A stretch of 64,000 nt of DNA from Streptomyces spongiae (GTDB lineage Bacteria > Actinomycetota > Actinomycetes > Streptomycetales > Streptomycetaceae): NCBI RefSeq assembly GCF_009377185.1, contig NZ_VJZC01000008.1, forward strand, positions 1 to 64,000, in the 5' to 3' direction. Position 1 is the stretch's first letter, and each line of letters opens with the position of its first letter. A program made the position numbers and the translations under genes. Of the stretch, positions 1 through 64,000 are shown piece after piece. The notes under the pieces are model-generated. The model did no database searches. It was not told the origin of the DNA and saw only the letters and a program-made list of their open reading frames with translations.

Positions 1-570
1 CACACAGTCGATGAAGACGACCGGGTAGACGCTGTCCAGCGGACGGTTCTGCCACTCCGTCATGCCGGCCATCACGCTGTCGGTGATCGTGGAGATCGTG
101 GACTTGGAGATTTCCGCGCCGTACACCTCGGCGAGATGCGCGGAGATCTCCCCGTGCGTGAGTCCTTTCGCCGACAGTGACAGGACCATCTCGTCCACGC
201 CGCCCAGACGCCGCTGCCGCTTCCTGACCAGCTGCGGCTCGAACGACCCGGACCTGTCCCGCGGCACTGCGATCTCGACCGGCCCCGATTCGGTGATCAC
301 CGTCTTGGAGCGATGCCCGTTGCGGTAGTTGTCCCGGCCGCCCTCGGCCCGCTCACCGGGCTCGTGCCCCAGATGATCAGTGAGCTCGCCCTCCAGCGCC
401 GACTCCAGCACCCGCTTCGTCAACTGCTGCAGGAGACCGCCTTCCCCGGTGAGCTTCACGCCACCGGCCTGGGCCCGGGCAACCAGCTCGGCGACCAGCC
501 CGTCGTCCACGGCGCCCGTCCCACTCACAGCGGCCTTCCCGGCCTCGGTGTCACTCGTCACGTCAGTCAT
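1..570 (-). CDS. IS256-family transposase, N-terminal part
   Basis: This is a DDE transposase of the IS256/mutator group and would catalyse movement of the element. About 190 residues are visible and the rest lies beyond the left edge. The ATG is at 568-570 (MTDVTSD). The translation then shows family hallmarks: LLQQLTKRVLESALEGE, LTDHLGHEPGE, NYRNGHRSKTV, VPRDRSGSFEPQLV, and VFIDCV just as the window ends, at the first catalytic aspartate. Whether the copy is complete cannot be told from here. It is intact over the visible part, so the element could still be active. Confidence 0.9.
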   Translation of the reverse strand, partial: MTDVTSDTEAGKAAVSGTGAVDDGLVAELVARAQAGGVKLTGEGGLLQQLTKRVLESALEGELTDHLGHEPGERAEGGRDNYRNGHRSKTVITESGPVEIAVPRDRSGSFEPQLVRKRQRRLGGVDEMVLSLSAKGLTHGEISAHLAEVYGAEISKSTISTITDSVMAGMTEWQNRPLDSVYPVVFIDCV

Positions 571-632
571 CAACTGTCGCTTCCAGCTTGGGAGTTACAC
601 CATCCACCGTACAGACCCCCACAGGGGACATG
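1..632 (-). mobile_element. IS256-family insertion sequence, right-hand part (runs off the window)
   Basis: The leftmost bases hold the 5' end of an IS256-type (mutator-type) transposase on the minus strand. They are followed, at about 590-632, by a short noncoding end that abuts a truncated casA. The exact terminus cannot be fixed without the other end. The likely inverted repeat lies in the stretch read on the minus strand as GGTCTGTACGGTGGATGG. The element has inserted into casA. Confidence 0.8.
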
Positions 633-633
633 A

Positions 634-1188
634 CCCCAGAGTGCGGGGGGTGCCTTTGCCGCAACGCCCGTAGTAGTGGTGGATGAGCAGGATCTGCAGG
701 GCGTCGGCGGTGGGAACGGGTTCGGCGGTGTGATGGCTGTGCGGACTGAACCAGGCCAAGTTGTTGCCGGCGGGGCGCCCGGGCACGAAGACGTTGATGC
801 CGGTGCTGTGGGGGCACTGGGTGCGCAGCGAGGGGTCCTGCAGCCAGGGCCGGACCAGGTCGAAGACGTCCCAGCCGTGCTGGTCGAAGTAGGCGTGGAC
901 GGCGTCTGGGTCGAAGCGGCCCTGGACCAGGCAGCGGCGGCGCAGGGCGTTCCATCGGGAGGCTGTGAGTTCGGGGTCGTCCAGGCCGGTGATCCGGGCG
1001 GTGATGGCGACCGCGACCCGCAGCAGCGCTGAGGCTGCCGGCGGGTGGGGCAGGGCGAGATCGTCGATGCGGTGGGCGTCCAGGAACAGGGTCCGCAGGC
1101 CCACTTGGTCGTACTGGTCACCGGAGCGGACGTCGATCCAGGGGCTGTCGGCTGCGCTGAACGTGGCGGGCGGGGGTAACGAGGGCAC
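634..1188 (-). pseudogene. casA: casA/cse1 (type I-E Cascade large subunit), truncated by the IS element
   Basis: This is the N-terminal third of Cse1/CasA (Cas8e), the large Cascade subunit that reads the PAM and recruits Cas3. The GTG at 1186-1188 opens MPSLPPPATFSAADSPWIDV. The family's N-terminal pattern follows: SPWIDVR, VGLRTLFLDAHRIDDLALP, VAITARITGLDD, WDVFDLVRPWLQDP and LLIHHYYG. Family members are usually about 500-550 residues. Here homology stops after about 185 codons, where IS256-type sequence begins, and the reading frame ends inside the IS. Any casB, cas7, cas5, cas6e, cas1 and cas2 would lie to the left of the window. The gene is presumed non-functional, so interference should be lost unless another copy exists. 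Confidence 0.85.
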
Positions 1189-1491
1189 GGGGGTGTCTTC
1201 CGGAAAGAGGGAGAAGCGTGAGGAGGCAGGGTGCGGGCCGCCGGGACCAGGGCATGTTCTCGGCTAGTTTGCTGCTGCGGGGCAACGCTGCGGCCGGGCC
1301 GAGCGCGGCCGGTGCTGTGCAGGGGATATCGCAGCGCCCTTGTGGGGCAGAGCGGTGTGCGATGTGCGACTGGGCGTTCGGTGGTGTGCGGCACAGCGAA
1401 TCATGTCGCCACAGCGCTTCGCGACCGGTGAGAAAGTCCGACTATCGAAGGGTGGCGTGATGCTTTCAGCCCTGAGTGTTACGTGCAGTGA
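1189..1491. other. Intergenic region between cas3 and casA
   Basis: This 303-bp stretch separates the cas3 stop from the casA start on the same strand. I found no convincing reading frame. It is unusually long for a cas operon junction, so it may hold a separate casA promoter. The purine-rich run at about 1200-1225 (minus strand CTCCCTC) does not make a good ribosome site for the GTG start. Confidence 0.4.
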
Positions 1492-4362
1492 TCATTGATG
1501 GTCTTTGCGGTGCAGGAGGCCGAGTTCTTCGTCCATGCGGAGCCAGTGATGGCCGAAACGCTGTTCACTCTCCCGTGTTGAAGAATCAGTGGGCAGCAGC
1601 ACGGTGTCGGCGAGAAGAGGATGCTTCTTCCAGCTTTCGGGCGGCTGATGCCGGTCGGAAGCGCGGGTGACCCAGGCGGCCGGGACAGGCAGTGTGTGTT
1701 CCAGGATGCTGCGCAGGTGGCGCCGGCTGAGGTGTTCCTGGTCCGGGAGCGGGAGAAGGCCGGCTGCGTCGAGGGTCAGGGTGCCCTCGGGGCCGCGGTA
1801 GCAGGGCAGCAGGCGGCGGGGCAGGATGCCGGGCCGGGTGGCCGCCTGGGCGGTGGTGAGGTGCTGACGGTGCAGGTCGGCCAGGGACGAGACCCGTATC
1901 GCCGGGGGCGCCAGGTGGATCGCGCTGAGCTGCTGCTGACGACTGGTGCGGGTCTGGTGGGTGGCTGCCATCTGCTGCAGACGCGTCGTTTCCCCCGCGA
2001 AACCGGAGGTGACACCGTGGACCTGTTCGACGAGGGCCTGGACATCGTCGGGTACAACAAGGGGTTCCTTCTCCAGGGTGAGGAGGAGCCGGGCGGTTTC
2101 GTGGAGGGTGACGGCGGGCTCGACCGTGCCCCACCCGGGCGGCAGAGCGGTCGCGCCGCGGGAGTTGACCGGGTTCAGCACCGTCAACGTCGGGCTGTTG
2201 TCACGGTCCCACCATGCGGGGCGGCGGTCCTGCCCGGCCCACAGACGGGTGAAGCGGCCCAGGCGCCCCAGGCGCTGCAGCAGGCGTGCCAGAGAAGCGA
2301 GATCGCTGACCATCAGGTCGACATCAATGTCCAGGCTCATGTCGAGGAGGCTGGTGGTGACGAAGACGAGGCGCGCCGGGCGCGGGCCGGCGGGCCCCAG
2401 CCGGTGGCGGAGGTCTCGCAGCGTGCTCTGCCGTCGCCACCCCCGGACCCGGGCGTGGACGAGGACCAGGTCGTGCGGTGGGCCGGTCCATGTACGGCAC
2501 AGGTATTGGTAGGTGTCCTGCGCGTCGGCGACGGTCGCGCACACCACGGCCGCGCATCCGCCGTGGCGGACCACCGGCTGGAGCGTGTCGGCGATCATGG
2601 CCAGGCGCTCCCCCGGGTCGACAGTGCGGCCGGTCTGTTCGAGGCGCCGGTAAGTGACCGGGCGGATGCGGATGTGAGCGGTCCTGCGCTGGGCGGCCCT
2701 TTGCCGGTCCTGGGCCGGTTCGGACATGCGGTGGGCGGTGGCGGTTGCCGCGTCCGCGAACAGCCACCCGGGGTAGCGGGGGGCGAACGAGGCACCGTGG
2801 AGACCTGTTTGGCCGGCTCCGGACAGGTACGCCCGTACCAGCTCGGTGGCGGTGGACGCAGGCATCGTCGCCGACAGCAAGACAACCGGACAGTTCAGGG
2901 CTCCCAGCCAGTGCAGCAGGCGCAGCAACTGGAGCTGGCTGAACGGGTCCAGCGCGTGGGCTTCGTCGACCACGACTGTCTTGCCCGACAGGGCCAGCAT
3001 GCGCAGCGCGCTGTAGCGGACGGGGAGGACAGCCATCTGTGCCTGGTCGGTGGTAGAGACGGTGTACTGGGCCAGGAGCGCGTTGTCCCCTCCGCGCAGC
3101 CATCGGTCAGGGCCGGCGGTGCCCGGGCCGGACTCCGTCTCGTCGCCAGCCGCAAGATCGTCCGGGTCGTCGGTGAACGGGCTGTCGGGTGGTCCGTCCA
3201 AAACGGACATGTCCGCCGGGGACAGGCGCCGGCCGGTGTAGGCCTCGTTGAGGTCGCTGTGGTGGTGCACCAGCATCACGGGGGCGTACTCGGGCTGGTG
3301 GGCGCGCACGTACCGGTCCAGGACCTCGTAGGCCTGGTCGGCGGCGGCCGTGGCCGGGAGCAGCCACATCACCCCCTGAGTGCCACAGTGCTCGTTGAAG
3401 ATCCGCGCCATCTCCAGGGCGGTCACGCTCTTTCCCGCCCCCATGGCATCCATGACCACCGCGATGCCACTCCCCCGCTCGGCGACCAGCCGCGGCAACT
3501 CCTCCATCACGGAGGCTTGAAGAGCGTTGGGTTCCTCAAGTCCCGGGTGGGCGGTGGTGAACGGGACCCGGTCCAAAGCGAAGCGGGTAAGGCCGAGCCG
3601 CTCGACCTCTTCCTCGGCCTGCTCGCGGGCGTGACTGTAGTGCTCGGCAGCCCCGAAGGACGGAGTGTCCGCGTTGGGCACCCAATACCGGCGCTGGCTC
3701 GCGACACGGTCGGCAACCATCGTCAGACCCGTGATCAGCACCGCCGCCTCGACCGACATCCGGTCCGGAGCCTCGTCGACACCGAACAGGTGCCACAGCA
3801 GCCGGGTGTAGCGGCGGCGCAGGTCCTGCCACACGGGTCCGCCCAGGGTGGCCTGCACCCGGTGGGCGGATGCCGCCCCGTCCACGTCGAGTTGCAGGAA
3901 CCGGCCGTGGTGCCCGCCCAGACCCTGAGCAGCACGGACGGCGGGACTGTCGTTACCGCCGACGGCGAATCCCAGCTCGCCCAGCAGATGCAGCCCCGCA
4001 TGCATCGACGCGCGTGCGTGCGGCACGTGCACCACCAGGCCCATGTCCGCCAGCAGGTCCTCCCCTAGCCGTATGCGTACTGAGGGCTCAAAGGACTGGA
4101 AACTCGGAATTAGCTTTCCGATGTCATGCATGGCAGCCAGGAAAGACACCAGCGAACGCGCATGCTCCTGCGAGACATCGAGCCCGGCGCTGATGACCTT
4201 ACGTTGGCTCGGGGTCAGGAACCGGTCCCAGAGCACCGCGGCCACCGCACCCACATCGATCAGGTGGAACAGCAGCGAATACACCCTCAGCGTCGCACGA
4301 TCGAACTTCCCGCAGGGACGACGGCTAACACCGTCGTACCGGGCGTCCTCAACAGCTCCCAT
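1492..4362 (-). CDS. cas3: CRISPR-associated helicase/nuclease Cas3 (HD + DExH), type I-E
   Basis: Cas3 is recruited by Cascade to unwind and degrade target DNA. The protein is about 956 residues, which is normal for the family. The N-terminal HD nuclease domain shows HLIDVGAVAAVLWDRF, AAMHDIGKLIPSFQ, HAGLHLLGELGF and GGHHGRF. The helicase domain has Walker A AMGAGKSVTALEMA, the DEAH box VVVDEAHALDPFSQ, motif III LLSATMPA, motif V near LLDMSLDIDVDLMVSDL, and motif VI LLQRLGRLGRF. I chose ATG 4360-4362 because family homology starts just after it. A TTG at 4410 would add 16 residues. cas3 diverges from the array and precedes casA. All motifs look intact, so cas3 survived while casA was destroyed. 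Confidence 0.93.
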   Translation of the reverse strand: MGAVEDARYDGVSRRPCGKFDRATLRVYSLLFHLIDVGAVAAVLWDRFLTPSQRKVISAGLDVSQEHARSLVSFLAAMHDIGKLIPSFQSFEPSVRIRLGEDLLADMGLVVHVPHARASMHAGLHLLGELGFAVGGNDSPAVRAAQGLGGHHGRFLQLDVDGAASAHRVQATLGGPVWQDLRRRYTRLLWHLFGVDEAPDRMSVEAAVLITGLTMVADRVASQRRYWVPNADTPSFGAAEHYSHAREQAEEEVERLGLTRFALDRVPFTTAHPGLEEPNALQASVMEELPRLVAERGSGIAVVMDAMGAGKSVTALEMARIFNEHCGTQGVMWLLPATAAADQAYEVLDRYVRAHQPEYAPVMLVHHHSDLNEAYTGRRLSPADMSVLDGPPDSPFTDDPDDLAAGDETESGPGTAGPDRWLRGGDNALLAQYTVSTTDQAQMAVLPVRYSALRMLALSGKTVVVDEAHALDPFSQLQLLRLLHWLGALNCPVVLLSATMPASTATELVRAYLSGAGQTGLHGASFAPRYPGWLFADAATATAHRMSEPAQDRQRAAQRRTAHIRIRPVTYRRLEQTGRTVDPGERLAMIADTLQPVVRHGGCAAVVCATVADAQDTYQYLCRTWTGPPHDLVLVHARVRGWRRQSTLRDLRHRLGPAGPRPARLVFVTTSLLDMSLDIDVDLMVSDLASLARLLQRLGRLGRFTRLWAGQDRRPAWWDRDNSPTLTVLNPVNSRGATALPPGWGTVEPAVTLHETARLLLTLEKEPLVVPDDVQALVEQVHGVTSGFAGETTRLQQMAATHQTRTSRQQQLSAIHLAPPAIRVSSLADLHRQHLTTAQAATRPGILPRRLLPCYRGPEGTLTLDAAGLLPLPDQEHLSRRHLRSILEHTLPVPAAWVTRASDRHQPPESWKKHPLLADTVLLPTDSSTRESEQRFGHHWLRMDEELGLLHRKDHQ

Positions 4363-4557
4363 CTCCACACGCTGCCACCTCGCGGAACCCACGACAACAT
4401 GATCACGCAAAAGCAGAGCAATCAGCCTCGCGCCCGCTAGAATCCACGCTCTGCCCGTACATCTCGTACGGCCTCAACCTCTGATGTGGCATCATTTTCG
4501 TAGCCGGTCGCAAGCAAATGACAGGCAAAGTGCCCAAGAGTGCCCAGGTCGAGAAGG
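4363..4557 (+). promoter_or_regulatory. CRISPR leader and divergent cas3/array promoter region
   Basis: This region lies between cas3 (leftward) and the best-conserved repeats of the array (rightward). It has a local A/T-rich patch, GGCATCATTTTCG, at about 4488-4500. Repeats are near-identical next to it and decay away from it, as expected for a leader end. The repeat orientation also matches type I-E crRNA polarity for rightward transcription. The leader call is inference; no integration-factor site was recognised. Confidence 0.6.
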
Positions 4558-5895
4558 GTAGAGCCCGCGCGAGCGGGAGTGACGCGTCCGGCCGCCCCCT
4601 ACGCATTTCCACCGGCACGTAGAGCCCGCGCGAGCGGGAGTGACGCGGCGGACGCTCCTGGTGCTCGGATCCGCCGTTTGCAGAGCCCGCGCGAGCGGGA
4701 GTGACGCGGCCATCCCACCGACCTCGCCGAGCTCCATGGCGTGGAGCCCACGCGAGCGGGAGTGACTCGGCGATATACTCCAAGTCCACTTCGACGTTCG
4801 GGTAGAGCCTGCGTGAGCGGGAGTGAATCGCCCTCCAGCCACACCAGTGACTCCGGCCGATAGTAGAGCCCGCGCGAGCGGGAGTGACGCACCATCCGGG
4901 CGTACGACCCGCCCGACATTCCGGTAGCGCCTCGGCGAGCGGGAGTGACCCAGACTTCCTGTCCAGGACGGTAACCGCCGCGTTGCAGCGCCCGCACGAG
5001 CAGGAGTGGCCGGCCGGGAGCAGAGCAAGTCCCCTGATTGGGGGAGAAGTTGGAGCCCGCGCGAGCGGGAGTGACGCGATCCTGCCCGGCCTCGAACTGC
5101 CGAGGACCTGTAGAGCCCGCGCGAGCGGGAGTGACGCGACCCGGAGGGGATCATTCGCGTTGCTGGCCAGGTAGAGCCCGCGCGAGCGGGAGTAACTGCG
5201 TCTCCAGGCCCTCTGTGTTCAGACGCAGGGGTACGGCAGGCGCTGGGCTGGAGTGGTCTCGGGGCCGAGCCCCGGCTGGCAACACCCGCGCCGTAGAGCC
5301 TGCGCGAGCAGGAGTGACCCGACCGCCCTGGCCGAACGGCCCGCACGTTCCTGGAGAGCCCGCGCGAGCGGGAGTGACACGCGGTCGCGCAGCTCAGGCG
5401 GCAGAGCGCGGCGGTAGAGCCCGCATGGGCGGGAGTGGCCCGAAGCCGTCGCGCCGGGCGAACTTGGGGTAAATCCCGCGCGAGCAGGCGCAACTCCGCT
5501 CCCTGGTCCTCTGTCTTCAGACACAAGGGCACGGCCCACACAGGGCTGGAGTATTCTCGAAGCCGAGACTCGGTTGGCAACACCCGTCAAGCCCGCGCAA
5601 GCGGGAGTGACTCGATCTGTCGGACGTCGTGGGGATTGTGGTGGACGTATAGAGCCCGCGCGAGCGGGAATGACGCGTCGGCCGCGACACCGGCGTCGCT
5701 GGTCACGTCGTAGAGCCTGCGCGAGCAGGAGTGCCCGACCGCCCTGGCCCGCACGTTCCTGTAGAGCCAGCGCGAGCGGGAGTGACTCATACCCCCTGGC
5801 GGCACCGAAGTTCTCCTCTCAGTAGCGCCCGCGCGAGCGGGGGTGCCTCGATCGACAACACGGGAGCATGCGGCCCGCGCAAGCCGGAGTGAGTC
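4558..5895 (+). CRISPR. Type I-E CRISPR array, about 20-22 repeats, strongly degenerate distally
   Basis: The repeats are 28 nt and begin GTAGAG, with an internal hairpin CCCGC-GCGA-GCGGG and an end GAGTGACGC. Spacers are mostly 32-33 nt, giving a 60-61 nt period. Repeat starts that I place: 4558, 4619, 4680, 4741, 4802, 4863, 4924, 4985, 5050, 5110, 5171, 5293, 5353, 5414, 5469, 5586, 5649, 5710, 5761, 5822 and 5868. Relics lie at about 5231 and 5529. The hairpin matches the type I-E repeat class. Repeats near 4558 are almost identical. Later ones carry substitutions in the stem and tail, and spacer length drifts (37, 27 and 18 nt). Transcription is probably rightward from the leader. Confidence 0.95.
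5201..5588 (+). repeat. Imperfect internal duplication inside the CRISPR array
   Basis: Segments 5201-5290 and 5498-5586 are diverged copies. Both contain CTCTGT-TTCAGAC, a relic repeat ending GGGCTGGAGT, a GCCGAG motif, and the tail TTGGCAACACCCG or CTGGCAACACCCG. The spacer after the first copy (5321-5352, starting GACCGCCCTGGCC) reappears at 5737-5760 with an internal 8-9 base loss. A block of the array was therefore duplicated and then decayed. Confidence 0.8.
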
Positions 5896-6167
5896 GTCGT
5901 CGATCGGTTCAAGGTGCAGCACATGCGAGCGGCGGTCGCCAGTGCTGTACTCATCGGCCATCGGACAGCCTGCTGACAAGTCTGCGACGGGCGGCACACG
6001 TGGACGGAGTGGCGCCACGTGGAGGTCACCTCACCGAACACCTTCAGAGCGAAACAGCAGGTCGCAGCCTTCTTCGTATTGTGATTCTCAGTGGAATGAA
6101 CAGGCAACTCTCAGATGCCTGCATCAACAGTTCTCATGTCATGTCTGACAGCAATCCCGCATCTCTC
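5896..6167. other. Intergenic region downstream of the array
   Basis: No gene is recognised here. The sequence follows the last relic repeat. Its right side is lower in GC, and I see neither a further repeat unit nor an RNA gene. Confidence 0.35.
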
Positions 6168-7877
6168 CTACCATCTAGCGGGCCATAGAGCCATCTCAAA
6201 TGACATCGGAATGAGGATCGCCCATGGCGGGGAAGTGAGAGTCAGCACATCGTCGCCGTTCATGCCGTGCAGCGGAACACGCGCGCACTGCGGTCCTAAT
6301 GCGGCTTCGTCACCTCGTCTTCGGGGGGGGGGGCGCAGCAGGACGGCCGCCATGGCGGCGGTGACGACCAAGCCGATGGCGGCGAGGGTCAGCACGGTGG
6401 TAAAGCCCTGATCGTAGGCCTGTTGTGCCGCGCGCAGTAGTGTCTGGGCGGTTTCGGACGGAAGGTGGGCGATGAGGTCCTCGGCGTGCGCGAACGATTC
6501 CTCGGCCGTCGCCCGCCCGTCCGGACCGAGCCCCGGTACCTGGGGCAGGCCGGTTCGGTACACGGCCGTCAGGACGGTGCCGAGGACGGCTACGCCGAGG
6601 CCCGCGCCGAGTTCGAAGGATGTCTCCTGGATGGCGGCTGCTTCCCCGGAGCGTTCCGGCTGCGCGGCGCTCATGATGGAGTCGGCGCCCAGGGTCATCA
6701 CGATGCCGGCGCCGTATCCCGCGCCCAGCAACGGCACGAGCAGCACTCCGTAGTGGGCGGTGTCGCCGACGGCGGCCATGGCAGCTAGGGCGGTGGCGAA
6801 GAGGGCGAGCGCCCCGGTGAGCGCCCACCGGTTGCCCCACCGGTTCGCGGCCCAGGGCGCTGTGACAGCGCCGATGGCGTTGGCGCCGGCCAGTGGCATC
6901 AGTGCGAGTCCGGCGCTCAGCGGCGAGTACTCGCCCACCTGCTGGAGCCACTGGGTGAGGAAGAACAGAAGGGCGACGTAGGAGCCAAAGCAGCCGATGA
7001 CGCACAAGGTGGCGGTGGTGAAGCGGCGTTCACGGAAGAGGGAGAAGTCCAGCAGCGGCTCGGCGATGCGCCGTTGACGGCGCACGAAGAGGTAGAGCAG
7101 GAGGCTTCCGGCGACGGCTGTGATGACGATGACGCCGTTCACCCCGGCGTGCTCGCCGGCCTGCTTGAGCGCGTAGACCACGCTGGCCAGGCCGGTGACG
7201 GACAGCGCCACACTGGCCAGGTCCCAGCGGCGGGGAACGGGGTTTTGGGACTCGGGGATGACCCGGGCGCCGACAGCCAAGATGACGACGATGACGGGCA
7301 CGTTGATCAAGAAGACCGCACCCCAGCCCCACTTCGCGGTGACCAGACCGCCGACCAGCGGACCGATCGTGGCGCCAACGCTGTGGGCGGCTGTCCAGAT
7401 GCCGATGGCGACGGCCCGTTCGCGGTCGTCGGTGAAGACGACCCTGATGATCGCCACCGTGGAGGCCATGATCATCGCCGCGCCGACTCCGAGCGCGGCG
7501 CGCGCGGCGATGAGTTGCGCCGTCGATGTCGAGAAGGCGGCCGCTGCCGAGGCGAAGCCGAAGGTGACAAAACCGCTGAGCACCATGCGGCGCCGGCCGA
7601 TCCGGTCGCCGAGGGTGCCGCAGGTCACGAGCAGGGCCGCGAGCGTGAGCGAGTAGACGTCGACAATCCACAGTAGCCCGGCGGGAGAGGGGTCGAGTTC
7701 CCGGCTCATGCTGGGTACGGCGACGTGCAGCACGGTGAGGTCGATACCGCACAGCAGCAGGCTGCCCGACACTACGGCCAGCACCAGCCACCGCCGCTTC
7801 GGTGGGGCGGCCGAAGGGTCCCTATGTTCGGTCTCTTCTATTGCTCGCACCGGTGCGGGCGCCTCCTTGTTTGACAT
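6168..7877 (-). CDS. MFS drug exporter, DHA2/QacA-EmrB type (14 TM)
   Basis: This is a proton-driven multidrug exporter of the inner membrane. From ATG 7875-7877 (MSNKEAP) the protein shows the DHA2 pattern: first helix LAVVSGSLLLCGIDLTVLHV, motif A GTLGDRIGRRRMV, and motif C GATIGPLVGGLVT. About 14 hydrophobic segments follow. A run of 11 G (6323-6333, C on the coding strand) lies near the 3' end. In the present frame the protein gains an unusual hydrophilic tail of about 40 residues. With 10, 12 or 13 bases it would stop within about a dozen codons, at the usual family length of about 525. The gene diverges from the HxlR regulator. Confidence 0.9.
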   Translation of the reverse strand: MSNKEAPAPVRAIEETEHRDPSAAPPKRRWLVLAVVSGSLLLCGIDLTVLHVAVPSMSRELDPSPAGLLWIVDVYSLTLAALLVTCGTLGDRIGRRRMVLSGFVTFGFASAAAAFSTSTAQLIAARAALGVGAAMIMASTVAIIRVVFTDDRERAVAIGIWTAAHSVGATIGPLVGGLVTAKWGWGAVFLINVPVIVVILAVGARVIPESQNPVPRRWDLASVALSVTGLASVVYALKQAGEHAGVNGVIVITAVAGSLLLYLFVRRQRRIAEPLLDFSLFRERRFTTATLCVIGCFGSYVALLFFLTQWLQQVGEYSPLSAGLALMPLAGANAIGAVTAPWAANRWGNRWALTGALALFATALAAMAAVGDTAHYGVLLVPLLGAGYGAGIVMTLGADSIMSAAQPERSGEAAAIQETSFELGAGLGVAVLGTVLTAVYRTGLPQVPGLGPDGRATAEESFAHAEDLIAHLPSETAQTLLRAAQQAYDQGFTTVLTLAAIGLVVTAAMAAVLLRPPPRRRGDEAALGPQCARVPLHGMNGDDVLTLTSPPWAILIPMSFEMALWPARW

Positions 7878-7966
7878 AGTCTCAGTTTCAGGGCGTACCA
7901 ACGCGGGCCACAAGTACGGTCTTTGGTGTCCCTTAGTGTCACGCTGTATACCAATGGAGGTCAGTC
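7878..7966. promoter_or_regulatory. Divergent promoter region between the MFS exporter and the HxlR gene
   Basis: This 89-bp gap serves both genes. It contains GGAGG at 7956-7960, which fixes the GTG start of the HxlR gene. A pair of GTGTC half-sites around 7927-7941 could be a regulator site. Autoregulation and exporter control by the HxlR protein are inferred from the arrangement. Confidence 0.45.
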
Positions 7967-8332
7967 GTGCGTTCCAGCGTCGAAGAAGCCCCGGATCACT
8001 GTGCGATCGAGTTCGCTATGGAGATGCTCGGGGGTCGTTGGAAGCTGGCCATTCTCAAGCAGCTGGTCGCGGGCACCCGTCGGTTCGGTGAACTCAGGCG
8101 CGCGCTACCGGGCATCACCCAGCGCATGCTGACCCGCCAGTTACGGGAACTGGAAGCCGACGGTCTGGTGGCGCGGACCGTGTACCGCGAAGTGCCGCCG
8201 CGGGTCGAGTACGCGCTCACCGAGGTCGGGCACAGCCTGGACTCCATCACAGAGGAACTGGACAAGTGGGGCCGCTGGTACCGCGAGACAATACGCCCCG
8301 AGGACCCGTCCGGCCCTCGCCCACCCGCGTGA
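7967..8332 (+). CDS. HxlR-family winged-helix regulator
   Basis: This is a 121-residue DNA-binding regulator. The full HxlR domain is visible: AMEMLGGRWKLAILKQLVAG, RRFGELRRALPGITQRML, LRELEADGLVARTVYREVPP, RVEYALTEVGHSL. A GGAGG lies seven bases before the GTG start. Relatives sense aldehydes, quinones or drugs and repress an adjacent divergent gene, so control of the neighbouring exporter is the simplest role. No cysteine is present near the N-terminus, so a thiol switch of the YodB/HypR kind is unlikely. Confidence 0.9.
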   Translation: MRSSVEEAPDHCAIEFAMEMLGGRWKLAILKQLVAGTRRFGELRRALPGITQRMLTRQLRELEADGLVARTVYREVPPRVEYALTEVGHSLDSITEELDKWGRWYRETIRPEDPSGPRPPA

Positions 8333-8359
8333 GCGGGGCGAAGGCCGGACGGTGCGGCG

Positions 8360-8971
8360 TCACAGTGTCGTACACACCTCGCTGTGGGACAAGCGGGGCC
8401 CACGCGGCCGCTCCCCGGAGCGCTCGGGCCGGCCGATGTTCACCACGAGCAGTGCCGAGAGGTCGCCGGACGGGAAGAACTCCCGGTTGACGCCGTCCTC
8501 GTCAAAGCCGCTCATGGGTCCGGCGGCCAAGCCCGCAGCCCGTATCCCGATGATGAAATAAGCGGCCTGCAGCGCACCGTTCAGCAACGCAGACCGTTCC
8601 CGTAGAGCGCGATTCTCGGCGTAAAGATCCGCAGCTCCGGGAAATCCGGGAAACAATCTGGAAAGGTTGCGGTGGAATTCGTTGTCCACCGCCAGCAGGG
8701 CAGTCAGCGGCGCCCGCAGGGTTTTCTCCCGGTTGCTCCGCGAGAGATGGACGGCCAGCCGTGTGCGGCTTTCCGAGGAGCGGAGCAGAAGAATCCTGAG
8801 GGGCTGCTGGTTGAAAGCGGTCGGGCCGTCGCGGACAAGGTCGTACACGGCCCGGATCGTCTCGTCGTCGACCGGTTCGCCGGTGAAGCGTTCGACGGTG
8901 CGCGCCCGCCTGAACAGCACGTCCTGGGCGCTTGCATCCAGGACCAGCCGGGGTTTCGTGGGGGTCGTCAT
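8360..8971 (-). CDS. Nitroreductase-family FMN protein, RutE/malonic semialdehyde reductase-like
   Basis: This is a 203-residue NAD(P)H:FMN oxidoreductase-fold protein. It opens with LFRRARTVERFTGEPVDDETI. The FMN-contacting segment GPTAFNQQPLRILLLRS and the RutE-like C-terminal block AGLAAGPMSGFDEDGVNREFF are both present, the latter typical of RutE (pyrimidine degradation, reduction of malonic semialdehyde). It starts 14 bp after the stop of the LLM monooxygenase, so the two form an operon. Other rut genes are absent. The pair may therefore serve another nitrogen heterocycle or xenobiotic, with this protein as reductase or flavin supplier. That role is inference. Confidence 0.85.
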   Translation of the reverse strand: MTTPTKPRLVLDASAQDVLFRRARTVERFTGEPVDDETIRAVYDLVRDGPTAFNQQPLRILLLRSSESRTRLAVHLSRSNREKTLRAPLTALLAVDNEFHRNLSRLFPGFPGAADLYAENRALRERSALLNGALQAAYFIIGIRAAGLAAGPMSGFDEDGVNREFFPSGDLSALLVVNIGRPERSGERPRGPRLSHSEVCTTL

Positions 8972-8985
8972 CGCTGCGGCCGGTG

Positions 8986-10304
8986 TCAGAATTCCGCGAG
9001 GTTCTGCCGGAGGTTGTTCTGTTCCCTGGCGTGTACGCCAACCTGGTCAGGCCACGGCGTTGCAGCGCGGGCACGAGGCCGTCGGCGACCTCGGCAACCC
9101 AGCGGCGGTTAAGCCGCAGCACCGGTGTCGTCAGCATGAAGCCGTCGCCTCCGACTTCCTCCATCACCTCGCCCATCCGCTCGGCCACCTGCTCCGGTGT
9201 GCCGATCAGCTCCACTGAGGAGACCAGCCCCCCGGCGGCGTCCATGACCAGCTCCCGCAGGGTTTTGCCGCTGCCCCACTGCTGCAGTTGGTCCAGCGAC
9301 CCCTGTTCGCCGTTGGTCTCCAGCCGGTAGGGCAGCGGCTTGTCCAGGTCGAACTGGGCGAAGTCGATCTCCGTGAGCGCGGACGTCTCGGCGAGGATGT
9401 CGTGGATTAACTGGGGCGAGGAGATCATCCGTTCGTACTTGTCCCGCGCGTCCTGCTCTGTCTCGCCGAGGGTCGGCGTGACGCAGAACAGCACCTTGAC
9501 CTCGTCGGGATCGCGGCCGGCGGCCTCGGCGTGTTTGCGCACGTCGTCTCGGAACTGCTTCATGCCGGATGGGCCGTTGGCGATGGCGATGACCGAGTCC
9601 GCGTTGCGGGCGGCAAACATCCGGCCCCTGGGCGAGGCGCCGGCCTGGACGAACGCGGGCCGGTGTTGTGGGGAGGGCACGGTGTTCAGCGGGCCGCGCC
9701 CTTGGAAGTACTCGCCCTTGAAATGGATCGGCCGGACCTTGGTGTGGTCGGCGTAGATCCCTTGCTCCCGGTCGAGCACGACGGCGTCCGCGTCCCAGGA
9801 GGCGAACAGCTGCCGGACCACGTCGACGTACTCGTCGGCCATCGCGTAGCGGACGTCCCACGACGGCAGTTTCTCCATGCCGAAGTTCTGGGCGGCCAGG
9901 TCCTCGGCGCTGGTGACGATGTTCCAGCCGAACCGGCCGCCGAGCATGCTGTCCGTCGTCGAGGCGAGCCGCGCGGTCATGAACGGCGGGTACGCCATGG
10001 TCGACAGGGTGGCGACGATGCCCAGGTGGGAGGTTGCCAGCCCCATCGCGACGGCGAGCGGGACCGGGTCATGCTTGGGGACGACCATGCCCTGCCGCAG
10101 CGCCCGCTCAGAGGAGCCGCCGTAGCTCTCCGGGACCATGAGCTTGTCCTCGATGATCACGTAGTCGAAGCAGGCGCGCTCCAGTGCCTGGGCCACTTCC
10201 GTGTGGAACCTGCCGTCCCAGGGGGCGCCACCGGTGCCGAACGGGCCCTGCCAGTCGTCCGGGGTGAAGTTGAAGATGCAGGCGAGATGGAACTTCCGTG
10301 TCAC
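8986..10304 (-). CDS. LLM-class flavin-dependent monooxygenase, NtaA/SnaA/DszA group (frameshift near the C-terminus)
   Basis: This is an FMNH2-dependent TIM-barrel monooxygenase of about 440 residues. The GTG at 10302-10304 follows a strong GGAGGGA. Family marks are MTRKFHLACIFNF, GMVVPKHDPVPLAVAMGLAT, TRLASTTDSMLGGRFGWNIV and RPAFVQAGASPRGRMFAARN. The frame is lost at the CCC at 9024-9026 (GGG on the coding strand). One more G would give the expected ending NNLRQNLAEF with stop at 8986-8988. Without it the frame runs on through the nitroreductase. Relatives oxidise nitrilotriacetate, pristinamycin, dibenzothiophene sulfone or pyrimidines. The substrate here is unknown. Confidence 0.87.
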
Positions 10305-10503
10305 GGTTGCTTCCCTCCGGACTGATCGCCTTCTTCTGATAGGCAGCATGGAGGGTCAGAGATATCCCGGGCAGGTTCACCTCATCGCGGCACTTCTCAC
10401 TGCACAGCACCACTGCGGCGGCACGACGGCCGACGGCATTGCCACAGGCGTCCCCACGCACCGGTCTGGACGTCCCGGCCGAGCCTGGCTTAGGGTCAGG
10501 CCA

Positions 10504-10515
10504 GCAAGCGCTTTC
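10504..10515. promoter_or_regulatory. LacI-type operator candidate before the GH115 gene
   Basis: The perfect 8-bp palindrome AAGCGCTT, in the context GCAAGCGCTTTC, lies about 140 bp before the GH115 start. It fits the CG-centred consensus of LacI-family operators. It is the only such motif I saw in the 346-bp gap at 10305-10650. Confidence 0.4.
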
Positions 10516-10650
10516 TAGCATGGCCATGCCATGCCGCTCTTCGCGTCACCCGTTGCACTTCGGCCTCTTCCCCAACCAGCCATGCGCTCAGCCCGCCGAC
10601 GGTCCACGCGAGGACCGTCGGCGTGGCAGGCGCGGACAAGGGAGCGTCTC

Positions 10651-13626
10651 GTGCCGCACACCGAACCGCAGGAACCGCCGCTGTGGAGCCGCAAATCGTT
10701 TCTGCGGGGCATGGCGGCCGTCGGGGCGGCCCCGCTGCTTCCGGCCGCGCTTCCCTCAACCGCGCGGGCCGTGGCATCGGACCGGTCCGGCTTCACGCTG
10801 GTGCGGGACGGCGCCGCGGTCGACGTGTTCGTGGACGCGGCCGACGACGCGGCGGTGATCCGCGCAGCCGGCGATCTGCAAGCGGATGTCGAACGGGTCA
10901 GCGGCGTGCGGCCCGAACTGCGGCACACCCTGCCGGAGCGCGCGACACGGCTGATCCTGGTGGGCACCATCGGCGCGAGCCCGGTCGTCGATCGGCTCGT
11001 CGCCGAAGGGCGCCTGGATGTCTCTCGGGTGAAGGGCCTTTGGGAGGCCTCTGTGACTCAGGTGGTGGACCGTCCGGCACCCGGGGTGGATCGCGCGCTG
11101 GTCATCGCGGGCAGCGACAGGCGCGGCACCGTCTACGGCATCTACGACACCTCGGAGCGGCTCGGCGTCACGCCGTGGTACTGGTGGGCAGACGTGCCGG
11201 TCGTACGGCGCGACACCGTGACCCTGCCGACGGGCACCTTCAAGCGCCTGGAGCCGTCCGTGCGCTACCGGGGCGTCTTCATCAACGACGAGCAGAACCT
11301 CACCACGTGGTCCCACCGCACCCAGGAGCCGGACAAGAACATCGGCCCCGAGACGTACAAGCGGATCTTCGAGCTACTGCTGCGTCTCAAGGCCAACTAC
11401 CTGTGGCCGGCCATGCACCCGTACTCCGACTTCTTCAACAAGCACCGCGAGAACCCCGAACTGGCCGACCGCTACGGCATCGTCGTCGGCTCCAGCCACC
11501 CCGAGGCCCTGCTGCGCAACGGAGTCCACGAGTGGGCGCCCTGGGCGGAGGAGCACCGCGGCGCGGACGGCAGCCTGCCGCTCTACGACTACACGGTGGA
11601 CCCCGGTGTCATCTCCGACTACTGGCGGGCGCGGGCCCGGCAGAACGCCGCGTACGACAGCAGCTGGACGCTCGGCATGCGCGGGCTGCACGACAGCGCG
11701 CTGGAGACCCGGCACGCCACCACCGTCCCGGAGAAGGTCGCGGTGATGAACGACATCATCGCCGACCAGCGCCGGATCCTGGCCGAGGAGATCGGCACCG
11801 CGGCCCAGCCGCAGATCTTCATCCCGTACAAGGAGGTCCTGGAGCTGTACAACGCGGGTGTCCAGGTCCCCGACGACGTCACGCTGATCTGGCCGGACGA
11901 CAACCACGGCAACATGCGGCAGCTGCCGACCGAGGCCGAGCGCCGCCGCCAGGGCGGCAACGGCATCTACTACCACCTCTCCTACTGGGGCCGCCCCAAG
12001 AGCTACCTCTGGCTGGACACCACCCAACCGGCCAAGGTCTGGCAGGAGTTGCGGCGTGTGTACGAGCACGGCGCCGACCGGATGTGGATCTTCAACGTCG
12101 GTGACATCAAGTCGATCGAGACCGGGCTGTCCTTCTCCATGGACATGGCCTGGGACGTGGACCGCTGGGGCGCGGACGACGTCGAGGACTTCCTGGCCGA
12201 GTGGGCCGGGCGGCAGTTCGGGCGCCTCCACGGACGGGAGATCGCGGCGATCCGCACCGAGTACTACCGGCTCGCGGCCGAGCTGCGCCCGGAGTTCATC
12301 GCTCGCGGGTTACTCTCCGCGGTTCACCACGGCGACGAGGCGGGGCACCGGATGGGGGCGTACGACCGGCTGCTCAAGCGGGTCCGAGCGCTGGGGACCA
12401 AGCTGCCGGAGACCTACCGGGACGCGTTCTACGAACTGGTCGAGTACCCGGTGCACGGCGCGTACCTGATGAACCTGAAGTACTACTGGGCGGACCGCAA
12501 CGCGCTCGCCGTGCGCCAGGGGCGCGGGGCGGGGACCAACCGCTTCGCGGACCTGGCCGAGGCCGCCCACGCCGATGAAGTGGCGATCACCGAGCGGTAC
12601 AACACCGAGGTGGCGGGCGGAAAATGGGACGGGATCGTCAACCCGTACCCGTCGCAGATCCCGAAGGCGCCGGGCCGTCCGAGCGTCACCAGGGTGGCCC
12701 GGCAGGACACTTCCGGGCTTGGGGTGGCATCCGAGGGGAACGAGACCGGAGTGGACCGGGCGTTGTCCTTCTCCTCCTACACCCGGGACCGGCGTTTCGT
12801 GGACGTCTTCAACACCGGCTTCCTGGCGATGGACTGGACTGCCGAGTCCAGCCATCCCTGGGTGAGGCTGAGCGAGGCGGGCGGCTCCTTCACCGAGCAG
12901 ACCCGTGTGTGGGTGGAAATCGACTGGGCTCGCGTGCCCGAGGGCACACACGACGCCACGGTCGCCGTCGCCGGCGCCGGGCAGCGCGTCGAGGTGCCGC
13001 TGCGGGTACGCAACGACGGGGAGCGGGCGCGTCGGCGGGTCCGCGGCTTCGTCGAGGCCCACGGATACGTGTCGATGGACGCTGTGCACGCCGACCGGCG
13101 GGTGGCGCGCAACGGCTGCCGCTGGCGGACCGTGCGGGGGCTCGGCCGCCGTTCGGGCGCGGTGGAGGCGGTTCCGTCGACGGCGGTCCCGGTCACTACG
13201 GACTTCACCACCGAAGCAGCGGAGTTGCGGTACCTGGTGCGCTTCGCCACCACCGGTACCTTCCCCGTCACGGTCTTCCGTCTGCCCTCTCTCGACGAGC
13301 GCGGTCACCGCCGACTGGCCCTGGCCCTCGACGACCAGCAGGTCACCGTCCTCTCGGGCCAGGCCATCGCAACCGGCAACCGGGGCGACGCGTGGGCCCG
13401 CAACGTCGAGGACGGCGTGGAGAAACTGACTGCCACGGTGACCGTCACCGAGCCGGGCGACCACGTCCTGCGGCTGTTCATGGCCGACCCCGCGATCGCC
13501 GTGGACCAGATCGTTATCGACACCGGCGGCCTACCCACCACCTACCTCGCACCGCCGGAGAGTTACCACCCTGTGTTCAGTCCCGATCCGGTGTCCGTGG
13601 AGGGCCTGGACTCACCGGACCGGTAG
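10651..13626 (+). CDS. Secreted GH115-family alpha-glucuronidase
   Basis: GH115 enzymes remove alpha-1,2-linked (4-O-methyl-)glucuronic acid from xylan or arabinogalactan. I chose GTG 10651 because GGGAG lies eight bases upstream; the frame is open further up to 10531. The protein is about 991 residues. An N-terminal Tat-like signal carries RK instead of RR (SRKSFLRGMAAVGAAPLLPA). Family blocks follow: VYGIYDTSERLGVTPWYWWADVP (split around the middle), RYRGVFINDEQ, ANYLWPAMHPYSDFFN, YGIVVGSSHPEALLRN, LIWPDDNHGNMRQLP and MWIFNVGDIKS. A C-terminal beta-sandwich follows, as usual in GH115. It opens the carbohydrate island. Confidence 0.9.
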   Translation: MPHTEPQEPPLWSRKSFLRGMAAVGAAPLLPAALPSTARAVASDRSGFTLVRDGAAVDVFVDAADDAAVIRAAGDLQADVERVSGVRPELRHTLPERATRLILVGTIGASPVVDRLVAEGRLDVSRVKGLWEASVTQVVDRPAPGVDRALVIAGSDRRGTVYGIYDTSERLGVTPWYWWADVPVVRRDTVTLPTGTFKRLEPSVRYRGVFINDEQNLTTWSHRTQEPDKNIGPETYKRIFELLLRLKANYLWPAMHPYSDFFNKHRENPELADRYGIVVGSSHPEALLRNGVHEWAPWAEEHRGADGSLPLYDYTVDPGVISDYWRARARQNAAYDSSWTLGMRGLHDSALETRHATTVPEKVAVMNDIIADQRRILAEEIGTAAQPQIFIPYKEVLELYNAGVQVPDDVTLIWPDDNHGNMRQLPTEAERRRQGGNGIYYHLSYWGRPKSYLWLDTTQPAKVWQELRRVYEHGADRMWIFNVGDIKSIETGLSFSMDMAWDVDRWGADDVEDFLAEWAGRQFGRLHGREIAAIRTEYYRLAAELRPEFIARGLLSAVHHGDEAGHRMGAYDRLLKRVRALGTKLPETYRDAFYELVEYPVHGAYLMNLKYYWADRNALAVRQGRGAGTNRFADLAEAAHADEVAITERYNTEVAGGKWDGIVNPYPSQIPKAPGRPSVTRVARQDTSGLGVASEGNETGVDRALSFSSYTRDRRFVDVFNTGFLAMDWTAESSHPWVRLSEAGGSFTEQTRVWVEIDWARVPEGTHDATVAVAGAGQRVEVPLRVRNDGERARRRVRGFVEAHGYVSMDAVHADRRVARNGCRWRTVRGLGRRSGAVEAVPSTAVPVTTDFTTEAAELRYLVRFATTGTFPVTVFRLPSLDERGHRRLALALDDQQVTVLSGQAIATGNRGDAWARNVEDGVEKLTATVTVTEPGDHVLRLFMADPAIAVDQIVIDTGGLPTTYLAPPESYHPVFSPDPVSVEGLDSPDR

Positions 13627-13774
13627 AGCGTCAGGATCCGCAGGGAACTGGCCGCAGAGGACAGGAGGCGGGCTGCTCCGCGCTGCGGGTCCGGGTGTCG
13701 TCCGGACTCCGATGTCAGCCGCCGTCCCTACGAGACGCTGTGGATGGACGAGCCGTGGTACCGCGATCGAGTTC

Positions 13775-15940
13775 CTATCCTCGGCTCCACCTCTGGGTGG
13801 CGTTGCCGAGGGCGGTCCAGAGCTGCACCTTCGAGCCGTTGGCGGTCGCCCAGTTGGCGACGTCGACGGCCAGGCCGTTGGAGCGGTTGATGACGGATCC
13901 GTCCAGGCGGAACCACCATTTCTGGCTGGACTTTCCGTTGCAGGGCCAGAGGATGAGCTTGGTGCCCGCGGTGGTGCCGTCGCCGGCTGCGGCCAGGCAG
14001 TTGCCGGAGACGCGAAGTTCGCCGGCGGTGGTCTGCGTGATGGTCTGGTTGGCGTTACCGGAGCAGTCGTAGATCTGCACCTGGACGCCCGTCTGACCGT
14101 TCGGCACGTCGAGGCAGCGGCCGGAGTTGGCGCCCTTCAAGGTGAAGGTGGAGTCCGTGGGCAGGGGGTCCTGGACGAGCTGCCAGTCCTGCGAGCCGTC
14201 GTCGGTCGACGTCGCCAGGGTGACGGCGCCGTTCGCGGTCGCGCCCGTCATGTACAGGCTGCTGTCGCGGACCGAGCGGAGCTTGTAGTAGCCATTGGTT
14301 GATGGGACGAGCGTCCACTGCTTGTCGGTGGCTCCGTCGTCGACCCACTGGGCCAGCTTCTGTCCGGCCGTCGCAGCGCCGGTCCAGATCCCGACCGCGC
14401 GACCGCCGGTCTTGTTGAGCAGGGTCACGTTGCTGCCATTGGCCGTCCGGTGCCAGCGCTGTGAGTCGTCCGTGGAGTTCCGGTTCGCCAGGACGATGTC
14501 GGGGACGTCTCCGGTGAGGTTCGCGTCCTGCGTCTTTCCGCCGGCGGGGCTGAGGGCCTGACCGGTCAGACGGTTGACGAGGGTGTAGTAGGCACCCTGG
14601 GACCGGCCGAGGTCCACCTCGGCGTAGCGGACTGGTCCGATGCCTCCGCCGCCGAACCCCGCCTGGAGGATGAGAACGCGCCCCGTGCCTTCGACGTACT
14701 GGAGGTTACGGCTGTAACCGGAGATGATCGGCGTCTGGTACTCCTTCCAGGTGCCTGTGCTCAGGCCTGACTCGTTCACCCAGACACTGGCGCTGCCGGC
14801 GGCGTTGTAGACGATGCGTCCGTCCGGCATGGCCATGAGCACCGGGCTGCCGCCGGTCGCGAGGGTGTGTCCGCCCGAGGGGACGGGCAGGGAGGTGATC
14901 GTCGCGTCCGTGCCCGAGAAGAACTTCAGCGGGTCGTCCGAGAGCCTGTAGCGGACGTTCGCGCCGCCGCCCCAGTACTCGTAGGTGAGGAGCCATTTGC
15001 CGTCGGTGGTCGGGGCGATCGTCGTCATGCCGGGGCGTCCGCCGCCGATCTCCGTCTTGCCGTTGTTGTTCACCGTGGTGCCCGGGACATCGACTACCGG
15101 CCGGCTCCAGGGGGAGGTGCTGCTGCCGTTCCACGTCCTGTGCGCGAGGATCTGGCCGCCCGAGTCCGTCGCGGTGTCGTTGTCCGGGTCGAGGGCCGGC
15201 ACTCCGGTGCCGGAGTCATAGCCGGTGAAGTCGTTCTCGTCGGAGTAGTAGGCGACCAACTGACCGCCCCGGGCTTCCAGATACGGCTCCCAGACCGGAT
15301 CCTTCTGCGCGTGGGTGTTGGCGGTCGAGACGACCGAGCCCGCCCATCCCCCGGCGGCGATGATGTTCTGAAAGCTCCACGTCGCGCCTTGGTCGGTGCT
15401 GGAGTACAACGCGATCGCCACGTCCTTGCGGTCGCCGTCTCCAGTCGGCGTCCAGCTGGGGTCGGCGGCCTTCCGCTCCTGGTAGTAGTAGTCGTCACCG
15501 GAGACGACGGTCGCGAGAAGCAGCGTGCCGGCGCTCAGGTTTCCGACGTCCTGCGGGAGCACGTAGAAATACGGGTTGGTCCAGTTGCTCGTGTACTTCG
15601 CGTATGGGGAATCGTTCGAGAGATAGGCAGGTGCCTTGACATCCGAAAGCTTCTGCCACGTGGTGCCGTCGTCGTCGCTCTTGTAGACCGGCATGGTCTG
15701 CCCCACAGGAGCGCCCTGACTGTTCTCGAACGCTGCCACGATTCGGCCGCCCGGGAGCTGCGCCGACTTCGGGTACAGAACGCAGGGCTTCTTGTTGCAC
15801 GTGGAGGGACTGTCCGCCACATACAGGTTCGCCTGGCTCGGCTGATACGCCGACGCACTCGTCACGGAGGCGATGGCGAACGCCACGCCGACTCCGAAAG
15901 CTGTCGCGGTCGCGAGAGCCTTCCTTGCCCATGGTTGCAT
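13775..15940 (-). CDS. Secreted BNR/sialidase-fold hydrolase (GH93-like) with C-terminal RICIN lectin domains
   Basis: The protein is 721 residues. ATG 15938-15940 follows GAGGAG and opens a Sec signal peptide ending SVTSASAYQ. A six-bladed propeller domain of about 420 residues carries Asp-box-like repeats (SDDDGTTWQKL, STDQGATWSFQ). Two beta-trefoil lectin regions follow, with QxW motifs (DDSQRWHR, SQKWWF, ATQRWSRG). GH93 exo-1,5-alpha-L-arabinanases share this fold and fit the context. True sialidase motifs such as FRIP are not evident. The enzyme class is moderately sure and the substrate is inference. It lies downstream of and parallel to the GH3 gene. Confidence 0.72.
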   Translation of the reverse strand: MQPWARKALATATAFGVGVAFAIASVTSASAYQPSQANLYVADSPSTCNKKPCVLYPKSAQLPGGRIVAAFENSQGAPVGQTMPVYKSDDDGTTWQKLSDVKAPAYLSNDSPYAKYTSNWTNPYFYVLPQDVGNLSAGTLLLATVVSGDDYYYQERKAADPSWTPTGDGDRKDVAIALYSSTDQGATWSFQNIIAAGGWAGSVVSTANTHAQKDPVWEPYLEARGGQLVAYYSDENDFTGYDSGTGVPALDPDNDTATDSGGQILAHRTWNGSSTSPWSRPVVDVPGTTVNNNGKTEIGGGRPGMTTIAPTTDGKWLLTYEYWGGGANVRYRLSDDPLKFFSGTDATITSLPVPSGGHTLATGGSPVLMAMPDGRIVYNAAGSASVWVNESGLSTGTWKEYQTPIISGYSRNLQYVEGTGRVLILQAGFGGGGIGPVRYAEVDLGRSQGAYYTLVNRLTGQALSPAGGKTQDANLTGDVPDIVLANRNSTDDSQRWHRTANGSNVTLLNKTGGRAVGIWTGAATAGQKLAQWVDDGATDKQWTLVPSTNGYYKLRSVRDSSLYMTGATANGAVTLATSTDDGSQDWQLVQDPLPTDSTFTLKGANSGRCLDVPNGQTGVQVQIYDCSGNANQTITQTTAGELRVSGNCLAAAGDGTTAGTKLILWPCNGKSSQKWWFRLDGSVINRSNGLAVDVANWATANGSKVQLWTALGNATQRWSRG

Positions 15941-16017
15941 TTCTTGCGGCTCCTCTGATTTGTACTGTTGGCGGCTACGTGTTGGTGAGAGGGAAGCTCC
16001 GCGACCGAATAGGAACG

Positions 16018-16029
16018 CGACGTACGTCG
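16018..16029. promoter_or_regulatory. Perfect 12-bp palindrome upstream of the propeller hydrolase
   Basis: CGACGTACGTCG is a perfect palindrome between the GH3 stop and the start of the secreted propeller enzyme, about 80 bp before its ATG. It is a plausible operator of its own. It does not match the CGAAAGnCTTTCG motif of the LacI genes nearby. Confidence 0.35.
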
Positions 16030-16062
16030 GCTGAGGAACAAACCACGCTCCAGGCCCTGCCG

Positions 16063-18393
16063 TCAGTCCCACCGCACCGTGACGGCGGTGGTCATCACCC
16101 TGGTGTGGTCGACCCCGCGTGTGTCGCCTTCGAGTCGCACCTGCACGGGGGAGCCCGGGTCGCCCGCCGACTGCGCCACGGTCAGCGTGATCGCACCGGG
16201 CTCGACGCGTCGGCGCAGATCCGTTCCCGTGAAGCTGGTCATGTCCGTGTGGACCTCGAACTCAACGGCACGGCTCTCACCGGCGGTGAGATCGACGCGG
16301 GTGAAGCCGATCAGCTGGCGGACGGGGCGGGTGACGGAGGCGACCGGGTCGGTGAGGTAGAGCTGGGGCACCAGCGTGCCCGCCCGGTCGCCGGTGTTGG
16401 AGACCGTGGCCCGTACGGTGATCGTCGCGTCGACCGCCACGACCGCTTCCTCGACGTCCACGTCCCCGATCTCGAAGGTCGTGTACGACAGGCCGTGCCC
16501 GAAGGGGAAAGCGGGTGTCGGGTCGATGTTGCTCACGCCGTCGCTCTTGAGGGCGAGCGGGGGCGCCAGGTAGGTGCCGGGCTGGCCTGCCGCGTCGCCC
16601 GGGATCTGGACGGGCAGGTGTCCGCAGGGGTTCACCCGCCCGGACAGGACGCCGGCGATCGCCACGGCACCCTCCTCGCCGGGGAAGAAGGCCTGCAGGG
16701 TCGCGTCCGCGGCGCGTGCGTGCCGGCCGATCGCGTACGGGCGGCCCGACACGACGACAAGCACGGCCCGTTGCGCGGTGGCGAGGACGGCCTCCACCAG
16801 GTCCTCCTGTACTCCGGGGAGCGTCAGCGCGCCGACGTCACAGCCCTCGCCCGAGGTGCCCTCCCCGAACATCCCGGAGCGGTCGCCCACGACGAGGACG
16901 GTCACGTCCGCCGCCGCGGCGGCGGCCACGGCCGCTTCGATGCCGTTGCGGTCGTCCCCTGTGATCGGGCACCCGGCCTCGTGGCGCACCACCGCGTCGG
17001 GGAACTCCTGTCGGATGGCGTCGAGGATCGTGGGGGCGTCAATGCCCATGGGAGTGTCGGGGTGGTGGGGCAGGACGTGGTTGGGGAAGGAGTAGCAGCC
17101 GAACAGGCAGCGAGTGTCGTCGGCGGCGGGGCCGATGACGGCGACGGAGCTCGGAGAGACGAGCGGCAGGACGGCCGCGTCGTTGTCGAGCAGTGTGACG
17201 GACTGCTCGGCGAGGCCGCGGGCCAGGGAGCGGTTGCGGGGCGAGTCGAAGCCCGCGGGCGCCGTGTACTGGCCGGGGTGCCAGTCGGGATCCAGCAGGC
17301 CGAGTCGGGCCTTCTGCTTCAGGACGCGCAACACCGCGCGGTCCAGCAGGTCTGCGGGGACGCTGCCGTTCTCCCGTAGGCAGCGCAGCGGTTCCCCGTA
17401 GCCCGAGGTGTGGGGCAGCTCGACATCGATGCCGGCGTGCAGCGCGGACCGTGCCGCACCGGGCAGGTCGGCGGCCACGTGGTGCATGGAAGCGAGGAAC
17501 ACGATCGACCAGTAGTCGGACACCACGGTGCCCTCGAACCCCCAGCGGTCGCGCAGGAGTCCGGAGAGCAGGGTGTCGTTGGCGCCGCAGGGTAGGCCGT
17601 CGACGTCGTTGTAGGCGTTCATCACCGAGTCCACGCGCCCGGTGACCACCGCCTTCTCAAATGGTAGGAGGATCACGTCGGCGAACTCCCGTGGACCGAC
17701 GGCGGCCGGGGCATGGTTGCGTGCCGCCCGCGAGGCGGAGTAGCCGGCGAAGTGTTTCACCGTGGCGACGACGCCGGACGACTGCAGCCCCTTCACGTAG
17801 GAGACACCGAGTTCGGAGACCAGGTAGGGGTCCTCACCGAGGGTCTCCTCCACCCGGCCCCAGCGGTAGTCGCGCACCACGTCCAGGACGGGGGCCAGAC
17901 CCTGGTGGACGCCGACGGCCGCCATGTCGGAACCGATCGCCGCCGCCATACGCCGCACGAGTTCCGGGTTCCAGGTGGCTGCCCAGGCGAGCGGGGTCGG
18001 GTAGACGGTGGCCTGCCAGGTGGTGAACCCGGTCAGGCACTCCTCGTGGGCGATGGCCGGGATACGGAATCGGTTCGCGGCGCACACCTGTTCCTGGAGT
18101 GCGGCCAGGCGCTCGCGGCCGGCCTCCGGAGCAACCGGAGCCGTGCCGAACACCCGGGTCAGGTGCCCGAGACCGTCGGCGATCGCTTCGTCGAAGCTCT
18201 CGGGGTCGCCGAAGCTGTCCTGCATCGGGGCCACGTCACCGGACGACGGTCTGAATCCCGGCCAGGTGCTGCCGAGCTGCGCGATCTTCTCGGACTCGGT
18301 CATGGCATCGAGCAGGGCTCGCGCGCGGACGGACGTCGGCAGAGCGCGGTCGTTCCACAGCCCGGTCGTCGGGCGTTCGTCGCTGATCGTCAA
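16063..18393 (-). CDS. GH3-family beta-glycosidase (beta-glucosidase/beta-xylosidase type), probably cytoplasmic
   Basis: This GH3 enzyme of about 776 residues hydrolyses terminal beta-linked sugars. It has no signal peptide, so it probably cuts imported oligosaccharides. Seen in order are IPAIAHEECLTGF, QGLAPVLDVVRDYRWGRVEETLGEDPYL (in two parts), the KHF motif VKHFAGYSA, nucleophile region EGTVVSDYWSI, the C-terminal alpha/beta sandwich with DVTVLVVGDRSGMFGEG, and an Fn3-like tail with NTGDRAGTLVPQLYL. I place the start at TTG 18391-18393; the long upstream extension would overlap the permease. It is the last transport-linked gene of the minus-strand operon. Its specificity is not settled by sequence. 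Confidence 0.87.
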   Translation of the reverse strand: MTISDERPTTGLWNDRALPTSVRARALLDAMTESEKIAQLGSTWPGFRPSSGDVAPMQDSFGDPESFDEAIADGLGHLTRVFGTAPVAPEAGRERLAALQEQVCAANRFRIPAIAHEECLTGFTTWQATVYPTPLAWAATWNPELVRRMAAAIGSDMAAVGVHQGLAPVLDVVRDYRWGRVEETLGEDPYLVSELGVSYVKGLQSSGVVATVKHFAGYSASRAARNHAPAAVGPREFADVILLPFEKAVVTGRVDSVMNAYNDVDGLPCGANDTLLSGLLRDRWGFEGTVVSDYWSIVFLASMHHVAADLPGAARSALHAGIDVELPHTSGYGEPLRCLRENGSVPADLLDRAVLRVLKQKARLGLLDPDWHPGQYTAPAGFDSPRNRSLARGLAEQSVTLLDNDAAVLPLVSPSSVAVIGPAADDTRCLFGCYSFPNHVLPHHPDTPMGIDAPTILDAIRQEFPDAVVRHEAGCPITGDDRNGIEAAVAAAAAADVTVLVVGDRSGMFGEGTSGEGCDVGALTLPGVQEDLVEAVLATAQRAVLVVVSGRPYAIGRHARAADATLQAFFPGEEGAVAIAGVLSGRVNPCGHLPVQIPGDAAGQPGTYLAPPLALKSDGVSNIDPTPAFPFGHGLSYTTFEIGDVDVEEAVVAVDATITVRATVSNTGDRAGTLVPQLYLTDPVASVTRPVRQLIGFTRVDLTAGESRAVEFEVHTDMTSFTGTDLRRRVEPGAITLTVAQSAGDPGSPVQVRLEGDTRGVDHTRVMTTAVTVRWD

Positions 18394-18578
18394 GGGTCGT
18401 CCATTTCTGTGGTGAGCGCAGGCGCGATCAAGCCCCGCGAGCGGTCTGGTGAAGGAGTCGACGAAGAGATGCGGGCAGCACCGAGAGGCAGGAGCGCTCG
18501 GGTCGACGATGTCCGGACCGGGTCCGGGCGATGGGCGTCGGAGGCTTGCCGGACCAGGCCCGAGCGGGCGTCGGTGGA

Positions 18579-19397
18579 TTACTTGCCGCCTGCACCCATC
18601 AGACCGGCGACGAGGGCCCGTCGCGCGAAGAGGTAGACGACGAGGATGGGGAGCGCGGACATCAGCACCGCGGCCAGCAGGGCCGGCACATTCGCCCCGT
18701 ACTCGGAGACGAAGTTGTACAGGCCCAGCGTCACCAGCTTGGTGTCCTCGGACTGGGTCATGATCAGCGGGAACAGGAAGCCGTTCCACGCCTGCAGGGC
18801 GGTGAAGACGGACGTCGTCGCGATCGCGGAGCGCGACATCGGCACGACCAGCTTCACGAGTGTCCTGGCGGGACTGGCGCCGTCCAGAGCCATTGCCTCG
18901 TACAGCTCGGACGAGATGTCCCGCATCCCGCCGCTGAGGACCAGCACGCTCACCGGCAGCGCGAACGCCGCGGTGGGCAGGACGATGCCCCAGAGGGTGT
19001 CGTAGAAACCGAGGTTGTTGACGATGAGGAAGAGCGGGATGATCACCGCCTGCGAGGGGATCGCCAGCCCCAGGAGGAACAGACGGAACACTCCCTTCGT
19101 AATCCAGCCTCGCCCGCGCACGACCGCGTAGCTGACCGGGATCGCGAGCGCCAGCACGATGGCGACCGTGGACGCCGCCACGACGAGGGTGTTCCAGATG
19201 TACTGCGGGAACCCGCTGTCCAGCACCGTGCGGAAGTTGTCCGCCGTCACCGCCGAGGGCAGGGAGACAGGGCCCTTGTCGGTGTACGTCGTCTGGGGCT
19301 GGACCGCCGTGTTCACCAGCGCGTACAGCGGGATGCCGATGATCAGGAGCCAGACGAACGCCGCGGCGCCGGCCGCGTAGTTGGGGCGTGTTCTCAC
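18579..19397 (-). CDS. Carbohydrate ABC transporter permease, MalG type
   Basis: This is the inner-membrane subunit of a CUT1-type oligosaccharide importer, 272 residues with six predicted helices. The EAA loop is visible as YEAMALDGASPARTLVKLVV. The GTG start at 19395-19397 overlaps the stop of the partner permease by four bases (GTGA), so they are translationally coupled. A long open frame continues upstream but is only the other frame of the partner gene. No ATPase is encoded here; such systems usually share MsiK. Confidence 0.92.
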   Translation of the reverse strand: MRTRPNYAAGAAAFVWLLIIGIPLYALVNTAVQPQTTYTDKGPVSLPSAVTADNFRTVLDSGFPQYIWNTLVVAASTVAIVLALAIPVSYAVVRGRGWITKGVFRLFLLGLAIPSQAVIIPLFLIVNNLGFYDTLWGIVLPTAAFALPVSVLVLSGGMRDISSELYEAMALDGASPARTLVKLVVPMSRSAIATTSVFTALQAWNGFLFPLIMTQSEDTKLVTLGLYNFVSEYGANVPALLAAVLMSALPILVVYLFARRALVAGLMGAGGK

Positions 19398-20332
19398 AGC
19401 CCCTCCAGGGTGCTCGTCATCTTGTCGTACCCACTGAGCTTGGTGAGAAGGACCGAGGCACAGGTGGCCAGGAGCAGCAGGAAGGCCGCGATGGCGCTGG
19501 CGTAGCCGTAGTCGTAGGTGCGGAAGGCGGTCTGGTACATGGAGAAGGGCAGGATCGAGGTGTCCGTACCGGGCCCGCCGTTGGTCAGCAGCAACACGAT
19601 GTCGAAGGCCGTGAGACCACCGACGACCATGAAGGTGGTCGAGGTGATGATCGTGTTGCGCAGCTGCGGCAGCGTGATGTGGAAGAACTGCCGGACCCGG
19701 CCCGCTCCGTCGATCGCGGCCGCCTGGTACAGCGTGTGCGGGATGGCGCGGGCGGCACCCTGGTAGAGCAGGCTGTGGAAAGGGATGAACTGCCAGCTGG
19801 TGACGAGGACCAGACAGGCGATCGCGCCCTGCTGGGTGCCGAGCGGATCGGTCGTGCCGCCGAAGAGCCGTCCGAACGTCGAGGGGATTCCGAAGTTCGG
19901 GTCGAGCAGTTGCCTCCACATGACGGCGGTGGCCGCCGTGGACAGCAGCAACGGCAGGAAGAAGACCGCGGACAGTACGGCCCGGTTGCGCTGGTGGCCC
20001 GCCGACCAGACGCCCAGCAGGATGCTGATCGGTGCCTGCACCGCGATGTTGCCGACCAGCAGGATTCCCGTGACGAGGGTGGACTGCCCGACCTGGCTGT
20101 CGCTGAAGAAGCGCGACCAGTTCTCCGTGCCCGTGAACCGGGGCGTACTCAGGCCGTCCCAGTGGGTGAAGGAGAGGTAGAGAACCCCCACCATGGGCGC
20201 GACGGCGAAGACGAGGAAGAACAGCAGCCCGGGGATCGCCCAGGCCACGCCAGGCCGCTCCAGGGTGGGAGGAGCGGCCCGGTCGCGCGCCCGGGTCTTG
20301 CTCACGGGCCGGGAGGTCGTTGCGGAGACCAC
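19394..20332 (-). CDS. Carbohydrate ABC transporter permease, MalF type
   Basis: This is the second membrane subunit of the CUT1 importer, 312 residues. It has a cytoplasmic lead and then helices starting AWAIPGLLFFLVFAVAPMVG. The EAA loop is YQAAAIDGAGRVRQFFHITLP. The GTG start is at 20330-20332, 14 bp after the lipoprotein stop. Gene order (binding protein, MalF, MalG, GH3) matches cellobiose/xylobiose-type operons of Streptomyces. Substrate choice cannot be read from the permeases. Confidence 0.92.
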   Translation of the reverse strand: MVSATTSRPVSKTRARDRAAPPTLERPGVAWAIPGLLFFLVFAVAPMVGVLYLSFTHWDGLSTPRFTGTENWSRFFSDSQVGQSTLVTGILLVGNIAVQAPISILLGVWSAGHQRNRAVLSAVFFLPLLLSTAATAVMWRQLLDPNFGIPSTFGRLFGGTTDPLGTQQGAIACLVLVTSWQFIPFHSLLYQGAARAIPHTLYQAAAIDGAGRVRQFFHITLPQLRNTIITSTTFMVVGGLTAFDIVLLLTNGGPGTDTSILPFSMYQTAFRTYDYGYASAIAAFLLLLATCASVLLTKLSGYDKMTSTLEGL

Positions 20333-20346
20333 GTGGACGTGCCTTC

Positions 20347-21630
20347 CTACTTCTTGCTCGCCAGCACCGCGCTGACGAACTTCTCCGGAGTGCTCTGTCC
20401 GTTGAACAGCTTCTGGATCTCGGTGAGCAGTGGGGTGCCGAGGGTGAGGCCGAGTGCCTGGTCCCAGGACTGGGTGAAGGAGGGGGCCTTCTGCACGAGG
20501 TCGTACTGGAACTTCGCGTACGCCGGGTCGGGCGCCTTGGCGAGCAGCTTCTCGGCGTTCGTCGTGACCGGCACCTCGCCCTTCTCGACCAGGCCCTGGA
20601 CGTAGTCGTCGCTGTAGGTGGTCTTCAGGAACTCCGCCGCGGTCTCCTTCGGAGCGGCGGTGGTCACCGAGATGTAGTTGGTGGGGTTCCCGACGACGTT
20701 CTTCGGGTCGCCCTTGCCTCCCTCCACCGAGGGGAAGGCCACGTATCCCAGGCCGTTCTTGGCGAAGTCCGGGTCCTCACCCTGCTGGACGGCGTACTCC
20801 CACGAGCCCATCAGGACCATCGCCGCCTTGCCCTTGGACAGCAGGGTGGAGGTGCCGCCGGCGCCATAGTTCACCGAGCCGAAGCTCTTGCCGAAGGCGC
20901 CGTCGTCCACGAGGTCCTTGATCATCCGCGCGGTCCTGAGGACCGCCGGGTCCTGCCACTGGGACCAGTCGCCGTCCTGGATCCGCTGGAAGAGCACCGG
21001 CCCCGCGAGGCGGTCGACGAGGTACTCGACCCACATCAGCTCAGTCCACGAGGAGCTGGCGTTGCCCGCGAGCGCGAACGGCGTGACGCCCTTGCGCCTG
21101 AACACCTTGACCAGCTTCGTCAGGTCGGCGTACGTCTTGGGCGGCTCGACGCCGGCGTCGGCGAAGACCTTCTTGTTGTAGAAGAGGAACACCGGCTGGG
21201 TGCCGCGGCACGGGACGCCGACCAGCTTGCCGTCGACCTTGCCGGCCTCCAGCGCGGAGGGCAGGTAGTAGGCCTCCAGCATCTTGTCGAGCTCGACCAG
21301 CTTGCCCGCCTTGACGTAGTCGTCGAGGCTGCCGCCACCCCAGTTGAAGAACAGCCCGGGCATCTTCGCCGAGCCCATCGCCGTGCGCAGCTTGTCCTTG
21401 TAGCCGTCCGAGGCGATCACGGACAGGGTGACCTTGCCGTGCCCGGTGGAGTTGAAGGTGGTCACGGCCGCCTTCTGCACCGGGTTGGTCGGGTCCTGCA
21501 GGGTCCAGAAGTCCACGTTGCCCGTGGCGCCGGACGCCTTGCTGTCGGACGAGCCGCAGCCCGTCACGGTGACGCTCAGCGTGGTCGCCGCCGTGGCGGT
21601 GAGAAACCACCGTCTGGACACTCTGTTCAT
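20347..21630 (-). CDS. Extracellular sugar-binding lipoprotein of a CUT1 ABC importer
   Basis: This 427-residue binding protein is anchored by a lipid. ATG 21628-21630 opens a combined Tat and lipoprotein signal: SRRWFLTATAA, then the lipobox VTGC. The mature part shows the family-1 solute-binding fold, with NVDFWTLQDPTNPVQKAAV near the start and GKAAMVLMGSWEY in the middle. The downstream permeases and GH3 point to a disaccharide or short oligosaccharide ligand. A LacI-type operator lies about 220 bp upstream at 21847-21859, so LacI control of the operon is likely. Confidence 0.9.
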   Translation of the reverse strand: MNRVSRRWFLTATAATTLSVTVTGCGSSDSKASGATGNVDFWTLQDPTNPVQKAAVTTFNSTGHGKVTLSVIASDGYKDKLRTAMGSAKMPGLFFNWGGGSLDDYVKAGKLVELDKMLEAYYLPSALEAGKVDGKLVGVPCRGTQPVFLFYNKKVFADAGVEPPKTYADLTKLVKVFRRKGVTPFALAGNASSSWTELMWVEYLVDRLAGPVLFQRIQDGDWSQWQDPAVLRTARMIKDLVDDGAFGKSFGSVNYGAGGTSTLLSKGKAAMVLMGSWEYAVQQGEDPDFAKNGLGYVAFPSVEGGKGDPKNVVGNPTNYISVTTAAPKETAAEFLKTTYSDDYVQGLVEKGEVPVTTNAEKLLAKAPDPAYAKFQYDLVQKAPSFTQSWDQALGLTLGTPLLTEIQKLFNGQSTPEKFVSAVLASKK

Positions 21631-21846
21631 CGTTGAACACCTTTCGGGGTCGGCAGGATCCCGTTCGCGGGTGCACTCCACCGGCAGGCCGTCCCGGGCC
21701 TGTGTGCGCTGAGGGATGAGGTTCGAGGGCCATGCCCGTCAGGTGCCTACGCAAGGGTTGCGTACCGTTGCTCCTGTGGCTGAGCTGGCGACGGTCACGC
21801 TAAGCGGCGCAATTCGGCCGCTGCAATATCGGAGGGGCATCAGTTC

Positions 21847-21859
21847 CGAAAGACTTTCG
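21847..21859. promoter_or_regulatory. LacI-family operator candidate, copy 1 (CGAAAGaCTTTCG)
   Basis: CGAAAGACTTTCG is a perfect inverted repeat around a single base. It sits between the end of the first lacI-type gene and the start of the sugar-binding lipoprotein. The same 13-mer, differing only at the centre, occurs at 23066-23078. Confidence 0.7.
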
Positions 21860-21885
21860 CGATGCGAGGGCTTGCGGAACCGGGG

Positions 21886-22932
21886 TCACATGCGCCCGTG
21901 CTCCTCGGCTTCGGGCGGAGCTGTCGACAGGCGCACGACCAGTTCCGTCGCGAGTTCCCTGCGCGTCGTCGCGGGAGGCTTTCCATCGGCCAGCTGCAGC
22001 AGAACGCGCGTGGCCTCCTGACCGAGCTCCCGGAACGGTTGTCGTACGGCGCTCAGTGGCGGTGAGGCCATGGCGGCCACCAAAGTGTCGTCGAACGACA
22101 TCACCGACAGCTCACGCGGTACGGTGATGCCCAGCTGCCGGGCGGCCTCCAGGGCACCGAGCGCCTGGGCGTCACTCGCGGCGAAGAGAGCCGTCGGCCG
22201 CTCGTGCCGGTCCAGGACACCACGGGCGGCGCGCAGGGCCTCGCCGTAGTCGAAGTCCGTCGCCCGGACGAGACCCGGGTCGTACGGGATCCCGGCCTCC
22301 GCCAGGGCGGCGCGATAGCCGTGCAGACGCGCGGACCCGGCCAGCGAGTGCGACCGGCCGGCCAGCATGCCGATCCGGCGGTGCCCGAGGTCGATCAGGT
22401 GCTGGACGGCGGTCGTCGCGCCGTGCCAGTTCGTCACTCCGATGCTCGGGATGTCCGGCAACGGCGCGTTCAGGGGATCGACGAGCACCACCGGCAGCCG
22501 CTGGTCCAGGATCCGGTGCTGGTCCTGCTCGGCGAGAGTGGAGATGACGATGACCACGCCCGAGGCGCCGAGCGCCACGGACTCCCCCAGCCACTGGGAG
22601 ATCGAGCGCCGGCCGGTAGTGCCCAGGGTCGTGTGGACGTTCAGCTCGGACGCCGACTCCACGATGCCGCGGACCACTTCCAAGGTGTACGGGCCGGCCA
22701 GGTCCCGGAACACGGCCAGGATCTGCCGCGGTCGGCGCGCTTCGCTCTCCCAGGGCCGGACGTAGCCGCGCTCGGCCAGCAGCGCCTCGATCCGGGCCCG
22801 CGTCGCCTCGGACACGTCGCGTCGCCGGTGGACGACCTTCGATACGGTCGCGAGCGAGACGCCGGCCTCGCCCGCTATCCAGGTGAGAAGCCCGTACTGG
22901 GCGCTCCGGTCCGACCTGGCTGTGCCGGTCAC
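21886..22932 (-). CDS. LacI-family transcriptional regulator (paralogue 1)
   Basis: This is a sugar-responsive regulator of 348 residues. The N-terminal HTH reads IAGEAGVSLATVSKVVHRRR and is followed by the hinge helix (ATRARIEALLAERGYV). A periplasmic-binding-protein-like effector domain follows (FRDLAGPYTLEVVRGI, GVTNWHGATTAVQHLIDLGH, SVMSFDDTLVAAMASPPLSAV). The start is GTG 22930-22932. It lies between its presumed targets: the importer/GH3 operon downstream and the divergent GH95 gene. Both neighbouring promoters carry CGAAAGnCTTTCG. The second LacI gene at 25469-26641 is a close relative. Confidence 0.92.
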   Translation of the reverse strand: MTGTARSDRSAQYGLLTWIAGEAGVSLATVSKVVHRRRDVSEATRARIEALLAERGYVRPWESEARRPRQILAVFRDLAGPYTLEVVRGIVESASELNVHTTLGTTGRRSISQWLGESVALGASGVVIVISTLAEQDQHRILDQRLPVVLVDPLNAPLPDIPSIGVTNWHGATTAVQHLIDLGHRRIGMLAGRSHSLAGSARLHGYRAALAEAGIPYDPGLVRATDFDYGEALRAARGVLDRHERPTALFAASDAQALGALEAARQLGITVPRELSVMSFDDTLVAAMASPPLSAVRQPFRELGQEATRVLLQLADGKPPATTRRELATELVVRLSTAPPEAEEHGRM

Positions 22933-23062
22933 TTCGGCGTGAACCTCCCGCTCGGCGTTCCCTGATCATGCGCGGAGTGAAAGTACACGCCGGGTGGGTG
23001 GCACCGATCGACGAAGGACGCCAGACACTGCGGGGACCTGCGGATACGCAGCGACTTTCGAC

Positions 23063-23081
23063 CCACGAAAGTCTTTCGTGG
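23063..23081. promoter_or_regulatory. LacI-family operator candidate, copy 2, divergent promoter
   Basis: CCACGAAAGTCTTTCGTGG is a perfect 9-bp inverted repeat around one T. It lies between the divergent lacI and GH95 genes and contains the core CGAAAGnCTTTCG shared with 21847-21859. An additional CTTTCG half-site lies just left at about 23055-23060. Confidence 0.75.
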
Positions 23082-23158
23082 CCGAAGCGGTCACCTCTTG
23101 TAGGCTCCCTGCACCCTGTTCGAGCCGCTCGGGCACGTCGCTTCTCTGGAGGCCGGGA

Positions 23159-25419
23159 ATGCCGGTGCACTGCATCCACGACACTCAACCCGCCGACCGC
23201 TGGGAGGACGCCTTCCTCTCCGGCAACGGCGAGTACGGGATCATGGTGTTCGGGCATCCCCACCGGGAACGGATCATCCACAACCATCACCGCTGCGTGC
23301 TCCCCAACGAGTCCCTCGGGATGCGTCCGCCGGCTGTCGCCGACCGTCTCGAGCACGTCCGCGACCTGATCCTCGCCGGCGAGCGGGAGCAAGCCCAGCG
23401 CATGTTCTCCGACGGCAGGTCGATGGCCTGGACCCAGCCCTTCCACCCCGGGCACGTCCTCCACCTGGACGCTCCGGTCGAAGGCCCCGCTGAGCGCTAC
23501 CGCCGGATCACGGACTTCACCACCGGCGAAGTGCGGGTCGCCTGGTCCGACGGAGAGCGGCAATCGGTTCGTGGTGCGTTCGTTTCGCGCATCGATGCCG
23601 TGGCGGTCGTCGAGATCGCTGGTCCGCGGGTCGACCTGGCCGTACGGCTCTCCGGCGAGTTGCCCGGCCGCCCACCCGAGGTGACCTTCTCGACGTCCGC
23701 CGAGGCCGCCGGGAACGATGAGGCGTACCTCGCCGCCGTGGGAGCGTATCCGTTCGGCCCTGGTGCGGCGGGGTTCGCCGGGGTGACCCGGCTCGTCGTC
23801 ACCGGCGGCCGGCTCACGGTGGATGGGGACGCGGCCCGTGTGGAGGGAGCGAGGCGCGTGGTGCTGCTGACCCGGATGGACCGGTCGTCGACTCCCGCGG
23901 ACCTCGAGGGGCTGCGCGCGCCTCGCCGAACTGCCCGCCGACTACGAGGAGTTACTCGCTCGCCGTGCGCCCGTACGGCGAGCTCTACGGCCGCGCCGAA
24001 CTCGACCTGGGCATGCCCGACAGCGACCGGCACCTCCCCGTGGCCGAGCTGCTCGCCCGTGCCGACCCCAAGGCGCTGGACGGCGCGCTGGTCGAGGCGC
24101 TGTTCCACTCCGGCCGCTACCTGCTGCTCAGCTCCAGCGGGGTACTCCCGCCCCGGCTGACCGGGCTGTGGCTGGGGGAATGGGGCGCCGCCTGGTCCGG
24201 CGACTACACCACGGACGCCAACATCAATCTGCAGATGGCCGGGGCGGTCCTCACCGGCATGCCCGAACTGATCGCCCCGTACACCGCCTTGATCGGCGGG
24301 CAGATCGAGGACTGGCGCATCAACGCCCTGAGCATCTACGGCGCCCGGGGCATTCTCGCCCCCAGCCGAACTGACGGCGAGCACGGGCTGCTGTTCCACC
24401 TCGACGACGAGTGGCCCTGGACGATGTGGTCGGCGGGCGCGGACTGGCTGCTGTTCCCGCTGTACGAGTACTGGCAGGCGACCGGCGACGACGATTTCCT
24501 CGGCGACACGCTCGCCCCGTGGCTCGTCGAGGCCGCCGTCTTCTTCGAGGACTTCCTCACCCGCGAGGACGCCGAAGGCCACGTCGTTCTCGTCCCGTCC
24601 TACTCCCCGGAAGTGGGCCCGAAGGACGTCCGGGGCGTGGCCGGGGTGAACGCCACCATGGAAGTCGCCGCGGCCCGGCACGCGCTCACCACCGCAGCGG
24701 ACGTCTGCGCCCACCTCGGCATCGAGCAGGCAGCCGTCGACCGTTGGCGCGCGCTGGCCGAGCGGCTGCCGCCGTATCGCGTCGACGACCGGGGAGCACT
24801 CGCGGAGTGGGCGTGGCCCGGGCTGGAGACCGCCGACGACCACCGGCACATCAGCCACCTCTACCCGGTGTGGCCCCTGCACGACATCACCCCCGACGAC
24901 ACCCCCGACCTGGCCGCCGCCGCTCGCGAGGCGCTCCTGCGGCGTGGCGACGAGAACATGTCCGCGCACGGCAGCCTGCACCGGGCCCTCGTCGCCGCGC
25001 GCCTGAAGGACGGCGAGACGGCGAAGGCGAACGTCCTCAAGATCCTCGGGCGGAACATGGTCTTCCGGTCACTGATGACCTCGCACAACCCCGACCTGGA
25101 GATCTACAACGCGGACGCCGCCCACAGTCTCCCGACCGTGGTCGCGGAGATGCTCCTCGACTCCCGGCCCGGCGTCGTGGAACTCCTGCCCGCCCTGCCT
25201 GCGGAGTGGCGGTCCGGCAGCCTGCACGGCATCGCCACCCGCGCCGGTGTACGTGTCGACGAACTGACCTGGGACGTGGAACAGGGCCTCGCGCGGGTCG
25301 TGCTCACCTCCACACGCGAGCGGGAGGTCGTCGTGCTGTGCCGGCGCGGCGCCGCCCAGCGACACACCGCACGTGTTGTGCCGGGCAGCCCCGTCACGGT
25401 GACCGTCCCACTCGTCTGA
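23159..25419 (+). pseudogene. GH95-family alpha-L-fucosidase/alpha-L-galactosidase, two internal frameshifts
   Basis: GH95 enzymes cleave alpha-1,2-L-fucose or alpha-L-galactose. The start ATG 23159 follows GGAGG. The N-terminal domain is typical (WEDAFLSGNGEYGIMVFG, RCVLPNESLGMR). The catalytic half runs in another frame (GLWLGEWGAAWSGDYTTDAN, DDHRHISHLYPVWPLHD, TSHNPDLEIYNADAAHS, VVELLPALPAEW) to the stop at 25417. The frame changes at GCGCGCG (23914-23920) and at GTACGG (23973-23978). Adding GC at the first and AC at the second would rejoin everything as RLAELPADYEELLARRAPV-HGELYGR. The gene may be intact in the real genome. There is no signal peptide, so a cytoplasmic location is inferred. 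Confidence 0.78.
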
Positions 25420-25468
25420 CACCGAAGGGCCGGGCGTCTGCGGCCCGCCCCTTCCTGCACCTGTGCGG
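25420..25468. terminator. Possible bidirectional terminator between GH95 and the second lacI gene
   Basis: In the 49-bp convergent gap, GGGCC (about 25427) and GGCCC (about 25442) can pair around a 10-base loop. There is no T-run, as is usual in high-GC actinomycetes. The call is weak. Confidence 0.3.
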
Positions 25469-26641
25469 TCAGCGGACCTGGACGCCGTTGGTGGTGGAGC
25501 CGCCCGATACGCCGAGGACCTTGTCACCGCCCATGTCGCGCGGCTCGACGTACGAGTCTGTCCGCACGTCCTTGCCCTGCGGGTCGGAGGCGCCGTGCCC
25601 TGGCGCTGTGTGGGCGCCGCGGGGCACCGACGTGGAGGTGCGCAGCACCAGTTCCGTCGCCAGCTCGATTCGAGGGGAGGCCGGCGGTCGTCCCTCGGCC
25701 AGATGCAGCAGTACCCGCGTGGCCTCGTGACCCAGTTCTTCGAAAGGCTGGCGCACCGCGCTCAGCGGCGGGCAGGCCATGGCCGCCACGAGCGTGTCGT
25801 CGAAGGACATGACCGCCAGGTCCCCGGGAACACTGAGCCCGTGCTGACGGGCGGCTTCCAGCACGCCGAGCGCCTGTGCGTCGCTGGCCGCGAAGACGGC
25901 TGTGGGGGGATTCTCGGCGCCCAGAATCTGCAGACTGGCGATCAGCCCCTCCTCGAAATCGAAGTCGGTCGAGCGCACGATCGCCGGGTCGTAGGCGATC
26001 CCCGCCTCCTCAAGAGCGGCTCGGTAGCCGTGCAGCCGCGCCGCCCCGGCCAGTGAATGCGCACGGCCCGCGGCCATGCCGATCCTGGTGTGCCCGAGCG
26101 CCACCAGGTGCTGTACTGCGTCCCTGGCCCCGCTCCAGTTCGTCACCCCGATGCTCGGGATGTCGTGGCTCGGCGCGCTGAGCGGATCGATCAGTACCAC
26201 CGGCAGCCGCTGCTCGACGATGCGGCGCTGGTCCTCCTCGGACAGCATCGAGATCACGATGATCAGCCCGGCCGCGCCGAGCGCCACGCTCTCCTGAAGC
26301 CACTGCGAGATCGAGCGGTGGCCGGTCGTTCCCGTCACCACGTCGATGCCGAGCTCGTCCGCCGCCGCCACGATCCCGCGGACGACCTCCAGTGTGTAGG
26401 GACCGGACAGGTCCCGGAACACCGCGACGATCTGCTGCGGCATCGCGGGATCCCGCTCTCCCGGGCGCACGTACCCGTACCTGCTGAGCAACTCCTCGAC
26501 CCGGGCCCGGGTCGCCGCGCCGACGTCACGGCGACGGTGCACCACCTTGGAGACGGTGCTGAGCGACACCCCGGCCTCACCGGCGATGGCCGTCAGCAGA
26601 CCGTACGACGCGTCCCGGTGTGCCTTGCCTTGAGCTGTCAC
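25469..26641 (-). CDS. LacI-family transcriptional regulator (paralogue 2)
   Basis: This 390-residue LacI protein has an HTH (IAGEAGVSLSTVSKVVHRRR) that differs by one residue from that of paralogue 1. The effector domain is also very similar (FRDLSGPYTLEVVRGI, MSFDDTLVAAMACPPLSAV). It has an extra hydrophilic tail of about 35 residues. The GTG start is at 26639-26641, after a GAGGAGA. It lies downstream of the GH29 fucosidase on the same strand and converges with GH95. The shared HTH suggests both regulators can read the same operators. Confidence 0.92.
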   Translation of the reverse strand: MTAQGKAHRDASYGLLTAIAGEAGVSLSTVSKVVHRRRDVGAATRARVEELLSRYGYVRPGERDPAMPQQIVAVFRDLSGPYTLEVVRGIVAAADELGIDVVTGTTGHRSISQWLQESVALGAAGLIIVISMLSEEDQRRIVEQRLPVVLIDPLSAPSHDIPSIGVTNWSGARDAVQHLVALGHTRIGMAAGRAHSLAGAARLHGYRAALEEAGIAYDPAIVRSTDFDFEEGLIASLQILGAENPPTAVFAASDAQALGVLEAARQHGLSVPGDLAVMSFDDTLVAAMACPPLSAVRQPFEELGHEATRVLLHLAEGRPPASPRIELATELVLRTSTSVPRGAHTAPGHGASDPQGKDVRTDSYVEPRDMGGDKVLGVSGGSTTNGVQVR

Positions 26642-26702
26642 CAGTTGCCTGTTCTCCTCGTCGACACCGATGCGCCCATGCACACCGTGTCGCTCGCCGC
26701 GA

Positions 26703-26723
26703 TCCCGCTGCAAATTAGCGGGA
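26703..26723. promoter_or_regulatory. 7-bp perfect inverted repeat between GH29 and the second lacI gene
   Basis: TCCCGCT and AGCGGGA flank a 7-base A/T-rich loop (GCAAATT). The structure could be a transcript hairpin after the GH29 stop or an operator of the lacI gene, which starts 62 bp further along the minus strand. Confidence 0.4.
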
Positions 26724-26785
26724 CAGCGGCGCGCGAACAAGACGCGGACCACGGGCGACGCCGGGCCCGCCCGCACCGGGATCGG

Positions 26786-29017
26786 TCAGAGCGCGGTGAA
26801 CGTCCACAGCAGGTTGGTGCTGCTGTTGAAGCTCCACTGCTTGGCGACGGAGCCGGAGGGGACGTTGCCGCCGCCGTCCAGGGCCATGCCCGTGGTGCGG
26901 TTGGTGAGGGAGTACCTGCCATCACCACGGTGCGTGATCTTCCACTGCTGGTTGGTGTGGCCGTTCCACTCCAGTTGCCTGCACGCAGCGCCATTGCTGG
27001 TGGCGCCCCAGCCGTCGGCGACCATGCCGTTGGTGCGGTTCTCCAGCTTGTAGTAGTCGTTGCCGAGGTCGACCGCGTGCCACTGCAGGTTGTTGCTGCC
27101 GTCCCAGGTCCACTGCTTGAGGTTGGAACCGCCGGCGACGTTGCCCCCGCTGTCCAGGGCCAGGCCGTTGGTGACGTTGGTGATCCTCAACCAAGCGGAC
27201 GGGTTGAGCGTCACTTTCAGCGAGGTGATCTGGTCGTTGTTGCCGGTGACCCTGAGGTCCGGGTTGTCGGCGGTGAACGTCCACGAGGTGCCGCTGAAGT
27301 TGTCCCCGGAGTAGCCGGTGACCTGGTGGCCCGGAGCCACCCGCAGGGAGGAGAGGCTGAGCGGGGAGATCCCGGCGAGGGTCAGCTCGTCGGCGGTGTA
27401 GCTGCCGAGGGCGAGCACGGCGGCGCCGCCGGAGTAGTTGACGTCGTTGAAGACCACGGCGCCGGCAAGCGGCCGCAGGCTGGGTATCTCGCCGGAGAAG
27501 CTGAGCTTCAGGACGTACGCGTGGGCGGAGAAGGGCGCCGACGACGGCAGGCTCACCTGCAGCCCGGACGCGTTCTGCGTCGGGGTCGGAAGGCTGATGT
27601 AGGTGCCGGCCGTCGAGTCGAGCAGCTTCACCGAGGTCAGCGAGCCCAGGTTGATGCGGCTGGTGCTGAGCGTCTTGATTTCCAGGGAGCTGCCGGGCCA
27701 GCCCAGGACCGTGGCGTACAGGACGTTGTTCGCCTTGTTGCGTGTGTAGCGGATGTCCTGCGCGGTGCCGGTCGTCGGTTGGGAGAAGGTGGCACCGCCC
27801 ATCTTCGTCGGACCCTCGCCGTAGGCGGTCCAGGCCCTGGTCGAGTAGATCGACTCGCCGAAGCGCCCCAGGTAGTCGCCGATACCCAGCAGGATGTCAC
27901 GCTGGGCCTGGGGTATGGAGCCGTCGGCCTTCGGCGCGATGTTGAGCAGCACGTTGCCGTTCTTGCTGATCCGGTCGATCAGCGAGTGCAGCATCTGCTT
28001 GACGCTGTAGTAACCGATGCCTTCGGTGTAGCACCAGCTGGAGCTGGAGATGCTTTCGTCGGTCAGCCAGTAGGGCGCGGTGAGGTCTGCCGGGCCGCCC
28101 CGCTCGTAGTCGAAGACCGCACCTTTGGGATCGAAGCCGTCCTTGTACGTGGTGACTACGTCCTTGCCCCAGGCGTTGGCCTGGTTGTAGTAGTACGACA
28201 GGAAGTTCAGCCGTTGCGACTCGTCGACATGGTCCAGCCTGAAGTCCTGCCACAGGATGTCCGGCTTGGCCCGGTCGACGACCTCCTTGAGCTTGTCGTA
28301 CCAGAGCTGGTTCTCCTGCCCCGAGCTCAGCTGCCCGTAGAGCTTCTTGAGGCTCGCGTCCGACTGCGCCGGCGCGTACTCGAAGTAGCCGGTGAAGTTG
28401 TACGCGTGGTGCATCGCCACCAGCAGCTTCATGTTCTTGGCGCGGATGGCGTCGGTGAACAGGTGCAGCAGGTCCAGGTTCGGGCCCTTGTCGACGGAGT
28501 TCCACTCGTTGACCTGGCTGTCCCACATGGAGTAGCCGTCGTGGTGTTCGGCGACCGGCCCGGCGAACTTCGCGCCGGCGTCCACGAACAGCTGCGCCCA
28601 CTCGTCGGGGTCGAAGGCCCCGCCGGCCGACTTGAGCTTCGGCGCGAACTCCGTGTGGTTCCCCGCCAGGTCGTTCGCTCCGTTGATGAAGTTGTGGTAC
28701 GGCCACGCGGACGGGGCCCCGTACGTGGCGATGTGGTGCTTGTTCGCCACGCTGTTGTTCAGGTACATGTGGCGCGGGTACCACTCGGTGTCGTACGCGG
28801 GCACGCTGAACACGCCCCAGTGGAAGTAGATGCCGAACTTGGCGTCCTTGAACCACTCGGGGGCCGCCGGGTGCTGGTCGACCGAATCCCACGAGGGGGT
28901 GTACGTGCTCGGGGCTGCGTAAGCAGTGCCGGCACCGGCCACACCGCCCACCACCGCGGCAGCCGCGACGCCTGTGGCGCAGGCGAGCAACGTGCGTCTG
29001 TTGATTGGTCTCGACAT
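26786..29017 (-). CDS. Secreted GH29 alpha-L-fucosidase with C-terminal RICIN lectin domain
   Basis: GH29 enzymes release alpha-L-fucose with retention of configuration. From the ATG at 29015-29017 the protein is 743 residues, with a Tat-type signal (MSRPINRRTLLACATGVAAA, cleavage after TAYAA). The catalytic domain shows APEWFKDAKFGIYFHWGVFS, HHDGYSMWDS and the nucleophile region KPDILWQDFRLDHV. A beta-sandwich follows. The C-terminal third is a beta-trefoil lectin with repeated NxTNGxALD and QW motifs. It diverges from the fucose uptake operon across a 700-bp gap, so coordinated use of L-fucose is likely. Confidence 0.92.
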   Translation of the reverse strand: MSRPINRRTLLACATGVAAAAVVGGVAGAGTAYAAPSTYTPSWDSVDQHPAAPEWFKDAKFGIYFHWGVFSVPAYDTEWYPRHMYLNNSVANKHHIATYGAPSAWPYHNFINGANDLAGNHTEFAPKLKSAGGAFDPDEWAQLFVDAGAKFAGPVAEHHDGYSMWDSQVNEWNSVDKGPNLDLLHLFTDAIRAKNMKLLVAMHHAYNFTGYFEYAPAQSDASLKKLYGQLSSGQENQLWYDKLKEVVDRAKPDILWQDFRLDHVDESQRLNFLSYYYNQANAWGKDVVTTYKDGFDPKGAVFDYERGGPADLTAPYWLTDESISSSSWCYTEGIGYYSVKQMLHSLIDRISKNGNVLLNIAPKADGSIPQAQRDILLGIGDYLGRFGESIYSTRAWTAYGEGPTKMGGATFSQPTTGTAQDIRYTRNKANNVLYATVLGWPGSSLEIKTLSTSRINLGSLTSVKLLDSTAGTYISLPTPTQNASGLQVSLPSSAPFSAHAYVLKLSFSGEIPSLRPLAGAVVFNDVNYSGGAAVLALGSYTADELTLAGISPLSLSSLRVAPGHQVTGYSGDNFSGTSWTFTADNPDLRVTGNNDQITSLKVTLNPSAWLRITNVTNGLALDSGGNVAGGSNLKQWTWDGSNNLQWHAVDLGNDYYKLENRTNGMVADGWGATSNGAACRQLEWNGHTNQQWKITHRGDGRYSLTNRTTGMALDGGGNVPSGSVAKQWSFNSSTNLLWTFTAL

Positions 29018-29713
29018 GGCAGGAACCTCCATCACCGCTGTGTCTTGCGAAGGCAGAATGTTGATGATTCAAGATCAGCGCCATAACGCGCACGGCTGCC
29101 GGACGCTCTGCGGTCCCCGGCGCCGAGTCAGGGACCACGGAAACACCGCCGCGGTGGTTGCTCGGGCAGGGTGCGACGGTCTCCTCCCGTAGCGGGAGAG
29201 CGTGGCGCCGCTGGAAAGACGAGAAGACGCGGGTGGCGCGGCTATCGCGGGTCTCGAGCGCCGAATGTTACGGACGAAGTTCGACCATGTGAGCCCCTGA
29301 TGTCAACAGGGCTACAGGGATGAAAAGCACCTCTCGGCGAGAGGCTTTGACCGCTATGCGATGAAACAGTCCCGTTTGTTCATGCCTAAACATGGCATGT
29401 CTTCGGCACTCCCATCGCGCAGTGCGGAACCTGACCCCACGGCGACACCCAGACGAGCACTACCCAAGCGCGAGTCGTCGACGCCTCACGAATCCGCATC
29501 ATTGATGGGATGAATTTCTCTGGAGCCATCGCCACTCAGGCAAGCCAACCTCGAATGAGCAGCACTTTCATGTCGATACGCCCAGGAGACTAGACAGGCT
29601 CCCGACTGGCACCTATACATACATCCCATCAATCGATGAGGCGTTACGTCGACGTCGCACCAGCGACACACCCATCGCCCGTCGCCCACCGGATCAGCGC
29701 GAGGAAACCACCG
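29018..29713. promoter_or_regulatory. Large divergent regulatory region, GH29 versus the fucose operon
   Basis: This gene-free stretch of about 700 bp has lower GC on its right side. It holds a perfect 7-bp inverted repeat CCTCTCG-G-CGAGAGG at 29330-29344. It also holds two oppositely oriented copies of a 12-mer: ATTGATGGGATG at 29501-29512 and CATCCCATCAAT at 29622-29633. The second lies about 80 bp before the binding-protein start. These are candidate sites for the operon's GntR regulator or for the LacI proteins. No small ORF was convincing. Confidence 0.55.
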
Positions 29714-30784
29714 ATGAGACTCAGAACCGCCCTCTGCTCCGCCGTCTCCGCCCTCTCGGCACTGGCGCTGGTCAGTGCCTGCGGCGGGAGCTCCGGCTCC
29801 AGCACCACCTCCGCGGCGAGCGACAAGCCGTTGGTCGGCGTCGACTACCCGCGCTCCGACACCGACTTCTGGAACTCGTACATCAAGTACACCCCCCAGT
29901 CCGCCAAGCAGCTGGGCCTGGACCTGAAGACCACCAACTCGCAGAACGACGTCGCCAAGCTGACGGCCAACGCGCAGACGTTCATCAGCCAGGGCGTCAA
30001 GGGCGTTGCCATGGCCCCGCAGGACACCGCGGCCATCGCGCCCACCCTGGCGCAGATGGAGGCGAAGAAGATCCCGGTCGTCACCGTGGACACCCGCCCC
30101 GACACCGGCAAGGTCTACATGGTCGTACGCGCCGACAACCGCGCGTACGGCGAGAAAGCCTGCCAGTTCCTCGGCACCAAGCTCGACGGCAAGGGCAAGG
30201 TCGTCATGCTGCAGGGCGGTCTGGACTCCATCAACGGCCGTGACCGCACCGAGGCGTTCAACGAGTGTATGAAGGCCAACTACCCCAAGATCAAGGTCTT
30301 CGGTGAGGCCACCAACTGGGACGGTGCCGTCGCCGCACAGAAGCTCCAGACCGACCTGACCGCCCACCCGGACATCAAGGGCGTCTACATGCAGTCCAGC
30401 TTCGCCCTGTCCGGCACGCTCCAAGTGCTCAAGCAGAAGGGCCTGTTGGTCGGGCCGGAGAACAAGAAGCACGTGTTCGTGGTCTCCAACGACGGCATCC
30501 CCGAGGAGCTCAAGAACATCGCCGCGGGCAAGATTGACGCCACGGTCTCCCAGCCGGCCGACCTCTACGCGAAGTACGCGCTCTACTACCTCAAGGCCGC
30601 GATCGACGGGAAGACGTTCAAGCCCGGCAAGACCGACCACGACAGCACCATCGTCCAGGTCCGCGACGGCCTGCTGGAGGACCAGCTCTCCGCCCCGCTG
30701 GTGACGGTGGACGGCGGCACCTACGGCGGGGTTCCCAGCCTCAAGAGCGACGACAAGTCCCTCTGGGGCAACCACCTCGGATGA
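29714..30784 (+). CDS. Sugar-binding lipoprotein of a CUT2 ABC importer (probable L-fucose/L-galactose)
   Basis: This 356-residue lipoprotein opens at ATG 29714 after GAGGAAA. It has a signal peptide and lipobox VSAC, followed by a Gly/Ser linker. The mature domain is of the ribose/galactose-binding type (peripla_BP_4): GVDYPRSDTDFWNSYIKYTP, VAMAPQDTAAIAPTLAQ, GKVVMLQGGLDSINGRDRT and VVSNDGIPEELKNIAAGKID. It is the first gene of the operon, followed by a matching ATPase and permease. The ligand is inferred from downstream enzymes. Confidence 0.9.
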   Translation: MRLRTALCSAVSALSALALVSACGGSSGSSTTSAASDKPLVGVDYPRSDTDFWNSYIKYTPQSAKQLGLDLKTTNSQNDVAKLTANAQTFISQGVKGVAMAPQDTAAIAPTLAQMEAKKIPVVTVDTRPDTGKVYMVVRADNRAYGEKACQFLGTKLDGKGKVVMLQGGLDSINGRDRTEAFNECMKANYPKIKVFGEATNWDGAVAAQKLQTDLTAHPDIKGVYMQSSFALSGTLQVLKQKGLLVGPENKKHVFVVSNDGIPEELKNIAAGKIDATVSQPADLYAKYALYYLKAAIDGKTFKPGKTDHDSTIVQVRDGLLEDQLSAPLVTVDGGTYGGVPSLKSDDKSLWGNHLG

Positions 30785-30785
30785 C

Positions 30786-30804
30786 CCAGCGTCAGACCCG
30801 CTGG
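30786..30804 (+). promoter_or_regulatory. Hairpin after the binding-protein gene
   Basis: CCAGCG and CGCTGG flank a 7-base loop directly after the stop codon. Such hairpins between the binding-protein and ATPase genes often protect the upstream mRNA or partly stop transcription, giving excess binding protein. Confidence 0.45.
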
Positions 30805-30878
30805 CCCGGAGTGTGGCCGGAACCCTGACCAGAGAAACGCCGTGAACCCCAACCAACAACTAACGCAAGGCGGTTGAG

Positions 30879-32444
30879 ATGACCGACGGGGAGCGAGAGT
30901 TGAGCTCCGCGCCCGCCCCGGCGGATGACGGGCGGGTGCCTTCAGGCCCGCCCGTCGTCGAGGCGACGGGCATTGTCAAACGATTCGGTCCGACGGTGGC
31001 CCTGAACGGCGCCCGGATCACGGTACGGCCCGGGGAGACGCACGCGCTCGTCGGCCGCAACGGAGCCGGCAAGTCGACCCTGGTGTCCGTCCTGACCGGA
31101 CTGCAGGCCCCGGACGCGGGGACAGTGACCTTCGGCGGCCGTCCCGCGCCGCGGCTGACCGACCGGGACGCCTGGCGGCAGAGCGTGGCCTGCGTCTACC
31201 AGAAGTCGACGATCATTCCCACGCTGACCGTGGCGGAGAACCTCTTCCTGAACCGCCACGACCGCACACCCACCCGTCTGATCAGCTGGCAGGGCGTGCG
31301 CCACCGTGCTCAGGACCTGCTGTCGACCTGGTCGGTGAACGTCGACCCGCAGACCCTCGCCGGCGATCTCACCGTGGAACAGCGGCAGTTCGTCGAGATC
31401 GCCCGGGCGCTGTCCTTCGGGGCCCGCTTCATCATCCTCGACGAGCCGACCGCCCAGCTCGACGGCGCGGCGATCAACCGTCTCTTCGACCGCATCCGGG
31501 ATCTGCAACAGCAGGGCGTGACCTTCCTGTTCATCAGCCACCACCTCCAGGAGGTCTACGAGATCTGCGACACGGTGACGGTGTTCCGGGACGCCCGGCA
31601 CATCGTGACCGCCCCGGTCGCGGATCTCCCCCGCACGGAGCTCGTCGCCGCCATGACCGGCGAGGCCGCCGCAGCCCTGCGTGAGCAGCGGGTCAGCTCG
31701 CTCGACTCCAACGTCCGGGCAGCGCTGAGTGTCCGGTCCTTGAGCAGCGACGGCGCCTACAGGGATGTGACCTTCCAGGTGGGCGCCGGAGAGATCGTCG
31801 GCCTCGCCGGGGCCGCGGGCAGCGGGCGCACCGAACTGGCCGAGACCGTCGTCGGGCTGCGAGCCGCCGACCAGGGTGAGGTGGAGATCGCCGGGAAGCG
31901 GCCCCGTCCGGGCAGCGTGCCCGGCGCCCTCGCCGCCGGCGCGGGCTTCGTCCCGCAGGACCGGCACCATCAGGGGTTCGTACCGGACATGTCGATCGCG
32001 GACAACGCCACGCTGTCCGTACCGCGCCGACTCGGCCGGCACGGATTCATCAGCGGGCGCCGCCGGGACCGGCTCGCCGACGGCATGATCGAGAACCTGG
32101 CGATCAAGACACCGGGTCCCGAGCTGCCCGTCTCCGGGCTGTCCGGCGGCAACCAGCAGAAGGTCGTCATGGCTCGCGCGCTGGCCGACGACCCCCGGCT
32201 GCTGGTCCTGATCAACCCGACCGCGGGCGTGGACGTGCGCTCCAAGGAGTTTCTCCTCGGCAAGGTCGAGGAGACCGCGGAGACCGGCACCGGAGTGCTC
32301 ATCGCCTCCGACGAACTCGACGACCTGCGCATGTGCGACCGGATCCTGGTGATGTTCCAGGGCCGCGTGACAACCGAAATCGCCCGCGGCTGGCACGACC
32401 ACGACCTGGTGGCCGCGATGGAAGGAGTGGACCTCGATGTCTGA
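30879..32444 (+). CDS. Sugar ABC transporter ATPase, RbsA/XylG-type double NBD, degenerate second Walker B
   Basis: This 521-residue protein has two fused nucleotide-binding domains. The first has GRNGAGKSTL, LTVEQRQFVEIARAL and FIILDEPTAQLD. The second has a Walker A variant GAAGSGRTEL, an intact signature LSGGNQQKVVMARAL, but LLVLINPTAGVD where LDEPT is expected. Both the Walker B Asp and the catalytic Glu are therefore replaced, so this site probably binds ATP without hydrolysing it. It overlaps the permease start by eight bases. It powers uptake of the operon's sugar. Confidence 0.92.
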   Translation: MTDGERELSSAPAPADDGRVPSGPPVVEATGIVKRFGPTVALNGARITVRPGETHALVGRNGAGKSTLVSVLTGLQAPDAGTVTFGGRPAPRLTDRDAWRQSVACVYQKSTIIPTLTVAENLFLNRHDRTPTRLISWQGVRHRAQDLLSTWSVNVDPQTLAGDLTVEQRQFVEIARALSFGARFIILDEPTAQLDGAAINRLFDRIRDLQQQGVTFLFISHHLQEVYEICDTVTVFRDARHIVTAPVADLPRTELVAAMTGEAAAALREQRVSSLDSNVRAALSVRSLSSDGAYRDVTFQVGAGEIVGLAGAAGSGRTELAETVVGLRAADQGEVEIAGKRPRPGSVPGALAAGAGFVPQDRHHQGFVPDMSIADNATLSVPRRLGRHGFISGRRRDRLADGMIENLAIKTPGPELPVSGLSGGNQQKVVMARALADDPRLLVLINPTAGVDVRSKEFLLGKVEETAETGTGVLIASDELDDLRMCDRILVMFQGRVTTEIARGWHDHDLVAAMEGVDLDV

Positions 32445-33489
32445 AACCGTCCTCGCGGACACGTCGGACGCCCCCGCACCCGATGCCACCGCGCCGACCG
32501 CCAAGCGGCCCGCACTGCTGGGCGGCCGGATACCGCTGGCGCGGCTGCGCGACCTCGCCCTCGTCCCGGCGATCGTGGTCATCGCGGTCGTCGGCCAGAT
32601 CGTCAACCCGATCTTCCTGCAGGCGGACAACCTCATCAACGTCCTGCAGACCATGTCCGAGATCGCCCTGCTCGTGCTCGCCCAGACGATGGTCCTGATC
32701 GTCAAGAAGATGGACCTGTCGCTGGAGTCCACCATGGGCCTCGCACCCGGTGTGGCGGCCTGGCTCGTGGTCCCGGCCGGCACGGGTCACGGACTCGGTC
32801 TGCTTCCCGGCGCCTGGGCAGTCCCGGTCACACTCCTGGTGGGCGTACTCGTCGGAGTCCTCAACGCCCTGCTCATCATCCGGTTCGGCCTCAACGGCTT
32901 CATCGTCACCCTCGGCATGCTCATCGTGCTGCGCGGCATCCTCACCGGCATCTCCGGCGGCCAGACGTTCTTCCAGCTGCCGCAGTCGATGCTCTACCCG
33001 GGCACCGCGGAATGGGCCGGCGTACCCGCGTCCATCTGGATCTGCCTGATCCTGTTCGCCGTCGCCGTCGTGGTCCTCGGCTGGACCAGCTTCGGCCGCT
33101 CGTTGTACGCCATCGGCGGCAACGTCGACGCCGCCAAGGCCGCCGGCATCCGCACGGACCGGGTGCTGTGGATCGTCATCGTCACAGGCAGCCTGCTCGC
33201 CGCTCTCGCCGGACTCCTGCTGTCCGGCCGGCTGGCTTCTGTCGCCTCGGCACAGGGCAACGGATACATCTTCACCGTCTTCGCCGCCGCGGTCATCGGC
33301 GGCATCAGCCTCAACGGCGGCAAGGGCACCATGTTCGGCGCCTTCACCGGCATCCTGTTGCTCTTCATGATCCAGAACGTGCTCACCCTCGCGGGCGTCC
33401 CCGCGCAGTGGATCGGCGCCCTCAATGGTCTGATCATCCTGGTCGCGCTGACCATCTCGCGCATCACCGGCGGCAAGGTCCAGGAGTGA
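32437..33489 (+). CDS. Sugar ABC transporter permease, RbsC type
   Basis: This inner-membrane permease has 350 residues and about 9-10 hydrophobic segments. The conserved BPD_transp_2 pattern is clear: LVLAQTMVLIVKKMDLSLES, LIIRFGLNGFIVTLGMLIVL, YAIGGNVDAAKAAGI, FAAAVIGGISLNGGKGTM. The start overlaps the ATPase end, indicating coupling. It would pair with itself as a homodimer. Confidence 0.93.
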   Translation: MSETVLADTSDAPAPDATAPTAKRPALLGGRIPLARLRDLALVPAIVVIAVVGQIVNPIFLQADNLINVLQTMSEIALLVLAQTMVLIVKKMDLSLESTMGLAPGVAAWLVVPAGTGHGLGLLPGAWAVPVTLLVGVLVGVLNALLIIRFGLNGFIVTLGMLIVLRGILTGISGGQTFFQLPQSMLYPGTAEWAGVPASIWICLILFAVAVVVLGWTSFGRSLYAIGGNVDAAKAAGIRTDRVLWIVIVTGSLLAALAGLLLSGRLASVASAQGNGYIFTVFAAAVIGGISLNGGKGTMFGAFTGILLLFMIQNVLTLAGVPAQWIGALNGLIILVALTISRITGGKVQE

Positions 33490-33630
33490 GCCCGGACAGT
33501 CCAAGACCGGGCACGAGTCGACGCCCCTTCATGCACAGACACGTGATCATCTGAACCGCGTGTGCGCCAAACGGCACCACACGCACCGCAGGGGGCTCTG
33601 TTCCCACCTGCCTTCACAGGAGTTGCTGCC

Positions 33631-34956
33631 ATGTCCTCTGCCATGTCCGCATCCGCTCGAATCACCGCCCTGGAAGTACTCGACGTGCGGTTCCCGACGT
33701 CCGAGCACCTGGACGGGTCGGATGCGATGAACCCCGAACCCGACTACTCCGCCGCCTACGTCGTCCTGCGCACCGACGCCGGCGACGGTCTGGAGGGCCA
33801 CGCCCTCGCCTTCACCACCGGACGCGGCAACGACGCGCAGGCCGCCGCCATCGCGACCCTCGCCCCGCACGTGGTCGGTCTCTCCGTCGAGGAGATGTGC
33901 GGAGACCTCGGCACGTTCTCCCGTTCCCTTGTCCACGACCCCCAACTGCGCTGGCTGGGCCCGGAGAAGGGTGCCATCCACATGGCCACCGGCGCGGTCG
34001 TCAACGCCGCATGGGACCTGGCCGCCAAGCGCGCGGGCAAGCCCGTCTGGCGCTTCCTCGGCGAGATGTCGCCCGAGGAACTGGTCGCACAGGTCGACTT
34101 CCGCTGGCTCAGCGACGCCCTCACCCCCGAGCAGGCGCTGGACATCCTGCGCAAGGCCGAACCGGGCCGCGAGGAGCGCATCGCCCGGCTGCTGGAGCGC
34201 GGCTACCCCGCCTACACCACCACGCCCGGCTGGCTCGGCTACTCCGACGAGAAGCTGGCTCACCTGGCCCGCGAGGCCGTCGCCGACGGCTTCACCCAGA
34301 TCAAGCTGAAGGTCGGCGCGTCCCTGGAGGACGACGTACGGCGCATGCGCACCGCCCGCGAGACGGTCGGCGACTCCATCCGCATCGCCGTGGACGCCAA
34401 CCAGCGATGGGACGTGCAGCCCGCCATCGACTGGATGCGCGAGCTGGCCCCCTACGATCCGTACTGGATCGAGGAGCCCACCTCCCCGGACGACATCCTC
34501 GGCCACGCCGCGGTCCGCGAGGCCGTCAGCCCCATCAAGGTCGCCACCGGCGAGCACATCGCCAACCGGGTCGTCTTCAAGCAACTGCTGCAGGCGGGCG
34601 CCGTGGACGTCGTGCAGATCGACTCCGCGCGGGTCGGCGGCGTCAACGAGAACATCGCGATCCTGCTGCTCGCCGCCAAGTTCGGCGTCCCGGTCTGCCC
34701 GCACGCGGGCGGGGTGGGCCTGTGCGAGATGGTGCAGCACCTGTCGATGTTCGACTACGTCGCCGTCTCCGGCACGGTCGAGGACCGGGTCATCGAGTAC
34801 GTCGACCACCTGCACGAGCACTTCGTCAACCCCGTCCGCATCGCCGACGGCCACTACCTCGCGCCCGCCGTCCCCGGGCTGAGCGCGCAGATGCACCCCG
34901 AGTCCCTGAAGGAGTACCTGTACCCCGACGGCCCGGTCTGGACCGCCCGTGTCTGA
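33631..34956 (+). CDS. fucD: L-fuconate dehydratase (enolase superfamily)
   Basis: This enzyme dehydrates L-fuconate (and often L-galactonate) to 2-keto-3-deoxy sugar acids with Mg2+. It has 441 residues. ATG 33631 follows CAGGAG; the upstream extension of the frame lacks homology. Key residues: IKLKVGAS (KxK base), [18 protein letters not shown] and ATGEHIANR as metal ligands, and the C-terminal [15 protein letters not shown] His. The opening [19 protein letters not shown] is specific for FucD-type dehydratases. The stop overlaps the lactonase start. Confidence 0.94.
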
Positions 34957-35869
34957 GACCCCTCCCCCACGGCGTCTCGTGGACGCCCACCACCACGTGT
35001 GGGACCTGGCCCGCCGTCCCCAGCCCTGGCTGGACAGCCCCGCCCACAAGCCGATCCGCCGCACCTTCGGCGTCGACGACCTGCGCTCCGCCGCGACCCG
35101 GCCGATCGCCGGGCGGCGTCTGGAGAGCACGGTGGTCGTCCAGTGCGTGACGTCCGTCCCCGAGACACGGGAGCTCCTCGCCCTGGCCGACGACGACCCT
35201 CTCGTCGACGGGGTCGTCGGCTGGGCGGATCTCACCTCCCCGGCCATCGGTGACGTTCTCGACGAACTGCGTGCCGGGCCCGGCGGTTCGTACCTGCGGG
35301 CGCTGCGGCACCTCGTCCAGGGGGAGCTGGACCCGCAGTGGCTGCAATACCCCGCCGTCGAACGGGGGTTGCGGGCGGTCCGTGACCGCGAACTGGGCTA
35401 CGACGTGCTGATCCGCAGCCACCAGTTCCCCCAGGTCGTCCGCCTGGCGGAACGCCTCCCCGGTCTGCGGCTGGTCCTCGACCACGCGGGCAAGCCGCCC
35501 ATCGCCCACGGCGACCTCGCCGACTGGGAGCGGCAGGTGCGGCTGCTGGCCCGACGACCACAGGTGGCGTGCAAGGTGTCGGGGCTCGTCACCGAGGCCA
35601 GCCATCGGACGTGGAACGTCGCCGGTATCCGGCCGGTGTGGGACGTGCTGCTCTCCGCCTTCGGCCCCGAGCGGCTGATGTTCGGCTCCGACTGGCCGGT
35701 CTGCGTCCTCGCGGGCGGCTGGAACCGCTGGGCCGCCACCGTCGATGAGCTCCTGTGCGGCTGTTCCGGGACCGAGACCGAGGCCGTCCTCGCGGGCACC
35801 GCGACCGCCTTCTACGGGCTGGAACCCACCCCGAGGGACACAGAGGAGAGGACTGCCCCGTGCTCCTGA
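34949..35869 (+). CDS. L-fucono-lactone hydrolase (amidohydrolase-2 family)
   Basis: This 306-residue TIM-barrel amidohydrolase opens the lactone formed by the sugar dehydrogenase. The metal/active-site motifs DAHHHVWDL near the N-terminus, LDHAGKPP and [10 protein letters not shown] are present. The GTG start overlaps the fucD stop by eight bases, and its own end overlaps the mutarotase start. Family members act on L-fuconolactone, L-rhamnonolactone or 4-sulfomuconolactone. The operon selects the first. Confidence 0.88.
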
Positions 35870-36297
35870 CCGAACTACTGCACCCCGGCATGCTCGAAGC
35901 CCTGGCCCGAGCCGGACACGGCGCCCGCGTCCTGCTCACCGACGGCCACTACCCCGCCAGCACGGCCACCGGTGAACGGGCCAGGACGGTACACCTCAAC
36001 CTGGCGCCGGGCCTGTTGGACGTGACCACGGTGCTGGACGTACTGCTGCGGGCCCTGCCCGTGGAATCGGCCCAGGTGATGGTTCCGCCCGAGGGCGAAC
36101 CCGAGCCGCCTGCCCTCGCCGAGTACCGCGCCATGCTGGCTCCCGTTCCGGTCGAGGCGCTGGGCCGCTTCGAGTTCTACGACGCCGCGCGCTCGCCCGA
36201 CCTCGCGCTCGCCGTCGTCACCGCCGACATCCGTACCTACGCCAACCTGCTGCTGACCATCGGCGTCCGCGCTGAAGGGACCCTGAGATCACGATGA
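35860..36297 (+). CDS. L-fucose mutarotase, RbsD/FucU family
   Basis: This 145-residue protein interconverts sugar anomers so that the dehydrogenase gets the right form. It shows the family opening [20 protein letters not shown], the catalytic His in LLTDGHYPAS, and the C-terminal TYANLLLTIGV. The GTG start at 35860 follows GAGGAGAGG. It overlaps both neighbours by a few bases. Confidence 0.9.
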   Translation: MLLTELLHPGMLEALARAGHGARVLLTDGHYPASTATGERARTVHLNLAPGLLDVTTVLDVLLRALPVESAQVMVPPEGEPEPPALAEYRAMLAPVPVEALGRFEFYDAARSPDLALAVVTADIRTYANLLLTIGVRAEGTLRSR

Positions 36298-37364
36298 CGA
36301 CCTCGACACTCGCCGTCCGGTACACCTCCGCCCGGACCCTGGACACAGCGCCCACCGAGAGTTCGCCTCCCGGCCCCGGGGAGGTGGAGCTGGCCCCGGC
36401 CTTCGTCGGCATCTGCGGCACCGACCTGCACATCTTCCACGGCGACATGGACGCCCGGGTCCGCACGCCCGCGGTCCTCGGCCACGAGATGTCCGGCCGG
36501 ATCGTCCGCGTCGGGCCGGACGTGGAGGGCTGGCGGCCCGGGAACGCGGTGACCGTGATGCCACTGCGCTGGGACGACACCTGTCCCGCCTGCCGGGCGG
36601 GCCACCGGCACATCTGCCAGCATCTCGACTTCATCGGCATCGACTCCCCCGGCGCGATGCAGCAGCGCTGGACCGTGCCCGCCTCGACGCTCGTACGCCT
36701 GCCGGAGTCGGTGCCCCTGGACCGGGCGGCGCTCGTCGAGCCCACGGCGGTGGCCGTGCACGACGTCGGCCGGGCCCGTGTCCAGGCCGGGGAGAGGGTC
36801 GTCGTGGTCGGCGGCGGACCGGTCGGCATCCTCATCGCGCTGGTCGCCCGCTCCGCGGGAGCCGACGTCCGCGTCGTGGAGCTGAGCGGCCACCGGCGGC
36901 TGCTCGCCGAGGAATCGGGGCTGACTGCCTGGGACCCCGCCACGGACGACGTCCCCGAGCTGGTCCGTGAGTGGACCGGTGACGCGGGCGCGGACGTCGC
37001 CTTCGAGGTGTCGGGCGCGGCGGCCGGCGTGGACACGGCCGTCGAGGTGCTCGCGGTGCGGGGCCGGCTGTGCCTGGTGGCCATCCATCCGCGGCCCCGC
37101 GAGCTGAACCTGCACCGGTTCTTCTGGCGCGAACTCACTCTCGTGGGCGCCCGGTTGTACGACCGTGCGGACTTCGAGCGCGCCGTGGCGCTGGTGGCGG
37201 ACGGAACCGTCCCCGCCGACCGCCTGATCAGCAAGGTCGTACCGCTCACCGAGGCTCCCTCGGCGTTCGAGGCCCTGGAGGCCGGGGGCGACGTGATGAA
37301 GATCCTTGTGGACTGCTCCGACGCACAGGGTGCCATCGACGAAGCACAGGGAGCCGCCGTATGA
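36294..37364 (+). CDS. Zinc-dependent MDR alcohol dehydrogenase (LgoD/threonine-dehydrogenase-like)
   Basis: This 356-residue NAD(P)-dependent dehydrogenase has catalytic zinc ligands in GICGTDLH and GHEMSG and the Rossmann motif VVVVGGGPVGILIA. The structural zinc loop reads DDTCPACRAGHRHIC, so three of the four usual cysteines remain and an Asp takes the first position. ATGA overlaps the mutarotase stop. In this pathway it could oxidise C5 of an L-galactonate-type intermediate, as LgoD does, or handle L-lactaldehyde. I favour the first because an SDR reductase follows directly. This is inference. Confidence 0.85.
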   Translation: MTTSTLAVRYTSARTLDTAPTESSPPGPGEVELAPAFVGICGTDLHIFHGDMDARVRTPAVLGHEMSGRIVRVGPDVEGWRPGNAVTVMPLRWDDTCPACRAGHRHICQHLDFIGIDSPGAMQQRWTVPASTLVRLPESVPLDRAALVEPTAVAVHDVGRARVQAGERVVVVGGGPVGILIALVARSAGADVRVVELSGHRRLLAEESGLTAWDPATDDVPELVREWTGDAGADVAFEVSGAAAGVDTAVEVLAVRGRLCLVAIHPRPRELNLHRFFWRELTLVGARLYDRADFERAVALVADGTVPADRLISKVVPLTEAPSAFEALEAGGDVMKILVDCSDAQGAIDEAQGAAV

Positions 37365-38131
37365 GTGCCTTCGACATGTTCGACCTGACCGGCAGACTCG
37401 CTGTCGTCACCGGCGCCCGACGCGGCATCGGCCGGGCCATGGCCCGCGCGCTCGCCGAGGCCGGAGCGGACGTCATCGGTGTCAGCCGCGACCTGGAGGA
37501 TTCCGACAGCGCGGTGGAGAAGGACGTGCTCGCCGCGGGCGGCTCCTTCGAAGCGATCCGGACGGACTTCGCCGACCCCGACGCCGTACGGGCGCTCGGT
37601 GAGGACCTCGCCGGACGCGAGCGGTCGGTGGACATCCTGGTCAACAACGCGGGCACCATCCGCCGCGCCCCGGCTGCCGAACACACCGAAGCCGACTGGG
37701 AGTTGGTCCTCCAGGTCAACCTCAGCGCACAGTTCGCGCTGGCCCGGGCGGTGGGCGCGGCCATGGTGGCCCGGGGCCGGGGCAAGATAGTTTTCACGGC
37801 GTCGCTGCTCAGCTTCCAGGGCGGCATCACCGTCCCCGGCTACACCGCCGCCAAGCACGGCGTGGCCGGACTGACCAAGGCCCTGGCCAACGAGTGGGCG
37901 CCGCACGGCGTCAACGTCAACGCCATCGCGCCCGGCTACATCGCCACCGACAACACCCAGGCCCTCCAGGACGACCCGGCACGCAGCAACGCGATCCTCG
38001 ACCGCATCCCGGCAGCACGCTGGGGCACCGCAGACGACCTCGCGGGCGCCACCGTGTTCCTGGCCTCCGACGCCGCCGACTACGTCCACGGCACCGTCCT
38101 GCCCGTCGACGGCGGATGGCTCGGCCGATGA
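37361..38131 (+). CDS. Short-chain dehydrogenase, KduD-like
   Basis: This classical SDR has 256 residues. It has the coenzyme motif TGARRGIGRAMA, the NNAG motif, and catalytic Ser in FTASLLSFQGG with YTAAKHG. The opening MFDLTGRLAVVTGARRGIGR resembles KduD, which reduces 2,5-diketo-3-deoxygluconate to KDG. Fucose pathways also use an SDR that oxidises 2-keto-3-deoxy-L-fuconate at C4. No FAH-type diketo hydrolase, needed for that branch, is in the operon. The KduD role fits the kinase and aldolase that follow. Confidence 0.88.
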   Translation: MSAFDMFDLTGRLAVVTGARRGIGRAMARALAEAGADVIGVSRDLEDSDSAVEKDVLAAGGSFEAIRTDFADPDAVRALGEDLAGRERSVDILVNNAGTIRRAPAAEHTEADWELVLQVNLSAQFALARAVGAAMVARGRGKIVFTASLLSFQGGITVPGYTAAKHGVAGLTKALANEWAPHGVNVNAIAPGYIATDNTQALQDDPARSNAILDRIPAARWGTADDLAGATVFLASDAADYVHGTVLPVDGGWLGR

Positions 38132-38757
38132 CCGCCGATCTCACTTCCCTGCTGGCCGGCGCCCGGATCATGCCGGTGCTGACCGTGCCCGACGCCGCGA
38201 CGGCCGCCCCGCTCGCCGAGGCCCTCGCCACCGGCGGCGTCCGGTGCGCCGAGGTCACCTTCCGCACTCCGGACGCCGAGCAGGCACTCAAGGCGATGAC
38301 GGCCCACGGAGGGCTCACCGTCGGCGCCGGCACTGTCCTCACCCCCGAGCAGGCGGAGCGGGCCGTGTCGGCCGGGGCCCGCTTCGTCGTGTCGCCCGGC
38401 TTCGACGCGGAAGTCATCGCCAGGTGCCGGGAGTTGGGCGTGCCGATGGTGCCGGGAATCGCCACCGCGACCGAGCTGATGCGTGCCCTCGGGAGCGGTC
38501 TGCACAAGGTCAAGCTGTTCCCCGCAGAACAGTTGGGCGGCACCGGCATGCTCAAGGCGCTGGCGGCGCCGTTCCCTCAGGCGCGGTTCGTGCCGACCGG
38601 TGGCATCGGCCCCGCCCACCTCACCGGATATCTCTCCCACCCGGCGGTCCTCGCCGTCGGCGGCAGTTGGATGGCGAGCGCCGGCCATCTGGAGCGCGGC
38701 GACTACGACGGGATCCGGCGGCTGACCGCCGAGGCCGTGGAGAGGAGCACCCCATGA
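38128..38757 (+). CDS. KDPG/KHG-type class I aldolase
   Basis: This 209-residue Schiff-base aldolase makes pyruvate from 2-keto-3-deoxy(-6-phospho) sugar acids. The motifs are complete: CAEVTFRTPDAEQAL (Glu), VGAGTVLTPEQ, FVVSPGFD, the Schiff-base Lys in HKVKLFPAEQLGG, and RFVPTGGIG. ATGA overlaps both neighbours. It could cleave KDPG made by the next gene and, if relaxed, 2-keto-3-deoxy-L-fuconate to pyruvate and L-lactaldehyde. Confidence 0.92.
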   Translation: MTADLTSLLAGARIMPVLTVPDAATAAPLAEALATGGVRCAEVTFRTPDAEQALKAMTAHGGLTVGAGTVLTPEQAERAVSAGARFVVSPGFDAEVIARCRELGVPMVPGIATATELMRALGSGLHKVKLFPAEQLGGTGMLKALAAPFPQARFVPTGGIGPAHLTGYLSHPAVLAVGGSWMASAGHLERGDYDGIRRLTAEAVERSTP

Positions 38758-39809
38758 CCGGACACGGACCAGGTGCGGACGTGATCGCCCTGGGCGAGGT
38801 GATGCTGCGCTTCGACCCGGGCGAAGGGCGGATCCGTACGGCCCGCACCTTCCAGGTGTGGGAAGGCGGCGGCGAGTACAACGTCGCACGCAGTCTCCGC
38901 CGCTGCTTCGGTCTGCGCACGGCCGTCGTCACGGCCCTGGTCGACAACGCGGTGGGCCGGCTCACCGAGGATCTGATCCTTCAGGGCGGCGTCGACACCT
39001 CACTGATCCGTTGGATACCCGGCGACGGCATCGGCCGCACCGCCCGCAACGGACTGAACTTCGTCGAACGCGGCTTCGGCATCCGTGGCGCACTGGGTGT
39101 CAGCGACCGCGCGAACACCGCCGTCTCGCAACTGCGCAAGGGAGACATCGACTGGGACACGGTCTTCGCCACGGGCCCGCGCTGGTTCCACACCGGCGGC
39201 ATTTTCGCCGGCCTGTCGGACACCACGGCGGACGTCGCGGACGAGGCCATGGCGACCGCCCGGCGCCACGGCGTCACCGTCTCCTACGACCCCAACTACC
39301 GCCCCAGCCTCTGGGCCGACCGAGGCGGGCCCGAGCGGGCACGCGAGACCGACCTGCGGCTCGCCCGGCACGCCGACGTCGTGGTGGGCGCCCTGGGCCT
39401 GGCCGGAAGGCACTCCGGCGAGCCGCGCATCGGCGCCGACGAACTGCCCGACGCCTTCGCACAGGTGGCAGCCCGGCTGCCCGGGGTACGAGTGCTGGCG
39501 ACAACCCTGCGCGAGGTGCCCTCGGCCGGGGTGAACGACTGGTCCTCGGCGGCCTGGTCGCCCGAGACCGGCTTCGTCACCGGCCCCCGGATGCCAGGCC
39601 TCCACGTGCTGGACCGCATCGGCTCAGGCGACGGCTTCGCCGCCGGGCTCGTCCACGGCCTGCTGAGCGCTGTCGGCCTGGAACACGCCCTCGCCTACGG
39701 CACGGCCCACGGCGCGCTCACCATGACCACGCCCGGAGACGTCTCCATGGCCTCACTCGCCGAGGTCGAGGCGCTCATGGCGGGCAGTTCCGCCCACGTC
39801 AGACGCTGA
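38754..39809 (+). CDS. kdgK: PfkB-family sugar kinase, 2-keto-3-deoxygluconate kinase type
   Basis: This 351-residue ribokinase-fold enzyme has an N-terminal IALGEVMLRFDPGEGRI. The first PfkB signature is in GGGEYNVARSLRR, the second in DRIGSGDGFAAGLVHGLL, with the catalytic Asp. KdgK phosphorylates KDG at C6. A 6-deoxy fucose intermediate has no such hydroxyl, so this gene implies that the operon also handles a six-carbon sugar with O6, such as L-galactose or a uronate. Confidence 0.9.
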   Translation: MTGHGPGADVIALGEVMLRFDPGEGRIRTARTFQVWEGGGEYNVARSLRRCFGLRTAVVTALVDNAVGRLTEDLILQGGVDTSLIRWIPGDGIGRTARNGLNFVERGFGIRGALGVSDRANTAVSQLRKGDIDWDTVFATGPRWFHTGGIFAGLSDTTADVADEAMATARRHGVTVSYDPNYRPSLWADRGGPERARETDLRLARHADVVVGALGLAGRHSGEPRIGADELPDAFAQVAARLPGVRVLATTLREVPSAGVNDWSSAAWSPETGFVTGPRMPGLHVLDRIGSGDGFAAGLVHGLLSAVGLEHALAYGTAHGALTMTTPGDVSMASLAEVEALMAGSSAHVRR

Positions 39810-39847
39810 CCTGCGACACGGCACGGTGATTCCCCGAGGAGAACGCC

Positions 39848-40861
39848 TTGCACCACCGGAAGATCTCGACCACACCTGTCGCACTCACCGAACTCGGCTT
39901 CGGGGCCTCGGTCATCGGCAACCTCTACCGGGTCACCCCGGCCCAGGACGCGTCGGCCGCGATCGACGCCGCATGGGACGCGGGAGTCCGGTACTTCGAC
40001 ACCGCACCGCACTACGGGCTCGGCCTGTCCGAGCGCCGCTTGGGTGCCGCTCTCAGAGACCGGCCGCGCGACGGGTACGTCGTCTCCTCCAAGGTGGGCC
40101 GGCTGCTCGTACCCAACGAGCGGTCACGAGGCTTCGACAGCGAGGGCTTCGTCGTACGGGACGATCTGCGCAGGAAGTGGGACTTCAGCCGCGACGGTGT
40201 GCTCCGCTCCATCGAGGACACGCTGGAGCGCACGGGACTGGACCGCCTGGACCTCGTGTACCTGCACGATCCCGACGACCACTGGCGGCAGGCCGCCGAG
40301 GAGGCCATGCCCACCCTCGCGGACCTGCGCGACCAGGGAGTCGTCGGCGCCATCGGCGCCGGAATGAACCAGTCGGCCATGCTCGCCCGCTTCCTCCGCG
40401 AGACCGCCGCCGACGTGGTGATGCTGGCCGGACGCTACACCCTCCTCGACCAGTCGGCGCTGGACGACGTACTCCCCGCCGCGCTCGAACTCGACAAGAG
40501 CGTCGTGGCGGTCGGAGTGTTCAACTCGGGCCTTCTCTCCCGTGACCGGCCCGCGCAGGGTATGAAGTACGACTACCAGGACGCCCCGCCGCACCTCGTC
40601 GCCCGCGCCCGCGCCATGGCGGAGGTCTGCGAACGGCACGGCACGACCCTCCCCGCCGCGGCGATCGCTTTCCCCTTCAGCCACCCCAGTACCATCAACG
40701 TCACTCTTGGTATGCGAAATCCCGAACAAGTCAGGCGCAACGTGGAGCTACACCGTCAACAGGTCCCCGAGGGTCTCTGGGACGATCTTCGCGCCCAGGG
40801 CCTGATCAGGTCGGACGTACCCGGAGGGCACACTGACGGAAGGGGTTCGCGTTGTCTCTGA
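39848..40861 (+). CDS. Aldo/keto reductase, L-fucose/L-galactose (D-threo-aldose) 1-dehydrogenase type
   Basis: This is a 337-residue NAD(P)-dependent enzyme. The TTG start at 39848 follows GAGGAGAA. The AKR tetrad lies in FDTAPHYGLGLSE (Asp, Tyr), SSKVGRLL (Lys) and VYLHDPDDH (His). LGFGASVIGNLY and the IAFPFSHPSTINVTLGMRNP block fit the D-threo-aldose 1-dehydrogenase group. It would catalyse the first step, oxidising L-fucose or L-galactose to the lactone. It is separated from kdgK by only 38 bp. Confidence 0.9.
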   Translation: MHHRKISTTPVALTELGFGASVIGNLYRVTPAQDASAAIDAAWDAGVRYFDTAPHYGLGLSERRLGAALRDRPRDGYVVSSKVGRLLVPNERSRGFDSEGFVVRDDLRRKWDFSRDGVLRSIEDTLERTGLDRLDLVYLHDPDDHWRQAAEEAMPTLADLRDQGVVGAIGAGMNQSAMLARFLRETAADVVMLAGRYTLLDQSALDDVLPAALELDKSVVAVGVFNSGLLSRDRPAQGMKYDYQDAPPHLVARARAMAEVCERHGTTLPAAAIAFPFSHPSTINVTLGMRNPEQVRRNVELHRQQVPEGLWDDLRAQGLIRSDVPGGHTDGRGSRCL

Positions 40862-41580
40862 CGGACAAGGCCATCGATCAGATCCGTGCGCTGATCCGCT
40901 CGGGCGCGCTGCCCCCGGGCTCGAAGCTGCCTCCGGAACCGGAGCTGGCAGCGCAGTTGGGGCTGTCCCGCAACCTGGCGCGAGAGGCGGTCAAGGCGCT
41001 GGCGGTGGCCCGGGTGCTGGAGGTCAGGCGGGGCGACGGCACCTATGTGACCAGCCTGCAGCCGAGCCTGCTGCTGGAGGGCCTCGGCGGTGCGGTGGAC
41101 CTGCTGCAGAGCGATCCGGGTGCCTTGCTGGACCTGATGGAGGTCAGGCGGCTGCTCGAACCCGTCGCCACCGCTCTGGCCGCCACCCGGATCTCCGACG
41201 AGGAGCTGGCCGAGGTGAAGCGGCACCTGGACGCCATGCGGGAGGCCCGCGACGACGTCGAACAACTCAACGCACACGACGCGGCGTTCCACCGCGCCGT
41301 CGTCGCCGCCACGGGCAACGAAACGCTGCTCACCCTCCTTGAAGGTGTCTCGGGCCGCACCTTGCGCGCACGCATCTGGCGCGGTCTGGTGGACGCCCGG
41401 GCAGCGGGGCGGACCCTTGCGGAGCACGAGGCGATCTTCGATGCCCTGGCCGGTCGCGACGCCGCTCTCAGCCAGGCCGCCGCTCTGCTGCACGTCAGCA
41501 ACACGGAACACTGGCTGCGAGAGCATCTGCAATCCACCGAGTCCCTCCCGGAGGCACCGCCGACGGCCAACAGCGCCTGA
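40852..41580 (+). CDS. GntR-family regulator, FadR/FCD subgroup
   Basis: This 242-residue regulator has an N-terminal winged helix (LPPEPELAAQLGLSRNLARE, VLEVRRGDGTYV) and a C-terminal FCD effector domain with metal-site residues (NAHDAAFHRAVVAATGN, LAEHEAIFDALAGRD). The TTG start overlaps the AKR gene by ten bases, so it is the last gene of the operon. FCD regulators of sugar-acid operons usually sense a pathway acid and repress in its absence. Its site may be the paired 12-mers at 29501 and 29622. Confidence 0.9.
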   Translation: MSLTDKAIDQIRALIRSGALPPGSKLPPEPELAAQLGLSRNLAREAVKALAVARVLEVRRGDGTYVTSLQPSLLLEGLGGAVDLLQSDPGALLDLMEVRRLLEPVATALAATRISDEELAEVKRHLDAMREARDDVEQLNAHDAAFHRAVVAATGNETLLTLLEGVSGRTLRARIWRGLVDARAAGRTLAEHEAIFDALAGRDAALSQAAALLHVSNTEHWLREHLQSTESLPEAPPTANSA

Positions 41581-41749
41581 GTGACACCGCCCAGAGCCAG
41601 CGGCCCACAGTGCCCCAGGGGGACCCCGGCCGGCCGGAGAAGGCACCAGGGCGCCCTGTCTCGCATTCGGTGATGACGGAGCGCGCTGGTGTCGTCGTCG
41701 GCATGACGTGAGGGACGTCAACGATCTCGGTGACAGCGGGGATGAGGCG

Positions 41750-43609
41750 TCAGCCGCCGCTGGAGACTCTCCAATTCTGGTTCGAGTTGCCGGTGCAACT
41801 CCACAGCTGGACCTTCGAGCCGTTCGCCGTACCGTTGCCGGTGACGTCGAGGCACAGCCCGGACAGGTCATTGGTTACGCTGCCGTTGGCGCGGAAGGTC
41901 CACTTCTGACTGTTGTGGCCGTTGCAGTCCCAGAGGACGACCTTGGTGCCGTTGGTCGTGGCGTTGCCCTCCGCGCCCAGGCACTTGCCGGCAATCTGCA
42001 GTTCACGGTTACCGGAGTACAGGTACTTCTGGTTGGGATTCGTCGCCCCGCAGTCCCAGATGGTCTGCTGGGTGCCGTTGGCCGTGCTGTTCGCGTCGTC
42101 GAGGCACCGCTTCGAGCCCTGTCCGACGATCTGCGCCGCGGCGTTGTCGGCGGTCTTGGTGAAGGTGGCCGTGGCGCCGGCAGGCAGCGTGTACTGGAAG
42201 GACCCCTCCGTGTTCCAGGTGGTCGTGAACGTGGTGCTGCTGGAGTTGTTGTTGTGGGCGACCAGCACCTCGCTGCCGTCGGGGTTCTTGTACGCCTGGG
42301 CCCAGACGTTGCCGCCGTCGCTGTAGCCGATGCGCGTGGCACCGGGTACCACGAACTTGGAGAACTGGCCGAGTTGGTAGTAGTTGTTGGTGTACGTGAC
42401 GCCACCGGTCGCCTGGTCGACGGTGACGAGCCCGGTGCACTTCTCACAGCCGACACCCATCTTGGGGCCGCCGTTGGTGTCCAGCGCCAGGTTCCACAGC
42501 AGCGCGCCGTTGGCCCAGTTGAAGGTGGACTCCAGGGCGAGCTGCGCGGCGTTCATCGGCGCGATGCCGGGGCCGGTGGAGCACTCGCTCTCGTAGATCC
42601 GCTTGTCCGGGGCGGTGTTGTGGATGGTGGTCATGTTGCCCAGGTTGTTGCGGTAGCAGTGCCACGCGGTGCCGTACATCGCGTCGCGGGTCGCCTGGTT
42701 GTTCAGCAGTGTGTTGGCGTAGTTGAGGTCCACGTGGTCGGCGTCGCCGCCGAGGATCTTCGTGTCGCCGAGGCCGGCTTGTTGCAATGCGGGAGCGAGG
42801 TTGTCGGCGATGAAGTTCGCCTCGTTGCTCGCGGGCCACAGCATGGCCGAGTACGTGGACGGTGAGATGGTCGGCTCGTTCTGCGGGGTGATGCCCCAGA
42901 CGTTGACGCCCTTGGCCTTGTACTCCTGGAGGAACTTGACGTAGTACTGCGCCAGCGGGCCGTACATGTCGGAGCGCAGGGTGCCGTTGTTCGTGCCCAG
43001 CATCGTGTTGGTCGTCTTCATCCACGCCGGCGGGCTCCAGTTGTTGGCGAAGAGCTTCATCGCCGGGTTGAGTGCCTGGGCCTGCTTGATGACCGGGATG
43101 ACGTACGCGTCGTCGTGCGCGGTGGAGAAGTTGGCCAGGGTGGGGTCGGCGACGCCGCCGTTGTCGTCGTACGAGTAGGTGCCGGGGCTGCTGGGCGGGG
43201 TCGCCGTGTAGTCGGACGACCCCATCGGAACCCGCATCAAGGACAGGCCGATGCCGGGTCCTCGGGCGAACAGATCGCGCATCACCCGGTCACGGGTGGC
43301 CGCGCTGAGCTTGTTCTGCAGCAGGTAGGTCGAGGTGTCGGTGAAGGAGGCACCGAACCCGTCGATGGTCTGGAAGGTCTTCGTGTTGTCCACCTTCAGG
43401 TTCACGGCCCCTGAGGAGGCCGGCCCGAGGGTGATGCTCGGCTGCGGGGTGAGCGCCTGGCCGAGGTCCGCGGTCGTCAGGGTCACGCCGATCACCGTGC
43501 CAGCGGCGTGGGCGGCGGTGGGCCCCAGCACCGCCACCCCGCCTACGACAGCCACTGTCAATGCCATGACCTGCGCAGCGCCTTTGCGGAGCCTTCGTCT
43601 GACAAGCAT
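41750..43609 (-). CDS. Secreted GH30-family endo-glycosidase with RICIN lectin domain
   Basis: This enzyme has 619 residues from ATG 43607-43609, which follows GAGGGA. A signal peptide ends near TAAHAAG. The GH30 barrel shows FQTIDGFGASFTDTSTYLL, LMRVPMGSSDYT, NWSPPAWMKT, acid/base region GITPQNEPT and nucleophile region YESECSTG. The side beta-domain follows, and then a beta-trefoil lectin with three QxW repeats (NPNQKYL, NSQKWTF, NSNQNWRV). GH30 includes beta-1,6-glucanases, beta-1,6-galactanases and glucuronoxylanases. I cannot choose among them from motifs alone. Confidence 0.9.
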   Translation of the reverse strand: MLVRRRLRKGAAQVMALTVAVVGGVAVLGPTAAHAAGTVIGVTLTTADLGQALTPQPSITLGPASSGAVNLKVDNTKTFQTIDGFGASFTDTSTYLLQNKLSAATRDRVMRDLFARGPGIGLSLMRVPMGSSDYTATPPSSPGTYSYDDNGGVADPTLANFSTAHDDAYVIPVIKQAQALNPAMKLFANNWSPPAWMKTTNTMLGTNNGTLRSDMYGPLAQYYVKFLQEYKAKGVNVWGITPQNEPTISPSTYSAMLWPASNEANFIADNLAPALQQAGLGDTKILGGDADHVDLNYANTLLNNQATRDAMYGTAWHCYRNNLGNMTTIHNTAPDKRIYESECSTGPGIAPMNAAQLALESTFNWANGALLWNLALDTNGGPKMGVGCEKCTGLVTVDQATGGVTYTNNYYQLGQFSKFVVPGATRIGYSDGGNVWAQAYKNPDGSEVLVAHNNNSSSTTFTTTWNTEGSFQYTLPAGATATFTKTADNAAAQIVGQGSKRCLDDANSTANGTQQTIWDCGATNPNQKYLYSGNRELQIAGKCLGAEGNATTNGTKVVLWDCNGHNSQKWTFRANGSVTNDLSGLCLDVTGNGTANGSKVQLWSCTGNSNQNWRVSSGG

Positions 43610-44212
43610 GGAAGCAGTCCCTCTTCCTGCCCTGGCCCCCACCGTCCCGTCCCCCAGGACAGTGCATTTGTAAGGGCCGTTGATTAATTGCGGCACACCT
43701 TCGAGGGCCAACGATGCCCGCGTCAAGACCCGCGACAGGCGCGGCGGGCGGGCTCGAACCGCCGACACACCCCGGCCGGAAGGCCGTTCGTCAGCACCAA
43801 TCATCCTGACCGAACCAGCGTTCTCCTGCGGAAGTCCACGTTCCGAAGATCATCATCCGGGTCTCGCCGGCGAGGGAGCAGTGGACCGCGAAAGGTTTCG
43901 TAACAGGTGAATGCGAGCCCGGCGAACCGGACCGCGCCGCCACTCGGGCGACCACACTCCCCCGGACCTCACCAGACAGGGAGGGGGCGCCGCGCTTCGA
44001 CCGCGTCACCTGATTGTTATGGCAGGTAACAAATTCTCGCGCTCCAGATCTGGCGCACAGTCCGCAGAGCGTCGTAAGTTCCCGCTCACAACATTCAGCC
44101 GGGCGGATCGCCTGAGCCCCGGCCATTCCTCCGAGAGCGCCCTTCTCGCCTTCTTCCTCTCCACCCTCGTGCGTCCGGTCGTCCGGCCGTAACACCAGAA
44201 AGGACCCTGCCC
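43610..44212. promoter_or_regulatory. Divergent regulatory region between GH30 and xylF
   Basis: This gap is about 600 bp with no credible gene. It carries the inverted repeat at 44014-44032 (separate entry). Near 43745 a 17-base stretch on the minus strand resembles a tRNA T-arm, but no full tRNA can be folded around it. Confidence 0.5.
44014..44032. promoter_or_regulatory. Operator candidate for the ROK repressor (TTGTTA-N7-TAACAA)
   Basis: This is a perfect 6-bp inverted repeat, TTGTTA and TAACAA, around TGGCAGG, in an A/T-rich pocket about 180 bp before the xylF start. Its shape resembles the A/T-rich inverted repeats bound by XylR-type ROK repressors. It stands out against the GC-rich background. 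Confidence 0.55.
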
Positions 44213-45307
44213 ATGCGCAAAGGACTCCTCCTCACCGCCGCCTCGGTGGCGCTGGTCAGCTCGCTCACCGCCTGCGGCGGCTCCTCGTCGAGCGACAGTG
44301 CCTCAGGCTCCGACGCCAAGAAGCCGAAGATCGGCGTGATCCTCCCGGACAGCAAGTCCTCGGCGCGCTGGGAGACCGCGGACCGCAAGTACCTCGGCGA
44401 GGCGTTCAAGGCGGCGGGCGTCGACTACGACATCCAGAACGCGCAGGGCGACAAGCAGCAGTTCCAGACCATCGCGGACCAGATGATCACCAACGGTGTC
44501 AACGTCCTGGTGATCGTGAACCTGGACAGCGGCACCGGCAAGGCCGTTCTGGACAAGGCCAAGGCGCAGGGCGTGGCGACGATCGACTACGACCGCCTCA
44601 CCCTCGGCGGCTCCGCCCAGTACTACGTGAGCTTCGACAACACCGAGGTCGGCAAGTTGCAGGGCGAGGGCCTGAGCAAGTGCCTGAGCGACATGAAGGC
44701 CAAGAAGCCCATCATCGCCACGCTCAACGGCTCCCCGACCGACAACAACGCGACCCTCTTCGCCAAGGGCTACAACAGCGTCCTCGACCCCAAGTACAAG
44801 TCGGGCGAGTACGTCAAGGGCCCGGACCAGTCCGTCCCCGACTGGGACAACACCCAGGCCGGCACCATCTTTGAGCAGATGCTCACCAGCGCGCCGAAGA
44901 TCGGCGGCGTGCTCGCCGCCAACGACGGTCTCGGCAACGCGGCCATCGCCGTGCTGCGCAAGCAGAACCGCAACGGCGAGGTGCCGGTCACCGGCCAGGA
45001 CGCCACCGTGCAGGGCCTGCAGAACATCCTCGCCGGCGACCAGTGCATGACCGTATACAAGGCGGTCAAGAAGGAGGCGGACGCCACGGCCAAGCTCGCC
45101 ATCTCGCTCGCCAAGGGCGAGAAGGGCGAGACGAACGCGACCGTCGAGGACCCCGAGGGCAAGCGCAAGGTGGCGGCCGTGCTGGAGACGCCGGTGGCCA
45201 TCTACAAGGACAACGTCAAGGACGTCGTGGACGACGGTTTCGTCACCAAGGACGAGCTGTGCACGGGCAAGTACGCCGCCCTGTGTGCCAAGGCCGGCAT
45301 CAAGTAG
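44213..45307 (+). CDS. xylF: D-xylose-binding lipoprotein of an ABC importer
   Basis: This 364-residue lipoprotein has a signal peptide with lipobox LTAC. The mature part matches XylF/ChvE-type binding proteins: KIGVILPDSKSSARWETADR, AQGVATIDYDRLTLGGSAQY and GGVLAANDGLGNAAIAVLRK. It has the typical xylF-xylG-xylH-ROK neighbourhood. A strong hairpin follows its stop. Xylose is the best-supported ligand. Confidence 0.92.
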   Translation: MRKGLLLTAASVALVSSLTACGGSSSSDSASGSDAKKPKIGVILPDSKSSARWETADRKYLGEAFKAAGVDYDIQNAQGDKQQFQTIADQMITNGVNVLVIVNLDSGTGKAVLDKAKAQGVATIDYDRLTLGGSAQYYVSFDNTEVGKLQGEGLSKCLSDMKAKKPIIATLNGSPTDNNATLFAKGYNSVLDPKYKSGEYVKGPDQSVPDWDNTQAGTIFEQMLTSAPKIGGVLAANDGLGNAAIAVLRKQNRNGEVPVTGQDATVQGLQNILAGDQCMTVYKAVKKEADATAKLAISLAKGEKGETNATVEDPEGKRKVAAVLETPVAIYKDNVKDVVDDGFVTKDELCTGKYAALCAKAGIK

Positions 45308-45354
45308 CCCCTGACCGGCCGGTTCGAACGATCCCCCCGTCCGGACCGGCCGAC

Positions 45355-45391
45355 CGCGGGCCCCGGGAACCTTTCGCCCCCGGGGCCCGCG
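45355..45391 (+). promoter_or_regulatory. Strong intercistronic hairpin between xylF and xylG
   Basis: CGCGGGCCCCGGG (45355-45367) pairs perfectly with CCCGGGGCCCGCG (45379-45391) around an 11-base loop. No T-run follows. The 13-bp GC stem can stabilise xylF mRNA or partly terminate before xylG, which would keep the binding protein in excess of the ATPase. Confidence 0.75.
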
Positions 45392-45419
45392 ACCTCACGA
45401 CCGTAAGGAGCCGTCTCCC

Positions 45420-46196
45420 ATGACAGCGACCCCGATCCTCCGACTGCGCGGGATCGACAAGAGTTTCGGCCCGGTGCAGGTGCTGCACGACGTGTCCTTC
45501 GACGTCCACCCGGGCGAGGTGACCGCCCTGGTCGGCGACAACGGAGCCGGCAAGTCCACGTTGGTCAAGTGCATCGGCGGCATCCACCCGATCGACGGCG
45601 GTGAGTACTGGTTCGAGGACGAGGAGGTGCAGGTGCACAGCCCGCGCGACGCGGCGGCCCTGGGCGTCGAGATCGTGTACCAGGACCTGGCGCTCTGTGA
45701 CAACCTCGACATCGTCCAGAACATGTTCCTCGGTCGCGAGAAGCGCCGGGGACTCGTCCTGGACGACGCGACGATGGAGGAAATGGCCGCCAAGACCCTC
45801 GAAGGGCTGTCGGTCCGCACCGTCAAGTCCATCCGCCAGCAGGTCTCCAGCCTCTCCGGCGGCCAACGGCAGACCGTGGCCATCGCCAAGGCCGTGCTGT
45901 GGAACAGCAAGGTGGTCATCCTGGACGAGCCGACCGCCGCGCTCGGTGTGGCCCAGACCGCGCAGGTCCTCGAACTGGTCCGGCGGCTCGCCGACAACGG
46001 GCTCGCCGTGGTCCTGATCTCGCACAACATGAACGACGTCTTCGCGGTGTCCGACCGGATCGCCGCCCTCTACCTGGGCCGGATGGCCGCCCAGATCCGG
46101 ACGTCCGACGTCACGCACGCCCAGGTCGTCGAACTCATCACCTCAGGCCGCAGCGGAGATCTCGGCCTCGCCACCACCAACGGAGCCACCGCATGA
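45420..46196 (+). CDS. xylG: Xylose ABC transporter ATPase (single NBD)
   Basis: This 258-residue ATPase carries GDNGAGKSTLVKC (Walker A), LSGGQRQTVAIAKAV (signature), VVILDEPTAALGV (Walker B) and LISHNMNDVF (switch His). It has only one nucleotide-binding domain, unlike the fused two-domain E. coli XylG and unlike the ATPase of the fucose operon in this window. It would act as a homodimer. The stop overlaps the permease start (ATGA). Confidence 0.93.
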   Translation: MTATPILRLRGIDKSFGPVQVLHDVSFDVHPGEVTALVGDNGAGKSTLVKCIGGIHPIDGGEYWFEDEEVQVHSPRDAAALGVEIVYQDLALCDNLDIVQNMFLGREKRRGLVLDDATMEEMAAKTLEGLSVRTVKSIRQQVSSLSGGQRQTVAIAKAVLWNSKVVILDEPTAALGVAQTAQVLELVRRLADNGLAVVLISHNMNDVFAVSDRIAALYLGRMAAQIRTSDVTHAQVVELITSGRSGDLGLATTNGATA

Positions 46197-47473
46197 CCGC
46201 CGCCGTCGCCCCCGAGAAGCCAGAGATGCCGGACAGCCTTGGTACGTCGAAGAGGAACGGAACGGCCGGAGCCGCGAGTCTGCGCTCGGTCGCCCGAAAC
46301 TACGTGGAGCGGGTACGCGGCGGAGAGTTGGGGGCCCTGCCCGCCGTCCTCGGCCTGATCGTCCTCTGCGTGTTCTTCGCGGCCCTGCGCCCGGTCTTCC
46401 TGTCCGAGCTGAACTTCGCCAACCTGCTCACTCAGGGCGCGGGCAGCATAGCCATCGCCATGGGACTGGTCTTCGTCCTGCTCCTCGGCGAGATCGACCT
46501 GTCCGCGGGGTACGCCAGCGGGGTCTGTGCCGCCGTCCTGGCCATCCTGCTCACCGACCACGGATGGCCATGGTTCGCCGCCGTCGGTGCGGCAATCCTC
46601 ACCGGCACGGTCATCGGCCTGCTGCTCGGCGTCCTGGTGGCGAAGGTCGGCATCCCCTCCTTCGTGGTCACCCTGGCCGCCTTCCTCGGCTTCCAGGGCA
46701 TCGTGCTGATGCTGCTCAAGGAGGGCACCAACATCTCCATCCGCGACCAGACGATCCTGGCCGTCGCCAACAACAACCTCTCCCCCGCGCTCGGTTGGTC
46801 ACTGTTCGCCGTCAGCGTCGCGGCCTATGCGGCGATACAGTTCCGGCAGAACCGCAACCGCCGACAGCGCGGGCTCGCCACCTCTCCCCCTACCCTGCTC
46901 GCGGTCAGGATCGGCGGCCTGGCGGTGCTCGGCGCGGTCGCCGTCCACCTGCTCAACCAGGAGCGCAGCCGCAACGTCATCGTCGACTCGCTCAAGGGCG
47001 TGCCGATCGTGGTACCGGTCATCGCCGTCCTGCTCGTCGCCGGTACCTTCCTGCTCCAGCGCACCTCGTTCGGCCTGCACATCTACGCGGTGGGGGGCAA
47101 CGCCGAGGCGGCACGGCGGGCCGGCATCAACGTGGCCGCCATCCGTATCACCGCGTTCGTCATCTGCTCGTCCCTGGCCGCGGTCGGCGGCATCATCGCC
47201 GCGTCCCGGGGCAACTCGGTCGACCCCAACACCGGTGGCAGCAACGTGCTGTTGCTGGCGGTCGGCGCCGCGGTGATCGGTGGAACCAGCCTCTTCGGCG
47301 GGCGGGGCAGGGTCGTCGACGCCGTGCTCGGCGGCATGGTCGTCGCGGTCATCCAGAACGGCATGGGTCTGATGGGCTACAGCTCCGGGGTCAAGTACGC
47401 TGTCACGGGTTCGGTCCTGCTGGTGGCCGCAGGCGTGGACGCTCTGTCCCGTCGCAGGGCCGTACAACGATGA
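46193..47473 (+). CDS. xylH: Xylose ABC transporter permease
   Basis: This 426-residue inner-membrane permease has an N-terminal hydrophilic lead and then about 10-12 hydrophobic segments. The XylH pattern is present: LLLGEIDLSAGYASGVCAAV, VAKVGIPSFVVTLAAFLGFQ, IYAVGGNAEAARRAGI, GAAVIGGTSLFGGRGRV. The ATG at 46193 overlaps the xylG stop; longer frames upstream are shadows of xylG. Confidence 0.93.
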   Translation: MTAAVAPEKPEMPDSLGTSKRNGTAGAASLRSVARNYVERVRGGELGALPAVLGLIVLCVFFAALRPVFLSELNFANLLTQGAGSIAIAMGLVFVLLLGEIDLSAGYASGVCAAVLAILLTDHGWPWFAAVGAAILTGTVIGLLLGVLVAKVGIPSFVVTLAAFLGFQGIVLMLLKEGTNISIRDQTILAVANNNLSPALGWSLFAVSVAAYAAIQFRQNRNRRQRGLATSPPTLLAVRIGGLAVLGAVAVHLLNQERSRNVIVDSLKGVPIVVPVIAVLLVAGTFLLQRTSFGLHIYAVGGNAEAARRAGINVAAIRITAFVICSSLAAVGGIIAASRGNSVDPNTGGSNVLLLAVGAAVIGGTSLFGGRGRVVDAVLGGMVVAVIQNGMGLMGYSSGVKYAVTGSVLLVAAGVDALSRRRAVQR

Positions 47474-47486
47474 GGTCTGGGGCACC

Positions 47487-48692
47487 ATGAAAGCCGGTCC
47501 CTCGCAGGAAGAGATCCGCCGGCACAACCTGGGCACCCTGCTCCGCCATGTGCACATCGGCGGATCCATGTCACGGGCGGTCCTCGCCGACCGCATGGGA
47601 CTCAACCGCAGCACCATCCTGGGTCTGGTCAGCGAGCTGACCTCGGCCGGCCTGGTCCGTGAGGAACTACCCCGTGACACGGGCAGAGCGGGCCGGCCGT
47701 CCCTGGTCGTGCGGCCCGAGTCCGACCAGGCGTACGTCCTCGCCTTCGACGTCGGCGTGGACCGGCTGACCGCCGCCCGCATCGGTCTCGGCGGGGTCTT
47801 CCTCGACCGCAGGGAGGCCCGCATGCGCCCAGACCATCGCGAAGCCGGCCAAGTGACGGAAGTCCTCGCCGACTTCGCCCACCAGATGATGGACACCACA
47901 CGGCAGGGAACCGTCTGCGTCGGCGTGGCCGCCGCCGTTCGCGGAATGGTGCGCCGGCCCGACGGCCTGGTCCGTGCCGCACCCTACATCGACTGGAAGG
48001 ACGAGGAGTTCGGCGAAAGCCTCACGCGCCGGCTGGACCTCGGCCTTCCCGTCTCGGTCGGGAACGAGGCAAGCCTCGGAGCCCTCGCCGAACACCTGCG
48101 TGGCGCCGGGACCGGCTGCCAGGACCTCGTGTACCTGCACGGCGACATAGGCATCGGCGGCGGTGTCATCGCAGGCGGCCAACTCCTGGGCGGCGACTGC
48201 GGATACGGCGGGGAGATCGGGCACATGGTCGTCAACCCGCGGGCCGGCAGACCCTGCGGATGCGGAGGGCGTGGCTGCCTCGAAGCCGAAGCCGGTGAAC
48301 GCGCTCTCCTGGAGGCCGCACAGCGCGACCCTTCGGCCACGGGTCGGGAGGCCGTACGCGCCGTCGTCGAGGCGGCCGACCGGGGCGATATCAGCGCCCG
48401 CGCCGCCCTGCATGACGTCGGCGACTGGCTCGGCATCGGCGTCGCCAACCTGGTCAACATCCTCAACCCGCGCACCGTCGTCTTCGGCGGAACGCTCCGC
48501 GAGGTGTTCCTCGGCTCGGCCGCCCAGATCCGCAGCCGCGTCAACAGCCACGCGCTGGCAGCCTCCCGTGAAAACCTGCGGCTCCGCGTCGGCGCACTGG
48601 GCGACAACGCTGTCCTCATCGGCGCCGCAGAACTCGCCTTCTCCACCATCCTCGCGGGCCCACTGGAAGCACTGGCCCGTACCAGCACGTAG
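47487..48692 (+). CDS. ROK-family repressor, XylR type
   Basis: This 401-residue protein has an N-terminal winged helix (MSRAVLADRMGLNRSTILGL) joined to a ROK sugar-sensor domain. The sensor keeps the zinc motif CGCGGRGCLEAEAG and the DIGIGGGVIAGG region. It lies 13 bp after xylH. ROK repressors of this kind shut off xylose genes until xylose binds. The inverted repeat at 44014-44032 is its most likely site. Confidence 0.9.
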   Translation: MKAGPSQEEIRRHNLGTLLRHVHIGGSMSRAVLADRMGLNRSTILGLVSELTSAGLVREELPRDTGRAGRPSLVVRPESDQAYVLAFDVGVDRLTAARIGLGGVFLDRREARMRPDHREAGQVTEVLADFAHQMMDTTRQGTVCVGVAAAVRGMVRRPDGLVRAAPYIDWKDEEFGESLTRRLDLGLPVSVGNEASLGALAEHLRGAGTGCQDLVYLHGDIGIGGGVIAGGQLLGGDCGYGGEIGHMVVNPRAGRPCGCGGRGCLEAEAGERALLEAAQRDPSATGREAVRAVVEAADRGDISARAALHDVGDWLGIGVANLVNILNPRTVVFGGTLREVFLGSAAQIRSRVNSHALAASRENLRLRVGALGDNAVLIGAAELAFSTILAGPLEALARTST

Positions 48693-48710
48693 TCGGCGCG
48701 GGGAACCCTT

Positions 48711-48900
48711 GGCTCAGGCTCCTGCGGAGGCATGGGAGCCGATCTCGTGCGGCGACGGGGCCAAGGGTCCGCGGCTCTACCACTGGGCGGCACTGGAACT
48801 GCCCACCGTGGCCGAGTGCGACCACCAAGGCGTTGTCCCGGTCCGTCGGCGGTGGGCGCCGGCCCGCGGCAGAAACGCTTCCGACCCCATGACATCCCTC
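48711..48900 (+). pseudogene. IS701-family transposase remnant
   Basis: The + frame gives PAEAWEPISCGDGAKGPRLY, then HWAALELPTVAE and RRRWAPARGRNASDP, matching an internal part of IS701-type DDE transposases (the family has WERLSCGDGAKGPRLYDWA). It has no start and no downstream catalytic part. It marks the boundary between the sugar island and the worn accessory region. Confidence 0.65.
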
Positions 48901-48941
48901 CGACACCGCCGGCCTGACCGGTATCGCCCCCGCCTTCGTCA

Positions 48942-50162
48942 TCACGCCGGAGTACGACCTCCTCGTCGGGCTTCGGACACTGTGCCCTTGAGCCTGCGCG
49001 GTCGACGAAATGGCATTCCCATAGCCGGAACGCCGAACAAACGTCGAGACCGACGTCTCAGGCGTCGTTGCGAGTCGCCCGGACCGGTTCCTGGGTCGTC
49101 GAAAGCCTTGGTCTCACCCTCTTCCGTACCACGGTCTCCTTCCTGGTATCGGCCCCGCAGTTCCGACAGCACTCCGAACACCACCGCGGTCATGGCACGG
49201 AGAGGAGCATGCCGAGGACCCCTGCGGACGAGGCGCCGGCTGTGAGGGCCACCAGTATCACCGCGGGGTGCATCTGCAACGTGCGGCTCTGGATCATCGG
49301 CTGAAGCACATTGCCCTCGATGAGCTGCACCACGAAGACAAGGCCCAGCACCCACAGCGCGGTCCTGAGGCCACCATCGGCGAATGCGACCAGGACCGCG
49401 ACCGCGCCGGACAGGAACGCACCGAGGTAAGGGATGTACGCACCGATGAACACCAGTGCCCCGAGCACGACCGCGCCCGGTACTTTCAGGACGAGCAGAC
49501 CGACGGTGATGCAGACGGCGTCGATGAAGGCGACAATCGTCGTGCCTCGCATGAAGCCCTCGATCGCCTGAAAGGCGCGACGGGCCATCACCTCAAGGGT
49601 CTCATCGGAGCCCCGAGGGGCGAGCGAGTGCAGTGCGGCAACGGCCCGTGGGAGTCACGCAGGAAGAAGAACATGAGCAGGATCGCGAGCGCGCCCGTCG
49701 CGGTCATCTCGACGACCACGCTCACGCCGCTCAAGAGGCAGGAGACGGCGGTGCCGCCGAACTTCGACAGCAGGTCCTTCGCGTTCGCCGCGTGATCGTC
49801 CAGGGATGTCCCGGCCACTTCGAATCTCTCCCCGAGTGACGCGCCCGCGTCGCGCAGGGAGGAGATGATCTGGTCACCGGTGTCGATGAGGGCGGTCACC
49901 ACGATGTACGCGGCCCCGCCCATGACCACGATGACGGCGGCACAGGTCAGCCCGGCGGCGAGCGACTTGTTGATCCTCATCGCGATCAGCCGACGATAGA
50001 GCGGGCCCAGCAGGGCCGCGCCGAGAACCACACCGCCACGGAGATGACACCACTGACGAGGAGTATCAGCGCACACCCCACGGCCACGCGTCGTGCGATC
50101 TCGGGCAGGGGGTTGTGCCGGTGCTCCCTCCGGCGTCGGTCGCTCCGCCCCGACCTGCTCAT
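48942..50162 (-). pseudogene. AI-2E-family (PerM/YdiK) membrane protein, multiply frameshifted
   Basis: Three adjacent frames rebuild one permease of about 370 residues. They are the N-terminal IARRVAVGCALILLVSGVIS, then LYRRLIAMRINKSLAAGLTC and FFFLRDSHG, then RRAFQAIEGFMRGTTIVAFI and GAYIPYLGAFLSGAVAVLVA, and finally TAVVFGVLSELRGRYQE. The frame breaks at about 50026, 49645 and 49194 would each be healed by one extra base in an AA, CCC or GG run. AI-2E family proteins export small molecules or ions; the real substrate is unknown. It is either a decayed gene or an intact gene with sequence errors. Confidence 0.75.
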
Positions 50163-50356
50163 GGACGCGCCCGTGCTCCGAAGCACCGGACGCGTTCGGT
50201 GCACCAGCCCTCGCCGTCGGCCATGCCCTGCTCCCGGACGGACTCTCCGAGAATTCCCGATGTGCATGCTCACTTTGTTCTTCTCCGCTCACACGTGGCC
50301 GAACCCGGCGACCACTGCCCCTGTCTGGCTTCGTGACCCCACACCGCCCCGGCTGT

Positions 50357-51001
50357 TCATGCCGGCCGTACGAGCCCCACGTAGGCGAAGATGACCGCCT
50401 GGACCCGGTCCCGGGCACCGATCTTGGCGAGGATGCGGCTGACGTGGGACTTGACGGTGGTCTCGGCCAGATGCAGGTGTTCGGCGACCTCGGCGTTGCT
50501 GTAGCCGGTGGCGACCGCGGTGAGAACCTCGCGTTCGCGTTCGGTGAGGGCTTCCACCTGTCGCACCCGCTCGGAGGTGTGGCCGGGCAGGCGTGTGCTG
50601 AAGGCGTCGATGAGTTTGCGGGTCAGCCCTGGTGAAATGACGGCGTCCCCGGCCGCGACCGCGCGAATGCCGGCGAGGGGTTCGTCGGGCAGGGCGCCCT
50701 TGAGGAGAAAGCCGCTGGCTCCGGCGCGAAGTGCGGCGTAGGCGTACTCGTCCAGGTCGAAGGTGGTCATGACCAGAACGCGGGAGCGGCCACCGGAGGT
50801 GGCGATGCGTCGGGTCGCCTCGATGCCGTCCATGCGGACGTCCATCAGGACGACGTCCGGGTGGAGTTCGGCCGTCATGCGTACCGCTTCGGCGCCGTGC
50901 GTGGCCTCGCCGACGACGGTGAGGTCGGGGTGCTGTTCCATGAGCATGCTGAAGCGGAGGCGTTGCAGGGCCTGGTGGTCGACGATGAGGACAGTGGTCA
51001 T
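50357..51001 (-). CDS. NarL/LuxR-type response regulator
   Basis: This 214-residue regulator has a receiver domain with phospho-acceptor Asp in DVVLMDVRMDGIEATRR, the switch Thr in LVMTTFDLDEYAY, and the conserved Lys in FLLKGALP. The acidic pocket reads VDHQALQR, so one of the usual Asp pair is His. The C-terminal LuxR HTH is complete: LTEREREVLTAVATGYSNAE, HLHLAETTVKSHVSRILAKI. The ATG at 50999-51001 overlaps the kinase stop. The partner kinase is truncated, so its phosphorylation source is uncertain. Confidence 0.92.
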   Translation of the reverse strand: MTTVLIVDHQALQRLRFSMLMEQHPDLTVVGEATHGAEAVRMTAELHPDVVLMDVRMDGIEATRRIATSGGRSRVLVMTTFDLDEYAYAALRAGASGFLLKGALPDEPLAGIRAVAAGDAVISPGLTRKLIDAFSTRLPGHTSERVRQVEALTEREREVLTAVATGYSNAEVAEHLHLAETTVKSHVSRILAKIGARDRVQAVIFAYVGLVRPA

Positions 51002-51690
51002 TCCGGGTGCTTCTCCGTAGGGGCGTTGGTGGGTGGGATGAGGCGCAGTTCCGCTCGAACGCTCCAGCCGCCGCGGGAGTTGGTGCCCTCGGTAACGGTC
51101 CCCTGGTACAGCGCGGTGCGTTCGCGCATACCGAGGAGTCCTTGCCCACACTGCCCCGAGGGCTCTTGCGGGGAGTACGAGGCGGGCCACTGTCCTCGAC
51201 AGCGACACGGACCGCGTGCTGGGTCGCAACGACGACAACATCGATCGTCGTGTCGGGGGCCGCGTGCTTGAGAATGTTGGTCAGTGCTTCCTGGACGATG
51301 CGGTAGGCGGCGAGTTGAAGGCCCGCGCGCAGACCGGCCGGATCACCCTCACTGTGCACCGTGACGACGGGGCCGGCGGCCCGGACCCTCTCCAGGAGGG
51401 CGTCGAGGTCGGTCAGGTCGGGCTGAGGCGCCAACGGGGAGTCGTGGGACTCGGTGTCGTTCTCGCGGATAGCGCCGAGAAGCCGACGCAGATCGGCCAG
51501 GGCGCCGCGCCCGCTGTCTGCGATGATCTGCAGCGTCTCGGCGCCCCGCTTGGGCTTGGCCTCGGCCAGTCCGGCCGCACCGTCGGCGAGACCGACCATG
51601 ACGGCGAGGGTGTGGCCGAGGATGTCGTGCATCTCCCGGGATATCCGTGCCCGTTCCGCCGCTTCCGCGAGCCGGGCCCGCTGGTCACCC
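50998..51690 (-). pseudogene. Histidine kinase (HisKA_3), N-terminus lost and one frameshift
   Basis: Only the dimerisation/phospho-acceptor and ATPase parts of a NarX/DesK-type kinase remain: RARISREMHDILGHTLAVMV, RGALADLRRLLGAIREND, YRIVQEALTNILKHA, VRVAVEDSGP. All sensor helices are missing. Homology stops at about 51680, where half of an MFS gene begins on the other strand. Near the C-terminus one missing base in CCC at 51145-51147 separates the frame from its natural end (QGLLGMRERTALYQG to IPPTNAPTEKHPE). The stop overlaps the response regulator start. Confidence 0.82.
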
Positions 51691-52226
51691 TGATGGTCGG
51701 CTCGCTGGTCGTGACCGCCGGCTACGGGATCGGCATCGTGCTGATGTCCGAGATCTGGCAGCTGGTCGTGGTCGGCTGTGTCGTCGGCGCAGGCATGGGG
51801 CTGGCGTACGGTGCGATGCCCGCGCTCATCGTGGCGGCCGTACCGGTGTCCGAGACCGCCGCCGCCAACAGCCTCAACACTCTGATACGTACCCTCGGCA
51901 CCTCTTTCTCCAGCGCTGTCGTCGGCGTGGTCCTGACACAGATGACCACCGGTTTCGCGGGCCGCGCCCTTCCGTCGGAGAACGGCTTCAGAAGGGTCCT
52001 GGCCATCGGCGCCGGTGCCGCCGCGCTGTGCTGTGCGCTCGCCGCCTTTCTGCCCCGCCAGCGCCCGGCGCCGTCTCAGCGCGCACACCGGCCAAGCCGT
52101 CCGCGCCAGCAACGACAACCTCGTAACGCCTGGCACACGGCATCAACCCGCCTCTCGTGCATTCGCCTGCGGCGCGAGGATGCGATGCCACGTCGGCGCC
52201 GTGGCTGCCGCCTGCACTCAAATTAG
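51672..52226 (+). pseudogene. MFS transporter, C-terminal fragment
   Basis: This is the last four or so helices of a DHA2-type MFS protein: LVTLMVGSLVVTAGYGIGIV, AGMGLAYGAMPALIVAAVPV, ETAAANSLNTLIRTLGTSFS, RRVLAIGAGAAALCCALAAF. There is no start and no N-terminal two-thirds. Its broken 5' end meets the broken 5' end of the kinase head-to-head, which marks a recombination or deletion point. Confidence 0.78.
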
Positions 52227-52524
52227 GTCGACATTTCATATTTTGTGCGCTTTGGTTCCAAGTTGAATCTCGCTTGCGAATCGGTCGGGCTCCCATGGGC
52301 ATGCCGGTGCCCGAGCTGAGGGTGCTGGCCTCTGGGAGCCGTCGCGGTCCCTTGACCTGCGAGCCGAGAGGTCAACGGACGCACCGGATGGCAAGGAGAA
52401 CATTCACTGTGGTCGACATGGTCGAGATCTGATCATCACCAGCAACAGAGCGCCCAGCTACCGACCCAACAAGATTCCTAAGAACGGCAGTTAGTCTCGC
52501 CCCGCCCACATCAAGGAGGTTCAG
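52227..52524. other. Intergenic region of lower GC
   Basis: This stretch of about 300 bp has no recognised gene. The base composition is less GC-rich than its surroundings. It presumably holds the promoter of the small protein at 52525; the GGAGG at 52515-52519 is that gene's ribosome site. Confidence 0.35.
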
Positions 52525-52893
52525 ATGCTCGAGGGTGTCCTGATCGCCGAAAGCCTGCTGGCCGGAGCCGAGCTGACGGGGATCCCTCTGCAGATCACCA
52601 AGCTGACACGGGTCGAGATGACGAACGTCGGGGATGCTCAGCCGCGGCTCTGGACCCTGCTGGACTTCACCGCCGAGGAGGCCGGGGCCCGGCACTTCGC
52701 AGATCAGCTGACCTCCTGCCTGCCTTCGACGGGAGGTTGGTACACCGACTTCCACACCCCGTCCGACACGTTCGTGATCTTTGCCAACAAGGTCTTCCGC
52801 TATCCACCTGGGCAAGCCGAAGACCGCCGCGAAGCCCAGGACTACAGCCGCTCCGTCGGCGTCCCGGAACAGCAACTCGACTGGCGAAACTGA
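52525..52893 (+). CDS. Small conserved-looking protein of unknown function
   Basis: This is a 122-residue soluble protein with good coding bias and a clear AAGGAGG site before ATG 52525. It contains GIPLQITKLTRVEMTNVGDA, LWTLLDFTAEEAGARHFADQ and WYTDFHTPSDTFVIFANKVF, with no signal peptide or membrane helix. I recall similar unnamed actinomycete proteins but cannot assign a fold. It stands alone between worn genes. Confidence 0.7.
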   Translation: MLEGVLIAESLLAGAELTGIPLQITKLTRVEMTNVGDAQPRLWTLLDFTAEEAGARHFADQLTSCLPSTGGWYTDFHTPSDTFVIFANKVFRYPPGQAEDRREAQDYSRSVGVPEQQLDWRN

Positions 52894-53035
52894 CCCTCGG
52901 TCTCCAGCAACTGGGAAATACGCGACCGTCCACACTCAGTGTGCTTGGCCTGGGTGATGCGAAGCCGGGATGAACGCACTCGCCAGCGCACAGCGCTGGG
53001 AGGCGTCCGGGTAGGCCCGATCGTGCCCTCCCAAG

Positions 53036-53128
53036 GCCACCGTCTCGAAGCTGGTCAACAGCCTCAAAGGCGTATCTGCCCGCCGGATACACCAGGAGTT
53101 CACCGGCCGCATCAAGCGCGGGAACCGG
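53036..53128 (+). pseudogene. IS200/IS605-type TnpA (Y1 transposase) remnant
   Basis: The + frame from 53036 reads ATVSKLVNSLKGVSARRI then HQEFTGRIKRG, which matches the TnpA segment (LVNSLKGVSARRLRQEF in relatives). Neither the His-hydrophobic-His motif nor the catalytic Tyr region is present, so only a scrap survives. Confidence 0.6.
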
Positions 53129-53229
53129 CATCGAGCCGCGGTATCCGTGTACGGGCCGCGGAGTTGCCGCAGGCCTGGTGTCGGCGGGCTGGTGAAGGTG
53201 TCGCGGCCGAGGAAGTTGGTGTGGTTGTA

Positions 53230-53520
53230 CTAGCTGTTGACCAAAACGACGGAGTTCAGCGCAAGGCAGAGGGCGCCGAGCTGGTCCTCCATGCCTTCAA
53301 GGTGGCGCTGGCGTATTCCACCGCGCTGCCCGAAGAAGATCTTCCGGGCAAGGCGGTAGCGGGCCTCGGTGACGTTGAGCTGGGCTCCGATCATCCGCCG
53401 GTACCCCTCGTCGGAGACGAACTGGAGCAGGTGCAAGGTCTTGAAGATCCGCCCGTAGACGGCAACTGCGGCAGAGGCTGCCTCACCGGAGAATCCTCTC
53501 CCGACTGTCTGACCGGGCAA
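53230..53520 (-). pseudogene. Tn3-family transposase, C-terminal remnant
   Basis: The minus frame carries YGRIFKTLHLLQFVSDEGYR, RMIGAQLNVTEARYRLARKI, FFGQRGGIRQRHLEGMEDQL and GALCLALNSVVL, the near-terminal part of the TnpA DDE domain of Tn3 elements. The upstream thousand codons and the final block are missing. No 38-bp terminal repeat was seen. Confidence 0.8.
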
Positions 53521-53669
53521 CTCCCATGGGCCCGCGAGACGGGCGACTCATGATCGAAACGCCTTCTGTGTGGCACGTCGGTTGCAACACCTTGCCAGAG
53601 CTCCGCCGGGTCCCGGTCCCGGAGCGCGCGGCCCGGGACCGCCCGTCACGGACGAGCGGCCCCGTCGGC

Positions 53670-54041
53670 TCACGGCAGGTAGAGCACGACCGAGTTGACC
53701 GGTGTGAAGTTGGTCCACCAGCCGTTCTGCGGCGCCATGTCGTGGTGGCAGGTGCCGGTCCCGTTGTAGCCGCTGCACAGCTTCGCGTGTGCGCCGCCGT
53801 ACTGGTTGTTGAGAATCCAGTGGTAGTTGTACTGGCCGCTCAGGTTGTGAGCGCCGTAGCTCCAGAAGATGTGGCTGGGTGACTGCGCGGGGTCCTGGCC
53901 CTCGGGGTACAGACAGACGGCTCCGTCCGGACAGTTGGCCCACGGAGCGGCGGCCTTCGCCTGGGCGGGGCCGACCGCCATCACGACCGCCGTCGCGGCC
54001 CCCAGCGCCACCACAAGGGCGTGGCGGATTCTCCCTCTCAT
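53670..54041 (-). CDS. Secreted small protein, peptidase inhibitor family I36-like
   Basis: This 123-residue exported protein has a signal peptide (RHALVVALGAATAVVMAVGP, cleavage near AQAKA). The mature domain of about 95 residues has CPDGAVCLYPEG, typical of the I36/SMPI and gamma-crystallin-like fold, and paired cysteines (CSGYNGTGTC). SMPI-like proteins inhibit metalloproteases. The start ATG 54039-54041 follows AAGGGGG. No operon partner is seen. Confidence 0.75.
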   Translation of the reverse strand: MRGRIRHALVVALGAATAVVMAVGPAQAKAAAPWANCPDGAVCLYPEGQDPAQSPSHIFWSYGAHNLSGQYNYHWILNNQYGGAHAKLCSGYNGTGTCHHDMAPQNGWWTNFTPVNSVVLYLP

Positions 54042-54343
54042 GAGCCCCCCTTGCGACTTTTGTCATGTCTCTGCCGACATGAGGTCAGTCAGCAGCCTTT
54101 CGGAAGGGTGCGACGTACACCAGTGCGGAACCGGCCATACCGGGGCACAGGTGGCGGCAGGGACCTGGAAGGGCGGTCGTCGAGGTCAGTCCCCGCGCAC
54201 GGTCAGCCGGTGGCCCTCGGGCCGGTGAAGGAGATCGGCAGACCTCGCGGCCGCCAGACTCGCCGACCTGACCCGCGTCATCAAGCGCAAGCTGCGCCCT
54301 CGACGTTGATCGCCGCGTTCGGCCGGTGCGTGGACTTGGGCGG
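54042..54343. other. Intergenic region between the I36-like gene and the TetR gene
   Basis: This is a 302-bp stretch with no recognised gene or repeat. It presumably carries the promoter of the secreted protein. Confidence 0.3.
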
Positions 54344-54883
54344 TCAGCCGAGGAGTACGGAGGCAACAGCCTTGGCTCGGCGGGCGGATTCACCGCCGCG
54401 CTCACGCACCGCAGTGATGATGGCCCCGTCCACGAGGATCATGAACTGCTCGGCCAGTTCGCCGTGCTGTTCGTACCCGGCTCGCTCGAGCAGGCCGTCG
54501 ATGTAGTCCGTGACGGCGCGCTTGTGCTCGGCCGCCACGCGATGTGCCGCGCTGTCGCGATCGGCGGCCTCCACCATCGCGTTGATCGACGCGCAGCCCC
54601 GGAACGCGGGCTGTTCGAAACTGTCGGCCAGGGCGTCGAATACCGCCAGCGGCCCACCTCCGCGCACCGCCACCTGCTGTTCCAACCGTCGGCACCAGCG
54701 CTCGCCGTAGTCCCGGAGCGTGGCCACCACGAGATCGTCCTTGCTGGCGAAATGCCGGTAGAACGAGGCGCGACCCACCCCGGAGACGGCCAGCAGTCGT
54801 TCGATTCCAACCGCCCGGACGCCCTCGGAGTAGAAGAGCTCTCCGGCGGTTTCAACGAGACGGTCACGGGCGCGTGTCGGCAT
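54344..54883 (-). CDS. TetR/AcrR-family repressor
   Basis: This 179-residue regulator has an N-terminal HTH: GVRAVGIERLLAVSGVGRAS then FYRHFASKDDLVVATL. The C-terminal ligand domain includes GCASINAMVEAADRDSAAHR. ATG 54881-54883 diverges from an MFS exporter. The gap between them carries two copies of a 17-bp quasi-palindrome, so it likely represses both genes until a drug-like ligand binds. Confidence 0.92.
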   Translation of the reverse strand: MPTRARDRLVETAGELFYSEGVRAVGIERLLAVSGVGRASFYRHFASKDDLVVATLRDYGERWCRRLEQQVAVRGGGPLAVFDALADSFEQPAFRGCASINAMVEAADRDSAAHRVAAEHKRAVTDYIDGLLERAGYEQHGELAEQFMILVDGAIITAVRERGGESARRAKAVASVLLG

Positions 54884-54914
54884 ACCGCCAAGACTAACGA
54901 GAGTTGACCCGGAG

Positions 54915-54958
54915 CGGAACCGATCAGTACCGTCTTACGAACGGAACCGATCAGTACC
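54915..54958. promoter_or_regulatory. Tandem TetR operator candidates
   Basis: CGGAACCGATCAGTACC occurs twice exactly, at 54915-54931 and 54942-54958, with a 27-bp centre-to-centre spacing. Each copy is a quasi-palindrome, GG(A/T)AC(C/T)-GATC-(A/G)GT(A/T)CC. They lie between the divergent TetR and MFS genes, and the second ends two bases before GGAGG, the MFS ribosome site (54962-54966). Confidence 0.85.
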
Positions 54959-54976
54959 ATTTGGAGGTAGGCCCAC

Positions 54977-56224
54977 GTGTCACGGACAACACCAAGGCCC
55001 GCAGCTGCCGCCGGTGCCATAACGAGCCGCTGGGGCGTCGCGGCCCTCGGATTCGGGGTCTTCGCCGTCGGCACCGGCGAGTTCGTCCTCGCGGGGCTCC
55101 TCTCGCTGCTCAGCGAGTCGTTTCGTATCTGCGAGACCACTGCCGGACAGGTCGTCACCACTTTCGCCCTCGCGGCCACCATCGCCGCTCCCCTGCTGGG
55201 CGCGCTCACCGGCGCGTGGCCACGGCGCCGGGTTCTGCTGGTGGCCGTGCTGGCCTCTACGCTGGGCAACGCTGCTACAGCCCTGGCGCCGACCTTCCCC
55301 GTCGTCCTGGTGGCCCAGGCGGTCGCCGCGGCCGGGGTCGGCATGTTCGTCCCGGCGGCATCGGTGACCGCAGCCGCGCTGGTTCCCCCCGAGAGGCAGG
55401 GCAGGGCAATCGCGGCCACGGTCACCGGGTTCACCGCCGCGACCGCACTGGGCGTGCCATTGGGCACAGCCATCGGGGGCGCTGTCGGGTGGCGGGCGAC
55501 CATGTGGTTCGTCACCGTGCTGACCGTGCTCGGCCTCGCCGGTGTACTGACCCTGATACCGAAGCGCATCCCCACCCCGGCCGCGCCGGGCCTGCGGGAG
55601 CGCCTGAGGCCGCTCGGCGATCGCCGCGCTCTCGCCCTCTTCGCCACCACACTGACCGCGTTCACCGCGGTCTACATCCCCTACACCTACATCTCAGTGA
55701 TCTTCACGCCCGCCACCGGAGGCTCGGGCGGACGACTGGCCGTCCTGCTGTTCACGCTGGGGATCGTCGGCCTGCTCGGCAACCTCGCCGCCGGTGCCCT
55801 GGCCGACCGATGGAGCGGACGACCGGTGGTGACGGTCGCGCTGATCGCACTCGCCGTCGGCCTGGTGATCCTCCCACTGACAACCGCGGCGCCGATCCCC
55901 GCCACTGTGATGATCGCCGCGTACGGCTTCGCCGCCTTCGCCATCACCACCCCGCAGCAGCACCGGCTCATCACCTTGGACCCCGAGTCGGCATCGGTAC
56001 TGATCCCGCTCAACCAGGCCGTCCTCTACCTGGCGATCTCTCTGTCCGGACTCGTCGGCGCGGCGGGCATCCGCTGGCTCGGAGCCAACCGCGTCAGCAT
56101 CCTCGCCGCGATGATCGCCGTCCTCGCCCTCAGCCTCTCCGAACTGGCGAACCGCCTGGCACGGCGCCCCCTGGCTGAGCCCCATCGAACAGGGAAGGAC
56201 AGCCGGGCCTTTTCCGACGGGTAG
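54977..56224 (+). CDS. MFS exporter, AraJ/Cml-type (12 TM)
   Basis: This 415-residue membrane transporter belongs to the arabinose-efflux/chloramphenicol-exporter group. The pattern LGFGVFAVGTGEFVLAGLLS in helix 1 is characteristic, and motif-C-like ATALGVPLGTAIGGAVGWRA follows. The GTG start at 54977 follows GGAGG. It diverges from its TetR gene. A diverged copy of its 3' end recurs at about 56565-56626. Confidence 0.92.
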   Translation: MSRTTPRPAAAAGAITSRWGVAALGFGVFAVGTGEFVLAGLLSLLSESFRICETTAGQVVTTFALAATIAAPLLGALTGAWPRRRVLLVAVLASTLGNAATALAPTFPVVLVAQAVAAAGVGMFVPAASVTAAALVPPERQGRAIAATVTGFTAATALGVPLGTAIGGAVGWRATMWFVTVLTVLGLAGVLTLIPKRIPTPAAPGLRERLRPLGDRRALALFATTLTAFTAVYIPYTYISVIFTPATGGSGGRLAVLLFTLGIVGLLGNLAAGALADRWSGRPVVTVALIALAVGLVILPLTTAAPIPATVMIAAYGFAAFAITTPQQHRLITLDPESASVLIPLNQAVLYLAISLSGLVGAAGIRWLGANRVSILAAMIAVLALSLSELANRLARRPLAEPHRTGKDSRAFSDG

Positions 56225-56249
56225 GTGGGGTCCCGAGCCGTCGACCGCC

Positions 56250-56354
56250 CGCCGCACCCACAGCTCCCCCCCCGAAGTTGATCTCAGGATAGATACACAC
56301 ATAGCCGCCCGGGAACTCGAATTCCACGGTCGTGGCGGTGCGGCAGGCCGTCAC
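56250..56354 (-). pseudogene. I36/crystallin-like protein fragment
   Basis: The minus frame reads VEFEFPGGYVCIYPEINFGG then loses homology. The GYVCIYPE core resembles the I36-like protein encoded at 53670-54041. It lacks a signal peptide and a C-terminal half. The two I36-type sequences flank the TetR/MFS pair. Confidence 0.45.
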
Positions 56355-56564
56355 TCCGAACGGGATACAGGGCCGCGCGGCGGGTTTCTCGCGATGGAGT
56401 GAGGGCTGCGCACCAGCCTCCTGGTGATGGCCACGGTCGCCACCCCACCGTCCTGGCCTGCCGGACCGCCCTTGGCCATACGGTCACGGTGGTCTCGGCC
56501 GAGCCGGGGCCTGGCGGGGTACGACAGCAGCCGCGGCGTTGTCGCGGCGCAACCAGCTGACCGT

Positions 56565-56626
56565 GCGCGGGGCGGCGGGCATCCACTGACTCGGAGCCAA
56601 CCGCGTCAGCGTCCTCGCCGCGATCG
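56565..56626 (+). repeat. Diverged duplicate of the MFS gene 3' end
   Basis: About 60 bases starting GCGGGCATCCACTGACTC repeat, with a few changes, the coding segment at about 56063-56115 of the MFS gene (GCGGGCATCCGCTGGCTC). The copy contains an in-frame stop, so it is a relic of duplication or template switching. Confidence 0.7.
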
Positions 56627-56637
56627 GTCAGAAAACC

Positions 56638-56800
56638 GTGAACAGCACCGACTACACGCTGCGGGAGATCGCCATCCCGCCCGGGCAGAGCACGGGCTGG
56701 CACAACCACGACGAGCCGCTGTACGGCGTCAGAAGCAGGGCACGCTCAGCCACTTCGCTCGGGGTTCTGGCAGTCGCGCCGGCAGCCGGCGTCCCATGTG
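56638..56800 (+). pseudogene. Cupin-domain protein fragment
   Basis: The frame reads YTLREIAIPPGQSTGWHNHD then EPLYGV, the metal-binding opening of a small cupin. The next expected block (KQGTLSHFA) lies in another frame. The rest is missing. It starts directly at the duplicated MFS tail, as if fused to it. Confidence 0.6.
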
Positions 56801-57093
56801 CCGTAGGCGGGGATGCCGCCGAGGTCCTTCAAGGCCCGGCCAGGTGCAGCAGGTTCCAGGTCATGAAGGTGGTGTTGCAGTTGGTGAGGTCGTTCTGTGA
56901 GCGCCCGAGCCGGAGCCGGGTCGAGAGAGGAAGGGCCGGGGCCCGCCTCGCCGTGGTTTGGGCACGCTTGGCGCGGACGGTGTCGCAGAGCTCGCCGCCA
57001 AAGTAGATCTGGACAGAGCTCCGCCAAGAGGGATTGGGAACTGGCCCCAACTCAGCTTTCTCAGCCTCAAGCCGCTCAACCCGCGCCCACAGC
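56801..57093. other. Region without a recognised gene
   Basis: The minus strand here shows a coding-looking patch (TRLRLGRSQNDLTNCNTTFM then TWNLLHLAGP) that I cannot place. It has no plausible start or neighbours and may be another transposon or gene scrap. Confidence 0.3.
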
Positions 57094-57594
57094 TCAATGC
57101 TGGTGTCGCTCGGCGAGCAGCTTCAGGTTCAGCAACTGCCGTCGAGCCATGATCAGATCGCCGACCGACAGGCACAGGGCCGCCCAACGGCTGGTTTGCA
57201 TGACGACCTTGAGTAGCAGGCGCGTCGTGTCGCAATCCTGGGGCACGAGGACGTAGGACATAAAGGCGCCCATAATGGTGCCCGTCAGCTGGATCCCTGG
57301 TTCGACCGAGACGATCCGGCCCAGCTCTCGCCCGCCAGCGGAAGTGAACCTTTCTCCGACTTGAGGCTCGGGAATACCTACCAGCTCGCGAGGCGAGCGG
57401 CGGCCAAGGTTGTCGATCCAGTCGTACGAGTATGGCGCAAGCCTTACTTGTGCGACCCACGGCCACACGGCTTCGGCAGGCGCCTCGACACCCACGCCCC
57501 GCCACGCCTGCAGCGCGGGTGAGGTGACGAAGTCGTCGCACGGGTAGGTGCGCACGATCTCGCTGTCGCTCACACCCCAACGGTCACCGATCAT
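57094..57594 (-). CDS. SRPBCC-like protein of unknown function
   Basis: This is a 166-residue soluble protein. GGAGG lies eight bases before ATG 57592-57594. The text VGVEAPAEAVWPWVAQVRLA then PYSYDWIDNLGRRSPRELVG fits polyketide-cyclase/SRPBCC-like proteins common in actinomycetes. VGERFTSAGGRELGRIVSVE follows. A long frame extends upstream but loses coding character. The ligand is unknown. Confidence 0.72.
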   Translation of the reverse strand: MIGDRWGVSDSEIVRTYPCDDFVTSPALQAWRGVGVEAPAEAVWPWVAQVRLAPYSYDWIDNLGRRSPRELVGIPEPQVGERFTSAGGRELGRIVSVEPGIQLTGTIMGAFMSYVLVPQDCDTTRLLLKVVMQTSRWAALCLSVGDLIMARRQLLNLKLLAERHQH

Positions 57595-57875
57595 GCATCC
57601 AACCTCCACCCACATCCCCATAAGCCGGTGTTCGAAGATTGATACCCGCGTCGGCAGACAGGCCGACTGGACCGCACCATTTTCATCGCCATACTCTTGA
57701 TTTCGGCCGGACCTGCTCTTCGCCCTCACGCGGGATCCTGTACGCCGTCGAGGTCGAGTCGGCGGCTCGTTCGAGCGCAACGAAATCCGGCACACCGCAT
57801 GTGTTGCTGACACCCCATCCCATAACCTCGTGCGTGGAGACGTCACATGCCATGGGTATCCACTTTGAGGAGGCG

Positions 57876-58745
57876 ATGGTGCTCGGTAGGGGCATGCGTT
57901 TACTCGCGGGCGCCTTGATCGTGGCCTGCACGGTGCTCGTCGGCCCCAGTGCACCAAGCGGTGCCCTGTTCGCCAGGTCACTGCCCGTCGAAGCCGTCAG
58001 GGAGGTTGTGCCCAACCGGGTCATGACGTGGAACATCTGCAACCCCTGCGAGGAAAGCAACGTTGACCGGGCGGCGGAGATCGCCAAGCGTGCGCCCCAG
58101 GTCATCGGCCTGCAAGAAGCGTGCGTGCGTGACGTCGAGAGGATCCGGGACCATCTGGAGAACCTTTACGGGCTGGTTTACCACATCGAGTACGGAATGG
58201 TTCTTCGGAATTGGGGCCGTTGTGGGGGCGCCCCGTGGAATCCGGGGGCTTTCGGTCAGGCGATTCCCGCGGCGGCACCGATGGCAGACCTCGTCAACGT
58301 AGAATACCCTGACGGCGGTTCCGAAGACCGCGGGTACATGGCAGTCACCACCACTCTGGGCGGCCAACCCGTCCGAGTCTTCAACACACACCTTGCCGAA
58401 CGACGTCAAGAGGCAGTCCGAGCAGACCAGACCGGCGTACTCGCCGCAGACGTCGCCCGGCATGACCGCGCGATCGTCCTCGGCGACTTCAATGCCGTGC
58501 CGGACGCCTCCGAACTCACCGGGATATGGGCGCTGGCTGCGGATACAGACCCCCAGTGCCAACCCTCGCGCACCGGCAACTGCAAGCCGACCACCGACTG
58601 GCAGAGCAAGTTCGACTACATCTTCCTACGGGGCATCGTCCCACTCGAGCACCGTGTGCGTCCGACCCCGTACTCGGACCACCACCTGCTGCACTCCGAC
58701 CTGGACCCAACTAAGACGTCATCTCATTTGGTGAGTCTGCGGTAG
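57876..58745 (+). CDS. Secreted endonuclease/exonuclease/phosphatase-fold protein, 3' end formed by an IS
   Basis: The protein has about 289 residues. It has an N-terminal signal (MRLLAGALIVACTVLVGPSA) and the EEP fold: MTWNICNPC (Asn), VIGLQEACV (Glu), FNTHLAERRQ, AIVLGDFNAVPDAS (Asp-x-Asn), SKFDYIFLRG and YSDHHLLHSDL (Asp-His). Several ATG/GTG starts are possible (57852, 57876, 57879, 57894). GAGGAGG at about 57867 favours the middle ones. The IS5-type element begins at 58714, so the last ten residues and the stop come from the IS. The catalytic core is complete and it may still work. Confidence 0.8.
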   Translation: MVLGRGMRLLAGALIVACTVLVGPSAPSGALFARSLPVEAVREVVPNRVMTWNICNPCEESNVDRAAEIAKRAPQVIGLQEACVRDVERIRDHLENLYGLVYHIEYGMVLRNWGRCGGAPWNPGAFGQAIPAAAPMADLVNVEYPDGGSEDRGYMAVTTTLGGQPVRVFNTHLAERRQEAVRADQTGVLAADVARHDRAIVLGDFNAVPDASELTGIWALAADTDPQCQPSRTGNCKPTTDWQSKFDYIFLRGIVPLEHRVRPTPYSDHHLLHSDLDPTKTSSHLVSLR

Positions 58746-59566
58746 CAGATGAGGCTGCAGGCGATGGCGGTGAAGGCCAGGAAGTGCTCGGCCTTGCGTT
58801 CGTAGCGGCGGTGCAAACGGCGGCAGCCGCCCAGCCAGGACATCGTGCGCTCGATCGTCCAGCGATGCTGGCCCAGCCGGGTGGAGGACTCGATGCCCTT
58901 GCGGGCGGTGCGGTGTCGGATGCCTCGCTTGCGTAGCCACCGCCGCAGGTGGTCGTAGTCGTAGCCCTTGTCGGCGTGCAGTTTGGCGGGCCGTCGTCTG
59001 CGCGGGCCGCGGCGGGAGCGGATCGGCGGGATGCCACGCACGAGCGGCTCGAGTGCCTGGCTGTCGTGCAGGTTCGCGCCAGAGATCCCGACCGAGAGGG
59101 GTAAACCGGTCCGCTCGGTGATCAAGTGGATCTTCGAGCCCTTCTTGCCCCGATCCACAGGATTCGGACCTGTCAGGTCCCCCCTTTCAGAGCCCGCATG
59201 TTCACCGAGTCGATCGCGCACCGCGACCAGTCCAGGTCTCCCCGCAAGCCCAGTTCGTCGAGGATGAGGCGGTGCAGCTTCGCCCAGACCCGGGCGGCAG
59301 TCCACTCGGCGAAGCGCCGGTGCGCGGTCGGCCCCGACGGGCCGAAGACCGGCGGCAACTGCCGCCAGGTGCAGCCCGTCGTAGCCACGAAGACGATCGC
59401 GGCCAGCACCTCGCGATCCCCGTACCGGCGCCGACCGCCGCCCTGCGGCCTCGACGGAGCAGGTGGCACCACCCGCTGGAACAGCTCCCACAACTCGTCC
59501 GGCACCATGCGCTCAACCATCACCACACAGTGCAGACTACCCAGCACCCCAAATGAGACGACGTCT
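58714..59566 (-). mobile_element. Complete IS5-family element, about 853 bp
   Basis: The inverted ends AGACGTCATCTCATTTGG (58714-58731) and, on the other strand, AGACGTCGTCTCATTTGG (59566-59549) differ at one position. They enclose a two-frame transposase. No clear target duplication is visible: CTA on the left, AAA on the right. It inserted at the last codons of the EEP-fold gene. Confidence 0.88.
58724..59520 (-). CDS. IS5-family transposase, two frames joined by programmed frameshift
   Basis: Frame A starts near ATG 59518-59520 (MVERMVPDELWELFQRVVPP), carries the helix-turn-helix and the first DDE Asp (WSRCAIDSVNMRA), and stops at 59173. Frame B continues with TGPNPVDRGKKGSKIHLITE, LHADKGYDYDHLRRWLRKRG and GQHRWTIERTMSWLGGCRRL to 58724. 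The overlap holds AAAGGGGGG (59187-59179), a slippery string used by this IS group. Both frames look intact, so the element may be active. Confidence 0.9.
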
Positions 59567-59907
59567 AAATACAGGTCGTGGGCCGGTGCCGCGAAGAGCC
59601 TGCCCTGACTGGACGCCTCGGTATGGGCCTCGAACGTCAAATCGAGGCCGGGCAAGCTCGCCCAGGAGAAGCTGGACGCACTGCGGGAGCTGGGCACGGA
59701 TGGCGCAGGGGCCACGACCGGCTGGCCGATGGACCTGCCGGACCCACCAGTGCGCACAGAGGCCCCGGCCTGTGACAGCGCCTGGGATCGTGCTGCGTCC
59801 CGGCTGCGTCCCCGGCCGGGTGGGCTCTTCTCCCGTCCGGAAGCCAAGATCGATTGTCAGTGGTGGGTGAGACGCTAGGAGCATCGAGTCGGAAGAGGGG
59901 GAGCTTC
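59567..59907. other. Intergenic region between the IS and the VWA gene
   Basis: This is about 340 bp with no confident gene. A short + frame (KLAQEKLDALRELG) hints at a helicase-associated-domain scrap, but it is too short to call. The promoter of the VWA gene should lie at the right end. Confidence 0.3.
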
Positions 59908-60948
59908 ATGTCCGGAAACCAGAACTACATCAATCACGTTGCTCTTGTGCTGGATGCCAGTTCGTCCATGTCGCACCTGAGCCGCAAGGTCGTCGAGGTC
60001 GCCGACCAGCAGATTGCCTATCTCGCCCGCCGATCGAGGGAGCTGGACCAGGAAACCCGTGTCACGGTGTACGTCTTCGCAGACAAGGTGGAGTGCGTCA
60101 TCTACGACAAGGACGTACTGCGGATGCCGTCGCTGAAGCAGCTGTACCGGGTCGGTGGAATGACGGCTCTGCTGGCGGCCGCATTGAAGTCACAGCGGGA
60201 ACTGGCGCAGACAGCTCAACTGTACGGCGACCACAGCTTCCTGACGTTCGTACTGACCGACGGGCAGGAGAACGCAAGTCATCGCTGCCCGGATGCCCTG
60301 ACCAGGGATCCGCGTGAACTGGTTGAAGCCGTGGCCGAGATGATCGAGGCACAGGAGGACAACTGGACGCTGGCCGTCCTTGTACCGGACCAGATGGGCA
60401 AGCGCGAGGCCATGCAGTGCGGTTTCCCGAAGGACAATATCGCCGTCTGGGACGCCACGAGCACACAGGGTCTGGCGGAGGCCGGGCAGGTCATCCAGCT
60501 GGCCACCGAGAAATTCATGGTGGGCCGCACCCAGGGCATCCGGGGGTCGCGGGCGGTGTTCTCCACCGGTGCGGAGGCGGTCAACAAGGACACCATCAAG
60601 GCGGCCGGCCTCACCCCGGTCAATCCGTCGGAGTACCAGCTGATCCCGGTGGCTCGTAACGCCGCGATCCGGGACTGGGTCATCGAAAGCGGACACACCT
60701 ACCGTACCGGCGGTGCCTTCTACCAGCTCAGTAAGTCGGAGAAGATCCAGGCGCAGAAGCAGATTGCGGTGCTGGAGAAGAAGACGGACCGGGTGTACAC
60801 GGGGCCCGAGGCACGAGCCCTACTCGGCCTGCCGGACGTGGAAGTTCGCGTCAAGCCGGACCACAACGACGACTTCACCATCTTCGTGCAGAGCACCAGT
60901 GTGAACCGGAAGCTCATACCGAACACACGGATATTGCTGATGCACTGA
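59908..60948 (+). CDS. VWA-domain protein (MIDAS metal site intact)
   Basis: This is a 346-residue cytoplasmic protein. ATG 59908 follows GGGGGAG; the 18 codons upstream lack homology. The von Willebrand A domain (residues 8-200) shows MIDAS DASSSMS, the Thr in GGMTALLAA, and the Asp in FVLTDGQEN. The C-terminal 140 residues (QLSKSEKIQAQKQIAVLEKK) form a helical tail with no known domain. VWA proteins act as metal-dependent adaptors, often beside an AAA ATPase or tellurium-resistance genes, but none is adjacent. The role is unknown. Confidence 0.82.
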   Translation: MSGNQNYINHVALVLDASSSMSHLSRKVVEVADQQIAYLARRSRELDQETRVTVYVFADKVECVIYDKDVLRMPSLKQLYRVGGMTALLAAALKSQRELAQTAQLYGDHSFLTFVLTDGQENASHRCPDALTRDPRELVEAVAEMIEAQEDNWTLAVLVPDQMGKREAMQCGFPKDNIAVWDATSTQGLAEAGQVIQLATEKFMVGRTQGIRGSRAVFSTGAEAVNKDTIKAAGLTPVNPSEYQLIPVARNAAIRDWVIESGHTYRTGGAFYQLSKSEKIQAQKQIAVLEKKTDRVYTGPEARALLGLPDVEVRVKPDHNDDFTIFVQSTSVNRKLIPNTRILLMH

Positions 60949-61346
60949 CGCCTTGGAAACCCCGTCGGGTCCCGGAGGCTTCGTCGTCCCGGCTCCCCAC
61001 CAGCAAGAGTCGGCGACTGCGGGCGCGGCGTAGCCGGGCGAGCAGGCATGCGGCGGTGACGACGTTTGAGCTCCTGCCTGATGGTGGCAGGTCGCCGTCA
61101 CCGTCGCCACGATCCGGCTCTGGCTCCGGCCATGATCTGCCGGACAGGACCTGGCGGTGAGGCGCTCGAAAACCAGTGGAACAGCGCTGCTGTGCGCCAT
61201 TACCGTGCTGCCGAACCAAGTCGTCTGGTGAAGGACGTGCCGTTGTACACCCTGTGAGAACTCCCAAGCGCTGATTTGTCGCGCGTCGCGCATGTGCGCC
61301 GCGCTGCTTTTTGATGCGGACTTCTCACTGAAACCGGTGTACTTCT
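60949..61346. other. Intergenic region, nothing recognised
   Basis: This is about 400 bp between the VWA and DUF1062 genes. Imperfect short repeats of GTCACCGTCGCC type occur around 61090, but I see no gene, RNA or clear terminator. Confidence 0.3.
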
Positions 61347-61895
61347 GTGCTCAAAAACTGGGTGGTCGTGCCCACCCGCCTGCCGCTCGTTCTCCGCAGT
61401 TGCCACGCGTGCACGTCCGAGCGTTTCCGGGCAAGCGGTAAATTTCGCGTCAACGCCAACCACAAGCTCATCGACGCCTGGCTCCTCGCGCGCTGTACCG
61501 CATGCGGGGAAACTCTAAAGCTCACGGTCCTGGAGCGGATGAATGTGCGCTCCATACGAAGTGAGCTGCTGGACCGGCTGCATGGCAACGACCCTGGCCT
61601 GACAGCTCAGCTGCTCCAGGATCCGGTCGTGCAGCGCCGTAATCGCATCGCCCTCGACTGGGACAACGCCTGGCGCCTCGACACCGGTGGATCGGATCAC
61701 CTGGGCCGCGAGGTGATCGATGTCTCGATCCGCTTTGCGGCGCGGATCCCTGTCCGGCCGGTGCGACTGCTTGCTGAAGGGTGCGGTCTTTCGCGGGCCG
61801 AGGTCGAGAGACTGATCACGGAGGGGAAACTCGTTTCTGCGGTCCGGCTGAGCGGCAAGCTCTCCGCCGACTTCACCTTCACGCTCAAGCGCTGA
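61347..61895 (+). CDS. DUF1062-family protein
   Basis: This is a 182-residue protein with a GTG start. Two CxxC pairs (SCHACTS and RCTACGE) near residues 19 and 50 suggest a zinc-ribbon head. LTVLERMNVRSIRSELLDRL and LDWDNAWRLDTGG are typical of DUF1062. The C-terminal half resembles a small RNA-binding S4-like module (CGLSRAEVERLITEGKLVSA). The function is not known. A strong hairpin follows the stop. Confidence 0.8.
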   Translation: MLKNWVVVPTRLPLVLRSCHACTSERFRASGKFRVNANHKLIDAWLLARCTACGETLKLTVLERMNVRSIRSELLDRLHGNDPGLTAQLLQDPVVQRRNRIALDWDNAWRLDTGGSDHLGREVIDVSIRFAARIPVRPVRLLAEGCGLSRAEVERLITEGKLVSAVRLSGKLSADFTFTLKR

Positions 61896-61913
61896 GCCCC
61901 TCCACTGGGCCAT

Positions 61914-61946
61914 GGGCCTGTCCGGCATGATCCACCGGACAGGCCC
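61914..61946 (+). terminator. Hairpin terminator after the DUF1062 gene
   Basis: GGGCCTGTCCGG (61914-61925) pairs perfectly with CCGGACAGGCCC (61935-61946) around a 9-base loop, 19 bases after the stop. There is no T-tract, which is usual for actinomycete terminators. Confidence 0.75.
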
Positions 61947-62009
61947 TACGCCGGTCTCGCCCCGGCAACCCGAAGCTCGAGGTCGTCGATCCGCGACGAG
62001 CAACCCTCC

Positions 62010-62133
62010 CGGCGGGGAAACAAGCAGCTCGAACGAGCCTTCTTCCTCTCCGACTTCGCGGCCCTGGCCGACCCGGCAACCCACACCTGCGACGACAAGA
62101 AAATCGCCCAGGGCAAACACAGCACCCAAGCCC
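62010..62133 (+). pseudogene. IS110-family transposase C-terminal remnant
   Basis: The + frame from 62010 reads RRGNKQLERAFFLSDFAALA, then DPATHTCDDKKIAQGKHSTQ and ALPW. This matches the IS116/IS110/IS902 transposase tail (RRGNKQLKRA, DRKxAQGKxHxQAL). There is no start or DEDD domain. Substitutions at otherwise fixed positions show decay. Confidence 0.65.
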
Positions 62134-62219
62134 TCCCCTGGCGCCCGAGTACGCGGGAGGGCGCGGCTCGGTGTGCGGTGAGCGGTGTGCGTACCGTCAG
62201 AGGTGCTGCTCGTTGTCGC

Positions 62220-62680
62220 GGTACGTCCGCGTCACTCTCCACCTGGAAGGACGTCAGCCCGAACGCCTCGCCCAAGGACTTGAAATCCGGGCTGTAGGGG
62301 GGCCGTCGGGGCGGTTGAACTCCGTACCGATGTGCCGGTTGGTCTGCTTGAGCTGGACGCCCCGGATCGACATGTAGCCCGAGTTGTCCCGCACCACGAA
62401 CACCTCCGGGATGTCGTTGGTGACGTACGAGCCGATCTCCTGGGTCGTCGTCAGGAAGTTACCGTCGCCGAGCACGCAGACCACCGTACGGTCGGGGCAC
62501 CCAGCTTGGCCCCGATGGCGGCGGGCACGGCACAGTCCATCGAGGAGAAGCCGCCCGAGGTGAGGTCGGTGCGCGGCTCGTAGACGGAGAACGTCTGCTT
62601 CACCGCCCCCTGGGTGTATTGCCGGAGCCCGCGACGATGATGGCCTCCCGGGGCAGAACCTTGCGCAGGGCCCCCAGCGG
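62220..62680 (-). pseudogene. Thiamine-diphosphate enzyme C-terminal fragment, frameshifted
   Basis: Pieces in three frames read VLPREAIIVAGSGNT, AVKQTFSVYEPRTDLTSGGF, RTVVCVLGDGNFLTTTQEIG, IPEVFVVRDNSGYMSIRGVQ and LGEAFGLTSFQVESD. GDGNF with NSG downstream is the ThDP-Mg binding motif (GDG-N). The family is the acetolactate-synthase/IolD-like superfamily. The N-terminal two-thirds is missing and the frame breaks at least twice. Confidence 0.7.
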
Positions 62681-62696
62681 GCACCGACAGGTGAAG

Positions 62697-62804
62697 GGGA
62701 AGCGGTCGGAATCGCGGCGCTTCGCCCGCGCCCTCGGACACTTCGGCTCCAAGGGCCTGGTCGACACCATCGGCGCACTCACCAACTTCACCATGCTCGG
62801 CATC
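62697..62804 (+). pseudogene. Carboxymuconolactone-decarboxylase-like fragment
   Basis: The + frame reads SRRFARALGHFGSKGLVDTI then GALTNFTMLGI, similar to the C-terminal helices of CMD/AhpD-like proteins (FGERGLVDLVALxGYY). It joins directly to the aldehyde dehydrogenase sequence without a stop, which makes a chimera. Confidence 0.4.
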
Positions 62805-63814
62805 CCGTGGAACGCGCCCGGTCCCATGACCGTCTTCAACACCGCGGCCCCCATCGCCGCGGGCAACACCGTCGTCCTCAAACCGGCCGAGGACGCACCG
62901 CTGACCGCCCTGTACCTGGCCCGTCTGGCGCAGGAGGCGGGCATCCCGTCGGGGGTCCTCAACATCGTCACCGGATACGGCACCGAGGCCGGCGCCGCTC
63001 TGCCCGCACACCCCGGCATCCGCAAGTTGAGTTTCACCGGCTCGCCCGCCACTGGCACCGCCGTGATGGAGGCCTGCGCCCGCAACCTCATCCCGCTGCA
63101 ACTGGAGTTGGGCGGCAAGTCACCCCAGATCGTGCTGCCGGACGCCGACCTCGCCAAGGCGGTACCGGCGATCGTGCGGAGCATCGTGATGAACAGCGGG
63201 CAGGTCTGTGCGGCGGGATCGAGGGTGCTGGTCCATTCCTCGCTGCACGATCAGCTGGTCTCGTTGCTCGCCGACAGCTTCCGCTCCGTACGGGTCGGAC
63301 TGTGGGACCAGCCGGTCGACATGGGCCCGCTCATCAACGCCCGGCAGGAGAGGCGGGTACTGGACTACCTGGCCCTCGGCCGGGAGGAGGGCGCCGAAGT
63401 GGTCGTGGGCGGGGGGAAGTTGACCGGGGAGCCGTATGACAGGGGGTACTTCGTCGAACCGACCCTCTTCAACCGCGTGAAGCCGGAGATGCGCATCGCC
63501 CAGGAGGAGATCTTCGGCCCGTGCTGTCGGTGCTGACCTACGAGGACGAGGAAGAGGCCGTCGCCATCGCCAACGGCACCCGCCACGGCCTCACCGGCAC
63601 CCTATGGACCCAGGACGTGGGACGCGCGGTGCGGCTCGCCCGTCGGGTGCAGGCCGGGCAGGTCGCCGTCAACACCCTCGGCGACGGCGGGCCCGCCGGA
63701 GCGATCGGGGCGCCCTTCGGCGGCTACAAGCACAGCGGATTCGGCCGTTCCATGGGCCCCGACTATCTCGAGGACTGGACCCAGGTGAAGTGCCTGGTCA
63801 TCAACGCCGGTTGA
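62805..63814 (+). pseudogene. Aldehyde dehydrogenase, N-terminus missing and one frameshift
   Basis: This is most of an NAD(P)-dependent ALDH: PWNAPGPMTVFNTAAPIAAG, NTVVLKPAEDAPLTALYLAR, GIRKLSFTGSPATGTAVMEA, the catalytic Glu in LELGGKSPQIVL and Cys in MNSGQVCAAGSRVLV, and the end PFGGYKHSGFGRSMGPDYLE. About 140 N-terminal residues are absent. At CCC 63518-63520 the frame breaks (EEIFGPC); one more C would continue as EEIFGPVLSVLTYEDEEEAV. The 5' truncation is real decay. The late shift may be an error. Confidence 0.85.
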
Positions 63815-63863
63815 CAGCGTGGCGCCGGGCCCCACCACGTCGGGCCCGGCGTCACCGGAGGTG

Positions 63864-64000
63864 CTACTTCTTGTAGCCCGTGACCTTGGCGATCCAGGTG
63901 ATGAAGTCACCTGGATCGGTGTTCGCGCCGTGGCCCTGGTCCCAGTAGTAGAGGTGGTTGACCTCGTCGCCCAGGCCCTTCGCGGCGGCCGCGAGGTTGG
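63864..64000 (-). CDS. C-terminal end of an alpha/beta-hydrolase-type protein (tannase-like?), cut by the window edge
   Basis: Only the last 45 codons are visible. They end HLYYWDQGHGANTDPGDFIT then WIAKVTGYKK and a TAG at 63864-63866. A Trp-Asp-x-GHG-x-N segment near the end fits the catalytic-His region of tannase/feruloyl-esterase or related hydrolases. The family call is tentative until the rest is read. Confidence 0.5.
   Translation of the reverse strand, partial: NLAAAAKGLGDEVNHLYYWDQGHGANTDPGDFITWIAKVTGYKK

Follow-up and report, generated by a model that had tools for sequence, protein, structure and literature searches.

The 64,000-nucleotide stretch of Streptomyces spongiae DNA analysed here (the window) comprises the first 64,000 of the 68,349 bases of contig C1004, from a draft assembly of 1,114 contigs. 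It raised the question of how a type I-E interference unit came to be broken at casA while cas3 and its CRISPR array were kept, and whether that loss had been selected. The earlier note had placed the break at an IS256-type end, and the PF09481 and PF00872 matches bore out that description. The feature proved larger than the 1–4362 first assigned to it, as the array ran to 5896 and a transposon end was located at 6247 (Table 1). We consider it probable that the locus represents the array side of a tnsB/tnsC-linked type I-E mobile element beside an MFS gene, that the rest of the element was lost at the IS, and that this copy is inert. The element is apparently of the published kind termed the I-E5 CAST of telomeric transposons.

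Table 1. Features at the left end of the window (positions in the window; +/−, strand;., no strand)
Feature	Position	Strand	Basis and remarks
IS256-family element, right part	1–618	−	outer end at 618; cut by contig start
IS256-family transposase N-terminus	1–573	−	PF00872 1.3e-46; NF033543 6.9e-41
17 nt between IS and casA, part of neither	619–635	.	comparison with relatives and IS copies
casA/cse1 5' fragment, 184 codons, no internal stop	636–1188	−	PF09481 and alignment to relatives
cas3, intact 972-aa frame	1492–4410	−	Cas3_HD, Cas3 C-terminal and helicase-type domains
Intergenic stretch between divergent cas3 and array; presumed leader	4411–4558	.	position only
CRISPR array, 21 repeats found, many degenerate, uneven spacer lengths	4559–5896	+	
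Spacer 5	4831–4863	+	matches ttrA-type helicase genes, motif TAG
Spacer 7	4953–4985	+	matches tnsB of other telomeric-type transposons, motif AAG
Spacer 12	5322–5353	+	weak match (E 3e-4) in the tnsC region 3' of foreign tnsB, motif AAG
Spacer 16	5615–5649	+	matches tnsB of TnsABC-TniQ element on linear plasmid, motif CAG there
Transposon end	6030–6247	+	last bases ...TGAGAGTCAGCA, edge at 6247
MFS transporter frame	6168–7913	−	PF07690

As the window begins where contig C1004 begins, the contig starts within the IS. The transposase was of the Mutator type, which assigned the element to the IS256 family; its NF033543 score in the profile search, 140 bits, fell under the NCBIfam cut-off of 150 because only 191 aa of the protein were present. 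The outer end, GGGTCTGTACGGT, was common to the copies in the same genome and to related elements some 1,374 bp long. The earlier claim that casA homology stops exactly at the IS held for the truncation of the gene but not for the junction, as alignments to relatives stopped at 635–641, 17 nt before the IS. The intervening nucleotides resembled neither the relatives' casA nor the flanks of other IS copies. No copy of them was found elsewhere in the window at up to three mismatches, none was exact in the 175 loci compared, and one exact match was present in IMG/VR. A plasmid search with window positions 580–700 returned fragments of casA and of the IS, along with a few short sequences of no evident relation.

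An 8–9 bp target duplication, proposed earlier as a check on the insertion, was not found in the comparison with three left ends. The right end at C1004, CCACAGGG, had no mate among them (40 of 148 candidates scored), which spoke against a simple IS insertion with target duplication. Another copy of the IS, at C180/C230, had ends that paired by 8 bp, GGACCGTG; the ends at C260 and C299 had 7 nt in common, shifted by one. In the same end comparison, the C952 end had no mate either and the C762 end was left unpaired; C762 was considered as a possible partner of C1004, and nothing linked the two. The IS end does adjoin casA, as the proposal of an IS256 insertion as the cause of the break would have it, but the IS itself as the breaker of casA is unproven because 17 nt intervene and no target-duplication mate was found.

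The casA fragment matched PF09481 (5.8e-25) over profile positions 4–158 of 450 only. The statement that cas3 kept its HD and helicase motifs was confirmed: the single open frame carried an HD nuclease domain (PF18019, 7.1e-35) with the motif HDIGK, and DAMGAGKS, DEAHA, LSATMP and QRLGRLGR were also present. Polarised changes on the window branch of cas3 comprised 14 synonymous and 1 non-synonymous. This absence of any sign of relaxation fits a recent break, as judged from substitutions, and is silent on whether the break was selected.

Searches of the draft genome returned no second Cse1, so that no second intact casA, the finding that would have spoken against a broken unit, was seen there. 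Cas7 (PF09344), Cas1 (PF01867) and, at E ≤ 1e-60, TnsB were likewise not found in the draft. The rest of casA and the downstream cas genes, which it had been proposed to look for beyond the IS, were not recovered there: the 9.2 kb of S. dysideae DNA from casA to past tnsC revealed no further remainder (40 of 477 candidates scored), matching only the known casA fragment and one 57-base stretch at 78%. For Cse2, Cas5 and Cas6e, this DNA search was the coverage. A complete Cascade (Cse1, Cse2, Cas7, Cas5 and Cas6e) was not found, since Cse1 was truncated and Cas7 was absent from the genome; as the assembly is a draft, the missing part could sit in an assembly gap.

The relatives indicated what had been broken. 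The operon in 11 related loci, picked by cas3 or TnsB similarity, was cas3-casA-casB-cas7-cas5-cas6e-tnsB-tnsC, with tnsB-tnsC directly 3' of cas6e in all 5 loci found through cas3 and in 11 loci altogether. No TniQ or TnsD was found among the scanned downstream frames of L009, and none was annotated in the BB1-1-1 stretch. On the array side, homology of the window to G154 started at 5952, and the same transposon end, with differing outside DNA, was found in the window, L009, L010, L013, G277, G154 and BB1-1-1. G028 and G408 had the end with one change, and it was not found at up to one mismatch in L012, G142 or G288. The part of the MFS frame at 6168–6247 came from the transposon end, with host DNA from 6248; host-side matches began at 6260 in G363 and at 6270 in G157. 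The window thus carried the transposon end expected of an I-E5 CAST. Because the relatives had tnsB and tnsC and the window had a transposon end, it was a mobile element that was broken and not an ordinary host immune locus. Of 392 genomes, 87 had TnsB relatives, and these frequently lay close to a chromosome end (in 16 of the 20 single-contig genomes having a match, sizes rounded). CRISPR-bearing elements were also located away from ends, at 334 kb in G277, about 166 kb from one end in BB1-1-1, and mid-contig in G142. A tnsC homologue from another transposon of telomeric type enclosed the G408 element, and that of G277 adjoined an open reading frame encoding a TniQ domain.

A promoter scan of the presumed leader found nothing. 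Clear targets, in a ttrA-type helicase gene or foreign tnsB, were found for 3 of the 21 window spacers; a fourth match (tnsC) was weak, with fuller variants of that spacer (12) in the arrays of L009 and G277, and most spacers matched nothing among the sequences tested. Relatives in other arrays, at up to 5 mismatches, existed for 8 of 21. The arrays of relatives had targets of the same kind (ttrA, foreign tnsB/tnsC), mostly after AAG or TAG; spacers were held in common across species, and ttrA matches of shared spacers lay near linear replicon ends. Reversed-spacer controls gave zero comparable matches, no array tested matched its own operon at up to 7 mismatches, and the window array had no phage targets at E ≤ 0.1. 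The suggestion of a shut-off selected by self-targeting was not sustained: the window array had no second match in its own genome (E ≤ 0.001, 40 of 113 candidates scored); at up to 3 mismatches, spacer 5 had no match there other than itself.

These results bear on several alternatives. A host immune locus of the ordinary type I-E kind with a simple IS256 insertion in casA, perhaps selected through self-targeting, would explain a truncated casA adjoining an IS256-family end and an intact cas3, but we regard it as most improbable given the 17 nt separating casA from the IS, the missing duplication mate among the three left ends, the downstream genes missing from the assembly, the tnsB-tnsC that relatives carry where cas1-cas2 would be, and the lack of a self-target. 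A second alternative has TnsB and TnsC as a spacer-acquisition module that replaces Cas1-Cas2 without transposition (Faure 2019, as recounted in PMC12231136). The uneven spacer lengths would suit such a module, as would the 32.7-kb BB1-1-1 stretch, in which no cas1 or cas2 was annotated (the PLSDB gene tables are incomplete); the common transposon end with differing outside DNA and the distribution of TnsB relatives make it very unlikely.

A classical CAST, in which crRNAs direct insertion of the element beside their targets and so home it to telomere-proximal genes, is possible though rather unlikely. The ttrA matches of the shared spacers, the settings of the G408 and G277 elements and the classing of I-E5 among CASTs in the account in PMC12669027 all favour it. 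However, Cas3 is intact, so the target would be cut. Over the 3 kb beyond the inner end, none of 6 loci had a convincing spacer match, and none was seen outside that end in G408. The best outside match, in L009, had 9 mismatches of 32 against 11 in the reversed control and scored 0.70 against a shuffled maximum of 0.67, and was not counted. Two related G408 spacers had a 6-mismatch match (motif ACG, no control) about 15.9 kb from the chromosome's left end. RNA-guided insertion at the transposon end was therefore not supported, on indirect evidence from the array-side end only. At a little under an even chance, the type I-E systems of these transposons may act as weapons, whether instead of guiding insertion or in addition to it. 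Active Cas3 would cleave tnsB and tnsC of rival telomeric transposons, elements of TnsABC type carried by linear plasmids, and ttrA or terminal-protein genes close to the ends of linear replicons; the own operon would be spared, and the window would be such an element minus Cascade and transposase. An unchanging set of rivals would then account for the retention of old spacers in different species.

For the broken mobile element that we prefer, the following course may be proposed. The element would have inserted beside the MFS gene, with the junction at 6247/6248, and the IS256-family element would mark the limit beyond which the rest is gone, probably by deletion or rearrangement at the IS. 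The losses would comprise the 3' part of casA, casB, cas7, cas5, cas6e, tnsB, tnsC and anything that lay beyond them. Lacking Cascade, the window copy would form no crRNA complex and would not recruit Cas3; lacking TnsB and TnsC, it would be immobile, and it should thus be inert. In intact relatives, crRNAs of an old, slowly changing array would bring Cascade and active Cas3 to competitors' genes, namely ttrA close to the ends of replicons and the tnsB/tnsC genes of Tn7-like transposons or of other telomeric ones. TnsB and TnsC, for their part, would work on the element's own end. A competitive role of the intact systems appears likely.

Taken alone, the window copy, a presumably inert remnant, holds limited interest as a broken example of an already known element type; the targeting of rivals is the interesting part. 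Spacer targets in rival transposase and telomere-proximal genes make the choice between weapon and insertion guide directly testable.

Compared with known systems, the element most resembles the I-E5 CAST, which the account in PMC12669027 (citing Hsieh 2025) presents as a type I-E system whose Cas3 has an active HD domain, for which no TniQ is described, and which is linked to transposons at telomeres; the likeness is drawn from that description. The relatives here had all type I-E effector genes, whereas the window retained only cas3 and the casA fragment, with little of Cascade left and no tnsB or tnsC transposase gene. The active system of S. avermitilis is likewise a Streptomyces type I-E with an AAG motif, but in the description drawn on from PMC4762764 it has eight cas genes and acquires spacers, and tnsB/tnsC go unmentioned. 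CasMu-I and CasMu-V (PMC10910872) similarly join a CRISPR effector to a Mu-type transposase and ATPase; they are of types I-A and V with lost nuclease function, in contrast to the type I-E with intact Cas3 here. The Streptomycetaceae I-E variant of Faure 2019, as recounted in PMC12231136, has tnsB and tnsC replacing cas1 and cas2, and shares with our loci the genus and the gene set cas3-cas8e-cse2-cas7-cas5-cas6 plus tnsB and tnsC. That account gives the variant no flanking terminal structures and suggests alternative adaptation; contrary to it, the loci here show a common transposon end, so that tnsB/tnsC-linked I-E loci now have a concrete one.

The window holds a mobile CRISPR element of an already known type, in a copy that is broken and most likely inert (table). 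S. spongiae is represented by an 11.3-Mb draft of 1,114 contigs, the window being the first 64,000 of the 68,349 bases of contig C1004, and the named relatives of its cas3 were Streptomyces. The casA fragment was the single Cse1 match in this genome, so the second intact casA by which the earlier note could have been overturned did not appear. Neither Cas7 (control positive in 2 of 14 named genomes) nor Cas1 (9 of 14) was found there, nor was TnsB at E<=1e-60. When 9.2 kb of S. dysideae, from casA to past tnsC, was compared with the genome, the casA fragment and a single stretch of 57 bases (78%) were all that was recovered (40 of 477 candidates scored); the remainder of casA and the downstream cas genes, which the earlier note had hoped to locate, were thus not found in the draft beyond the window fragment.

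Features of the left part of the window
Feature	Position	Strand	Remark
IS256-family element	1-618		one end
Intervening bases	619-635		17 nt between IS and casA, assigned to neither
casA	636-1188	minus	5' fragment, 184 codons
cas3	1492-4410	minus	
CRISPR array	4559-5896		rightward reading
Spacer 5	4831-4863		
Spacer 7	4953-4985		
Spacer 12	5322-5353		
Spacer 16	5615-5649		
Transposon end	up to 6247		
MFS gene			follows to the right

The break of casA beside an IS256-type element, as first noted, was real, and the claim that homology stops exactly where the IS begins was off by 17 nt: casA alignments to relatives ended at 635-641, and the outer end of the IS lay at 618, where own-genome copies on contigs C952 and C180 diverged, that on C260 doing so two bases further. 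The window IS end had its outer GGGTCTGTACGGT in common with related elements from other genomes, which measure about 1,374 bp. Own-genome matches comprised three right and three left ends of 127 bp each, which we interpret as overlaps between contig ends in the assembly. After a simple jump of the IS into casA, a matching 8 bp would be expected at its other end. The left end on C230 paired with the right end on C180 via GGACCGTG, that on C299 almost paired with C260, and that on C762 had no partner among the right ends; the search for the other end and target duplication of the C1004 copy yielded no mate among the three left ends, and the C952 end was likewise mateless (40 of 148 candidates scored). 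The cause of the break is less simple than an insertion, and we infer a deletion or rearrangement at the IS as its simplest reading. The 17 nt matched neither the IS256 end nor casA and are possibly the scar of an earlier event. Adjoining the unpaired left end on C762 was a frame of 417 aa (L107, 323-1576), the start of which resembles a TIR domain.

Judged by its sequence, cas3 is not decayed, with dN/dS of 0.26-0.28 against L009, L013 and G277 (two loci from the cas3 search and a further genome). On the window branch, with codons polarised by L010, 14 synonymous changes and one non-synonymous change were counted. The break may be recent; these changes carry no information on selection after it. 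The proposal of a selected shut-off was not supported. Another decayed copy, a cas3 relative in pieces, was present in L017 and its neighbours (G019 contig C1, 226149-227803).

One scan of genome contigs with cas3 yielded five loci (L009-L013), from S. dysideae (96%), S. tauricus (95%), S. sindenensis and S. sp. AC512 (85%) and S. wuyuanensis (66%). In all five, two genes followed cas6e: one for a transposase (508-519 aa) that has a Mu-transpos_C domain, the other for an AAA-type ATPase (by domain in four, by tblastn in L011). DNA homology among the five ended right after the ATPase, or about 470 bases later for L009 and L013. With L009 as query, tblastn recovered the order cas3-casA-casB-cas7-cas5-cas6e-tnsB-tnsC in nine other loci (L010, L011, L012, L013, G142, G288, G028, G408 and the linear plasmid of S. 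sp. BB1-1-1), and in G277 both cas3 and the casA-tnsC stretch matched L009 at 96%. The resulting total of 11 loci measures conservation within a clade, not frequency, because they were selected for cas3 or TnsB likeness to the window or its relatives. Some Cas3 match occurred in 21 of 61 relatives, mostly distant, and further plasmid Cas3 proteins matched at 33-40%. On the S. cadmiisoli plasmid NZ_CP030074.1 (916593-926339), cas3 (50%) and tnsB (49%) were separated by about 5 kb and lay some 44 kb inside the record end, which probably marks a remoter element of this kind. A GmrSD-type restriction gene, partly common to L009, followed tnsC in L013 (16908-19328) and is possible cargo.

Beyond the array, the window, L009, L010, L013 and G277 had in common a stretch with TTCTCA-like boxes terminating in TGAGAGTCAGCA (TGAAAGTCAGCA in L013), outside which the DNA differed in each. 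In L010 two separate pieces made up the stretch (4572-4662 and 3613-3671), and another insertion had apparently come between them. The same end was present in BB1-1-1 and, with one change, in G028 and G408; at <=1 mismatch it was not found in L012, G142 and G288, where little DNA was covered on that side, and the L011 array extended to near its contig start. When window 6030-8700 was searched, a match in G154 covered 6030-6247 and ended there, and host-type DNA matches started at 6260 (G363) and 6270 (G157). The common end, the differing outside DNA and these boundaries show that this kind of element has moved and that the window retains one of its ends. The G154 match (L171, contig C14, 4146-4361) was a window-like end in a genome lacking TnsB at E<=1e-60, perhaps a solo end or remnant.

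TnsB relatives at E<=1e-60 were present in 87 genomes out of the 392 searched in the genus, with at most three candidates scored in each. A hit occurred in 20 single-contig genomes, of which 16 had one within about 200 kb of an end, nine of these at both ends (sizes rounded), the exceptions being G007, G134, G142 and G277. The CRISPR-bearing elements examined were less strictly terminal: that of G408 lay about 82 kb from the left end, that of G277 334 kb from an end, that of G142 mid-contig, and on the 452-kb plasmid of BB1-1-1 the distance to the end was about 166 kb.

The window array had no phage match at E<=0.1 and matched 71 plasmid records at E<=0.01; among 30 matches listed, one was another array (BB1-1-1) and 29 belonged to spacer 5. 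The latter lay in an annotated helicase in 20 cases, within 4 kb of the record end in 19 and within 16 kb in 24, with one mid-record. Two target helicases carried DEAD and helicase-associated domains, which fit the ttrA description in PMC8743542. At <=3 mismatches spacer 5 matched in 43 of 392 genomes, its own array being one; the reversed pattern gave none among the matches listed. Of 54 other places listed, 20 started within 4 kb of the contig's first base, the only side measured, and the start of a draft contig is not necessarily a telomere. Five spacer variants (three sites) of 147 distinct spacers from seven arrays matched 30 ttrA-context loci at <=7 mismatches, against 0 of 147 reversed; two were versions of the spacer by which the loci were fetched, and the other three (L121 and L011, two sites) were independent. 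The preceding motif was TAG in 30 of 30 for spacer 5, AAC (19) and AAG (7) for another, and AAG for the rest. In an earlier scan, eight stretches searched at <=8 mismatches yielded 24 hits against one with shuffled spacers, a few being 8-mismatch hits outside ttrA.

Rival transposons were also matched. Eleven variants (four sites) of 154 spacers matched the 30 fetched tnsB loci, mostly behind AAG and some behind AAA, and no reversed spacer did so. A G408 spacer matched a foreign tnsB with four mismatches and motif AAG (best reversed, 11). No spacer had a match at <=7 mismatches in the operon of its own locus (in the window, this covers cas3, the casA fragment and the IS). Arrays matched 73 (L010), 55 (L121) and 22 (L013) plasmid records; the 25, 25 and 15 matches listed included helicases, a 'putative terminal protein', XRE-type regulators, an ATP-dependent helicase, an MFS gene and tnsB genes, and two of four regions inspected were tnsA-tnsB-tnsC clusters 8-20 kb from the plasmid end. 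Window spacers 5 (2e-11), 7 (2e-8) and 16 (6e-6) gave clear matches and 12 (3e-4) and 18 (7e-4; resembling 12) weak ones. The target set had been retrieved in part through spacer 5 and the L013 relative of spacer 16, and the tnsB loci matched by spacers 7 and 12 were its sole portion collected independently of spacers. At E<=0.05, hits came from 9 of 21 real and 5 of 21 reversed spacers (best reversed, 0.005). Most spacers had no match in the targets tested, and 8 of 21 window spacers had relatives in other arrays. Two 'spacers' of about 90 nt (5200-5293 and 5498-5586) look like two spacers flanking a decayed repeat; similar units occurred in L009, L013 and G277.

If crRNAs guided insertion, a spacer match would be expected in the DNA beside the transposon end. 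No convincing match was found beside the array-side end in five loci at 400 bp, in six at 3 kb, or at the G408 element, although the best L009 flank match slightly exceeded its controls (0.70, with 0.67 as the shuffled maximum; 9 mismatches, with 11 in the reversed control). Genes outside the end encoded an MFS transporter (window), an HTH protein (L009) and an aldose epimerase frame (L010). Insertion near rival genes, which would fit guidance as well, was seen twice: the G408 element was inserted within the tnsC homologue of a second telomeric-type transposon (L118, 2162-3293, end near 2174, about 92.2 kb), followed by a piece of that second transposon's tnsB, a nesting of two telomeric elements, and 34 bases outside the inner end of the G277 element began an open frame encoding a TniQ domain (L097, 5592-7754). 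Since Cas3 is intact, we consider attack on rivals no less likely than such homing, and both may hold.

Neither the common transposon end nor rival-directed spacers were met in the portions of the literature searched, and we claim no priority for either, since Hsieh 2025, the key I-E5 paper, lies outside the comparison (PMC13228271 does no more than cite it). The PAM of the S. avermitilis I-E system is AAG (PMC4762764), and Mu transposases occur with I-A and V systems (PMC10910872). I-E is among the subtypes captured by Tn7-like transposons (PMC11656645); Streptomycetaceae I-E loci in which tnsB and tnsC replace cas1-cas2, without flanking terminal structures, were described by Faure 2019, as reported in PMC12231136; and I-E5 is a CAST of telomeric transposons that lacks TniQ-TnsD and whose Cas3 HD domain is active (PMC12669027, citing Hsieh 2025). 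Given these published loci, the kind of element to which the window copy belongs is already known.
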